Shown: positions 1 to 44,552 of the stretch, piece after piece
Position numbering within the stretch: position 1 is the first letter of the stretch
How the letters are laid out: every line of letters begins with the position of its first letter
NCBI GenBank assembly: GCA_037379885.1
Contig: JARRJC010000015.1
Location: forward strand, 1-44,552
Direction of reading: 5' to 3'
From: Limibacillus sp.
Lineage (GTDB): Bacteria > Pseudomonadota > Alphaproteobacteria > Kiloniellales > CECT-8803
DNA: 44,552 bases
Made by a program: the position numbers and the translations under genes
The notes under the pieces: model-generated
Databases searched by the model: none
Seen by the model: only the letters and a program-made list of their open reading frames with translations
Told to the model about the DNA's origin: nothing

Positions 1-116
1 TGCCGGGCCCCTTTTTCTTGTGCCGTGATCCGCCTGGGGCCCGCTTGAGGGATGCAGGGGGCCAGAGCCCTCCCACTTGGCCTCCCGCTTCTTCGCCTCC
101 AGCCCCGCGTCTCCGG
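1..116. other. window edge, no gene assigned
   Basis: No convincing gene is seen. The first bases (about 4-17) read as GC-rich sequence running straight into a T tract, which looks like the right arm of a rho-independent terminator for a gene to the left of the window. An 8-bp GGGGCCCG copy at 37-44 is the reverse complement of 4-11, but that pair has no T tract after it. The left arm would lie outside the window, so this cannot be settled. Confidence 0.3.
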
Positions 117-1676
117 TCAGCCGGCGGAGGAGGCAGCTCCCTGGATCGAGGAGGATCTCTCCGGCAGCAGGATGTCCCGGGATGCGCTCACCACTTGGTT
201 GCGCCCCGCTCTCTTTGCCTGGTAGAGCGCCTTGTCGCCCCACTCCAAGAGCTCCTCCGAGCTCTTCGGCAAGCCGTCGGCGAGCGTGGCGACGCCCAGG
301 CTGATGGTCACCTGGTTGCCCGGTGCGAGGCGGTGCTCGATCTGCGCCAATTCCACGGCGACGCGCATGCGTTCGGCGACATGGCGCGCGCCCTCAGCAG
401 GGGTGTCGGGCAGCACCGCGATGAACTCTTCGCCGCCGTAGCGTGCGAAGAGGTCGCCCGGCCGCCGCAGACAGCCATTGCAGGTCTCCGCCAGCATCTT
501 GAGGCAGCGGTCCCCTGCGGGGTGCCCATAGAGATCGTTGTAGGCCTTGAAGTTGTCGACATCGATAATCACCACCGACAGCGGCTCGCCGCTGCGTTGG
601 GCGCGCCGCCACTCGATTAACACCGTACGGTCCAGCAGCCGCCGGTTGGGCAGGCCGGTCAGCGGATCAGTGGTCGCGATCTCCGCCAGCTTTCCGTTGG
701 CGCGTTCAAGATCGAGGGTCAGGCGCGCACTCTGCTCGATGATCACGGCGAGCGGCAAAGCGATGAGCAAAGCGCAGGCGATGAAGCCCTGTAACAGAAT
801 GACCTGCTCGCGTGCGTGGCTCCCCGTGGCCAGAGCGAAGGGGCCGTCGCCGGCGATGGTGTAGTAAAGGGCCACGCCCCCCATCATGAAGATCGCCGCC
901 GCGCCGCCGGCAAAGCCGAGTTGCAGCACCGCGATCACCAGAGGAACGAAGACCAGGAAGGCGAGCCGTGGGTCCTCCCCTGCAAAAACCAGGAGGGTGA
1001 CGGAGAGTAGCACCGAGAGGACGCCAAGGCTCCGCAAACGCGCGCCCGGCGCCAGAAGCTGGAGAACCTCGTGCTTCTTCACCGCCAGCAGCAGCGGCGC
1101 CATGATCGCCATGCCCAAGGCGTCGGCCGGGTACCAGACGGTCAAGGTCTCGATGAAGTTTGCGTCTGCCATTACGCCCAGGAGGGCGCCGGCCATCAGC
1201 GCCGTGGCGGCCGGGGCGAGCAGGATCGCAAAGGATATGAAGGCGGCAAACCCGCGGCTTTTGACCACGCTGAAGTTGGGACCGAGCAGGAAACGCAAGG
1301 GATAGGCCGCGACCAGGACTTCAAAGGAATTGCAGAGCGCAAGTCCAAGCGAGAGCACCAGCGGATCGCCGGATGAGAGGTTCGCCGCGATGTTTCCAAG
1401 GAGCCCGGCAAGGATATAGGTCGCCCAGTTGCGGGAGGGTGAGCGCAGCAGAATCGCGAGAAGGATTCCGTTGCCGAGCCAAATGCTCGCCACCCTGCCG
1501 CTGCTGAGCGTCAGTTGGATGCAGCCCCAGGCGCTGATCCCGATAACCAGGGCGATCAGGAGGGCATTGATCCAAAGCCGGACCCGGTCGGGCCGTGTCG
1601 TCTTGATCCCGTCTCTCACGCTTGTTCCCTCTCCCGTGGAGCCCATTTCGGAGGGGCTCATAGGAATTCGCACCAT
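117..1676 (-). CDS. MASE1-domain diguanylate cyclase (GGDEF)
   Basis: Membrane-anchored enzyme expected to make cyclic di-GMP from two GTP. The N-terminal two thirds are strongly hydrophobic with about eight predicted membrane segments, resembling the MASE1 sensory domain. The C-terminal GGDEF domain follows a DPLTGLPNRR linker motif typical of these cyclases. The active-site loop is intact as GGEEF at residues 414-418, and an RPGD inhibitory (I-) site lies five residues before it, so product feedback is likely. No EAL domain is present. The ATG at 1676 gives 519 residues but has no good ribosome site. A GTG at 1619 preceded by GGAGAGGG is a credible alternative that keeps all membrane segments. 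The ligand is unknown. It is divergent from the dehydrogenase gene that follows. Confidence 0.9.
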   Translation of the reverse strand: MVRIPMSPSEMGSTGEGTSVRDGIKTTRPDRVRLWINALLIALVIGISAWGCIQLTLSSGRVASIWLGNGILLAILLRSPSRNWATYILAGLLGNIAANLSSGDPLVLSLGLALCNSFEVLVAAYPLRFLLGPNFSVVKSRGFAAFISFAILLAPAATALMAGALLGVMADANFIETLTVWYPADALGMAIMAPLLLAVKKHEVLQLLAPGARLRSLGVLSVLLSVTLLVFAGEDPRLAFLVFVPLVIAVLQLGFAGGAAAIFMMGGVALYYTIAGDGPFALATGSHAREQVILLQGFIACALLIALPLAVIIEQSARLTLDLERANGKLAEIATTDPLTGLPNRRLLDRTVLIEWRRAQRSGEPLSVVIIDVDNFKAYNDLYGHPAGDRCLKMLAETCNGCLRRPGDLFARYGGEEFIAVLPDTPAEGARHVAERMRVAVELAQIEHRLAPGNQVTISLGVATLADGLPKSSEELLEWGDKALYQAKRAGRNQVVSASRDILLPERSSSIQGAASSAG

Positions 1677-1827
1677 CTTGGCGGGAACTCATAAAAATTG
1701 AGTTAATTTCGCTTCTAGCCCCTGGACGCGCTGGATGCCGTCCCATCACGCTTGGCGATCTTGTTTGCGCCGCTTAGTCTGCCCCTGTTTTCCAAGACTT
1801 CTCTCAACAGGAACCGGGGGCCAGGAA

Positions 1828-2940
1828 ATGAGCGGCAATCCAAGCGACGCCATTGGAAAGCCGGGCGAAGCCGAAGGGGCCCGTCGCTTCGATCCTGATC
1901 TGCTTCAATCCTATGTCGCCGCGATCTTCGCGGGCCATGGCCTGCTGGCAGAGGACGCCGCCCGGGCGGCAAACGCGCTGGTGCGCGCGGACCTGCGCGG
2001 CATCTGGTCCCACGGCGTGGCGCGCAGTTCCATGTACTGCGGGCGGCTCGCCAAGAAGGCGGCGAACCCGCAGCCCCGGACGACGCTGGAGCGCAGGGCC
2101 GCGGCGGCGGCGCTGTTCGACGGTGACGACGGCCTTGGCATCGTGGTCGCGCCGCGCGCCATGGCGGCGGCGATAGATCTCGCCAAGGAAAGCGGAGTCG
2201 GTCTCGTCGGGGTCAAGCGCAGCGGGCACTTCGGCATGGCCGGTCTTTATGCTGAGCAGGCGGCCCAGGCGGGGTGTCTCGGCTGGGTTTTCACCAACGC
2301 CTCCCCGGCCTTGCCGCCCTACGGCGCGCGCGCGGCACACTTCGGCACCTCTCCGCTGGCCTTTGCCGCGCCGACGCCCGAAGGCATGCCGCCCTTCCTG
2401 ATCGACATGGCCATGAGCGTCGTGGCGCGCGGCAAGCTGAAGTTCTCCGCCCAGCGGGGCGAGTCCATTCCCGAAGGTCTGGCGCTCGACGCCGAGGGGC
2501 GGCCGACGACCGACGGCGCCGCCGCCTTCACCGGCGTCGTTCTGCCCTTTGGCGGGGTGAAGGGTGCTGCGCTTTCCTGGCTGATGGACCTGGCGGGCGG
2601 AACCTTCACCGGCGCCGCCCACGCCGGCCTTGCCGCCAATCCCTTCACCGGCACCGACCGGCCCCAGGGCACCGGGCACCTCTTCATTGCCGCAAAAGCC
2701 GATCTCTTCATGCCCATGGAGGACTTCCTGGAGCGCATGCGCGAGTCGATCCTGGCGGCAAAGGCACTGCCCCGCGCCGAGGGCTTCGAGGAGATCCTGA
2801 CGCCCGGAGAGCCCGAGGCGCGCTCGGAGGCCAAGATGCGCGCCGAGGGCGTGCCCTTGACCCGCGACGTGGTCGAGGACCTGGCGGCCCTGGGCGAGAG
2901 CGTCGGCGTCTCCTGGCCCGAGGCGCTGAAGCCCGTCTAA
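1828..2940 (+). CDS. Ldh-family (malate/lactate/ureidoglycolate-type) NAD(P)-dependent dehydrogenase
   Basis: A 370-residue member of the Ldh_2 family, which reduces or oxidises 2-hydroxy acids or similar substrates with NAD(P). Family marks visible include the SHG motif in the N-terminal third, GHFG in the middle, a GTSPLAFA segment matching the usual GTNP loop, and the GGVKGAALS segment matching the GG-KG glycine-rich loop. The substrate (malate, sulfolactate, ureidoglycolate, delta-1-piperideine-2-carboxylate and others) cannot be told from these motifs. The ATG at 1828 fits the family N-terminus better than a start 31 codons upstream, although the AGGA beside it is very close. The 3' end overlaps the convergent FAD oxidoreductase gene by a few bases. 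Confidence 0.85.
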   Translation: MSGNPSDAIGKPGEAEGARRFDPDLLQSYVAAIFAGHGLLAEDAARAANALVRADLRGIWSHGVARSSMYCGRLAKKAANPQPRTTLERRAAAAALFDGDDGLGIVVAPRAMAAAIDLAKESGVGLVGVKRSGHFGMAGLYAEQAAQAGCLGWVFTNASPALPPYGARAAHFGTSPLAFAAPTPEGMPPFLIDMAMSVVARGKLKFSAQRGESIPEGLALDAEGRPTTDGAAAFTGVVLPFGGVKGAALSWLMDLAGGTFTGAAHAGLAANPFTGTDRPQGTGHLFIAAKADLFMPMEDFLERMRESILAAKALPRAEGFEEILTPGEPEARSEAKMRAEGVPLTRDVVEDLAALGESVGVSWPEALKPV

Positions 2941-3839
2941 AGCCGCGTATAGGCGGTCTCGCGTCCCTCGATCCGGTCCTGGATCGCGCGGGCCGCCGTC
3001 ACGCCGTCGGCCAACGCCGTCGCGCAGCAAGGGTGAGCGCGGCGCGCCAGCTCGCCAATCGCATAGAGGCCGGGGATGCTTGTCTCGGCCGTGTCCAGCT
3101 GAGTCTTGACGAAACCCTCCGCGTCGAGCTGAGGGGCCAGGCCCGCGAGGACTTCGCTGTTCGGCTGCCAGCCATAGAGCACCACGATGCGGTCGAAGGC
3201 TTCGCCCGCCACCGTCAGTTCCGCAGGATCGAGGCTGTAGGGACCGACGCGCAGGTCCTGCGCCGCCACCGCCTTCACCAGCGCGGCCCTGGCGCGCAGG
3301 CTGCGCGCGAAGAGGGTCACGGAGGCCGCCCCCGCCGCCTTGATCAAACCATGGTTCTCAAAGGCGTTGTCCCCGCCGCCCAGGAGGGCGACGCGAAGAC
3401 CGCTGAAGTCGGTTTCGGCGATCTCGGCGCCCGGGCCGAAGATCAGGCCGGGACCGGGTGCGATTCCGCCGTCGCGCGGCCTCACGCCCGTGGCGGCCAC
3501 GAGGAAGCGGCACTCGACCTCACAGAATTCTTGGCGGTTGGTCCGCCGGTAGCGGACACGGAAACCGCCGCCGCCGCGCTCCAGCGCCGTCACCTCGGCC
3601 GAGGCTTCAACGGCAACGCCGCACTCCTCCAATTGTTGTTGGAGGGTGGCGGCAAAGGCCGTTCCAGAGGGACCGCCGGCGCCGGCCAGCCAGAGATTGG
3701 GGTAGGGACTGATGGCCTGCAGCCCGCCAACGCGCGGCTGCTTCTCCAGGATCAGGGGGCTGTAGCCCAACTGCTTGAGCCAAAGCGCGCAGCTGGCCCC
3801 TGCCGGGCCGCCACCCAGGATTACAGTCTCCGGGCTCAC
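2937..3839 (-). CDS. FAD/NAD(P)-dependent oxidoreductase, thioredoxin reductase-like fold
   Basis: A 300-residue two-dinucleotide-domain flavoprotein. The FAD-binding GGGPAG motif lies at the extreme N-terminus, a second nucleotide-binding GGGDNA motif lies mid-protein, and the C-terminal YAIGEL segment matches the family's FAD-contacting GD motif. The CxxC redox pair of true thioredoxin reductases is absent, so it is more likely a ferredoxin/flavodoxin reductase or another small-substrate reductase of the same superfamily. Two adjacent cysteines near the C-terminus (HPCCAT) lie at an unusual place and might be redox active, which is inference. It is convergent with and slightly overlaps the Ldh-type gene. 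Confidence 0.8.
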   Translation of the reverse strand: MSPETVILGGGPAGASCALWLKQLGYSPLILEKQPRVGGLQAISPYPNLWLAGAGGPSGTAFAATLQQQLEECGVAVEASAEVTALERGGGGFRVRYRRTNRQEFCEVECRFLVAATGVRPRDGGIAPGPGLIFGPGAEIAETDFSGLRVALLGGGDNAFENHGLIKAAGAASVTLFARSLRARAALVKAVAAQDLRVGPYSLDPAELTVAGEAFDRIVVLYGWQPNSEVLAGLAPQLDAEGFVKTQLDTAETSIPGLYAIGELARRAHPCCATALADGVTAARAIQDRIEGRETAYTRL

Positions 3840-4197
3840 TCTTGCTCTCGCCTCCGCGTTCTCGTCATGCCTTCAGGCGAAGTTAGTTTGCCCCAGGGAT
3901 TTGTCACCTCCCAGAGACTTTTCAGAAGGGATGGCGTAAAAAAGGAGTAGCAATAAGGCGTCTGCAAGAAGAACTATGAAAAAGCATCTAAAGTTTAAAC
4001 CATGAAGTATGAACTCATTATATTTTCTTACTGAATATTTCTACTTATTTAATTCTCTTTATCAGGGTTGAACCAACAATCTGTCGAACAATATATTAAG
4101 GCATCCAAGAATTAGAGCCGTTGCAACGTCAAACGGTTGCAGCGCCCGTCCAGGGCGTCCGGCTTTCCGAGCCATAGCAAAGGAGTGCTTCGCCACA
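3840..4197. other. AT-rich gene-free region upstream of the ATP-grasp gene
   Basis: A 358-bp gap, strongly AT-rich between about 3940 and 4105, in sharp contrast to the GC-rich surroundings. It holds a sigma70-like promoter (4068-4097) and, in the last 90 bases, GC-richer leader sequence with small inverted repeats (CCGTT/AACGG around 4113-4131 and CGCCC/GGGCG around 4143-4157). Two tiny overlapping open frames (3976-4005 and 4002-4034, nine and ten codons) are present but look like chance in AT-rich DNA. No RNA gene is recognised. Confidence 0.6.
4068..4097 (+). promoter_or_regulatory. predicted sigma70-like promoter for the ATP-grasp operon
   Basis: TTGAAC at 4068-4073 and TATATT at 4092-4097 are separated by 18 bases, close to the consensus layout. 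Transcription would start near 4104 and leave a leader of about 94 bases before the GTG start. The surrounding AT-rich DNA raises the chance of accidental matches. Confidence 0.5.
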
Positions 4198-5424
4198 GTG
4201 ACTGAAAAGAATCCCGATAAAGGCTTCGTCGCAATCCTTGGATGGAGCCTGAATGCGATTGACGCCATTGACCGCTTCGACCGCCGCTACGTGGTGGTCG
4301 CCCCGAGCTGGGCGGAGGACTATGCCCGCGAGAACGACATTCCGTTCATCGCCTGGGACTTCGACCGTCTGAACGAGCGCAGTCACGAGATCGCACAGAT
4401 CCTGAAGGACGAGGGCTGCGACGTCGCGATCCCGCTCTACGAGGAGACCGTCGAGTGGGCCGGAGCGATCAACGCCGTGCTGCTCGACAACCCGCGCCTG
4501 CTGGGCCAGTCCATGCTGTTCCGCGACAAGTCGCTGATGAAGCGCCGCGCGCAGCTGGCCGGCATCCGCGTCGGCATCTTCGAGGAGGCGGACAACCACG
4601 CCGACGTCATCCGCTTCTTGAAGCGCGTCAACCAGACGCTTCTGAAGCTGGAGGGCGACCCGAACGACCCGATTCACTTCAAGGCCTTCGATAAGGCCGG
4701 CTGTCTCGGCCACCGGACCATCCGCACGGTCGAGGATGTCGACTCGATCTCCGACGACGAGTTCCCCGCGCTTCTGGAGAGTCATCTGGATGGCTGGGAG
4801 TTCGCGGTCGAGTGCTGGATCAAGGACCGCAAGATCCAGTTCCTGAACATCTCCGAATACGTGACGCTCGGCTACTCGGTCTTCGTTCCGGCCACCCCGG
4901 AACTGGAGTCCTGGCGCGACGCCATCACCAAGGAGATCGAGAAGCTGATCGAGGCCTTCGACATCGACTTCGGTTTCATCCACCCCGAGTACTTCGTCAC
5001 CAACGACGGCACCATGTACTTCGGCGAGGTCGCCTATCGTCCGCCGGGCTTCAACGCCCTGGAGCTGATCGAGCGCGCCTATGGCTTCAACGGCTATCAG
5101 GGGCTCGTGCTGGCCTTCGACCCCAAGACCACCCAGGAAGAGCTGGACGCGTTCTTCCCGGAGCCGGTCAAGGACGCCAAGGGCCATGCCGGTTGCTTCG
5201 GCGCCTATCCGCGCCGCCGCGTGGTGAGCTACATGGAGGTCCCCGAAGAGACCGAGAATCACCCCTACTTCGAGTTCCACGAGCTGTCCCAGCCCATGGA
5301 GCAGAAGGTGACCAAGCGAACTGCTTTCGGTACCCACTGGGGTCTGGTCTACTTCTTCGGCGACAATCCTCATAAGCTGAGGGACCTGCTGAAGGCGCAG
5401 GAGGAACTGGACTTCTACGTGTGA
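4198..5424 (+). CDS. ATP-grasp superfamily carboxylate-amine ligase, substrate unknown
   Basis: A 408-residue soluble protein with the order expected of ATP-grasp ligases: an N-terminal Rossmann-like part (AILGWS, ending in CDVAIPLYEETVEWA), a lid/ATP region around K150, and the metal-binding core (HPEYFV with E264, then GEVAYRPPG with E277 and R281). The usual Asn two residues after the second Glu is Ala279 here, a variation also found in some carnosine synthase/BacD-like branches. Such enzymes join a carboxylate to an amine through an acyl phosphate. The GTG start at 4198 has AGGAG at 4181-4185. It is followed 46 bases later by a papain-like protein gene, and the two probably form one operon behind the promoter at 4068. 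The product is not known. Confidence 0.8.
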   Translation: MTEKNPDKGFVAILGWSLNAIDAIDRFDRRYVVVAPSWAEDYARENDIPFIAWDFDRLNERSHEIAQILKDEGCDVAIPLYEETVEWAGAINAVLLDNPRLLGQSMLFRDKSLMKRRAQLAGIRVGIFEEADNHADVIRFLKRVNQTLLKLEGDPNDPIHFKAFDKAGCLGHRTIRTVEDVDSISDDEFPALLESHLDGWEFAVECWIKDRKIQFLNISEYVTLGYSVFVPATPELESWRDAITKEIEKLIEAFDIDFGFIHPEYFVTNDGTMYFGEVAYRPPGFNALELIERAYGFNGYQGLVLAFDPKTTQEELDAFFPEPVKDAKGHAGCFGAYPRRRVVSYMEVPEETENHPYFEFHELSQPMEQKVTKRTAFGTHWGLVYFFGDNPHKLRDLLKAQEELDFYV

Positions 5425-5470
5425 GGCGGCCTGCCTCTCTATCCGAAGTCTCCACCGGGGGTGCCGTTAC

Positions 5471-7462
5471 GTGAGTGATCTAGACCGCCTGAGCGAAACG
5501 CTGGAGGTCGCGCTGTCCCGTTTGGAGTCGGCGCGGCCCTTCGCGAAAGCTCGTTATCAGACCGGCGTTCTCGATGTCTCCTACCGCCTGATGGCGCAGG
5601 AGGGCGGCCTGGAACGGCTTCACGCTCTGGCCCCCCGGCTGGACCAGGCGGGGATCTTCAGCGGTTCCGACTGGGACCAGCCGGAGACCCTGCAACCCCA
5701 GTTCGTCGCTAGCGCGCTGGACGCCCCGCAGCGCACCACGGTCGCGCTGGAGGCGCTCAGCCTCCTGCGCATGCTGGCGCTTGCGGGAGGGGAGCACTAT
5801 CACCCCGGAATCCACGCCGAGCACGCGCGCCACTTCCTGACCCAGGTGCTGGCGCTCAACATCAACCGCTTCTTCGGCCAGGTCGACGAAGCCGGGCGCG
5901 AGGCCGAGGGCGCGCGCCGCACGGTGGAGCGCCTGCTGCGCTATCTGGCCGCGCGGATCGGCTTCAAGGACGTGCTGGGCGCCCTGGTCAATGAAATCTG
6001 GCGCATCCTGGCACAGCGCCCCGTGAACGTGGGGCCGGTCAAGGAGATGATCACCCAGATCGCCGTCACGCTTTCGCGCGAAGGCGGGGAGGCCGGGGAG
6101 GCCCGCATCGGCGCGGACCGGCTGGTCTCCGCGCTGTTCGGCACCACCTCGGGCTGTCTGGACGACCCCGGCATCGCAGTCTACCGCGAACGGCTGTCCG
6201 GTCTGCAGGAGAGCGCCTTGCTGCACGAGGCGCACGGCTTCGCCCGCGCCATGCACGATACCGGCCTGGTCTCCGACTACCACGCGGGGTTCCTGGTCTG
6301 GGCGCTCGACGCCGGTCAGGAAAGCCTGATTCCTGAGGCCTTGGGTCTCGACCGCACCGGTCTCACCTGTTACCGCCGCCATGAAGCCCTGGTTCACGAC
6401 CTGATCCGCGCGGCTGTCGGGCCGGAGACGCCGCAGGCCGTCTATGGCCTTTCCCTGCTGCTGCAGCGGGGCATCCTGCACCATCCCCCCATCGCGCCCT
6501 CGCTGCGCCGTCAGGTGGAGCTGGAGCCGAGCGCCGAGGCGGCCGCGCGCATCGCCAGCGCCTACGGCCCTTCGGTCGAACCGAAGCGGTTCCTGACCGC
6601 CGGGGTGCTTCAGGTGCTGGGCCAGCCGCTCGGCATCGGGCAGGGCGCCAACCCCACCTGCCAGTCGGCCCGCGCCATGACGCTCTGGTCGCTGAACGAT
6701 CCGGACTACCTGCTGGACCTAATCGCCCAGGCCGCGCGTTTCGATCGGATCGAGATGTACTTCGAGGGCCAGCGCCTCAACTCCGCTGCGCTTCCGACGG
6801 GATTGACTCCCTTCGCGCCGCTGGACTCCGATCCGGTCTCCGTCGTTCTGGTGCCGCACCTGGACCGCATCTACGCCGAGATGGGACGCCGCTGCGCGGA
6901 CCGCCCGGAGGACCCGCACGTCTGGGTCAATCCGGAGTTCCACGGCTGGTGGGTCGCGCGGCACTGCTGCGTCGCGGTCGATGTCGCGAGCGGCGCGCTT
7001 CTGGCGATCGAAGACTTCCTGGCGAGCTTCCACAGCGCCTACCACCCACACTACAACGGCGGGGAACCGCTGATCCATCCGCAGCCGGCGGGGGTCGCGG
7101 TGACCGACCCCGGCGGCGAGTTCATCGGCTGGCACGCCATCGCCATCCTGCGCGTCGCACCGGATCAGGACGGCGTGATGAGGGTCTATTTCTATAACCC
7201 GAACAACGATAGCGGACAGGATTGGGGCGGCGGCGTGAAGGTCTCGACGCAGGGGCAGGGCGAAAACTATGGAGAGGCCTCGCTGCCCTTCGACCAGTTC
7301 GCAGCGCGCCTCTATCTGTTCCACGAGGCCCCGGCCAAGCCGCGCGGCGCCAAACGCCCTCCGGCCGAAGAGCTGAGCGCCATCGCCGAGCAGATCCGCA
7401 AGAGCTGGGCCGCCTACCGCGGCGAGCTCCAAGGCAGCCCCATCGCCGCCCAGGCGGAGTAG
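5471..7462 (+). CDS. uncharacterised 663-residue protein with papain-like C-terminal region
   Basis: I do not recognise a named family. The first 350 or so residues look all-helical with no signal peptide or membrane segment. The second half contains a pattern like a papain-fold cysteine hydrolase: Q391 six residues before C397 (QGANPTC, the same Gln-to-Cys spacing as papain Q19/C25), H555 in GWHAIAI, and N576 in YNPNNDSG. The order Gln-Cys-His-Asn and the spacing suggest a peptidase, amidase or transglutaminase-like enzyme, which is inference. Its partner is the ATP-grasp ligase 46 bases upstream, so one enzyme may form and the other cleave or transfer an amide bond. The GTG at 5471 is chosen as the first start after the upstream stop. 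The stop codon lies inside a 14-bp tandem repeat. Confidence 0.75.
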   Translation: MSDLDRLSETLEVALSRLESARPFAKARYQTGVLDVSYRLMAQEGGLERLHALAPRLDQAGIFSGSDWDQPETLQPQFVASALDAPQRTTVALEALSLLRMLALAGGEHYHPGIHAEHARHFLTQVLALNINRFFGQVDEAGREAEGARRTVERLLRYLAARIGFKDVLGALVNEIWRILAQRPVNVGPVKEMITQIAVTLSREGGEAGEARIGADRLVSALFGTTSGCLDDPGIAVYRERLSGLQESALLHEAHGFARAMHDTGLVSDYHAGFLVWALDAGQESLIPEALGLDRTGLTCYRRHEALVHDLIRAAVGPETPQAVYGLSLLLQRGILHHPPIAPSLRRQVELEPSAEAAARIASAYGPSVEPKRFLTAGVLQVLGQPLGIGQGANPTCQSARAMTLWSLNDPDYLLDLIAQAARFDRIEMYFEGQRLNSAALPTGLTPFAPLDSDPVSVVLVPHLDRIYAEMGRRCADRPEDPHVWVNPEFHGWWVARHCCVAVDVASGALLAIEDFLASFHSAYHPHYNGGEPLIHPQPAGVAVTDPGGEFIGWHAIAILRVAPDQDGVMRVYFYNPNNDSGQDWGGGVKVSTQGQGENYGEASLPFDQFAARLYLFHEAPAKPRGAKRPPAEELSAIAEQIRKSWAAYRGELQGSPIAAQAE

Positions 7463-7479
7463 GCAAGGCGGAGTAGGCA
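7452..7479 (+). repeat. 14-bp perfect tandem repeat over a stop codon
   Basis: Two adjacent perfect copies of AGGCGGAGTAGGCA (7452-7465 and 7466-7479). The first contains the TAG stop of the 663-residue protein. This is probably a replication-slippage duplication. Confidence 0.9.
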
Positions 7480-7540
7480 GGCAGGGCCAGCCACCTGGTG
7501 GCGGCCTTGGACGGGTCTATGGATTTTCCGAAAAAGAAAG

Positions 7541-7616
7541 TGGTGCCGCCAGGGTGACTCGAACACCCGACCTACGCATTACGAATGCGCCGCTCTACCA
7601 GCTGAGCTATGGCGGC
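7541..7616 (-). tRNA. tRNA-Thr (anticodon CGU)
   Basis: Read on the minus strand, this folds as a complete 76-base cloverleaf. The acceptor stem GCCGCCA pairs with TGGCGGC, the D stem is GCTC/GAGC, the anticodon stem GCGCA/TGCGT has loop TTCGTAA giving anticodon CGT, and the T arm GGGTG/CACCC has loop TTCGAGT. The 3' CCA is encoded in the DNA. It reads ACG (Thr). No integrase or att-like duplication is seen beside it. Confidence 0.96.
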
Positions 7617-7810
7617 TTCTCCACCTTCCGGGGCGCCGAAACGCGGTTCCCGGGAACGGAGCCCATCGCCCGCGCGGATAGCGCGGCGGCGAGCGGGCTT
7701 TATCTAATGCAGGCGCGAGTCCGGGTCAATCCTTGATCGGGCTCGGCCTGCGGTGCCAGGACGTGACCAGGCCGGACGCGACCAGGCCGGAGGTGTCCAG
7801 TAGTACGTGA
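7617..7810. other. intergenic region between tRNA-Thr and hemY
   Basis: Upstream of the minus-strand tRNA, so its promoter should lie here; a weak candidate is not clear enough to mark. The right part is a set of 15-bp direct repeats that runs into the end of hemY. No gene is supported. Confidence 0.5.
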
Positions 7811-7820
7811 TCAGGCCGGG
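7762..7820. repeat. 15-bp direct repeats at the hemY 3' end
   Basis: CGTGACCAGGCCGGA at 7762-7776, CGCGACCAGGCCGGA at 7777-7791, a degenerate 14-base copy at 7792-7805, and CGTGATCAGGCCGGG at 7806-7820. The last copy contains the hemY stop (minus strand TGA), where the other copies read TGG in the same place. Confidence 0.8.
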
Positions 7821-9226
7821 CGGGGTGCTGCGCCCCCAGGCGCTGGATCCTTGGGCGCTGACTCCTCGCCCGCCTCCGTGGGCGGGGCGACTTCGCGGAC
7901 CTCGACCTCCGGCATCTCCGGGAGCAGGCCGCTGGTCATCTCCGGCGGGGAGCGCCAGTCAAGGCTGTCGATCTCGCCGCAGGCGCGGCAGGCCGCCGAC
8001 CAGTCGATCGCCGAGGTGCCGCATTCCGCGCAGACCCAGGCCGGGTCGTTGGGCGCGGCGGCGGCGCGGCGGAACCAGTCGTGGGCCCGGGCGGAATCGC
8101 CGTTCTCGGCCTCCTCCAGCTCCGCCATCAGACGGCAGACCGCTTCGCTCGGCTGCGCGCCGCCCGCCAGTTGCAGGTGTCGGCGCGCCTCGCCCCAGAG
8201 CTGCGCGTCCAAGGCGGCGCGGGCCTGCGCCAGATGGCTTTCGGGGTGGCTGACCCGCATGTGCACCAGCTTGGTCAGGCGCTTGACCCGCTCCAGCGGT
8301 TTCTCGTTCGGCTCCATGTCCAGGAAGGGCTTGACCAGGGCCGGATGCGGCGCCTTCTCCCAGGTCTTCTGTAGAAGCTTCAGCGCCTTGCGCTTGTCGC
8401 CGCTCTCAACGTGCAGCCGTGCGAGCAGGGCCGCCGCGGGGATCAGATCGGGAACCAGCTTGACCGCCTCGGCCAGGGCGCGCTTTGCGTCCTCGCGCCG
8501 GTTCTCCTCGACCAGCCCGCGGGCCTTTTCAGTCAGGAGCACGGCGCGGCGGCGCTGCCAGTCCGGCTTGCGCACCGCATTGTTCGCCTTGGCGAGGGCG
8601 AGCGCCTGTTCCGCCGCCTCGATGCGCCCGTGGCGGAGCTCCAGCTTGAACAGCATCTCGGAGACCCAAGGCGTATTCGGCTGCAACTCCTTGGCGCGGC
8701 GGGCGTAGTCCAGCGCCGCCGCCTCGTCGCCCGCCTTCATGGCCTGATTGAACAACCCACGCAGGCCGAGAAAGGCCGTTTCCTCGCGGTCCAGCATGGC
8801 CGTGAAGTAGCGCTTGGCGGCGTTCTCGTCGCCGTTCAGCTGCGCCGCCTGCGCCGAGAGCAGAAGGGTCAGCGGCGGCTCGTCCAGAAGGCGGTTGGCC
8901 TGCTGGGCCAGACGCCGGGCCTCGTCGGGCGCGCCGGCGGCGACCGCCACCATCCCTTGCGTCAGCGCCTTGTAGCCGCGCACGCGCTTGTTGTCGGCCA
9001 TGTTGCGTTTGATCGACCCGGGCGCGCGCCGCGTCGCGATCCAGAAGCGGTAGATGCCGGCGGCCACGATCATCAGCAAGAAGATCGCCAGCAGCAGGAT
9101 TCCGACCGTGGTGTCGATGCGGTAGCCGAGCCAATCGATGGAAACGTCGCCGGGCCGCTCCGCCAGCCAGATGGCGACGGCGATGAGGACCGCGAGCTTT
9201 ACGAAGAACCAGAGTGAGCGTCCCAT
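7811..9226 (-). CDS. hemY: HemY-like inner-membrane TPR protein
   Basis: A 471-residue protein with two N-terminal membrane segments (about residues 5-22 and 41-62) of the HemY_N type, followed by an alpha-helical tetratricopeptide-rich region. The role in tetrapyrrole metabolism is inferred from linkage; this HemY is not the protoporphyrinogen oxidase of Gram-positives. Near the C-terminus a four-cysteine cluster (CAEC ... CRAC) looks like a small zinc ribbon, a common C-terminal part in alphaproteobacterial HemY proteins. It is last in the minus-strand order hemC-hemD-mic60-hemY, 16 bases after mic60, so translation is probably coupled. The stop codon lies in 15-bp direct repeats, which suggests the tail has changed length recently. 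Confidence 0.9.
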   Translation of the reverse strand: MGRSLWFFVKLAVLIAVAIWLAERPGDVSIDWLGYRIDTTVGILLLAIFLLMIVAAGIYRFWIATRRAPGSIKRNMADNKRVRGYKALTQGMVAVAAGAPDEARRLAQQANRLLDEPPLTLLLSAQAAQLNGDENAAKRYFTAMLDREETAFLGLRGLFNQAMKAGDEAAALDYARRAKELQPNTPWVSEMLFKLELRHGRIEAAEQALALAKANNAVRKPDWQRRRAVLLTEKARGLVEENRREDAKRALAEAVKLVPDLIPAAALLARLHVESGDKRKALKLLQKTWEKAPHPALVKPFLDMEPNEKPLERVKRLTKLVHMRVSHPESHLAQARAALDAQLWGEARRHLQLAGGAQPSEAVCRLMAELEEAENGDSARAHDWFRRAAAAPNDPAWVCAECGTSAIDWSAACRACGEIDSLDWRSPPEMTSGLLPEMPEVEVREVAPPTEAGEESAPKDPAPGGAAPRPA

Positions 9227-9242
9227 GACCTGCGCCGCCCCC

Positions 9243-10613
9243 TTAGTTCGCGGCCTGGAGCGCGGAGAGGAAGGCGCGCGTCGCCTCCTCCACGGCTTGC
9301 TCGGCCTCGTAGCGGCGGCGGGCTTCGGTCAGCCAGGGCTCCGCGGCGGCGGCGGCGCTTTCCGGCAGGCCGGAGAGCGCGTCCAGAGCGTCGCCGAGAT
9401 TGCCGGCGGCCAAAGCGTCCTCGGCCAGACCCACGGCCAGCTCAGGCGAGCCCTCGGCCGCGTTCTCGGTCGAGGGGCGCACGGTCACCACCTGGGAGAG
9501 ACGGCGCTTGATCCCGGCCAAGAGAGCGTTCTCCTCGCCCTCTCCGGCGGCGGCCGCGACGATATCGCGGGAGGCGGCGCGGAAGGACTCCTGAAGGCGC
9601 ACCAGGCGCAGCACGCCGGTGTCGGCGGACTCGCCGAGCGGCTGCAACGCGGCCTCGACGTCGGGCCGGGGCCGGGCGGCCAGCAGCGCCGCCTCCAGCG
9701 TCTCCGCGAAGGGCTGTCCGGTGAAGATCTGCTCGCGCAGGCTGCCGAGCGAGAGAGTCAGGGCGAGGTCCGAGGTCGAAACCGGGCGCACGACCTGATG
9801 GCTCTCCACCCGGTCGAGCCGTGCGATGATCTGATCCAGGCTTTCGCCCCGTTCGGCAAGCTGCCGGTCGATCTCGGCCTGGAGCGCTGCGATCGCGCTC
9901 TCGCTCACGGCTCCGGACCCGAGCGACAGCGCCTGATCGGCCTTCTCGCCAATGGCCGTGATCCGCTGGGACAGGGCACCGATCTGCTCGCTGGCGTTCG
10001 GTCGGCTCTCCAGGCTGGCGACGCGCCTTTGCAGCGCCTCCACCTCTGCGCTGGCTACGGCGTCATCCTCATCGACCAGAGGCAGCCAGATCTCGCGGGC
10101 CACCACGGCGATGCCGATACCGACCAGAAGCACCAAGGCGCCTAGCGCCATGGGGATGCCCCAGGAATCGCTGCCCTGCCGGGCCGGCGTGCTCGCTTGA
10201 GGCGCGGCCGTTTGAGAGGAGGACTTGGGAATCGCGCTCGAAGCCTTGGCTTGCGGCGCGGCGGCGGCTTCCTTGTCTTTCGGGTCGCCAGCTTTGGCGT
10301 CACTGGCTTTGGAACCTGCCGAGTCTTCCGTGGGGTCGTCGGGCATCTGCGCGCTGGAGGCGACGGTCCCGGCGTCGAGGTTCAGCTTGTCGGCCTTGGC
10401 GAGTTCGAGAATCCTCTCGTGGCGGGCGGGCGGGATCACGCCCCGCTCTTTCCAGCCCTGGACGGTCGAGGCGGCGACGCCCAGCTTCTGCGCCATGGGG
10501 CGGATGCCGCCAAAGGCTTCGATCACCTTGTGCGCCGCGGGCACCGTGGCCTCGTCCTGCGCCTTCTTGTCCGCCTTGGCGCCCGTGCTGGTCGAATTCG
10601 GCTCGTCACTCAT
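9243..10613 (-). CDS. Mic60/mitofilin-like inner membrane protein with N-terminal HTH-like domain
   Basis: A 456-residue bacterial mitofilin homologue (COG4223). One membrane helix lies at about 153-172, followed by a coiled-coil stretch and a C-terminal mitofilin domain with the RLSQVVTVRP signature. In alphaproteobacteria Mic60 bends the inner membrane and sits between hemD and hemY, exactly as here. The odd part is residues about 27-75 (KVIEAFGG ... AASTVQGWKERG ... ARHERI), which look like a Cro/carph-isopro-type helix-turn-helix ahead of an Ala/Lys/Ser-rich linker. In a single-pass protein with an inside N-terminus this domain would be cytoplasmic. The ATG at 10613 is accepted because it includes this whole domain. 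Confidence 0.85.
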   Translation of the reverse strand: MSDEPNSTSTGAKADKKAQDEATVPAAHKVIEAFGGIRPMAQKLGVAASTVQGWKERGVIPPARHERILELAKADKLNLDAGTVASSAQMPDDPTEDSAGSKASDAKAGDPKDKEAAAAPQAKASSAIPKSSSQTAAPQASTPARQGSDSWGIPMALGALVLLVGIGIAVVAREIWLPLVDEDDAVASAEVEALQRRVASLESRPNASEQIGALSQRITAIGEKADQALSLGSGAVSESAIAALQAEIDRQLAERGESLDQIIARLDRVESHQVVRPVSTSDLALTLSLGSLREQIFTGQPFAETLEAALLAARPRPDVEAALQPLGESADTGVLRLVRLQESFRAASRDIVAAAAGEGEENALLAGIKRRLSQVVTVRPSTENAAEGSPELAVGLAEDALAAGNLGDALDALSGLPESAAAAAEPWLTEARRRYEAEQAVEEATRAFLSALQAAN

Positions 10614-10678
10614 CGCTTACCCTTGCTGGAGGCGTTCATCTAAAAAGACGCCTTCCCATCGCGGTTTGCGTCCGGGGA

Positions 10679-11380
10679 TCAGTCGGACAGCAGGTCCAGA
10701 AGACTGGATTGCGTGGGGCGCGCCGCGATCCGAACGGTTCCCCAGGGCAGGCCCCCGGCGGCCTCCGCCACAGCCTCGCTCAAGCAGTAGGCTGCTAGCG
10801 TTCGGCAGCGTTCACCAAGCCCCTGACGTTCGCACAGGCTAACAAAGCTTGCAGCCGTACGGGGAGATAAAAATAGCATGCCGTCCATGGCACCGGAGTC
10901 AAGGGCCGTACGTACGTCTCCAGGCAGTTGTTCAACTGCTAAAGTACGGTAAAGCACGGCCCTGCGGGCATCGAATCCCCTGCGTGAGAGGTCCCCCGTC
11001 AGGTCGAAGGCCTGATCCTCGCCACTTATGTGCAACAGGCCGCCACCCTCTCTGGGCCAGCGTGCCCGGATCAGGTCCGCGAGGTCCTGGGCGTTGCCCT
11101 CGGCGCTCTCCACCTCGGAAAACCCGGCCTCCCGCGCCGCGCGGGCAGTCGCGTCGCCGACGCAGAAGACCGGCAGGCCGCGGGTCTCCTGGAGGCGCGC
11201 GAAGGCGGCGACGCCGTTGGCGCTGGTGAAGACCAGGGCGGCGACGCCGTCTAGACTAAGGTCGGCATCGAGCCATTCGACGGTCAGGAGCGGGCAGATC
11301 AGAGCCTCGTGACCGGCCGCGCGCAGCCGCTGCGCCAGGGCCTCTCCCTGGGGCAGCGGGCGGGTGACCAGCAACCGCAA
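10679..11380 (-). CDS. hemD: uroporphyrinogen-III synthase
   Basis: Cyclises hydroxymethylbilane to uroporphyrinogen III with inversion of ring D, the step after HemC. The 233-residue length and the N-terminal LLVTRPLPQGE segment are typical, as are the VFTSANGVAAF and LLHISGED segments. HemD proteins diverge strongly, so the call leans on order: hemC lies directly upstream with only four bases between its stop and this start. The start is TTG at 11380, chosen because it puts the family's LVTRP motif at the N-terminus. It overlaps no other gene and is probably co-translated with hemC. Confidence 0.9.
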   Translation of the reverse strand: MRLLVTRPLPQGEALAQRLRAAGHEALICPLLTVEWLDADLSLDGVAALVFTSANGVAAFARLQETRGLPVFCVGDATARAAREAGFSEVESAEGNAQDLADLIRARWPREGGGLLHISGEDQAFDLTGDLSRRGFDARRAVLYRTLAVEQLPGDVRTALDSGAMDGMLFLSPRTAASFVSLCERQGLGERCRTLAAYCLSEAVAEAAGGLPWGTVRIAARPTQSSLLDLLSD

Positions 11381-11384
11381 GGGG

Positions 11385-12323
11385 TTAGAGCCCCAATTTC
11401 TCGAAGAAGGCGGGTCCGGCCTCGCCTCTCAGGATGTTTCCGGCCTCCCGGCCCAGCGCGTCGGCGGCGGAACGTGCGCCTTCCAGCTCCGTGCGGTAGC
11501 ACTCGCCGCCATCAGGCAAAGCGACCAGGGCGCGCAGCCGCAAACGGTCCTCTCCGACCGGCTGTGCGTAGGCGGCGATGGGCGTACGGCAGGAGCCGTC
11601 CAGCACCGCCAGACAAGCCCGCTCGGCGGTGATCTCCTCCAGGCTCTTCTGGTGGCCGAGGGGCGCCAGATAGGCCGCCGTGCTCTCGTCGGCCTCCCGG
11701 ATCTCGATCCCCACGGCGCCCTGGGCGACGGCGGGCAGCATCTCTTCGGGCTCAAGCACGGCCGGCAGGTCGCGGCCCAGCCGCTTCAACCCCGCAACGG
11801 CCAGAAGGGTGGCGTCCACCTCTCCCTCGCGCAGCTTGCGCAGGCGCGTGTCCACGTTGCCGCGCAGCGTGTCCACCTTGAGGTCGGGCCGCACCAGCAG
11901 GATCTGCGCCTGCCGCCGGAGACTGGCCGTGCCGACCAGCGCCCCGGGGGGCAGTTCCGCCAGACTCTGTTCGCCTTCGCGGGCGAAGAAGGCGTCGCGC
12001 GCGTCTTCGCGCGGCAGGATGGTGGGGATCACCAGCCCGTCGGGCAGCACCGTGGGCATGTCCTTCATGGAGTGCACGGCCATGTCGATGTCGCCGCCGA
12101 TCAGGGCTTCCTCGATCTCCTTGGTGAAGAGGCCCTTGCCGCCGATCTCCGACAGCGCGCGGTCGAGGACGATGTCGCCGGTGGTCTTGATGACCACGAT
12201 CTCCAGCGCGCCCTCGGCGGCCAGTTCGGGATGCGCTCCGGCCAGCAGATCGCGGACCATGGTCGCCTGGGCCAGCGCCAGCGGCGAGCCGCGCGTGCCG
12301 ATCTTCAGGATGGGGTCTGTCAT
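11385..12323 (-). CDS. hemC: hydroxymethylbilane synthase (porphobilinogen deaminase)
   Basis: Polymerises four porphobilinogen molecules into hydroxymethylbilane in haem, sirohaem and (where present) chlorophyll synthesis. The 312-residue length is normal. Visible marks are the IGTRGSPLAL N-terminus, HSMKDMP, RRQAQ, RGNVDTR and the DGSCRTP motif with C245, which carries the dipyrromethane cofactor (E. coli C242). The ATG at 12323 is chosen because a longer open frame upstream lacks family similarity and would run into the divergent tsaD. It heads the minus-strand hem cluster, with a 90-base divergent gap to tsaD. Confidence 0.97.
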   Translation of the reverse strand: MTDPILKIGTRGSPLALAQATMVRDLLAGAHPELAAEGALEIVVIKTTGDIVLDRALSEIGGKGLFTKEIEEALIGGDIDMAVHSMKDMPTVLPDGLVIPTILPREDARDAFFAREGEQSLAELPPGALVGTASLRRQAQILLVRPDLKVDTLRGNVDTRLRKLREGEVDATLLAVAGLKRLGRDLPAVLEPEEMLPAVAQGAVGIEIREADESTAAYLAPLGHQKSLEEITAERACLAVLDGSCRTPIAAYAQPVGEDRLRLRALVALPDGGECYRTELEGARSAADALGREAGNILRGEAGPAFFEKLGL

Positions 12324-12413
12324 GTCCAACAGCTTTAAGGCCCTCGCCGCCGTTCCGCAAGCGCCAGCTTTTCCCGCTTGGAGCGGACCCTCAGGCCTCC
12401 TATCTTGCGGGGC

Positions 12414-13496
12414 ATGAATATCCTTGGCATCGAAACCTCCTGCGACGAGACCGCCGCCGCCATCGTCACCGAAGGCGCGGACGGGAAGGCTGGCCGCATC
12501 CTGGCCAACCGGGTGCTGTCGCAGCTCGATGAGCACCGGCCCTATGGCGGGGTGGTGCCGGAGATCGCGGCGCGCAGTCATCTGGAGCACCTGGACCGCT
12601 TGATCGGCGAGGCGCTGGAGGAGGCCGGCCTCGGCCTCGACGACCTGGACGGCATCGCCGCGACCGCCGGGCCCGGCCTGATCGGCGGTGTCTTCGTCGG
12701 CGTGCTGACCGCCAAGGCGCTGGCCGCCGCGCGCGGCCTGCCCTTCGCCGCCGTCAATCATCTGGAGGGCCACGCGCTGACGGTCCGCCTGACCGAAGGC
12801 ATCGCCTTTCCCTATCTCCTGCTTCTCGTTTCAGGCGGGCACTGCCAACTGCTGGCCGTCGAAGGACTGGGGCGCTACCGCCGCTATGGCTCGACCATTG
12901 ACGATGCCGTGGGCGAGGCCTTCGACAAGACCGCGAAACTCCTGGGTCTCGGCTATCCCGGCGGCCCGCTGGTCGAAAAGGCGGCCCGGACGGGCGATCC
13001 CGGACGTTTTGCCCTGCCCCGCCCCCTGCTGGGCCGCAAGGAGCTGGACTTCTCCTTCTCCGGACTGAAGACGGCGGTGCGCACGCAGGTGCAGGCCCTG
13101 GAGCCGCTCACCGATCGCGACCGCGCCGACCTGGCCGCAGGCTTCCAGGAAGCCGCCGCCGACGTGCTGGCCGACCGCTCCGCCCGCGCGCTCGCCCGCT
13201 TCCGGGAAGAAACCGGGGCCGCCGGGCCGCTGGTCGTGGCCGGCGGCGTCGCCGCCAACGCCCGCATCCGCACCCGGCTTCAGGAGACCGCCGCCGAGGC
13301 GGGCGCCGAGCTGGTGGCGCCGCCGCCCGCGCTCTGCACCGATAACGCGGCGATGATCGCCTGGGCCGGGCTGGAGCGCCTGAAGGCCGGGCTCAGCGAT
13401 CCCCTCGACTTCGCCCCGCGTCCGCGCTGGCCCTTGGATTCCCTAAGCGGTCCGGCGAGCAGCCCAGCGAGCGGCCCGGCGAGTGGTTTGACGTGA
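12414..13496 (+). CDS. tsaD: tRNA N6-adenosine threonylcarbamoyltransferase TsaD
   Basis: Transfers threonylcarbamoyl to A37 of ANN-reading tRNAs to make t6A, working with TsaB, TsaC and TsaE; tsaB is in this same window at 30214. It is 360 residues of the Kae1/ASKHA fold. The N-terminal GIETSCDET and the metal-binding NHLEGH (HxxxH) motif are present, as are SGGHCQ and [10 protein letters not shown]. The ATG at 12414 is chosen over one 12 codons upstream because GIETSCDET normally begins near residue 4. The extreme C-terminus has three 12-base repeats ([12 protein letters not shown]) that look like slippage additions beyond the usual end. The stop overlaps the start of gpsA. Confidence 0.97.
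13446..13481 (+). repeat. three 12-bp repeats in the tsaD C-terminal codons
   Basis: Three near-identical 12-base units at 13446-13457, 13458-13469 and 13470-13481 encode SGPA, SSPA and SGPA at the end of TsaD. Confidence 0.8.
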
Positions 13497-14473
13497 TGGC
13501 GGCCTTTGAAAAAGTTGGCGTGCTGGGTGCCGGGGCCTGGGGCACCGCCTTGGCGCAGCAGGCCAGCCAGGCGGGGCGGAGCGTTCGGCTCTGGGGCCGC
13601 GATGCCGGTCTGATCGAGGCGATGGCGCAGAGCCGCGAGAACAGCCGCTATCTGCCCGGCATACCGCTATCCGAGGGAATCGCGCTGGAGCGGGACATCG
13701 CCGCGCTCGCCGAGACCGATCTGATTCTGGCGGTGGTGCCCGCCCAGGCGTTGCGGGCGAACCTCGACGTCTTGAGCGGGCTCTCCTGGACGCCGCGCCC
13801 GCTGGTGATCTGCGCCAAGGGCATCGAAGCGGGCAGCGGGCTGCTGATGACCGAGGTCGCCGCGGAAGTCCTGCCCGATTGGCCGCTGGCCGTGCTGTCG
13901 GGCCCGACCTTCGCAGCGGAGGTGGCGCGCGGCCTGCCGACCGCCGTCACCCTGGCGGCTGAGCAGGAAGGCCTGGCCGAAGACCTGGCGGCGGCCCTCG
14001 GCACCAAGACGCTGCGCCCCTACGCCTCGCGGGATGTGATCTCGGCGGAGGTCGGCGGGGCGGTCAAGAACGTGATCGCCATCGCCTGCGGCCTGGTCGA
14101 AGGCCTGGGCCTGGGCGAGAACGCGCGCGCCGCCCTCATCACGCGCGGTCTGGCGGAGATGGCCCGGCTCGCCGCCGCCAAGGGCGGAGGTCCGCAAGGC
14201 CTGATGGGGCTGGCCGGGATCGGCGACCTTTCGCTTACCTGCAATTCCCCGACCTCCCGGAACTACCGGCTGGGCCTTGCGCTCGCCAAGGGCGGAGACG
14301 CCCCCGGCGATCTGGCGGAGGGGGCGGCCAGCGCCCCTGCCGTGGTCGCCTTGGCCACGCGTCTGGGCGTTGAGATGCCGATCGCCGAGGCGGTCACGGC
14401 CGTGCTGCTAAAAGGCGCCGATCCGATGGAGATGGCGCGCGGCCTGCTGTCGCGGCCCTTCCGCCGCGAGTAG
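13496..14473 (+). CDS. gpsA: NAD(P)-dependent glycerol-3-phosphate dehydrogenase
   Basis: Reduces dihydroxyacetone phosphate to sn-glycerol 3-phosphate, the backbone for phospholipids. The 325-residue length and the N-terminal VLGAGAWGTALA nucleotide-binding motif are typical, as are the GPTFAAEVA segment and EVGGAVKNVIAIA with its catalytic lysine. The start is either the ATG at 13496 (TGATG overlap with the tsaD stop) or the GTG at 13493 one codon earlier. The tsaD-gpsA pairing is common in proteobacteria. The gene ends three bases before the convergent creatininase-family gene. Confidence 0.97.
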   Translation: MAAFEKVGVLGAGAWGTALAQQASQAGRSVRLWGRDAGLIEAMAQSRENSRYLPGIPLSEGIALERDIAALAETDLILAVVPAQALRANLDVLSGLSWTPRPLVICAKGIEAGSGLLMTEVAAEVLPDWPLAVLSGPTFAAEVARGLPTAVTLAAEQEGLAEDLAAALGTKTLRPYASRDVISAEVGGAVKNVIAIACGLVEGLGLGENARAALITRGLAEMARLAAAKGGGPQGLMGLAGIGDLSLTCNSPTSRNYRLGLALAKGGDAPGDLAEGAASAPAVVALATRLGVEMPIAEAVTAVLLKGADPMEMARGLLSRPFRRE

Positions 14474-14476
14474 CGC

Positions 14477-15223
14477 TCAGCCCTTCGCGAAGCTCTCGTA
14501 GTCCGCGGAGAGTCCCTTCACCGCCGCCTTGTAGATCTCCTCGCCCGCCTCCACGGAGGCCAGCGCCGGGTTCGACCCCATGCGGCCGTCCGGATAGCGC
14601 CGCCTGAAATCCTCGGCGTCGTAGATCGGTCCGCTGGGCGCGATCTCCGGCGTCATGGCCGCCTGCTTCTGGTGGTCGGGGTAGGCGTAGTAGGTGAGCG
14701 ATATCTCGGAGCAGGTGGCGTGACTCCCCTCGGCGCTGCCGAAGCGGCGTCTGGAGATGTCCATCACCCCGGCGGCTTCCCACCAGCAGCGCAGCTTGCA
14801 GCGCAGGTCCGGGCGGTTGTGACCCGCGCGTCCGAGGCTCGCCTCGGCGTAGACCTCCGAGAAGGCCGCGTTGATGCTGGCGATGTTGCCGCCGTGGCCG
14901 TTCAGGAAATAGAAGCGGTCGAAGCCGTGGCGGGCCAGCGAGTTGATCTGGTCCAGCAGGACCGCGATCAGGGTCGAGGGCCTTAGCGTGATGGAGCCCG
15001 GAAAACCCAGGTGGTGCTGGGCCATCCCGACGGCGATGGTCGGCGCGACCAGGGCGCCGGTTTCCTCCCCGATGCCCTTGGCGAGCACTTCGGGACAGAG
15101 GGCGTCGGTGCCGACGAAGCCGTTGGGCCCGTGCTGCTCGGTGGAGCCGATGGGGATGATCACGGCGGTGGAGTGCTTGAGGTAATCTTCCACTTCCTGC
15201 CAGGTGCTGAGCTGGAGCTGCAT
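14477..15223 (-). CDS. creatininase-family metal-dependent amidohydrolase
   Basis: A 248-residue member of the creatininase/FAPy-deformylase-like family. The metal ligands expected for this fold are visible in order: GSTEQHG (Glu and His), GTDAL (Asp), NGHGGN (His) and the ATCSEIS segment (Glu). Family members cleave cyclic amides such as creatinine or formamidopyrimidine, or act in cofactor pathways (MftE-like). No partner gene here points to a substrate. The ATG at 15223 puts the conserved core near residue 20; a longer frame to 15343 adds a segment without similarity. It lies alone between convergent gpsA and the divergent EVE gene. Confidence 0.85.
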   Translation of the reverse strand: MQLQLSTWQEVEDYLKHSTAVIIPIGSTEQHGPNGFVGTDALCPEVLAKGIGEETGALVAPTIAVGMAQHHLGFPGSITLRPSTLIAVLLDQINSLARHGFDRFYFLNGHGGNIASINAAFSEVYAEASLGRAGHNRPDLRCKLRCWWEAAGVMDISRRRFGSAEGSHATCSEISLTYYAYPDHQKQAAMTPEIAPSGPIYDAEDFRRRYPDGRMGSNPALASVEAGEEIYKAAVKGLSADYESFAKG

Positions 15224-15345
15224 AGCGGGGGAGGTTCCTTTCCGCCCCTTATGGCCGCCTGGCCGGGGCTTTTCTCTTGGAATTGGCGAGGTGTTTCCTA
15301 AGTTGTGGAGCAATGTCGGGTTCGAATCGAGGGGGAAAAGCACCC

Positions 15346-15759
15346 ATGGCCTATTGGCTGGTGAAATCTGAGCCCGGGACCTGGTCCTGGGATGACCAAG
15401 TGCGCGACGGCACGACCCACTGGGACGGCGTGCGCAATTATCAGGCCTCCAACAACCTGAAGGCCATGAAGAAGGGCGACCGCTGCTTCTTCTACCATTC
15501 GGTCAACGAGAAGCAGATCGTCGGCATCGTCGAGGTGGTCAAGGAGTACTACCCCGACCCGAGCGACCCGAAGGGCCGCTTCGGCATGGTGGACGTGAAG
15601 GCGGTCAAGCCCTTCAAGCGCCCCGTGACCCTCGCGGAGATCAAGGACGAGCCGCGCCTGGAGGAGATGGCGCTGATCCGCCAGTCCCGGCTCTCCGTCA
15701 TGCCGGTGAGCGAGGAGCAGTGGAACCTGATCCTGGCCATGGGAGAGACCAAGCCGTGA
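15346..15759 (+). CDS. EVE domain-containing protein (THYN1-like)
   Basis: A 137-residue single-domain protein. MAYWLVKSEP at the N-terminus, WDGVRNYQASNNL and GDRCFFYHS are hallmarks of the EVE fold, a PUA relative that binds modified bases such as 5-methyl- or 5-hydroxymethylcytosine in other systems. In alphaproteobacteria it is a common housekeeping gene of unclear role. The ATG at 15346 is chosen because the family begins YWLVKSEP. The stop overlaps the GTG of the Rieske gene by four bases, so the two are probably translated together. Confidence 0.92.
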   Translation: MAYWLVKSEPGTWSWDDQVRDGTTHWDGVRNYQASNNLKAMKKGDRCFFYHSVNEKQIVGIVEVVKEYYPDPSDPKGRFGMVDVKAVKPFKRPVTLAEIKDEPRLEEMALIRQSRLSVMPVSEEQWNLILAMGETKP

Positions 15760-16115
15760 GCGAGACGCCCATACTCTGCCGCCTCGACGAGATAGAGGAC
15801 GGCGCGGCTAAGGGCTTCTCGCTGGAGCTAGACGGTGAGCGCCTGGAGGTCTTCGTGGTGCGCCGGGGCCGCGAGCTCTTCGCCTACGAGAACGCCTGCC
15901 CGCACATCGGCACGCCGCTCGACTGGACGCCCGACCGGTTCCTGGACGCAGCGGGCGACAACATCCTCTGTGCGACCCACGGCGCCCTGTTCCGGATCGA
16001 GGACGGCTACTGCACCGCCGGACCCTGCGCGGGCGACCGGCTGAACCGATACGAGATCGAAATAGACGGGGAGGACCGGCTGCGTCTTGCGGGCCGGAAA
16101 AGCGCGGCCGCCTGA
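15756..16115 (+). CDS. Rieske [2Fe-2S] ferredoxin-like protein
   Basis: A 119-residue soluble Rieske protein. The two cluster-binding motifs are CPHIGTPL (Cys-x-His) and CATHGALF (Cys-x2-His), close to the spacing of Rieske ferredoxins of the nitrite-reductase small-subunit/dioxygenase type. No membrane anchor is present, so it is not the cytochrome bc1 subunit. It starts at GTG 15756, overlapping the EVE stop in a GTGA arrangement. No oxygenase partner is adjacent, so its electron acceptor is unknown. Confidence 0.9.
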   Translation: MSETPILCRLDEIEDGAAKGFSLELDGERLEVFVVRRGRELFAYENACPHIGTPLDWTPDRFLDAAGDNILCATHGALFRIEDGYCTAGPCAGDRLNRYEIEIDGEDRLRLAGRKSAAA

Positions 16116-16122
16116 CCCGGAA

Positions 16123-16136
16123 CTGATACAGATCAC
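16123..16136 (+). promoter_or_regulatory. FNR/CRP-family-like box upstream of acs
   Basis: CTGATACAGATCAC is a palindrome of TGAT-N4-ATCA type, matching eight of the ten conserved positions of the FNR/FixK consensus TTGAT-N4-ATCAA. It lies 112 bases before the acs start. Site prediction only. Confidence 0.4.
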
Positions 16137-16247
16137 GGCGCGCAGCTTGTAAGCCGCAGAGATTCCCGTTTTAATCGCCCGCAACCACCGAAAGGGCCCC
16201 AGTTTCGTGGGCCCGCGAACAGATATCTGGAGGAGGCAGACCCCGCC

Positions 16248-18188
<1,941 letters not shown>

Positions 18189-18230
18189 GGCGGGGAGCGG
18201 ATCGCCTCAAGACGTGAATAGCCTGAAGAC

Positions 18231-18276
18231 AGGGGGCCGGTTTCCGGAAGGGGAAGCCGGCCCCCTTTCTCTTTTT
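18231..18276 (+). terminator. rho-independent terminator after acs
   Basis: A 14-bp stem (18232-18245 with 18252-18265, one G-U pair) and a six-base loop, followed by TTTCTCTTTTT. Confidence 0.9.
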
Positions 18277-18281
18277 ACCGG

Positions 18282-19817
18282 TCAGCGGGCCGCCGGGCCC
18301 AGGGCGTCGGCGAGGTCGCGGCAGGCTTGGCCCATGGCGTCTTCCGGAACGGCGGCATAGCCGAGGAGCAGGCCGCGCTGGCCGGGCGTCTCCTGGTAGT
18401 AGCGGGAGAGCGCGCGGCAGGCGAGGCCGCGGGTTGCGGCGCGTTCTTCCATCTGCTTGTCGGTCAAGCGGCGGGCCAGCGCTTCCGAGGGGCGGGCGAT
18501 CAGGTGCAGGCCGGCCTCGTCCGGCTCCAGGGTCAGAAGCCCGGAGAGATGCTCCTTCGCCGCGGCCAGCAGCGCTTCCTGCCGCGCGGCGTAGAGCAGG
18601 CGGGTGCGCCGGAGGTGGGCTGCGAAATGCCCCTCTGAGAGGAAGGCGGCCAGCGCGGGCTGGGCGATCATGGAGCTGTGCTCGTCGAGCGCGGCGCGGC
18701 CCCGCTCGAAGCGCTCTGCCAGATCGGGCGGCACCACCAGATAGCCGAGCCGGATCGAGGGGAAGAGCACCTTGGAGAAACTGCCGATATAGAGCACGCG
18801 GCCCTGACCGCCCGCCGCCGGGCTGTCGAGCGCCTGGAGCGCCGCCAGCGGGCGGCCCGCGTAGCGGTACTCGCTGTCGTAGTCGTCCTCAAGGATCCAG
18901 GCCTCGCTCTCGCGCGCCCAGTCGAGCAGCTCCAGCCGCCGCTTCAGGCTCATGACGGTGCAGAGCGGATAGTGGTGGGACGGCGCGACCACGGCCATGC
19001 GCGCCTCGGGCGCGCGCCGTCTCAGGTGGGAGACCGAAAGGCCCTCGCCGTCCACCGGCACCGGCGCGATCTTGAGGCCCGCGGCCAGCAGCGGGCCGCG
19101 CAGCCCGGGATAGCCCGGCTCCTCCATCACCGCCGTGTCGCCGGGGTCTAGCAGCAGTTGCGCGGCCAGCGAGACCGCCTGTTGCGCGCCGCCGGTGATC
19201 AGCACCTGTTCGGGGGTGCAGTCCAGGTCGCGCGCGCGCCGCAGGTAGAGCGCCAGCGCCTCGCGCAGCGCCGGAAGTCCGCCCGCGCCGCCGCTGCGGA
19301 TCAGGCCCGTCGCCGGCCGCCGCCAGGAACGGGCCAGCAGCCGCGACCAGAGATCGAAGGGAAAGTGGTCCGGGTCCGGAAGCCCGGGCAGAAAGGCCCT
19401 GTCGGGCCGCTTGGGCGTCTGTCCGCGCGCCTGATGCAGCGGGCTCAGCGACTGGCCCCGCTGGGAGAGACTGCGCGGTTTCAGCCGCGCGCCCGCCAGC
19501 GTGCGCGGTAGCGGCCGGGCGGTCAGCAGCGCCTCCGGCAAGACGTCGGAGACGTAGCTGCCCGCGCCGACCTTGCCCTCCAGGTAACCCTCGGCGTGAA
19601 GCTGGTCGTAGGCGTTTATCACGGTGTTGCGCGAGCAGCCGAGCTCGCCCGCCAGCGTGCGGCTTGGCGGCAGGCGCGTGCCGGGCGCCAGCTTGCCCTC
19701 CAGCACGGCGCGGCGCACCGCCTCGTAGAGCTGTCGGTAGAGCGGGCCCGCCGCGGGGTCCAACGTCACCTGCAGAAGCGGCGCGCGCGACCCCCTGCTG
19801 TCCTTCGTATCCGGCAT
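18282..19817 (-). CDS. MocR/PdxR-type transcriptional regulator (GntR HTH + aminotransferase domain)
   Basis: A 511-residue fusion of a GntR-type winged helix (about residues 20-90, LPPSRTLAGELGCSRNTV) and a fold-type I aminotransferase-like domain. The PLP-binding lysine lies in GSFSKVLFPSIRLGY. Such regulators sense PLP or amino compounds and often control the divergent gene. Here the divergent gene is a pyridoxamine-phosphate-oxidase-fold protein. Repeats of TTGGnCC lie directly between the two. The ATG at 19817 is almost touching the repeats and has no Shine-Dalgarno sequence, so the mRNA may be leaderless or nearly so. Confidence 0.92.
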   Translation of the reverse strand: MPDTKDSRGSRAPLLQVTLDPAAGPLYRQLYEAVRRAVLEGKLAPGTRLPPSRTLAGELGCSRNTVINAYDQLHAEGYLEGKVGAGSYVSDVLPEALLTARPLPRTLAGARLKPRSLSQRGQSLSPLHQARGQTPKRPDRAFLPGLPDPDHFPFDLWSRLLARSWRRPATGLIRSGGAGGLPALREALALYLRRARDLDCTPEQVLITGGAQQAVSLAAQLLLDPGDTAVMEEPGYPGLRGPLLAAGLKIAPVPVDGEGLSVSHLRRRAPEARMAVVAPSHHYPLCTVMSLKRRLELLDWARESEAWILEDDYDSEYRYAGRPLAALQALDSPAAGGQGRVLYIGSFSKVLFPSIRLGYLVVPPDLAERFERGRAALDEHSSMIAQPALAAFLSEGHFAAHLRRTRLLYAARQEALLAAAKEHLSGLLTLEPDEAGLHLIARPSEALARRLTDKQMEERAATRGLACRALSRYYQETPGQRGLLLGYAAVPEDAMGQACRDLADALGPAAR

Positions 19818-19863
19818 ATTGGACCCATAAGATTAATGCGATTGGCCCTTCTTATGGGGCCAA
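19818..19863. promoter_or_regulatory. predicted MocR operator in the divergent gap
   Basis: ATTGGACCC (19818-19826) and ATTGGCCC (19841-19848) are direct repeats 23 bases apart. A third, inverted copy GGGCCAA lies at 19857-19863. The outer pair also forms a 13-base inverted repeat with one mismatch (19819-19831 with 19851-19863). Direct repeats about two helical turns apart are the usual MocR operator form. Confidence 0.55.
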
Positions 19864-19937
19864 AGTGAGATTAACGTCGCGCTTCAAAATCCGCAAGCAG
19901 CAGCGCTCCGCGAAAGGAGCGCCGAGGAGCCCAGACC

Positions 19938-20636
19938 ATGCCTAAGACCACGCCCAAGACCACGCCCAAGAACAGCCACACGCCGAACGACGCCTACCCC
20001 AAGACCGACCGGACCAGGGTCAGGCGCAGCCACAACCGGGCGCGCTACGACCGCGAGGCGGTGCACGCCGTGCTCGACGCCGGGTTCGTCTGCCATGTCG
20101 CCTATGTCATCGACGGCCATCCCTTCGTGACCCCGACCGCCTACTGGCGCGAGGGCGAGCGGGTCTACTGGCACGGCTCGGCGGCGAGCCGCATGATCAA
20201 GAAGATCCGCGAGGGCGTGCCTGTCTGCTTCAACGCCTCGCTTTTCGACGGGCTGGTGCTGGCGCGCTCGGGCTTCCACAGCTCGGTCAACTACCGCTCC
20301 GTCACGATCTATGGTCAGGCGCAGCAGGTCGAGGGGCGAGAGGCCAAGGAAAAGGCCCTGGAAGGCCTGTTTCAGCGTATGATGCCGGGACGCTGGGAGA
20401 CGCTGCGCGCGCCGACCACGCAGGAGATGAAAGCCACCTCCGTGCTCTGGCTGCCGCTGGAGGAGGCGGTCGCCAAGATCCGCGAAGGCGGCCCGATCGA
20501 AGACGAGGCCGACCTGGAGCTGCCGATCTGGAGCGGCGTGCTGCCGGTGCGCCAGGTGGTCGAGAAGCCCTGGACCGATCCGCTGTCGAAGGGTCTGGCC
20601 GTGCCCGACCACGTCGAGGGGTTCAAGATCGGTTAG
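19938..20636 (+). CDS. pyridoxamine 5'-phosphate oxidase-family flavin-binding protein
   Basis: A 232-residue split-barrel protein of the Pyridox_ox_2 group (COG3467). Segments such as HPFVTPTAYWREGERVYWHG and FHSSVNYRSVTIYG are typical of FMN/F420-binding split barrels. True PNPOx activity is not shown. The N-terminus is a Lys/Thr/Pro-rich tail coded partly by a 12-bp tandem repeat (19944-19967). It is divergent from the MocR regulator with shared repeats, so MocR probably controls it, and is followed 26 bases later by the peroxiredoxin gene. Confidence 0.88.
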   Translation: MPKTTPKTTPKNSHTPNDAYPKTDRTRVRRSHNRARYDREAVHAVLDAGFVCHVAYVIDGHPFVTPTAYWREGERVYWHGSAASRMIKKIREGVPVCFNASLFDGLVLARSGFHSSVNYRSVTIYGQAQQVEGREAKEKALEGLFQRMMPGRWETLRAPTTQEMKATSVLWLPLEEAVAKIREGGPIEDEADLELPIWSGVLPVRQVVEKPWTDPLSKGLAVPDHVEGFKIG

Positions 20637-20662
20637 GGGCCCGGATAGGAGGGAGCGCACCC

Positions 20663-21223
20663 ATGACCGACCACCAGCAACTGCCCGAAGGCCTGCCGGT
20701 GCCCGAAGACGACGGCGGGGCGGCGCATCTGACGGGCTTCCGCCTGCCCTCGGTGGCGCTGCCCACGACGGCGGGGCGGATCGTGGACCTCTCTACGCTC
20801 TCCGGGCGCTGGGTGGTTTACGCCTATCCGCGCACTGGCGAGCCCGGCAAGGACTCACCGCCGGGCTGGAACGAGATTCCCGGCGCGCGCGGCTGCACCC
20901 CGCAGAGCTGTTCCTTCCGCGATCACCATGCCGACCTGGCCGCGCTGGGTGCGGGGGTCTTCGGCCTTTCGACCCAGAGCAGCGCCTACCAGCGCGAGGC
21001 GGTGGAACGGCTGCATCTTCCCTTCGAGATTTTGAGCGACGAGGAGTTCAGGCTGACCGAGGCGCTGGGTCTCCCGACCTTCGAGACCTCCGGCATGCGG
21101 CTCTTGAAGCGCCTGACCCTGATCCTGGACGACGGGCAGGTGACCAAGGTCTTCTACCCCGTCTTCCCGCCCGACCGCAGCGCGGAGGATGTGCTGGAGT
21201 GGCTGCGCGCCCAACCGGCCTGA
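20663..21223 (+). CDS. PrxQ/BCP-like peroxiredoxin
   Basis: A 186-residue thioredoxin-fold peroxidase predicted to reduce hydroperoxides. The peroxidatic cysteine is C78 in GCTPQSC, with the probable resolving cysteine C83 five residues later, the spacing of PrxQ proteins. The loop before it is longer than usual (an insertion around EPGKDSPPGWNEIP between YPRT and GCT), which sets it apart from standard BCP. GGAGGGAG precedes the ATG. It lies 26 bases after the PPOX-fold gene, so the pair may be a MocR-controlled unit. Confidence 0.9.
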   Translation: MTDHQQLPEGLPVPEDDGGAAHLTGFRLPSVALPTTAGRIVDLSTLSGRWVVYAYPRTGEPGKDSPPGWNEIPGARGCTPQSCSFRDHHADLAALGAGVFGLSTQSSAYQREAVERLHLPFEILSDEEFRLTEALGLPTFETSGMRLLKRLTLILDDGQVTKVFYPVFPPDRSAEDVLEWLRAQPA

Positions 21224-21227
21224 TAAT

Positions 21228-21635
21228 CTACTGTTGGGCGGCCCGGGCCGTGATCTCGGCCTGCGTTTTGCGGATCTCGTCCGGCCACTGGCTCTTGATG
21301 TAGTCCAGCACGGCCCAGATTTCCTGATCGCTCAGAATCTCCTCGTACCCGCCCATGTCCGAGGCGTAGTTCGGCACCAGCGCCTCGATCCCGTACTTGG
21401 TGATGGCGAAGAGCTGCGGGTCCGGGTGGTGCCAGGTGTGGCCGCTCTCGTCGTGCGGCGGGGCAGGCAGCTTTCCGTCCGGCTTGCGGGTCCGCCAGTC
21501 CGGCTCGCCCTCCAGCGCGGCGCCGTGGCACGAAGCGCAGTGCTGCAGATAGAGGGCCTGACCGTCCGGCTCGGCGCGGACCGGAAGGGCGAAGACAACG
21601 CTGGCGAGAGCGGAGAGGAGTAAGGGTCTCATCAT
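21228..21635 (-). CDS. secreted c-type cytochrome, single haem
   Basis: A 135-residue protein with an N-terminal signal peptide (MMRPLLLSALASVVFALPVRA, cleavage after the final Ala), placing it in the periplasm. One CASCH haem motif is present, with a probable axial Met in NYASDMGGY. The best reading starts at 21635, because the earlier start at 21674 would put extra residues ahead of the signal peptide. Its partner is unknown. It ends four bases from the convergent peroxiredoxin. Confidence 0.85.
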   Translation of the reverse strand: MMRPLLLSALASVVFALPVRAEPDGQALYLQHCASCHGAALEGEPDWRTRKPDGKLPAPPHDESGHTWHHPDPQLFAITKYGIEALVPNYASDMGGYEEILSDQEIWAVLDYIKSQWPDEIRKTQAEITARAAQQ

Positions 21636-21695
21636 GGCGATCAGCACTAGAGGTTCCAGCAGGGGGAAGGTCAAGCGGCCAACTCAGCAGGCAAT

Positions 21696-21953
21696 TCAGA
21701 AGTCGTAGCAGATGCCCTTTTTCTCCCAGTCGCCATAGCGGGTCGGCTCGGGGCCTTCCGGGCCGCCAAGCTCGCGCTCCTTGCGAGCGGCGTCTTCGGC
21801 GGCCTTCCGGCGGCGCTCTTCGGCCTCGGCCTTGGCGCGCTCGGCGGCGGCCTTGAGCGCCGCGTCCTTGGGCTGGGCGGGCTTGGCCGGCTCTCCGGTT
21901 CTCTTCCCGGCTGCCCGACCTCCTGGGATATGGACTTTGAATTCTTGGCTCAT
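21696..21953 (-). CDS. DUF1674 / SDHAF4-like succinate dehydrogenase assembly factor
   Basis: An 85-residue protein with a Lys/Ala/Glu-rich helical first part and the invariant C-terminal block EPTRYGDWEKKGICYDF of DUF1674/SDHAF4. In mitochondria SDHAF4 (Sdh8) binds flavinylated SdhA and limits radical formation before complex assembly. The ATG at 21953 gives the family length; a longer frame upstream is not supported. It lies apart from the sdh genes. Confidence 0.9.
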   Translation of the reverse strand: MSQEFKVHIPGGRAAGKRTGEPAKPAQPKDAALKAAAERAKAEAEERRRKAAEDAARKERELGGPEGPEPTRYGDWEKKGICYDF

Positions 21954-22074
21954 GGTGGAGAATATGGCGCGAAGGGGCCTTGCCGCCAAGTCTTGAAGCG
22001 GGGGGCGGCAATGCCGATTTCTATGGGGCTTGGGCCTGGACTTGTGCCCCCGCCTCTCTTGGAGATGACCTGCC

Positions 22075-22956
22075 ATGAACGTCTTTCGCACCGGAATCCT
22101 GATCGCCGTCATGACCGCGCTCTTCATGGGCGCTGGCTATCTGATCGGCGGGACCAGCGGCATGGTGATCGCCTTCGTGGTCGCCGCGGGCATGAACTTC
22201 TTCGCCTACTGGAACGCGGACAAGATCGTCTTGCGCATGTACAAGGCGCAGCCCGTGACTCGCGAGGAGTCGCCGCAGTTCTACGGCATCGTCGAGCAGC
22301 TGGCGGAGAACGCCGGGCTACCCATGCCCAAGGTCTACGTGATCGAGAACCCGCAGCCCAACGCCTTCGCGACGGGCCGGAACCCCGAGAACGCCGCCGT
22401 GGCCGCGACCACCGGCCTGCTGCGTAGCCTGAACGCGCAGGAGGTGGCGGGCGTCATGGCCCACGAACTGGCGCATGTGAAGAACCGCGACACGCTGACC
22501 ATGACCGTGACCGCGACCATCGCGGGCGCGATCTCCATGCTCGCCAACTTCGGGCTCTTCTTCGGCATGATGGGCGGCGGCAACCGCAACAACCCCTTGG
22601 GCATCGTCGGGGTGCTGCTGGTGGCGCTGCTGGCGCCCATGGCCGCAGCGCTGGTGCAGATGGCGATCTCGCGCACCCGGGAGTACGAGGCCGACCGGAT
22701 CGGCGCCGAGATTTGCGGGCGCCCGCTCTGGCTCGCCTCCGCGCTGGAGAAGATCCAGCAGTCCGCCGAGCGGATCGACAATCAGGCCGCCGAGAAGAAC
22801 CCGGCGACGGCGCACATGTTCATCATCAACCCGCTGCACGCCCACAAGGTGGACAACCTCTTCTCGACGCACCCGACCACGGCCAACCGGGTCGCCAAGC
22901 TGCGCGCCATGGCGGGCGATGCAGGCGGCCCCTCGGTCAAGCGGCCCTGGAGCTGA
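22075..22956 (+). CDS. htpX: HtpX-like membrane zinc metalloprotease (M48)
   Basis: A 293-residue inner-membrane protease for quality control of damaged membrane proteins. Two N-terminal membrane segments lie before the active site HELAH (residues 130-134). Two more follow, then the third zinc ligand in EYEADRIG. The C-terminal [14 protein letters not shown] segment is typical. It is divergent from the SDHAF4 gene and convergent with fzlA. Confidence 0.95.
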
Positions 22957-22965
22957 GGCGGGGTC

Positions 22966-23637
22966 CTAGAAATCCAGATCGGCGTAGTGCGCGGGCGGGT
23001 TGATGCCCGGTATGCGGTCGGCCAGCAGCGCGCGGAAGGAGGGGCGGGACTTGACCCGCGCGTACCAGTCCTTGGCCGCCTCGTGCTTTTCCCAGGGCAC
23101 GTCGCCCAGGTAGTCCAGGCAGGAGAGCTGCGCCGCCGCCGAGATGTCGGCCTGGCTGAAGTTGTCCCCGGCCAGCCAGCGCCGCCGCTCCGACAGCCAG
23201 CCGATGTAGTCCAGGTGATAGCCGATGTTGGCCTTGCCCGCGCGGATCGCGGCGGAATCCGGCGCGCCCAGCCCCAGGAAGCGCTTCATCACCTTTTCCT
23301 CGACCAGATTGTCGGTGACCTCGCGCCGGAACTTGGCGTCGAACCAGTTGGAGAGGCGGCGCACCTCCGCGCGGGCCGCCGGGTCCGGGCTGTCGAGAAG
23401 GGTCGGCTCGGGATAGGCTTCCTCAAGATAGGCGGCGATCACCTGATGGTCGGGCAGCACGATGCCGTCGTCCTCGATCAGGACCGGCAGTTCGCCGGAA
23501 GGCGACAGGGCCAGGAAGTCCTCGCGCCGCTCCCAGATCTTCTCGACCTTCATCTGAAAATCGAGCCCCTTTTCGCCCAGGATCAGGCGAATCTTGCGGC
23601 AGGCGGGATCGAGCCAGAGGTGGAAGAGGGTGCGCAT
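22966..23637 (-). CDS. fzlA: FzlA-like glutathione S-transferase-fold protein
   Basis: A 223-residue GST-fold protein resembling Caulobacter FzlA, an FtsZ-binding division factor. The N-terminal thioredoxin-like half (LDPACRKIRL, then GELPVLIEDDG) and the helical C-terminal half are clear. The C-terminal tail PPAHYADLDF is the conserved end needed by FzlA for FtsZ regulation. Enzyme activity is not expected for this branch. It is divergent from murJ with a 151-base gap, so two envelope/division genes share a control region. FzlA-versus-generic-GST is judged from the tail and the KSRPSFRALLADR segment. Confidence 0.8.
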   Translation of the reverse strand: MRTLFHLWLDPACRKIRLILGEKGLDFQMKVEKIWERREDFLALSPSGELPVLIEDDGIVLPDHQVIAAYLEEAYPEPTLLDSPDPAARAEVRRLSNWFDAKFRREVTDNLVEEKVMKRFLGLGAPDSAAIRAGKANIGYHLDYIGWLSERRRWLAGDNFSQADISAAAQLSCLDYLGDVPWEKHEAAKDWYARVKSRPSFRALLADRIPGINPPAHYADLDF

Positions 23638-23788
23638 GTCGGGCCGAACTATAATGAGGACTCGGGCGCGACGATAGCGCCGGTACGTTAAAGCGAAACT
23701 AAAAAATCTTTGCTCGCCGCCAAGGGGCGGCGGCGAGAAGAAAGGGCTGCTTCCTAAAGTCGCCGCAATCCTCTAGATACTGCCCTCC

Positions 23789-25351
23789 ATGGCTTTGTTG
23801 CGTTCCATGATGACGGTGGGAGGCTGGACGGCGGCGAGCCGCGTCCTGGGCTTTGCGCGCGACGTGCTCTTTGCGGGCGTGCTGGGCGACGGCCCGCTGG
23901 CCGATGCTTTCTTCGTCGCCTTCAAGCTGCCGAACTTCTTCCGCCGCCTCTTCGCCGAGGGCGCCTTCAACGCGGCCTTCGTGCCGCTCTTCGCCCGGCG
24001 GCTGGAGCAGGAGAGCCGCGCCGCCGCACAGCGCTTCGCCGAGGACAGCCTTTCCGTGCTGCTGGCCATGACGCTGGGCCTCACGGTCCTGGCGCTGTTC
24101 TTCATGGAGCCGCTGGTGATCCTGCTGGCGCCGGGCTTCGCGGAGGACCCGGAAAAGCTCGCGACCACGGTGGAGCTGTCGCGCATCACCTTTCCCTATC
24201 TGCTGTTCATGAGCCTGACGGCGCTCTTGAGCGGTCTGCTGAACTCGCTCTACCGCTTCACCGCCGCCGCGGCGGCGCCGGTGCTGCTGAACGTCATCTT
24301 CCTCGTTTGCCTCCTGGGCGTGATCCCGCTGCTGGCGGAGGGCGAGGCCGGGCGGGCGCTCTCCTACGCCGTGGCGCTGGCCGGGCTCGCCCAGTTCCTG
24401 CTGCTCTACTGGTCGGCCTACCGCGCGGGCATGCCGCTCAGCCTGCCGCTGCCCCGGCTGACCCCGGGCGTCAGGCGTCTCTTCAAGCTTATGGGGCCCG
24501 GCATCCTTTCTGGGGGCGCGGTGCAGATCAACATCATGGTCGGCACCATCGTGGCCTCGCTCCAGGCCGGCGCCGTCTCCTGGCTCTACTACGCCGACCG
24601 GGTTTACCAGCTTCCGCTGGGCCTGATCGGCATCGCGCTCGGCGTCGTGCTGCTGCCCGAGCTTTCCAGGAAGCTGCGCGCCGGGAACGACGAGGCGGCC
24701 ATGTACTCCATGAACCGGGGCCTGGAGATTTCCCTGCTGCTGACGCTTCCGGCGACGGTCGCGCTTCTGGTCGTGCCGCTGCCGATCATCGTGGTGCTGT
24801 TCGAGCGCGGGGCCTTCGACCGGGAGGCCGCCGAGGCCTCGGCCTGGGCGCTGGCCGCCTTCGCCTCGGGCCTGCCCGCCTACATCCTGCTGAAGCCGCT
24901 TCAGGCCGGGTTCTTCGCCCGCGAGGACACGGTGACGCCGCTCAAGATGGCGCTGGTCTCGGTCGCCGTGAACATCGCGCTCTGCGTCGGTCTGTTCCAT
25001 CTCATGGGCCACGTCGGCATCGCGCTGGCGACGGCGCTCGCGGCCTGGCTGCACATCGCGCTTCTGGGGCGGCGGCTGATCGCACGCGGGTTCCTGACCT
25101 TCGATCAGCGCCTGCGCCGCCGCCTGCCGCGTGCGCTCCTCGCCAGCCTCGTCATGGGCCTCGTGGTCTGGGGCATCGCGCAGGGCGTGGCGCCCTGGCT
25201 GGAACTGGGTTTGGCGGCCAAGGTGGGCGCGCTGGGGCTGCTGGTCGCCGGCGGCCTCGTCTCCTACTTCGGGCTGGCGGTCGCCACCCGCGCCATTGAG
25301 CGCGAGGACGTGAAGCTGCTGACCCGCCGCCCGCCTGGCCCGCGCCCTTGA
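23789..25351 (+). CDS. murJ: lipid II flippase MurJ
   Basis: Moves lipid II across the inner membrane for peptidoglycan synthesis. The 520-residue MVF-family length and about 14 membrane segments fit. Typical marks are the start MALLRSMMTVGGWTAASRVLG, RRLFAEGAFNAAFVP and GLLNS. The ATG at 23789 is the family start. The stop lies in a duplicated 15-base segment. trpS follows 91 bases later. Confidence 0.97.
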   Translation: MALLRSMMTVGGWTAASRVLGFARDVLFAGVLGDGPLADAFFVAFKLPNFFRRLFAEGAFNAAFVPLFARRLEQESRAAAQRFAEDSLSVLLAMTLGLTVLALFFMEPLVILLAPGFAEDPEKLATTVELSRITFPYLLFMSLTALLSGLLNSLYRFTAAAAAPVLLNVIFLVCLLGVIPLLAEGEAGRALSYAVALAGLAQFLLLYWSAYRAGMPLSLPLPRLTPGVRRLFKLMGPGILSGGAVQINIMVGTIVASLQAGAVSWLYYADRVYQLPLGLIGIALGVVLLPELSRKLRAGNDEAAMYSMNRGLEISLLLTLPATVALLVVPLPIIVVLFERGAFDREAAEASAWALAAFASGLPAYILLKPLQAGFFAREDTVTPLKMALVSVAVNIALCVGLFHLMGHVGIALATALAAWLHIALLGRRLIARGFLTFDQRLRRRLPRALLASLVMGLVVWGIAQGVAPWLELGLAAKVGALGLLVAGGLVSYFGLAVATRAIEREDVKLLTRRPPGPRP

Positions 25352-25371
25352 CCTGTCCCGCGCCCTTGACC
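25339..25371 (+). repeat. 15-bp direct repeat around the murJ stop
   Basis: CCCGCGCCCTTGACC at 25339-25353 (containing the murJ TGA) is repeated exactly at 25357-25371, a period of 18 bases. Confidence 0.9.
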
Positions 25372-25442
25372 GGAGCAGCGGGAAAAAGCGATAAACCGCG
25401 CGACTTCGCCTCACCTGATTTTCTAGTTCGAGCGAGCGATTG

Positions 25443-26471
25443 ATGAAGCGCATCTTTTCCGGCGTTCAGCCGACCGGCAACCTGCACCTGGGCAACTACC
25501 TGGGCGCGATCCGAAACTTCGTCGCCTTGCAGGAGGACTACGAAGGCATTTACTGCGTGGTCGACATGCACGCCATCACGGTCTGGCAGGAGCCCGAGGA
25601 GCTGCGCCGCCATACCCGCGAGGTGACGGCCGCCTATCTCGCCGCCGGGATCGACCCCAAGAGCTCGATCATCTTCAACCAGAGTCAGGTCGCCGCTCAC
25701 GCAGAGCTCGCCTGGGTCTTCAACTGCGTGACCCGCCTCGGCTGGCTGAACCGCATGACCCAGTTCAAGGACAAGGCGGGCAAGAACCGGGAGAACGCGA
25801 GCTCCGGCCTCTACGTCTATCCGAACCTGATGGCCGCCGACATCCTGGCCTACAAGGCGACCCACGTGCCGGTCGGCGAGGACCAGAAGCAGCACCTGGA
25901 GCTGGCCCGCGACATCGCGCTCAAGTTCAACCACGACTATAAGACCGAGTTCTTCCCGGTGATCGAGCCGCTGATCCTGGGGACGGCCACGCGGGTCATG
26001 TCGCTGCGCGACGGCAGCCGCAAGATGAGCAAGTCCGAACCCTCGGACATGAGCCGCATCAACATGACCGACGACGCCGACCAGATCGCCCAGAAGGTCC
26101 GCAAGGCCAAGTCCGATCCGGACCTGCTGCCGGGGCCCGAGGTGCTGGACGAGGCGGGCCGGGTGCCCGAGGAGGCGCGCCAGGCGCGGCCCGAGGCCTA
26201 TAACCTCATCGGCATCTACGCAGCGCTCGCCGACCGCGACACCGCGAGCGTGCTGGCGGAGTTCGAGGGCCAGCAGTTCTCCGGCTTCAAGGCGGCACTC
26301 ACCGAATTGGCGGTGGAGAAGCTGGGCCCCATGGGGGCGGAGATGAAGCGCCTGATGGAGGAACCGGGCCACGTCGACGCCGTGCTGCGCGACGGCGGGG
26401 AGCGGGCCCGGGCCATCGCCGAGCCGATCCTGAAAGAAGTTCACGACATCGTCGGCTTCCTGCGCCCCTGA
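25443..26471 (+). CDS. trpS: tryptophanyl-tRNA synthetase
   Basis: Charges tRNA-Trp. The 342-residue class Ic length and both nucleotide-binding signatures are present: [10 protein letters not shown] (HIGH region) near the N-terminus and KMSKSEPS in the second half. The ATG at 25443 is used; the TTG codon before it is not needed. It follows murJ, an order seen in many alphaproteobacteria. Confidence 0.98.
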
Positions 26472-26619
26472 CCCCAGAGAGTTTCCCGGTTCGGCCCGAT
26501 TGCGGGCGGGGCGCTTCAGGGTCTATGCTCTGAAACCACGACGTTCGACAGTTCTCTGACCTCACCTTCGCCGTTTGCCATGACGGCGGGGCAATCCGAT
26601 CGGACCCGGCGCCACAGCA

Positions 26620-27534
26620 ATGCAGATCTACCTGCCCATCGCCGAAGTTTCGCTGGACGTGTTCCTGCTGCTCGGCCTGGGTGGGATCGTCGGTTTCCTC
26701 TCCGGTCTATTCGGCGTGGGCGGCGGTTTTCTCATGACGCCGCTGCTGCTGTTCATCGGCGTGCCGCCGCCGGTGGCCGTGGCGACGCAGGCGAACCAGA
26801 TCGTCGCCTCCTCGGTTTCGGGCGTGCTCGCGCACTGGAAGCGCGGCAACGTCGATTTCCTGATGGGCGGCGTGCTGCTGGCGGGCGGCCTGGTCGGGTC
26901 GACGGCCGGGGTCGGGCTCTTCTCCTTCCTGAAGGAGATCGGCCAGATCGATCTTGTGATTAATCTGGTCTACGTGGTCTTCCTCGGCACCATCGGCGGC
27001 TTGATGTTCTGGGAATCCCTGCGCGCGCTGCTGCGCCGCCGCCGGAATCCCACCCAGCGCCATAAGCTGCACCAGCACAGTTGGATCCACGGCCTGCCGC
27101 TCAAGATGCGCTTCCGCCGGTCCAGGCTCTACATCTCGGCGCTGCTGCCGCTGGGCGTGGGCTTCCTGGTCGGCGTGCTGGCGGCGATCATGGGCGTCGG
27201 CGGCGGCTTCGTGCTGGTTCCGGCCATGATCTACATCCTGGGCATGCCGACCGCGGTTGTGATCGGCACCTCGCTGTTCCAGATCATCTTCGTCGCCGCC
27301 AACGTGACGCTGCTCCAGGCCGGACAGAACCAGACGGTCGACGTGGTGCTGGCGCTGCTGCTGCTGACCGGCTCGGTGATCGGCGCGCAGTTCGGCAGCC
27401 GTCTCGTGTCGCGCATCCCGGCGGACACGCTGCGCATCCTGCTCGCGGGCATGGTGCTTCTGGTCTGCGGCAAGCTGTTCTTCGACCTCTTCTCGACCCC
27501 GCGCACGCTCTTCGCCGTGGAGTTCCTGTCATGA
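26620..27534 (+). CDS. TSUP-family anion/sulfite exporter (TauE/SafE)
   Basis: A 304-residue inner-membrane protein with about eight membrane segments and the two family repeats GLFGVGGGFLMTP and AIMGVGGGFVLVP. TSUP proteins move sulfur-containing or related organic anions. The substrate is unknown here. Its stop overlaps the start of the next gene by four bases (ATGA), and a UspA gene follows. This TSUP-TIGR02186-UspA set recurs in alphaproteobacteria. Confidence 0.93.
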   Translation: MQIYLPIAEVSLDVFLLLGLGGIVGFLSGLFGVGGGFLMTPLLLFIGVPPPVAVATQANQIVASSVSGVLAHWKRGNVDFLMGGVLLAGGLVGSTAGVGLFSFLKEIGQIDLVINLVYVVFLGTIGGLMFWESLRALLRRRRNPTQRHKLHQHSWIHGLPLKMRFRRSRLYISALLPLGVGFLVGVLAAIMGVGGGFVLVPAMIYILGMPTAVVIGTSLFQIIFVAANVTLLQAGQNQTVDVVLALLLLTGSVIGAQFGSRLVSRIPADTLRILLAGMVLLVCGKLFFDLFSTPRTLFAVEFLS

Positions 27535-28283
27535 GGCGGCGGCTCCTTCCCCTGCTGGCGCTGCTCTCGCTGCTGATGATCGGGCCGGCGACCCAAGGGC
27601 GCGCGGTGCCGCTGATCGCCGATCTCTCCAACCATCTGGTGGCCATCACCACGGGCTTCTCCGGCACGGAACTGCTGCTGTTCGGCGCGGTCGAGCAGGA
27701 GGGCGACGTGGTGATCGTCGTCAAGGGTCCGCCCGCCGACCTCGCGGTCTACCGCAAGGGACAGGTCGCGGGCGTTTGGATGAACGTGGCGCGCCAGACG
27801 ATGCAGGCCGTCCCCTCCTTCCTGGCCATCGCCAGTTCCTCTCCGGTGGAGGAGATCGCGGGTCCGAGCCTGCAACAGCGCCACCAGTTGACGCTGGACG
27901 CGCTGGTGCCCTCCCTGCCCAAGGCGCGCGCCTCGGCGAACGTCGCCTCGGAATGGAAGCAGGCGCTGGTCGCCTCGATGCAGGCCGAAGGGCTCTATCC
28001 GCGCGTCAATCAGAAGGTGACCTTCGTCGGCGACCGGTTGTTCCGCGCCACGGTCACCTTCCCCTCCAACGTGCCGACGGGAAGCTATCTGGCGCAGGTA
28101 TACTATCTGCGCGACGGCCAGATGGTGGGCGCGCAGACCACGCCGCTGTTCGTCAGCCGCATCGGCATGGAGGCCGACATCTATCAAGTCGCCCATGCCT
28201 ATCCCATCGGCTACGGCATCGGCGCGATCCTGCTGGCGCTCTTCGCCGGCTGGCTCGCGCACGTGGCCTTCCGCAAGGGCTAA
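27531..28283 (+). CDS. TIGR02186-family membrane-anchored periplasmic protein
   Basis: A 250-residue conserved protein of unknown function. It has an N-terminal signal sequence (hydrophobic to about residue 25) and one C-terminal membrane helix (GYGIGAILLALFAGWLAHVAF), so the middle should be periplasmic. Segments VVIVVKGPP, TFPSNVPTGSYLAQVYYLRDG and PLFVSRIGM fit the family. It overlaps the transporter stop by four bases and probably works with it, which is inference from linkage. Confidence 0.85.
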   Translation: MRRRLLPLLALLSLLMIGPATQGRAVPLIADLSNHLVAITTGFSGTELLLFGAVEQEGDVVIVVKGPPADLAVYRKGQVAGVWMNVARQTMQAVPSFLAIASSSPVEEIAGPSLQQRHQLTLDALVPSLPKARASANVASEWKQALVASMQAEGLYPRVNQKVTFVGDRLFRATVTFPSNVPTGSYLAQVYYLRDGQMVGAQTTPLFVSRIGMEADIYQVAHAYPIGYGIGAILLALFAGWLAHVAFRKG

Positions 28284-28349
28284 CCGGCCAGGCAGGGAAT
28301 GCGGCATGACCAAGAGCGGGAAAAGAGGACTAGGGAAAGGAACATCACG

Positions 28350-28859
28350 ATGAGCGATGAGGCCCATATCCTGCCGCCGCTGCCGCCGGCTCCGGAAAGT
28401 CCGCGCGTGTTCCTGGTCGTGGTCGACGACACGCAGGAAATGCAGCTCGCCCTCTACTACGCCTGCCTCAGAGCGCGGCGCACCGGCGGGCGCGTGGCGC
28501 TGCTGGAAGTCCTGGAGCCGGGCGAGTTCCAGCACTGGATGTCGGTCGGTGATCTGATGCGCGAGGAGGCGCGGCAGGACGCAGAGCGCCACCTGCAGCG
28601 TCTGGCCGGCCAGGTCAACGAGCTCTTGGGCGCCTATCCGATACTCTACCTGCGCGAAGGCAACCGCCGCGACGAACTGCTGGACCTGATCGACGAGGAT
28701 CACTCCATCTCGATCCTGATCCTGGGCGCCAAGACCACGGGCGGCGGGCCCGGCCCGCTGGTCAGCGCCCTGACCGGCAAGTTCCTCTCCAACTTGAGGA
28801 TTCCCCTGACACTGGTGCCGGACAACCTGAGCGAAGAGGAGCTGGCCGAAATCGCTTGA
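28350..28859 (+). CDS. universal stress protein (UspA family)
   Basis: A 169-residue cytoplasmic UspA-fold protein. The core begins VFLVVVDDTQEMQLAL and a later ILILGAKT segment fits the nucleotide-binding region, although the usual G-x2-G-x9-G-S/T loop is changed here (TGGGPGPLVSALTGKF). The ATG at 28350 follows AAAGGAA. It is the third gene of the transporter-TIGR02186-UspA set, so it may be a regulator or sensor for that membrane pair. Confidence 0.85.
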   Translation: MSDEAHILPPLPPAPESPRVFLVVVDDTQEMQLALYYACLRARRTGGRVALLEVLEPGEFQHWMSVGDLMREEARQDAERHLQRLAGQVNELLGAYPILYLREGNRRDELLDLIDEDHSISILILGAKTTGGGPGPLVSALTGKFLSNLRIPLTLVPDNLSEEELAEIA

Positions 28860-28998
28860 TGCCAAGACCAGGGTTAAGGCCGCAGCCAAGACGCCGCTAA
28901 CAGTTGAACTCGGGCCCGTTCCGCCCCAAGTTACGCCCATCGGATAAATCCAAGGAGGCAGGGCCCTCGAAGGCCCGCCGGAGAGCAGAGCAAGACCC

Positions 28999-29556
28999 AT
29001 GTTCATTCAGACCGAGCAGACCCCGAACCCCGCCACCCTGAAGTTCCTTCCGGGACGCGAAGTCCTGGGCGACGGCACCGCCGACTTCCGCGACGCGGAG
29101 GCGGCCAAGCGCTCGCCCCTGGCCGAACGCCTGTTCCAGGTGGAGGGCGTCGAAGGCGTCTTCCTGGGCGCCGACTTCATCTCGGTGACCAAGCCCGAGG
29201 ACAAGGAGTGGTACCTGCTGAAGCCCGCGATCCTGGGCATCATCATGGAGCACTTCACCGCCGCGCGCCCCGTGCTTCTCGAAGAAGCCGCCGGGAGCGA
29301 GACCGAGGAAGAGGCGGGCGAGGACAGCGAAGTGGTGACCCAGATCAAGGAACTTCTGGACACCCGCGTTCGCCCCGCCGTGGCCCAGGACGGTGGCGAC
29401 ATCGTGTTCCGTGGGTTTGAGCAGGGCGTCGTGATGCTGACCATGCAGGGCGCGTGCCAGGGCTGCCCCAGCTCGACCGCGACGCTCAAGATGGGCATCG
29501 AGAACATGCTGCGGCACTACATTCCCGAAGTGGTCGAAGTCCGGGCCGTCGACTGA
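28999..29556 (+). CDS. Nfu-family iron-sulfur cluster carrier
   Basis: A 185-residue protein with the N-terminal Nfu_N domain (MFIQTEQTPNPATLKFLPG) and the C-terminal NifU domain with CxxC at C153/C156 (GACQGCPSS). It resembles mitochondrial NFU1 and carries [4Fe-4S] clusters to client enzymes. The acidic linker between the domains is normal. The 139-base gap upstream carries no recognised gene. The nitroreductase-like gene follows three bases after the stop. Confidence 0.95.
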   Translation: MFIQTEQTPNPATLKFLPGREVLGDGTADFRDAEAAKRSPLAERLFQVEGVEGVFLGADFISVTKPEDKEWYLLKPAILGIIMEHFTAARPVLLEEAAGSETEEEAGEDSEVVTQIKELLDTRVRPAVAQDGGDIVFRGFEQGVVMLTMQGACQGCPSSTATLKMGIENMLRHYIPEVVEVRAVD

Positions 29557-29559
29557 TCG

Positions 29560-30150
29560 ATGGCGGAGCTGGATCAGGAAGGGCGCGCGCTGCTCTTCAC
29601 CGCCGCGCGCAGCCACAAGGCCTGGCTCGACCGGGCCGTCTCCGAAGAGACGCTGCGCGCACTCTACGATCTGCTGCGCTGGGGTCCGACCTCGATGAAC
29701 ACCTGTCCGGCGCGTTTCGTCTTCCTGACCGGCAAGGAGGCGAAGGAGAAGCTGCGCCCCGCGCTCGCCGAAGGAAACGTGGAGAAGACCATGACCGCGC
29801 CGGTGACGGCGATCGCGGCCTATGACCTGCGTTTCTTCGAAGAACTGGGGAAGCTGGTGCCGCACAACCCCGACGCGGGCAAGCGCTGGGCCGACAAGCC
29901 CGAGGCGGCGGAGAGCTTCGCGGCCATGAACGCGACCCTGCAGGGCGCTTACTTCATGATGGCGGCGCGGGCCGTGGGCCTCGATTGCGGGCCGATGGGC
30001 GGCTTCAGCAAGGCGAAGGTGGACGAGGCTTTCTTCCCCGAAGGCCGCTGGAAGTCCAATTTCCTCTGTAATCTCGGCTATGGCGACGCCGATCAACTTC
30101 ATCCGCGCGCGCCGCGCTTGGACTTCGACGAGGCCTGCGAAATCCTCTAG
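29560..30150 (+). CDS. malonic semialdehyde reductase / RutE-type nitroreductase-fold protein
   Basis: A 196-residue FMN-dependent nitroreductase-fold protein. The WGPTSMNTCPARFVF block, ARAVGLDCGPMGGF and FLCNLGYGD match the RutE/HadB group, which reduces malonic semialdehyde to 3-hydroxypropionate. No other rut genes lie here, so the natural substrate is uncertain. It starts three bases after nfu, so the two are probably cotranscribed. Confidence 0.88.
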   Translation: MAELDQEGRALLFTAARSHKAWLDRAVSEETLRALYDLLRWGPTSMNTCPARFVFLTGKEAKEKLRPALAEGNVEKTMTAPVTAIAAYDLRFFEELGKLVPHNPDAGKRWADKPEAAESFAAMNATLQGAYFMMAARAVGLDCGPMGGFSKAKVDEAFFPEGRWKSNFLCNLGYGDADQLHPRAPRLDFDEACEIL

Positions 30151-30213
30151 GCTGCCTTTCACTCCGGCCCCGCCGGTGTCTTGGATGAACGCTTTTAGGC
30201 CCGCTCGCGCCCC

Positions 30214-30924
30214 ATGACGGAGAATTCTCAAGTATCCGCGCCCTGCCTTCTGGCCTTCGATGCCGCGGGGCGCTCCTGCTCGGCGGCGGTCTTCCGCGAT
30301 GGCGAAGTGCTGGCGGAGGCTTTCGAGCCCATGTCCCGCGGGCAGGCCGAACGGCTGGTTCCCATGATCGAAGAAGTGCTGGCGACCGCCGGCTTGCGGC
30401 ACGGGGCGCTGGACGCCCTGGCGGTGACGGTCGGGCCGGGCGCCTTCACGGGCGTTCGCATCGGTCTCGCCGCTGCCCGGGGCTATGGTCTGGCGCTCGG
30501 CATCCCGCAGATCGGGGTCACCTGCTTAGAGGCTGTCGCCGGGGCGACGGAGCAAGCGGAGAGGCGGGGCCGACGCCTGCTCGTGCTGCTCGACGCCAAG
30601 CGCGCCGATCTCTACGCCCAGTTCTTCGATGAGGCGCTGACACCCTTGGGCGAGCCCTTCACGGCCACGCCCGGGGAACTGGCCGCGCGCCTCGCCGGGG
30701 ACGGCGGGCCGCCGCTGCTGCTGGCCGGGGACGGCGTGGAACAGGCATTCCAGGCGCTGGAGGAATTGGACCCGCGTCGCTCCAAAGCGGTGGGGCTTCA
30801 CGCCTCGGCGGTGGCGCGCGCGGCGGCGGCCAAGCCCTGGCCGGATAGGCGGGCCGGGCTGCCCGGCCCGCTCTATCTCCGTCCGCCGGACGTCACCCTC
30901 CCAAAGGGCGCGCCGGTGGGGTGA
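30214..30924 (+). CDS. tsaB: tRNA threonylcarbamoyladenosine biosynthesis protein TsaB
   Basis: A 236-residue ASKHA-fold partner of TsaD in t6A synthesis. The N-terminal LLAFDAAGRSCSAAVF, the GPGAFTGVRIG motif and the later LLVLLDAKRADLYAQFF segment are typical. It has no own catalysis but stabilises TsaD and contacts TsaE. The rimI gene follows seven bases after the stop, the common tsaB-rimI pairing. Confidence 0.95.
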   Translation: MTENSQVSAPCLLAFDAAGRSCSAAVFRDGEVLAEAFEPMSRGQAERLVPMIEEVLATAGLRHGALDALAVTVGPGAFTGVRIGLAAARGYGLALGIPQIGVTCLEAVAGATEQAERRGRRLLVLLDAKRADLYAQFFDEALTPLGEPFTATPGELAARLAGDGGPPLLLAGDGVEQAFQALEELDPRRSKAVGLHASAVARAAAAKPWPDRRAGLPGPLYLRPPDVTLPKGAPVG

Positions 30925-30931
30925 GGTTGGC

Positions 30932-31393
30932 GTGACGGTTCACCTCATCGAGTTTGGCCCGGATGATGCGGCTCTGCTTTCAGAGCTGCATTCACGCGTG
31001 TTCGAGGGCGAAAGCTGGAGTGAAGCCGATTGGCGCGCGCTGATCGCCGTGCCCGGGGCCTTTGGCTGGCTGCTGTCGGAGCGGGGGAACCCGGCGGGCT
31101 TCCTTTTGGGGCGCCATGCGGGCGGTGAGGCGGAGGTCCTGACCCTGGGCGTGCTGCCGGAGGAGCGGCGCGCGGGGCATGCGGTGCAGTTGCTTGAGTG
31201 CTTCAAGGAACGCCTGCGCCGGGAAGGGGTGGGCGTGGCCTATCTGGAAGTCGCCGAAAGCAACCTCGCAGCCCTGGCGCTATACCGGAAAGCCGGCTTC
31301 TTCCAGGTCGGCAAGCGCGACGGCTATTACAAACGGGGCGACGAGCGGGAAAGCGCGCTCATCTTGCGTTGGTCGGCAAAAAACACCCTCTAA
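30932..31393 (+). CDS. rimI: ribosomal protein alanine N-acetyltransferase RimI-like
   Basis: A 153-residue GNAT protein. The EVLTLGVLPEERRAGHA segment is the acetyl-CoA P-loop region, though its usual R-x2-G-x-G/A motif is RRAGHA here. YLEVAESNLAALALYRKAGFF is typical of RimI. Members acetylate the N-terminus of ribosomal protein S18. The start is GTG at 30932, close behind tsaB. Confidence 0.92.
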   Translation: MTVHLIEFGPDDAALLSELHSRVFEGESWSEADWRALIAVPGAFGWLLSERGNPAGFLLGRHAGGEAEVLTLGVLPEERRAGHAVQLLECFKERLRREGVGVAYLEVAESNLAALALYRKAGFFQVGKRDGYYKRGDERESALILRWSAKNTL

Positions 31394-31513
31394 AAAGTGA
31401 TGTCTAGGCGCAGTATTGCTTGAATAGTGAGGCTTTTCGCACTCTCTGAGCGAGAATTCTAAGTCAGATATTTAGGAACACATGGCCTGTAACAAAGATT
31501 TAACAAAATTCAC

Positions 31514-31541
31514 TTGCGCAAGGCTGTACAGCTTTTATATA
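31514..31541 (+). promoter_or_regulatory. predicted promoter of mucR
   Basis: TTGCGC at 31514-31519 and TATATA at 31536-31541 are 16 bases apart, with transcription expected near 31548, about 28 bases before the mucR ATG. The whole gap 31394-31575 is AT-rich relative to its neighbours, which fits autoregulation by a MucR protein that prefers AT-rich DNA. Prediction only. Confidence 0.5.
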
Positions 31542-31575
31542 GGGGGCTGAGGAACACTACTGGAGAAAAAATAAA

Positions 31576-31986
31576 ATGACCGAAGAAGTAAAAAACAACG
31601 ATGTCTTGACGCTCACCAGCAATATCGTCGCTGCGCACGTGTCCAATAACTCAGTTGCGCTTTCCGATTTGCCGCAGGTGATTCGCGAAGTTTATCAGAC
31701 GCTGTCCGTCCTTGGCGGCGCCGCGCCGGCGGCCGCTGAAAAGCCGACGCCCGCCGTGCCGGTGAAGAAGTCGATCACGCCCGACTACATCGTTTGCCTG
31801 GAAGACGGCAAGAAGCTGAAGATGCTCAAGCGCCACCTGCGCACGGCTTACAACATGAGCCCGGAGGAGTATCGCGAGAAGTGGGGCCTGCCCGCCGACT
31901 ATCCGATGGTCGCGCCGAGCTACGCCAAGCAGCGCAGCAAGCTCGCCAAGCAGATCGGCCTGGGCACCCGCGGCCGTAAGGGCTGA
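31576..31986 (+). CDS. mucR: MucR/Ros-family transcriptional regulator
   Basis: A 136-residue DNA-binding protein of the alphaproteobacterial MucR/Ros family, which acts as an H-NS-like silencer of AT-rich DNA. An N-terminal oligomerisation helix region (TLTSNIVAAHVSNN, then LPQVIREVYQTLS) precedes the zinc-finger-like C-terminal half, CLEDGKKLKMLKRHL. The finger ligands are reduced: Cys, then Asp in place of the second Cys, one His, and Ala-Tyr where Ros has a second His. Related Ml proteins of Mesorhizobium fold without zinc, so this one may too. GGAG at 31562 is the probable ribosome site. Confidence 0.95.
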   Translation: MTEEVKNNDVLTLTSNIVAAHVSNNSVALSDLPQVIREVYQTLSVLGGAAPAAAEKPTPAVPVKKSITPDYIVCLEDGKKLKMLKRHLRTAYNMSPEEYREKWGLPADYPMVAPSYAKQRSKLAKQIGLGTRGRKG

Positions 31987-32034
31987 GGTCCGCCAAAGAC
32001 GTTTTTCCCGAGTTAGGGCTCAACGACGAGAGGT

Positions 32035-32070
32035 CCGGCGAACGCTATGCGGGCGCCGGGCTTTTCGTTT
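32035..32070 (+). terminator. possible terminator after mucR
   Basis: A 6-bp stem CCGGCG (32035-32040) with CGCCGG (32054-32059) and a 13-base loop is followed by GCTTTTCGTTT. It is moderate: the loop is long and the T tract is broken. Confidence 0.4.
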
Positions 32071-32128
32071 ATAGTCTGCGGCCCAACGATGCGGAATCCT
32101 GGCTTTGAAGGAGGGGTTGAGCCGTACC

Positions 32129-32548
32129 ATGCCGTCGCGCCTTGAAGAACTCTGCAACCAACGCGGTTTGAAGATGACCGATCAGCGGCGGGTGATCGCC
32201 AAGGTCCTGTCGGAATCCGACGACCACCCGGACGTGGAGTTGGTCTATCAGCGCGCCTCGGAGATCGACCCCAGGATTTCCATCGCCACCGTCTATCGCA
32301 CGGTGAAGCTTTTCGAGGAGGCCAACATCCTCGACCGGCACGATTTCGGTGACGGCCGCGCCCGCTACGAGGAGCGGCCCGAGGAGCATCACGATCACCT
32401 GATCGACGTGAACAGCGGCGCGGTGATCGAGTTCACCAACGAGGAGATCGAACGGCTGCAGGAAGCCGTCGCCAAGGAGTTGGGCTACCGTCTGGTCGGA
32501 CACCGGCTTGAGCTCTATGGCATCAAAATGAAAAACAAAGACAGCTAA
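32129..32548 (+). CDS. Fur-family metal-responsive repressor (Fur/Mur type)
   Basis: A 139-residue Fur-fold repressor. The N-terminal winged helix (MTDQRRVIAKVL, SIATVYRTVKLFEE) is clear. The metal-binding HHDHLID segment is present, but the CxxC pairs of E. coli Fur are absent, as usual in alphaproteobacterial Fur/Mur, which answers to manganese or iron. The ATG at 32129 is chosen; upstream TTG codons (32105, 32117) with GGAGG nearby are possible. It precedes the olsB-olsA genes, 104 bases before olsB. Confidence 0.93.
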   Translation: MPSRLEELCNQRGLKMTDQRRVIAKVLSESDDHPDVELVYQRASEIDPRISIATVYRTVKLFEEANILDRHDFGDGRARYEERPEEHHDHLIDVNSGAVIEFTNEEIERLQEAVAKELGYRLVGHRLELYGIKMKNKDS

Positions 32549-32652
32549 AGCGTCACAAAAGCTGGATAGAAGGACGCTCAAGGCTGCGGCTTACCTGCCG
32601 CCCCGAGTCGGGGCCGGGAAGCCATCGAGAGAAAAGGGGGAACGAGGACCAG

Positions 32653-33468
32653 ATGGTCGCATTGCAGAACGAGACAGGAAGGCCGGTGGACGTCCGCGCG
32701 GGCGACCTGCAAATTCGCCTTGCCGAGAGCGCCGCCGAACTCCGCGCCGCGCAGACCCTTCGCTATCAGGTGTTCGTCGAAGAGATGAAGGCGACGCCGA
32801 GCCCGGAGGTCGCCGCGGCCAAACGCGAGTTCGACCGGTTCGACGATTACTGCGATCACGTCATGGTTCTTGACCGCAGCCTGGGGAAGGGCGCGGACGC
32901 GGTGATCGGAACCTATCGCGTGATGCGGCGGGGCGCGGCGGTGAGCGCGGGCGGCTTCTACTCCGCGACCGAGTACGACATCGCCACCCTCATGAGCTAT
33001 CCGGGCCAGATCCTGGAACTGGGACGTTCCTGTGTTCGCGCCGACTACCGCACGGGCGCCACCATGCAGCTCCTCTGGCGGGGCATTGCCGAGTATGTGC
33101 TGCATTACGACATCGAGTTGCTGTTCGGCTGCGCCAGCCTGCACGGCACGAAGAGCGAGGACATGGCTCTGCCGCTTTCCTACCTTTTCCATCATCACCT
33201 GGCGCCGCCGGCGCTCAGGCCGCGCGCCCTGCCGGAGCGCTACGTGGACATGAACCTCATGCCGGCCGACGCGGTCGACAGGAAGCGCGCGCTGGCCGCC
33301 CTGCCGCCGCTGATCAAGGGCTACCTGCGTCTCGGCGGGTTCGTCGGAGACGGCGCGGTGATCGATTACGACTTCAACACCACCGATGTCTCGATCGTGG
33401 TCAAGACCGATCTCGTCACCGAGCGGTATTTCAAGCACTACACCCGTGAAGACGGGCAGAAGCCCTGA
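32653..33468 (+). CDS. olsB: OlsB-like N-acyltransferase (ornithine lipid synthesis)
   Basis: A 271-residue GNAT-like acyltransferase of the OlsB/COG3176 group. OlsB attaches a 3-hydroxyacyl chain from acyl-ACP to the amino group of ornithine, giving lyso-ornithine lipid. The LRYQVFVEEM, ELGRSCVRADYRTGATMQLLW and LFGCASLHG segments are typical. The next gene, a PlsC-type acyltransferase, would add the second chain. ATG 32653 follows a GGGGGAACGAGG stretch. The acceptor amino acid is inferred from the family. Confidence 0.9.
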   Translation: MVALQNETGRPVDVRAGDLQIRLAESAAELRAAQTLRYQVFVEEMKATPSPEVAAAKREFDRFDDYCDHVMVLDRSLGKGADAVIGTYRVMRRGAAVSAGGFYSATEYDIATLMSYPGQILELGRSCVRADYRTGATMQLLWRGIAEYVLHYDIELLFGCASLHGTKSEDMALPLSYLFHHHLAPPALRPRALPERYVDMNLMPADAVDRKRALAALPPLIKGYLRLGGFVGDGAVIDYDFNTTDVSIVVKTDLVTERYFKHYTREDGQKP

Positions 33469-33493
33469 TGGCGCGCTTGCGGAGGTCGGCCCC

Positions 33494-34378
33494 GTGAACC
33501 GTGGCAACGACAGCGTTATCTTCTCGCCGGTGACCGCTTTCGGGCGGGCGCTTTGTTTCGTGCTGCTGACGCTGCCGCTGATGCTGGTGCAGTACCTCTT
33601 GATTCTCCTGAAGCTGCCGCAGCGCGACAGCCTGCCCCACTGGTATCATCGCCAGCTCTGCCGGATCTGCGGTTTCCGCGTCCTGCGGCGGGGCAAGGTC
33701 TCGAAGGCGCACCCGACGCTCTTCGTCTCCAACCACAGTTCCTATTTCGACATCCCGGTGATGACGTCGCTGGCCAAGGGGTCTTTCGTCGCCAAGACCG
33801 AGGTGGCGCAATGGCCCTTCTTCGGCTGGCTGGCGAAGCTGCAACGCTCGGTCTTCGTCGACCGGCGGCGCAACCGCGCCCACGAGCACCGCGACGAGAT
33901 GGTCTCCCGGCTGGAACAGGGCGACAACCTCTTCCTCTTTCCGGAAGGCACCAGCAACGACGGCAACGCCGTGCTGCCCTTCAAGTCGGCGCTCTTCGCC
34001 GTCGCCTCGCTGACGCCGCGCGGCAAGCCCTTGACTGTCCAGCCGGTATCCATCACCTATACCGCCCTCGACGGCATGCCCATGGGGCGCGCGCTGAGGC
34101 CCTTCTACGCCTGGTACGGCGACATGGACCTCGCGAGCCACCTGTGGCAGGCGCTGGGATTGGGACGGGCCACGGTGGTGGTGCAGTTCCACGATCCCGT
34201 GACGCTGGAGGACTTCTCCAGCCGAAAGGCCCTGGCGGACCACTGCTACCGCAAGATCAGCGAAGGCGTGGCGACAGCGCTGGCGGGACGCCCGCAGCGC
34301 TACGCCGAGCCGGCCGTCGGGCAGACGCCCAAGGAAGGCCTGGCGCAGGACAGCGGTCTCGCGCCCGAAGCCTCGTGA
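33494..34378 (+). CDS. lysophospholipid/ornithine-lipid O-acyltransferase (PlsC/OlsA-like)
   Basis: A 294-residue membrane acyltransferase with an N-terminal hydrophobic segment (ALCFVLLTLPLMLVQYLLILL) and the PlsC catalytic motifs NHSSYFD (HxxxxD) and FPEGTSNDG. Next to olsB it is most likely OlsA, which O-acylates lyso-ornithine lipid, but glycerolipid acylation cannot be excluded. GTG at 33494, just after the olsB stop, is the chosen start; no strong ribosome site is seen. Confidence 0.87.
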   Translation: MNRGNDSVIFSPVTAFGRALCFVLLTLPLMLVQYLLILLKLPQRDSLPHWYHRQLCRICGFRVLRRGKVSKAHPTLFVSNHSSYFDIPVMTSLAKGSFVAKTEVAQWPFFGWLAKLQRSVFVDRRRNRAHEHRDEMVSRLEQGDNLFLFPEGTSNDGNAVLPFKSALFAVASLTPRGKPLTVQPVSITYTALDGMPMGRALRPFYAWYGDMDLASHLWQALGLGRATVVVQFHDPVTLEDFSSRKALADHCYRKISEGVATALAGRPQRYAEPAVGQTPKEGLAQDSGLAPEAS

Positions 34379-34569
34379 TTTGGAGCGTCTGTTCTCGGGA
34401 TGTTTGGCGTGGTGGCGGCGGTGGTTGTGCGGTGCTATCATTCGTACTTGTTAGGGGTTTCACCTTTGCCAAGGGACGAAACGAGGGCTTTGCTCCACCG
34501 CGATGGGATAGCCATCCACTCCGATAGGATTTCAGGCGGCCTTCGGGCCGGTCCGGTGATGGGGCGCGC
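34379..34569. other. intergenic region before miaB
   Basis: No gene is supported. A stable short hairpin, CGGCC-TTCG-GGCCG at 34537-34550 (UUCG tetraloop), ends 19 bases before the miaB start and could affect ribosome access. Confidence 0.4.
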
Positions 34570-35970
34570 GTGAGCAAGAAACTCTTCGTCAAAACCTACG
34601 GCTGCCAGATGAACGTTTACGACTCCGCCCGCATGGCGGATGCCTTGGCGCCGCTCGGTTACGCCACGGTGGAAACGCCCGAAGCCGCCGACATGATCAT
34701 CCTCAACACCTGCCATATCCGCGAGAAGGCGGCGGAGAAGGTCTATTCCGAGCTCGGGCGGCTTCGCCGCCTGCAGGAGGAGAAGGCCAAGGACGGCGGA
34801 CGCCTGCTGATCGGCGTCGCCGGCTGCGTCGCTCAGGCGGAGGGCGAGGAGATGGTGCGCCGCGCTCCGCAGGTCGATCTGGTCTTCGGCCCGCAGACCT
34901 ATCACCGCCTGCCGGAGATGGTGACGCGCGCGCTGGGCAACGCCGAGGCGCGCGGCCTGGTGGAGACCGACTTCCCGGCAGAGAGCAAATTCGACGAACT
35001 GCCCGAAGAAGGCGCCTCCCAGGGCGCCGCCGCCTTCCTGACCGTGCAGGAGGGTTGCGACAAGTTCTGCAGCTTCTGCGTGGTTCCCTACACCCGCGGC
35101 GCCGAGTATTCGCGCGACGTCGCCTCGCTGGTGACCGAGGCCGAGAAGCTGGTGCGCCAGGGCGCCAGGGAGATCACCCTGCTGGGCCAGAACGTCAATG
35201 CCTTCCACGGCGAGGGGCCGGGGGGCGAGACCTGGGGTCTTGGACGCCTGCTGCGCCGTCTGGCCGAGATCGAGGGGCTGGCGGGGCTGCGCTACACCAC
35301 CTCGCACCCGCGCGACATGGACGATGAGCTGATCGCCGCCCACCGGGACGAGCCGAAGCTGATGCCCTATCTGCATCTCCCGGTGCAGTCCGGGTCCGAC
35401 CGCGTGCTGGAGGCCATGAATCGCAAACATACGGCCGAAGACTACCTGCGGCTGGTCGGTAAGCTGCGCGAAGCGCGCCCGGACCTCGCGCTTTCCTCGG
35501 ACTTCATCGTCGGTTTCCCCGGCGAGAGCGACAAGGACTTCGCCGAGACGCTGAAGCTGGTGACCGAGGTCGGTTACGCCCAGGCCTATTCCTTCAAGTA
35601 TTCGCCGCGCCCGGGCACCCCGGCGGCGGGCGTCGAGCAGCAGGTGCCCGAGGCCGTGAAGTCTGAGCGGCTGGCGATGCTCCAGCAGCTCCTGAACGAA
35701 CAGCAGAGCGCCTTCAACCAGTCGACGGTCGGCAAGCGCCTGCCGCTGCTGCTGGAGCGCAGGGGCAAACATGCCGGCCAGCTGGTCGGGCGCAGCCCCT
35801 ACATGCAGTCGGTCCACCTGGAAGCGCCCGAACGGCTTCTGGGTGCGGTCGTCGAGGTCGAGATCCTCTCCGCCGGCCCGAACTCCCTGGCCGGACGCGT
35901 GGTGACCGACGGCTACAGCTCCGCGCCGCAGACCGCGGCCCGGTCAGATGAGGAGACATTGTCAGCGTGA
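34570..35970 (+). CDS. miaB: tRNA-2-methylthio-N6-dimethylallyladenosine synthase MiaB
   Basis: A 466-residue methylthiotransferase that adds a methylthio group to i6A37 of tRNA. It holds the N-terminal auxiliary-cluster cysteines (YGCQMN, NTCHIR, AGCVAQ), then the radical-SAM CxxxCxxC at C163/C167/C170, then a C-terminal TRAM domain. It starts with GTG at 34570. Its stop overlaps the phoH start in a GTGA arrangement, opening the conserved miaB-phoH-ybeY-corC-lnt run. Confidence 0.98.
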
Positions 35971-37016
35971 CGTCTTCCGGAAGCCATCTCAGCGCCGAGG
36001 CCGAGCGGCCTCACCTCCTTCAGTTCGACGACAACCGTCTCGTGCCGCTCCTCTTCGGCGAGCACGACAGCAATCTCGCGCGTCTGGAACAGATGCTGGA
36101 GGTGACCATCGTCAGCCGGGGCAACCGCGTGGCGATCTCCGGCGACAGCGAACAGGTCGCCTGCGCGGCCAAGGCGCTGGAGGCCTTGTGGGAGCGTTTG
36201 CAGCGCGGGCTTGAGGTCACGACCGGTGAAGTGGACGCCGCCGCGCGGCTCTCCTCCGGCGCCGGCGCGCCCGGCGCCGTCGAGGGCGACGGGGACACCA
36301 GCGCGCTTCATGACGAGGCCTTGGCGATCCGCACGCGCAAGCGCCTGATCACGCCGCGCACCCCGCGTCAGAAGACCTACCTGGAATCCCTGCGCCGTCA
36401 CGAGCTCTGTTTCGCCATCGGCCCGGCGGGCACCGGCAAGACCTACCTCGCCGTGGCCATGGCCGTGGACTACCTGATGCAGGGGCGCGTCGACCGCATC
36501 GTCCTCTCCCGCCCGGCGGTGGAGGCAGGCGAACGCTTGGGCTTCCTTCCCGGCGACCTGAAGGAGAAGGTGGACCCCTATCTGCGTCCTCTCTACGACG
36601 CGCTCTACGACCTCTTGCCGGGCGATCAGGTGGACAAGCGGCTGGAGGCTCATGAGATCGAAGTGGCGCCGCTCGCCTTCATGCGCGGGCGCACGCTCTC
36701 CAACGCCTTCGTCATCCTGGACGAGGCGCAGAACACGACGCCGGTGCAGATGAAGATGTTCCTGACCCGCATGGGCGAGAACAGCCGCATGGCGGTCACC
36801 GGAGACATGACCCAGGTCGACTTGCCGCGGGGTCAGGGTTCCGGCCTGCGCGACGCCGTCGATACATTGGCTGGTCTGCGCGGCGTTTCCTTCGTACAGT
36901 TCACCCATTCGGACGTCGTTCGGCACCCTCTGGTGACCCGAATCGTCGAGGCCTATCAGGCCCGCGAGGAGGGCAGCCAGGAAGCCGACGGCGAGCTCTT
37001 TGACAGTGAGGAGTGA
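35967..37016 (+). CDS. PhoH-family ATPase (PhoH-like/YbeZ)
   Basis: A 349-residue PhoH-like (YbeZ) ATPase. A KH-like N-terminal region precedes the Walker A GPAGTGKT at 152-159 and the Walker B VILDEAQN. YbeZ works with YbeY in 16S rRNA maturation or RNA quality control. It starts with GTG at 35967 over the miaB stop. Confidence 0.95.
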
Positions 37017-37060
37017 GGCCCGGCCGCTGGCGTGCCGGGATCGCTTTTTTTGAAAACGAA

Positions 37061-37636
37061 ATGAACAACGACGACCCTGGAAGTAGAACCGACACCACGT
37101 TGGCCCCGGCGCAAGGCGCGCCAAGGGCCGAGATCGTGGTGATGAGCGGCGACTGGGCGGCAAGTCTGCCCGATCATGAATCCCTTGCAAAAGAGGCTGC
37201 CCTGGCCGCGCTCTCGTGCGCGGGGCAAGCGGGTGCGGGTCATGTGGGTGCGGTTGAGCTCTGCATAACCCTGGCCGATGACGCCACGCTGCGGGACCTG
37301 AACCAGCGTTTCCGTGGCCAGGATAAGCCGACGAACGTGCTGGCCTTCGCGCTGGCCGGTGCGGACACGCCCGGCCTGCCCGAGGCCATGGCGCAGCCGC
37401 TGGGCGATGTGGTGCTGGCCCTGGAGACCTTGCAGCGAGAGGCGGGCGAGCAGGACAAGCCGCTGGCCGATCACTTCCGGCATCTCGTGGTTCATGGCGT
37501 GCTGCATCTCCTCGGGCACGATCATCAGGACGACGAGGAAGCCCGCGTCATGGAAGCGCTGGAAGCGCGCGTTCTGGCCAGCCTCGGCGTCGCCGATCCC
37601 TACGCCGAAGAGAAGCTGGTAGGGGGTGCGGCATGA
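37061..37636 (+). CDS. ybeY: endoribonuclease YbeY
   Basis: A metal-dependent RNase acting in 16S rRNA 3' maturation and ribosome quality control. The zinc site HGVLHLLGHDH is intact (H145, H149, H155). The ATG at 37061 gives 191 residues but has no clear ribosome site; a GTG at 37013 over the phoH stop (GTGA) in the same frame is a strong alternative and would add 16 residues. Its own stop overlaps the corC ATG in an ATGA arrangement. Confidence 0.95.
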   Translation: MNNDDPGSRTDTTLAPAQGAPRAEIVVMSGDWAASLPDHESLAKEAALAALSCAGQAGAGHVGAVELCITLADDATLRDLNQRFRGQDKPTNVLAFALAGADTPGLPEAMAQPLGDVVLALETLQREAGEQDKPLADHFRHLVVHGVLHLLGHDHQDDEEARVMEALEARVLASLGVADPYAEEKLVGGAA

Positions 37637-38658
37637 GCGATCTCGGCGATCGGCGCATCGGGCCCATAGAGGGGGCAGGCAACGGCTCCAGCTCGGCAAC
37701 GGGAAACAACGGGACCGGTTCTGCAAGCAGCGGCACCTCGGCGACCTCCACCAGCGTTTCGGGCGGCGGGGCCGTAGGCTTCCTTCAGGGGCTCCGTCAG
37801 CGCTTGCGCAGCGCCCTGGGCCTGCGCAGCGGCGACTCCCTGCTGCGCGAGTCGATCGAGAACATCCTGGAGGAGACCGAGTGGCAGGAGGGCGAGGAGG
37901 ACTCGCCCATCAGCGACCATGAAAAGGTCATGCTGCTCAACATTCTCAAGCTGCGCCACATCACGGCCTACGACGTCATGGTGCCGCGCGCCGACATCAC
38001 CTCCGTCGATGCAGACACCGGCATGGAGGAGCTCTTGAAGCTGATGGCGGAGAAGGGCCACTCCAGGCTTCCGGTTTACCGCAAGAACCTCGACGACGTG
38101 GTCGGCGTGGTCCACATCAAGGACGTGCTCGCCCAGAAGGGCCAGAAGAAACGCTTCCGCCTTACCGCCATCACCCGCGACGCCCTGATCGTCGCGCCCT
38201 CCATGCGGGTCCTCGACCTGCTCTTGGAGATGCGCCTCACACGCGTTCACATGGCCCTGGTGGTCGATGAATACGGTGGTATCGATGGCCTGGTGACCAT
38301 CGAAGACCTGGTTGAGGAGATCGTCGGAGAGATCGAGGACGAGCATGACGTGACCGTCGCGCCGCGCCTGCTGGTGCGACCGGACGGCTCTCTCGTCGTC
38401 GATGCGCGCATGGACATCGAGGATTTCGAAAAGCGCGTCGGCTCCATCCTGACCGAGGAGGAGCGCGAGGAAGACATCGATACGCTGGGCGGCCTGGTCG
38501 CCTCTCTGGCCGGGCATGTGCCCGCGCGCGGCGAGCTGGTCGAGCACCCCTCCGGTACGGTCTTCGAGGTGGTGGAGGCGGACCCGCGCCGCATCAAGCG
38601 CCTGCGCGTGCGCAACCTGCCCGACCGCGTCGAGCAGGAAGAGGCGCATGGCAAGTAA
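37633..38658 (+). CDS. CorC/HlyC-family CBS-domain protein
   Basis: A 341-residue soluble protein: a Gly/Ser/Thr-rich N-terminal tail, then the paired CBS domains ([10 protein letters not shown] ... HSRLPVYR and [28 protein letters not shown]), then a C-terminal CorC_HlyC (transporter-associated) domain. In E. coli CorC is tied to magnesium/cobalt efflux, and in many bacteria it is linked to lnt as here. The DUF21 membrane domain is absent. ATGA overlap with ybeY; its end overlaps lnt by 11 bases. Confidence 0.93.
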
Positions 38659-40219
38659 CGCCAGGCGGCTGCTGGCGTCTCTCGCCGACTGGCTCGGTGC
38701 GCGGGGAGGCTTCAGCGCCCTCTGCATCGCCATGCTGCTCGGACTTCTGGCCGCAGCGGCGCTGCCGCCCTACTACGCCCTGCCGCTGGTGGTTGCTGCC
38801 TTTACCGGACTGGTCTGGTTGCTGGATGCGGCCGGCAGGGCGTGGCGGCCCTTCCTGATCTCCTGGTTCTTCGCGTTCGGGTTTTTCCTGGCCGGGCTCT
38901 ATTGGGTGGCCGAGGCCTTCTTCGTGGAGGCCGAGCGCTTCGGGGCCGTGGCCCCCTTCGCCGTGGCCGGCCTTTCGGCCCTCCTGGCCTTCTTTCATGC
39001 CCTGACCCTCTGGGCCGCGCGCCGGTGGCTTTGGCAGGGCGCCGCCAGGGTGGTCGCCTTGGCCGGAGCCTGGATTCTGGCGGAACTGGTGCGCGGCTGG
39101 ATCTTCACCGGTTTCCCCTGGAATCTGATCGGCAGCGTCTGGGCCTTCTCAGATACCATGCTGCAACCGGCGGCGCTGTTGGGCGTTTGGGGGCTTGGGT
39201 TCATCACGCTGCTGGCGGCGGGCGCCCCGGCCATCTATCGCGGCGTGCCGCTCGCGGGACGGGAAAGGCTGTTGGCGCCTCTATCCCTTCTGCTTTTGCT
39301 CTCAGCCGCCGGGTTCGGCATTTTCCGCCTAGAGGGCGCCGCGCCCTTGTCGGAGGACAGGGTCGAAGGGGTGCGCCTGCGCATCGTGCAGCCCAACATC
39401 GCGCAGGTGGACAAGTGGCAACGCGACCTTCGCCTGGAACACGTTCGCCGCCAGCTTCAAATGAGCGTGGCGCCGCCCTCGAAGTCCGGGCGCGCGCCGA
39501 CCCACGTGATCTGGTCGGAAACCGCCATCCCCTTTCTGCTGGACCGCTCACAGGGTCTTCTGGGCGATTTGGGGCGCGCCGCCCCGGCGGGCGGACTGCT
39601 GATCGCCGGCGCGCCGCGTGGCGAAAGCAGTTCCGACCGCTACTGGAACAGCCTCTTCGCCATCGCGCCCGGCGGGCGGGTGGCGGCGACCTATGACAAG
39701 TCGCATCTGGTGCCCTTCGGAGAGTATGTGCCGCTCAAGGGGCTGATCGGCTGGTCGAAGCTGGTGGCGGGCCGGGCAGACTTTTCCCGCGGCGGCGGGC
39801 CGGTGACCTTGGACCTGGAAGGCCTGCCCCCGCTGTCCCCCCTGATCTGCTACGAGATCATCTTTCCTACCGCGGTGGTTCCGGCCGAGGGGCCGCGACC
39901 TCAGTGGCTGCTCAATCTGACCAACGACAACTGGTTCGGTGTTTCCAGCGGCCCCTATCAGCATCTTGTCGCCGCGCGGCTACGCGCGGTTGAGGAGGGC
40001 TTGCCGGTCGTGCGCGCCGCAAACGGCGGCATCTCCGCCGTCATAGACGCCTATGGCCGGGTCAGAAAGTCCCTGCCGCTATCGACGTCGGGCGTCTTGG
40101 ACGCCGACTTGCCGAGGCCCGCATCCGCACCGCCCCCCTTCGCGCGCTTGCAGCTTTGGAGTCTGGGCCTGTTGCTCTTTACGGCTCTAGGGGCATTTTT
40201 TGCCACTCGAAGCAGGTAG
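38648..40219 (+). CDS. lnt: apolipoprotein N-acyltransferase
   Basis: Adds the third acyl chain to the N-terminal cysteine of lipoproteins in the inner membrane. The 523-residue length is typical. An N-terminal membrane region is followed by a nitrilase-like domain with the catalytic triad E291 (WSETAIP), K351 ([12 protein letters not shown]) and C401 (LICYEIIFP), aligned with E. coli E267/K335/C387. The ATG at 38648 overlaps the end of corC. Confidence 0.97.
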
Positions 40220-40383
40220 CACCTCCAGTCAAGATCATCTAAAAGTTGATTTTCTTCATCAAACACGAATTAATGCTTTTCTCACTAATGAGAAAAAAAG
40301 TAAATTTTATAACCACACCAGCGATAACAGCCGGTCATACGACTGACCCAAGGCCCCCAACGAAGTTCTGGAGAACAGAGATC
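40220..40383. promoter_or_regulatory. AT-rich control region before the XRE pair
   Basis: AT-rich DNA with two inverted repeats: TTGAT (40246-40250)/ATCAA (40258-40262), and a perfect 8-bp TTTTCTCA (40277-40284)/TGAGAAAA (40289-40296) around CTAA. Either may be an operator of the XRE regulator that follows. No clear single promoter can be chosen. GGAG at 40370-40373 serves the ATG at 40384. Confidence 0.4.
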
Positions 40384-40857
40384 ATGCCCCAAGCAACCAC
40401 AACGAAGCCTGTCCGCCGCGGCAAGGCGATCGGGCCGGGCGGCCCGAATCCCATCGACATGCATGTCGGCCAGCGGCTGCGTCTTCGCCGCACGCTCCTC
40501 GGTCTGAGCCAAGAGAAGCTGGGTGAGGCGATCGGTCTGACCTTCCAGCAGGTGCAGAAGTACGAGCGCGGCGCGAACCGCATCGGCGCCAGCCGCCTCT
40601 TCGACATCGCGCGCGTTCTCGATGTTCCGATTGGTTACTTCTTCGAGGAAATGAGCGAAGACACGGCCCTCAAGTCCCCCAGCCAGCTTCTGGCGCGCGA
40701 CGAAGAACACGAGCCGGAGCCCTATGAAAAGGATCCCATGGCCCGCCGCGAAACGCTTGAGTTGGTCCGCGCCTACTACAAAATCAGTGACCCCCAGCTG
40801 CGCCGCCGCCTCTTCGACATGACGAAGGCGCTGGCCAAGGGCGAGGACAATCTCTAG
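40384..40857 (+). CDS. XRE-family regulator, PraR-like
   Basis: A 157-residue helix-turn-helix protein. Its core ([41 protein letters not shown], about residues 25-70) closely resembles rhizobial PraR and the XRE gene usually found between lnt and metK in alphaproteobacteria. PraR represses biofilm and symbiosis-type genes in other genera. The ATG at 40384 has GGAG at 40370-40373. It is followed by a strong terminator and then by a longer XRE paralogue. Confidence 0.9.
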   Translation: MPQATTTKPVRRGKAIGPGGPNPIDMHVGQRLRLRRTLLGLSQEKLGEAIGLTFQQVQKYERGANRIGASRLFDIARVLDVPIGYFFEEMSEDTALKSPSQLLARDEEHEPEPYEKDPMARRETLELVRAYYKISDPQLRRRLFDMTKALAKGEDNL

Positions 40858-40887
40858 CTCTTGCCACCAATCTTTGCTTCAAGATCT

Positions 40888-40922
40888 AAAGGGTCGCTCA
40901 TAAGGCGACCCTTTCTATTTTT
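40888..40922 (+). terminator. rho-independent terminator after the first XRE gene
   Basis: A perfect 10-bp stem AAAGGGTCGC (40888-40897) with GCGACCCTTT (40905-40914) and a seven-base loop, followed by CTATTTTT. Confidence 0.93.
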
Positions 40923-41042
40923 GGCCGCGCTAAGGGGTGAATAAGACCTTTTATTGGTTGCATATCATGATATTCTCCGCCAGCTTTGGACGCAGTGGGC
41001 GCCACCCCGGTGACGCCGCCAAGAAGAAGAAGCGAGGAGAAA

Positions 41043-41744
41043 ATGGCTCGTTCTGCGGTTGCGCGGCGCCTGACGGCGCCCTATGGGGGCATGGCGCAAC
41101 GTCTTTGGGATCTGAGGCGGTCCCTAGGAATTACTCAACGGGAAGCTGCGGATGCCATCGGCATGACGCTCCGCGATTTGCGCCGCTTTGAAAGCGGTCG
41201 CGCGTCGCCGGACGCGGAGACGCGCGCCAAGCTGGCCGCCCTTTTGAAGACGACCGTCGAGTCCCTTTTCGAGGATGTGCCGGAACCACCGGTTGAAATG
41301 CCGAAACGGACACGGCGCGGTTCCGGTCCGGGCGCGTTCAATCCGGTCGATGTGCATGTGGGTAACCGCGTTTTCCTCCGCCGGACCGAACTGGGCATCT
41401 CTCAGGAGCGTCTTGCCGAAGCGCTCGGCGTCTCCTTCCAGCAGGTGCAGAAGTACGAGCGTGGCGCCAACCGCATCAGCGCCAGCCGGCTCTATGACCT
41501 GTCGCGCGTGCTGGGGGTCGACATGAACTTCTTCTTCGCGGAGATGCCGGATGACGTGGCCGCCGCCTCACCGGGCCAGATGGTCTCCGGCTGGCATGAG
41601 GAAGGCGCGCGCTACGAACCCGACCGGACCCAGACGAAGGAGGCGGGAGAGTTGCTCGGCGCCTACCAGCGCATCGATGACCTTGAGCTGCGGAAATCCC
41701 TGATCGATCTCGCCAAGGCCATGGCCGAGCGCAACAAAGGCTGA
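41043..41744 (+). CDS. XRE-family regulator with two HTH domains
   Basis: A 233-residue protein with two helix-turn-helix domains. The first (about residues 15-65, [35 protein letters not shown]) is divergent. The second (about 100-150, [48 protein letters not shown]) is almost the same as that of the gene upstream, and the C-terminal tails also match. It looks like a paralogue with an added N-terminal HTH. ATG 41043 follows GAGGAG. It is separated from the first XRE gene by the terminator, so it has its own promoter. Confidence 0.88.
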
Positions 41745-41817
41745 AAAGCCGCTTCCCAGTCTTGACCAGCCGCAAGCGAAACCACAGGATGCCGCTTGCC
41801 GGGGGCCTGGGCGCCTT

Positions 41818-41838
41818 GCCGCGCCGCCGCGCGGCTTT
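41818..41838 (+). terminator. GC-rich hairpin before metK, possible terminator or attenuator
   Basis: A perfect 7-bp stem GCCGCGC (41818-41824) with GCGCGGC (41829-41835) and a CGCC loop is followed by only TTT. It lies in the 139-base gap before metK. It is a weak terminator at best, and a role in metK control is open. Confidence 0.35.
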
Positions 41839-41883
41839 CCCGCGACGACTATCCATTGGGGGCTATTTTCGAAAGGTCTGAAG

Positions 41884-43056
41884 GTGCGTAACGGCAATTT
41901 CCACTTTACCAGTGAATCCGTCTCGGAGGGTCATCCGGACAAGGTGAGCGACCGCGTGTCGGACGCGATCGTCGATCTCTTTCTCTCGCATGAGCCCGAG
42001 GCGCGGGTCGCGGTGGAAACCCTCTGCACGACCAACCGCATCGTTCTGGCGGGCGAGACCCGCGGACCATCGGAAATCACGCCTGAACTGATGGAGGAGG
42101 TGGCGCGCCGCGCCGTGCGCGACATCGGTTACGAGCAGGACGGATTCCATTGGAAGCACGCGGAAGTGCAAAACTATGTCCACGAGCAATCCAGCGACAT
42201 CGCCATGGGCGTCGACGCGCTGGGCAACAAGGACGAGGGCGCTGGCGACCAGGGCATCATGTTCGGCTACGCTTGCAGGGAGACCGACGCCTTGATGCCG
42301 GCGCCGATCCACTTCTCGCACAACATCCTCAAGTCGCTCGCCGAGGCGCGCCACTCCGGCGCCGCGCCGGAACTGGGGCCCGATTCCAAAAGTCAGGTCT
42401 CTCTGGAATACCAGGACGGCAAGCCGGTCCGCGCCACCAAGATCGTGGTCTCCACCCAGCACCTGGAGCATGTCGATCAGGAGGCGGTGCGCGAACTCGT
42501 CCGCCCGCATGTCGTCAACGTCCTGCCCGAGGGCTGGATGTGCGCCGAGGAGGACTTCTATGTGAACCCGACCGGCCGCTTCGTGATCGGCGGTCCGGAC
42601 AGCGACTGCGGCCTGACCGGGCGCAAGATCATCGTGGACACCTATGGCGGCGCCTCCCCGCACGGCGGCGGCGCCTTTTCCGGCAAGGACCCGACCAAGG
42701 TCGACCGTTCGGCGGCCTATGTCTGCCGCTACCTGGCGAAGAACGTGGTGGCGGCCGGCCTGGCCGAGCGCTGCACGCTCCAGGTCTCCTACGCCATCGG
42801 CGTCTCAGAGCCGCTCAGCGTCTACGTCGAGACCAACGGCACCAATCAGGTGGACGAGGACAAGTTGGCCGGGGTGCTGCGCGAATTGGTCGATCTGCGC
42901 CCGCGCGGCATCCGCGAGCACCTGGGCCTCAACAAGCCGATCTACGCCCGCACTTCGGCTTACGGCCACTTTGGCCGCTCGCCGGACCCGGACGGTGGCT
43001 TTTCCTGGGAGCGCACCGATCTGGTCGATGATCTGAAGAGCGCCTTCAACCTCTAG
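41884..43056 (+). CDS. metK: S-adenosylmethionine synthetase
   Basis: Makes S-adenosylmethionine from ATP and methionine. The 390-residue length is normal. The family signatures are present: [20 protein letters not shown] at the N-terminus, the [12 protein letters not shown] hexapeptide region and the [19 protein letters not shown] segment. The start is GTG at 41884. It is followed 21 bases later by trmB, another methyl-transfer gene that uses its product. Confidence 0.98.
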
Positions 43057-43077
43057 AAACCTTCGACGGTCCACGGC

Positions 43078-43803
43078 ATGGCATCGCTCCCTGCTCAAAA
43101 ACCGGAGGTGGCGCGCAAGCCGCTCTATGGCAGGCGGAAAGGGCGGCCCTTGCGTCCCGCTCAACGCGCCGCGCTGGAGCGGCTCCTGCCGGAACTGGAA
43201 CTGGACCTTGGGCGCCTTCCAGCCGATCCGAAAGCCCTGTTTGGAGAGCAAGCCGACGCCCTGTGGCTGGAGATCGGTTTTGGCGGCGGCGAGCACCTCG
43301 CCTGGCAGGCGCAGCAGAACCCCGAGGTCGGCATCATCGGCGCGGAGTTCTACATAAACGGCGTCGCCAGCCTCATGAAGCAGCTTGAGGATTCCGGCGC
43401 CCGGAACGTCCGGGTCCATGAAGGAGACGCCCTCGACCTGCTGGCCGCCCTGCCGGCGGGCTGTCTGGACCGCGTCTTCATCCTGTTTCCCGACCCCTGG
43501 CCGAAAACCCGGCACCACAAGCGGCGCATCGTCGCGCGCCCGGTGCTGGACCGTCTGGCGCAGCTGATGAAGCCGGGGGCGGAATTGCGGATCGCAACCG
43601 ACGACCCTTCCTACCGCGAGTGGATCCTGGAGCGCGTCACCGACCACCCCTGGTTCGACTGGACGGCGGCCGGGCCCGACGACTGGCGGCAGCGCAGCGC
43701 CGACTGGCCCGCCACGCGCTACGAGAAGAAGGCGCTGAAGGCGGGCCGCAAGCCCGTCTATCTGCGGCTTTCGCGGCGCGCGGCGGCCAGAGAAAAGGCT
43801 TGA
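43078..43803 (+). CDS. trmB: tRNA (guanine-N7-)-methyltransferase TrmB
   Basis: Makes m7G46 in tRNA with SAM. The 241-residue length and the motifs LEIGFGGGEHL (SAM binding) and FPDPWPKTRHHKRRIV are diagnostic. A basic N-terminal extension (KPLYGRRKGRPLR) fits alphaproteobacterial members. It lies directly behind metK, probably in one transcript that ends at the terminator at 43885. Confidence 0.97.
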   Translation: MASLPAQKPEVARKPLYGRRKGRPLRPAQRAALERLLPELELDLGRLPADPKALFGEQADALWLEIGFGGGEHLAWQAQQNPEVGIIGAEFYINGVASLMKQLEDSGARNVRVHEGDALDLLAALPAGCLDRVFILFPDPWPKTRHHKRRIVARPVLDRLAQLMKPGAELRIATDDPSYREWILERVTDHPWFDWTAAGPDDWRQRSADWPATRYEKKALKAGRKPVYLRLSRRAAAREKA

Positions 43804-43814
43804 GTTTCTTTGTC

Positions 43815-43834
43815 TTGCGGACTATTTTCCGCAA
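43815..43834 (+). other. hairpin 1 of the trmB-rimP gap
   Basis: A perfect 7-bp stem TTGCGGA (43815-43821) with TCCGCAA (43828-43834) and a six-base loop. It precedes a second imperfect stem (GGGCTT at 43844-43849 with AAGCCT at 43869-43874, extended by ATGA/TCAT inside) and then the terminator. Confidence 0.5.
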
Positions 43835-43884
43835 AGAGCCATAGGGCTTGATGATCTTAGCGGTCATGAAGCCTCAAAAAGATG

Positions 43885-43911
43885 GTGGGCCAGCGGCCCA
43901 CTTTTTTATTT
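43885..43911 (+). terminator. rho-independent terminator between trmB and rimP
   Basis: A perfect 7-bp stem GTGGGCC (43885-43891) with GGCCCAC (43895-43901), a three-base loop AGC, then TTTTTTATTTT. It either ends the metK-trmB transcript or serves as an attenuator of rimP. Confidence 0.9.
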
Positions 43912-43975
43912 TCTGGACCCCGGGTCCGCAGGTTCGCGGGCCGTGAGGGCAGTGAGTTTGGAGAAGGCGAGCGGC

Positions 43976-44539
43976 GTGAACGACGCTGACGAAAGCCTGA
44001 ACGCGGCGGAACCGCCACCCAAGACCAGCGAAGGTCTTGGCGCCAAGGTCGAGGCGCTGATCCGCCCGGCGCTGGAGGACATGGGCTACGACATCGTCCG
44101 TATCCTCCTGAGCGGCGGACGCCGTCAGGTTCTGCAGATCATGCTCGACCGCAAGGACGGCAAGCCGATCGACGTGGAGGATTGCGCCAGCGTCAGCCGC
44201 GCGGCCAGCGCGATCCTGGACGTGGAAGACCCGATCTCCGGCGGCTACACGCTGGAGGTCTCCTCGCCGGGCATCGACCGTCCGCTGACTCGCCTCAGCG
44301 ATTTCGCGCGCTTCGCAGGGTTCGACGCGCGGGTCGAAATGGAACAGGCCGTCGGGGGCCAGCGCCGCTTTTCGGGCAGGCTGCTGGGCGTCGAGGGCCT
44401 TGAGATCGTGATCGAGACCGAGGAGGGCGTGCAGCGCTTGCCCTTCTCCGGCATGAGAAAGGCCAAGCTGCTGCTGACCGACGCTTTGATCGAAGCAGCG
44501 CAGCGCGAGGCCGAACAGGAAGCTGCCGGGGACGATTGA
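43976..44539 (+). CDS. rimP: ribosome maturation factor RimP
   Basis: A 187-residue small-subunit assembly factor. The EALIRPALEDMGYDIVRILL segment and the LEVSSPGIDRPL motif are diagnostic. The GTG at 43976 is chosen because GGAGAAGG lies at 43960-43967; an earlier GTG at 43943 adds 11 residues but has no ribosome site. nusA, the usual next gene, should begin just beyond the window. Confidence 0.95.
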   Translation: MNDADESLNAAEPPPKTSEGLGAKVEALIRPALEDMGYDIVRILLSGGRRQVLQIMLDRKDGKPIDVEDCASVSRAASAILDVEDPISGGYTLEVSSPGIDRPLTRLSDFARFAGFDARVEMEQAVGGQRRFSGRLLGVEGLEIVIETEEGVQRLPFSGMRKAKLLLTDALIEAAQREAEQEAAGDD

Positions 44540-44552
44540 ACCCCAGCAAAGT

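Follow-up and report, generated by a model that had tools for sequence, protein, structure and literature searches.

An ATP-grasp ligase and a papain-like partner as the possible core of a bacterial amide or peptide pathway

The window, that is, the whole stretch of 44,552 nucleotides of Limibacillus sp. analysed here, carries two neighbouring genes, one for an ATP-grasp ligase and the other for a large partner protein with a predicted papain-like C-terminal part, which most likely belong to an undescribed pathway of amides or peptides that may serve under salt or ion stress. We consider it somewhat better than an even bet that an uncharacterised pathway, spread horizontally, is built around this pair and serves to make and remodel a small amide or peptide. 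In it, the ligase would join a carboxylate to an amine, the partner would transfer or cleave, and in most carriers an amidohydrolase of the histone-deacetylase (HDAC) family, a zinc peptidase of PF15887 or both would take part. The protein families, catalytic residues, linkage, co-occurrence and accessory genes were computed. If the proposal is correct, an amide-metabolism pathway has so far gone unannotated, one whose partner family matches neither Pfam nor NCBIfam; the mostly unlinked HDAC enzyme makes a testable multi-enzyme system out of a two-gene curiosity, and one group of bacterial HDAC homologues gains a possible physiological context. No paper describing the pair was found by titles, term counts and abstract openings, but a prior mention is possible, likeliest in Iyer et al. 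(2009), and the portion available of a classification of papain-like proteins does not mention it (PMC10318531). The HDAC-family amidohydrolase and the PF15887 peptidase are new here as companions of the pair.

Gene arrangement in the window

The ligase gene (4198..5424, forward strand, 408 amino acids) and the partner gene (5471..7462, forward strand, 663 amino acids) both start with GTG, and the stop at 5424 is separated by 46 bases from the start at 5471, so that the ORF coordinates, shared strand and gap are as the original prediction gave them. On inspection of the sequence, AAAGGAG about 10 bases 5′ of the first GTG is likely the ribosome-binding site of the ligase gene. The pair had also been placed behind one promoter, which is plausible: the only sigma-70-like match between 3840 and 7640 (0.4 expected in shuffles) lies at 4068..4097 on the forward strand, in the AT-rich spacer upstream of the pair, and the same scan finds no second one between the two genes, but with 9 of 12 bases it is a match to a consensus and not proof. 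A terminator-like site follows the partner gene at 7503-7517, and is likewise single in 3840-7640, where 2.3 are expected.

ATP-grasp ligase

The product of 4198..5424 is an ATP-grasp ligase by its PDB profile matches (4dim, E 5e-5; 3vot, E 0.0013; 4wd3, E 0.004), and its predicted fold (pLDDT 85.9) comes closest to the bacterial L-amino acid (dipeptide) ligases, which bears out the identity first proposed for it. The five top rows in the structural comparison are all L-amino acid ligase (Lal) structures, with Z from 29.1 to 27.1 (3vot 29.1, 4wd3 27.8, YwfE/BacD 27.6-27.1). 4dim, titled phosphoribosylglycinamide synthetase, ties with the lowest of them at Z 27.1, and PurK-type ligases reach at most 24.1. 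The model thus appears to share the ATP-grasp fold of BL00235 (3vot), RizA (4wd3) and YwfE-BacD (3wnz) at Z 27 to 29, whereas identity over the structural alignment is 14-17%, the Pfam ATP-grasp_4 score of 18.2 bits is below the cut-off of 27, and no NCBIfam family matches above its cut-off. We know of no papain-like partner of L-amino acid ligases.

Nine residues (K150, K162, E194, E201, H262, E264, E277, R281 and G284) are identical in all 98 distinct ATP-grasp ORFs of at least 380 residues, and they include the Lys, the Glu/Glu metal ligands and the Arg of an ATP-grasp core. The catalytic core motif at 4987..5040 on the forward strand (HPEYFV...GEVAYRPPG, with E264, E277 and R281) aligns with the corresponding segment of 4wd3, GEIAMRIGG.

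Papain-like partner

The partner had been described as a large helical protein of a kind not recognised, and indeed no Pfam or NCBIfam family matches it, while 71 of its relatives give only scattered chance-level matches to Pfam. Q391, C397, H555 and N576 are identical in all 129 distinct partner ORFs of at least 600 residues. Because of this invariance and that of the ligase residues in their 98 and 129 relatives, the core residues of the two proteins are not a matter of chance; H262-P263-E264, G276-E277, R281 and the four partner residues all stand at the positions first assigned to them.

In the predicted model (pLDDT 87.9), these four residues follow the papain order and lie on a helix and strands. 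The probable oxyanion Gln, Q391, and the probable nucleophile, C397 (6641..6661, forward strand), are followed by the remainder of the proposed triad, H555 and N576 (7133..7198, forward strand); C397 is predicted to start the helix 397-409, H555 to lie in the strand 551-564, and N576 to come directly after the strand 570-575, so the predicted triad residues are on papain-like elements. Residues 359-621 (6545..7333, forward strand) match calpain protease cores, the best of the non-helical rows, with Z from 7.8 to 6.4 over about 200 residues, and staphopain and BDI_2249 match more weakly; every structural match of the partner is below Z 8, which according to the structure-comparison tool may reflect merely a shared arrangement. 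Foldseek gives no match of the model at E ≤0.001, and profile and sequence searches find no match to papain-like cysteine peptidases. The invariant residues together with the calpain-core matches support the proposal that the C-terminal part is papain-like, weakly as judged by score. The partner has the same Q-C-H-N order, Q-x5-C spacing and Cys at a helix start as the calpain core, staphopain and papain, but differs from these peptidases in about 390 helical residues in front, in structural matches below Z 8 and in the lack of a sequence match.

Linkage and co-occurrence of the pair

The ligase and the partner belong together and are kept as a unit through rearrangement. Among 398 sampled genomes of the phylum, the 11 that hold one gene also hold the other, and the two likewise coincide in 3 of 98 relatives. 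The ligase sequence lies at most 445 bp from the partner at 72 of 80 public loci, in four arrangements including divergent and convergent ones, and the ten genomes in which the neighbour is missing, cut off or a remnant at the locus all hold a ligase sequence. Clean comparisons are available since relatives within one genus either possess the core or are entirely without it: in the genus g180, whose genomes are not independent events, the ligase is present in 22 of 22 tested partner-positive genomes and in none of the 17 partner-negative ones. The distance matrices of the two proteins correlate with r 0.51, whereas 2000 permutations reach no more than 0.16. The joint function that had been proposed is thus favoured by the strict co-occurrence and by the usual linkage across genomes; neither this linkage nor the predicted placement of C397, H555 and N576 on papain-like elements speaks against it, these being the two points named beforehand on which it could have failed. 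Some partner paralogues have no adjacent ligase, and certain g180 genomes hold more copies of the partner than of the ligase (five and a fragment versus two in G172, four versus two in G276), so some partners may act without a ligase of their own. Isolates carrying the pair come from two or more phyla, and it has most likely spread horizontally.

Carriers of the pair are scattered and are mostly marine or salt-loving bacteria. Phage cargo was considered and rejected, as no phage record matched and tblastn found no viral contig, with no relative among 60 pattern matches. Plasmid cargo was also set aside; one large Halomonas record is typed as a plasmid, and the stretch there carries no annotation. 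Clustering of the 80 loci, queries with families and reading of parts by eye gave no specific recurrent neighbour besides the ligase.

Accessory enzymes

Recurrent accessory genes were traced from the neighbours of partner paralogues and of the HDAC gene. First, an orthologue of an HDAC-family amidohydrolase is mostly unlinked to the pair yet occurs among the 398 genomes only in carriers (9 of the 11, the window's genome included), and in g180 it is present in 17 of 22 carriers versus 0 of 17 non-carriers. The copy in the window's genome, which lies off the window, matches Hist_deacetyl with 315 bits, and two other copies are members as well. The enzyme is therefore a clear member of this family like the class II HDAC-like amidohydrolases (HDAH, 1zz0), but differs from them as a separate orthologue group confined, among the 398 genomes, to pair carriers. 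Its gene adjoins a pair gene in five of nine Alcanivorax/Alloalcanivorax loci, in L054 and in G532. An HDAC homologue near the pair in Thiomicrorhabdus (L015) was dropped as support and left out of the orthologue counts because it is only 47% identical.

Second, a zinc peptidase of PF15887 (Peptidase_Mx) is present in 24 of 41 carriers versus 0 of 17 non-carriers among the 59 genomes covered, and in 13 of 22 carriers in g180 (two of them broken) versus 0 of 17. The protein from L217 scores 268 bits and has its HExxH as HEIAH at residue 164. The gene adjoins the ligase in Hydrogenovibrio and Salinivibrio, and no orthologue was found in the window's genome. Third, a GNAT acetyltransferase occasionally adjoins, and lies beside the HDAC gene in three lineages. 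Neither HDAC nor PF15887 orthologue is present in 7 of 41 carriers, so neither is obligatory. With an accessory amidohydrolase and an accessory zinc peptidase, a pathway is a better fit than a pair that stands alone.

Proposed pathway and alternatives

We infer a joint pathway, an order of steps and a small-molecule product. The ATP-grasp protein would activate a carboxylate as an acyl phosphate and couple it to an amine, probably an amino acid or short peptide; the partner would use C397, H555 and N576 to form an acyl-enzyme and transfer or cleave that type of bond, and its helical part may serve to bind substrate or ligase. The HDAC-family zinc amidohydrolase, the PF15887 zinc peptidase or both would belong to the pathway in most carriers, and the GNAT acetyltransferase may sometimes join it.

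The ligase may instead modify proteins by adding an amino acid or peptide, which the papain-like, HDAC-like and zinc enzymes would remove or trim. HDAC-family and GNAT enzymes frequently act on protein lysines, and several different amide hydrolases accompany one ligase here. This reading is nevertheless unlikely, since no tag protein or conserved target recurs beside the pair among the clustered neighbours and the ligase resembles free amino acid ligases. The Anbu operon offers a parallel to it: an ATP-grasp protein, a helical alpha-E protein, a transglutaminase-like enzyme and the Anbu peptidase travel together, and peptide tagging or peptide synthesis was proposed for them (Iyer et al., 2009, as described in PMC5666114 and PMC6376114), but a peptide-synthesis role for Anbu itself was later called less likely. 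The likeness is one of logic, and the pair differs in having its helical and papain-like parts in one polypeptide, and enzymes of the HDAC family and of PF15887 where that operon has Anbu. The ATP-grasp, alpha-E, transglutaminase and Anbu profiles of that operon match neither the window's two proteins nor the 71 partners.

Hydrolysis of glutamine side chains is known from some papain-fold enzymes, and a Cys-His-Asn enzyme standing beside an ATP-grasp ligase in strict co-occurrence could accordingly be a dedicated glutaminase or amidase supplying it with ammonia or an amine, as one subunit of a two-subunit amidotransferase. We regard this as quite improbable: paralogues without an adjacent ligase and divergent or convergent layouts hardly point to a fixed 1:1 complex, and no glutamine-amidotransferase family matches the window proteins or the 71 partners.

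Conjugation of polyamines is more doubtful still. Here the ligase would couple a polyamine to an acid, which the partner would remove, and the HDAC homologue would deacetylate polyamines, in analogy to glutathionylspermidine synthetase/amidase (Gss), of which the pair had been taken for a version split into two proteins. The profile search of the window's proteins (limit E 10, with filters that drop most matches above 0.1) gives no GSP_synth or CHAP match, nor is CHAP found in the 71 partners, so the split is not supported as first put and the comparison is an analogy of logic, that of an ATP-grasp amide ligase with a Cys-dependent amidase; the genes of the pair are separate ORFs, also in divergent or convergent order, and the ligase comes from an unlike branch. 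The polyamine reading initially looked strong from its neighbours: a partner paralogue begins 7 bp after a PotFGHI-like operon with PotF- and PotG-like scores, in a block shared by five loci, and genes like those for agmatine deiminase and N-carbamoylputrescine amidase (aguA/aguB-like) lie beside the Parahaliea pair, below curated cut-offs. It weakened once the Pot context proved to be a single syntenic block confined to one genus; none of the queried polyamine genes lies beside the pair in another genus, which leaves the polyamine conjugate guessed at earlier thin. The HDAC homologue is moreover closer by bits to HDAH (206) and HDAC6 (198, single domain) than to HDAC10 (158) or the acetylpolyamine aminohydrolase 3men (121). 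Next to some paralogues lie GCS2-like and AstE-like genes, which were discarded as a context signal because they too are confined to one genus.

Finally, a role of the partner as protease or maturase of the ligase itself, and not of its product, would suit their strict co-occurrence and matching divergence, as well as the protein-cleaving calpains among the nearest structural matches, but is highly improbable given the excess of partner copies in G172 and G276 and the accessory amidohydrolase and peptidase, which better suit a metabolite.

Possible relation to salt and ion stress

For the favoured pathway of a small amide or peptide we name no product, because nothing ties either of the named compatible solutes considered, N-carbamoyl-glutamine amide and N-acetylglutaminylglutamine amide, to the pair. 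A 2005 review calls the enzymes for the neutral dipeptide and the derivatised amino acid still unexplored (these solutes are covered in PMC7824335 and PMC1224877). A role of the pathway in salt, ion or pH stress is a guess from host names and neighbouring cation/proton antiporters. Glutathione adducts gate KefB/KefC, and by analogy the ligase, papain-like transferase, HDAC-like deacylase and PF15887 peptidase might, in an unlikely version of the pathway, synthesise and turn over an acylated peptide or amine, which would build up as a solute in salt-adapted bacteria or gate Kef-type cation/proton antiporters. Antiporter-family genes lie near accessory genes in three lineages including that of the window (11 of 573 ORFs versus 4 of 1855, with four of the eleven matches used to build the search profile and most antiporter neighbours belonging to one genus).

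Occurrence and linkage of the two genes

The ligase gene (4198-5424, plus strand) and the partner gene (5471-7462, plus strand) both have GTG start codons and are separated by 46 bases, in agreement with the original prediction of two neighboring genes, and one sigma-70-like match (4068-4097) lies upstream of the pair. An AT-rich spacer flanks the pair on one side and a tRNA-Thr (CGT) gene on the minus strand (7541-7616) directly on its 3′ side, the latter being a possible insertion site. The surroundings are a chromosomal region with housekeeping genes: hemC, hemD, tsaD and gpsA were recognized by eye on one flank, and lactate/malate dehydrogenase-like and flavin-dependent reductase-like ORFs on the opposite one.

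In a set of 98 related genomes that includes the window's own, ligase and partner were found in the same three, and among 398 genomes of the phylum both were found in the same 11 (hypergeometric 1e-21). Ligase matches in two further genomes without the partner (G356 and G398; E about 1e-6) were rejected as other ATP-grasp proteins. In g180, a genus that we infer is probably Marinobacter, 103 of 120 genomes gave a partner match. Forty g180 genomes were checked for the ligase, which was present in all 22 hand-picked partner-positive genomes and in none of the 17 partner-negative ones, 14 of which are at least 99% complete, although these counts are not independent events. In the fortieth genome (G577), the ligase is absent and the partner is reduced to a weak remnant; it keeps pieces of the partner and of an accessory gene of the histone deacetylase (HDAC) family.

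A scan of GTDB species genomes gave 83 partner relatives, of which 80 were kept. Ligase sequence lies at most 445 bases from the partner (median 84) in 72 of these 80 loci, a count including one remnant (L086), copies cut by contig ends (L024, L054) and copies fragmented in tblastn (L026, L030). The order is ligase then partner in 57, the reverse in one, divergent in nine and convergent in five; that the genes stay adjacent across four arrangements means more than co-transcription. The other eight loci have no ligase sequence near the partner, and two of them (L060, L084) end close to it. The genomes of these eight loci and of L054 and L086 all contain ligase sequence (10/10), split in G103 and divided over two contigs in G107. 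Over 45 loci, the protein distances of ligase and partner correlate with r 0.51, where 2000 permutations reached 0.16 at most; shared transfer history alone could produce this. The ligase evolves at half the rate of the partner (mean distance 0.22 vs 0.44).

Isolates with the pair belong to Pseudomonadota and Actinomycetota. MAGs are the source of the records labeled Campylobacterota, Desulfobacteraceae and Planctomycetaceae, and a Phormidium contig clusters with a genome from the window's own order, and therefore these labels may be misassigned. In the ligase tree, the actinomycete label requires two origins, which would fit transfer without proving it. In Hoyosella (L017, L018), the pair was seen by eye between DUF2520-, panC- and panD-like genes and a folK-like gene, and its relatives in L021 and L027 adjoin a helicase-like gene.

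Properties of the two proteins

Against Pfam, the ligase matches ATP-grasp_4 at 18.2 bits, under the 27-bit cut-off, and no NCBIfam family exceeds its cut-off. In the PDB, a profile built from 45 relatives hit 4dim (E 5e-5) as well as two L-amino acid ligases, 3vot (E 0.0013) and 4wd3 (E 0.004). The predicted structure (pLDDT 85.9) is closest to L-amino acid ligases (3vot, Z 29.1; 4wd3, 27.8; YwfE/BacD, 27.6-27.1); 4dim scores 27.1 and PurK-type enzymes no more than 24.1. E264, E277 and R281 align with the matching segment of 4wd3, and K150, K162, E194, E201, H262, E264, E277, R281 and G284 are invariant in 98/98 distinct ORFs. The best reading of this protein would be a free amino-acid or peptide ligase.

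At a limit of E 10 the window's partner matches no Pfam family, and 71 relatives yielded nothing beyond scattered Pfam matches at chance level. Its model, made with 71 sequences (pLDDT 87.9), is nearly all helix up to about residue 420; C397 is predicted at the start of helix 397-409, H555 inside strand 551-564 and N576 right after strand 570-575, a placement that in the model is the papain arrangement. Among the non-helical structural matches, calpain protease cores rank first (residues 359-621, about 200 residues aligned, Z 7.8 to 6.4), ahead of BDI_2249 and staphopain at about 5, where a Z below 8 can reflect no more than a common arrangement; Foldseek alone gave no match at E <= 0.001. Q391, C397, H555 and N576 are identical in 129/129 distinct relatives, as are W485, N487, D580 and Q583. 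Because of the modeled placement, the calpain-core matches and the invariant Q391, C397, H555 and N576, the partner is likely a papain-like enzyme, with a fold assignment that is weak by score.

The predicted identities of both proteins and their joint function are right in outline, the last from the shared 11 of 398 genomes, the linked loci and the g180 contrast. The likeness once drawn to glutathionylspermidine synthetase/amidase is one of logic, as is that to the Anbu operon, which its published descriptions outline as an ATP-grasp protein, a helical protein, a transglutaminase-like protein and a peptidase (PMC5666114, PMC6376114). The pair is a member of neither, since no profiles of these systems were found in the window's two proteins or in the 71 partner relatives, and the guessed product (a dipeptide, polyamine conjugate or other small amide) finds no support. 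No published description of the pair was found in a search by titles and abstract starts.

Accessory enzymes

Tracing of neighbors revealed an HDAC-family gene, which adjoins the partner in 5/9 loci of Alcanivorax/Alloalcanivorax as well as in L054, a Pseudomonadales MAG. In G532 it adjoins the ligase, and in G560 a gap of 0.6 kb separates it from the partner. In g180, its orthologue (65% identity or more) is present in 17/22 partner-positive and 0/17 partner-negative genomes (Fisher 5e-7), the non-carriers having only other homologues of about 40% identity or less. It is found in 11/19 carriers outside g180, with a fragment in G577. In the phylum, 9/398 genomes have it, and every one of these belongs to the 11 carriers (hypergeometric 9e-17; limit E 1e-80, five best candidates scored per genome). 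Outside g180 the HDAC test involves few carriers, and the accessory-gene counts within g180 are likewise not independent events. The single copy in the window's own genome (G000:C46:426-1508, or L198:426-1511, minus strand) is 70% identical, scores 315 bits against Hist_deacetyl and has HDAC6 and bacterial HDAH as best PDB matches; it adjoins an MFS transporter gene, with a Na+/H+ exchanger-family gene further on.

A PF15887 zinc peptidase (268 bits, HEIAH motif) is encoded next to the ligase in Hydrogenovibrio and Salinivibrio, and 245 bp (g180, L208) or 2.3 kb (Porticoccus, L217) from the HDAC gene. Its orthologue (74% or more) occurs in 13/22 g180 carriers (two broken) vs 0/17 non-carriers (one with a 41% homologue), and in 11/19 other carriers (one split); none was found in the window's own genome. 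In L208 (about 5391-9677), genes for this peptidase, the HDAC homologue and a KefB-like antiporter are consecutive on one strand. Either orthologue is present in 34/41 carriers and neither in seven. A GNAT acetyltransferase gene directly adjoins one HDAC-gene clade in three lineages and is found in 8/59 genomes, all eight of them carriers.

Proposed function and minor observations

From its fold and residues, the ligase would join a carboxylate and an amine into an amide with ATP, and the partner would form an acyl-enzyme at C397, followed by hydrolysis or transfer. The HDAC homologue and the PF15887 peptidase would act as zinc-dependent amide hydrolases, presumably on acyl caps or peptide bonds in the same or a related molecule, and GNAT would add the acyl cap; we infer the order of these steps. 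Named carriers include Halomonas, Salinicola, Marinobacter, Alloalcanivorax, Hoyosella, Salinivibrio, Halorhodospira, Thalassospira and Mycolicibacter, whose habitats are mostly marine or saline except for Mycolicibacter. Genes for cation/proton antiporters (the four that were tested belong to PF00999) account for 11/573 ORFs in accessory-gene loci, the window's own genome included, vs 4/1855 in other loci, most of the count coming from one genus and the search profile being built from four of the eleven. These neighbors and the carrier names hint that the system may help in adapting to salt or pH.

Some components are found as fragments or with frameshifts in G577, G550, G587, L074, L082, G103 and G104, and the Salinivibrio copies are split. 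In Salinivibrio (L074:11983-13766, L082:12086-13767), the partner is followed by Amidoligase_2 and Peptidase_C26 genes, another ligase-hydrolase pair. Two g180 genomes have an S41/Tricorn-like peptidase gene in the vicinity, close to an orphan ligase in one case and to the pair in the other (L151:10710-12077, L152:2857-4203). Several divergent partner copies are held by the g180 genomes G566 (seven matches, some perhaps pieces), G172 and G276, and these copies occur in unrelated contexts, for example with fatty-acid desaturase, PDH-like and TRAP-like genes. In five g180 loci (L146, L147, L157-L159), a ligase-less partner paralogue follows a PotFGHI-like polyamine transporter operon on its 3′ side, with a gap of 7 bp in L147.
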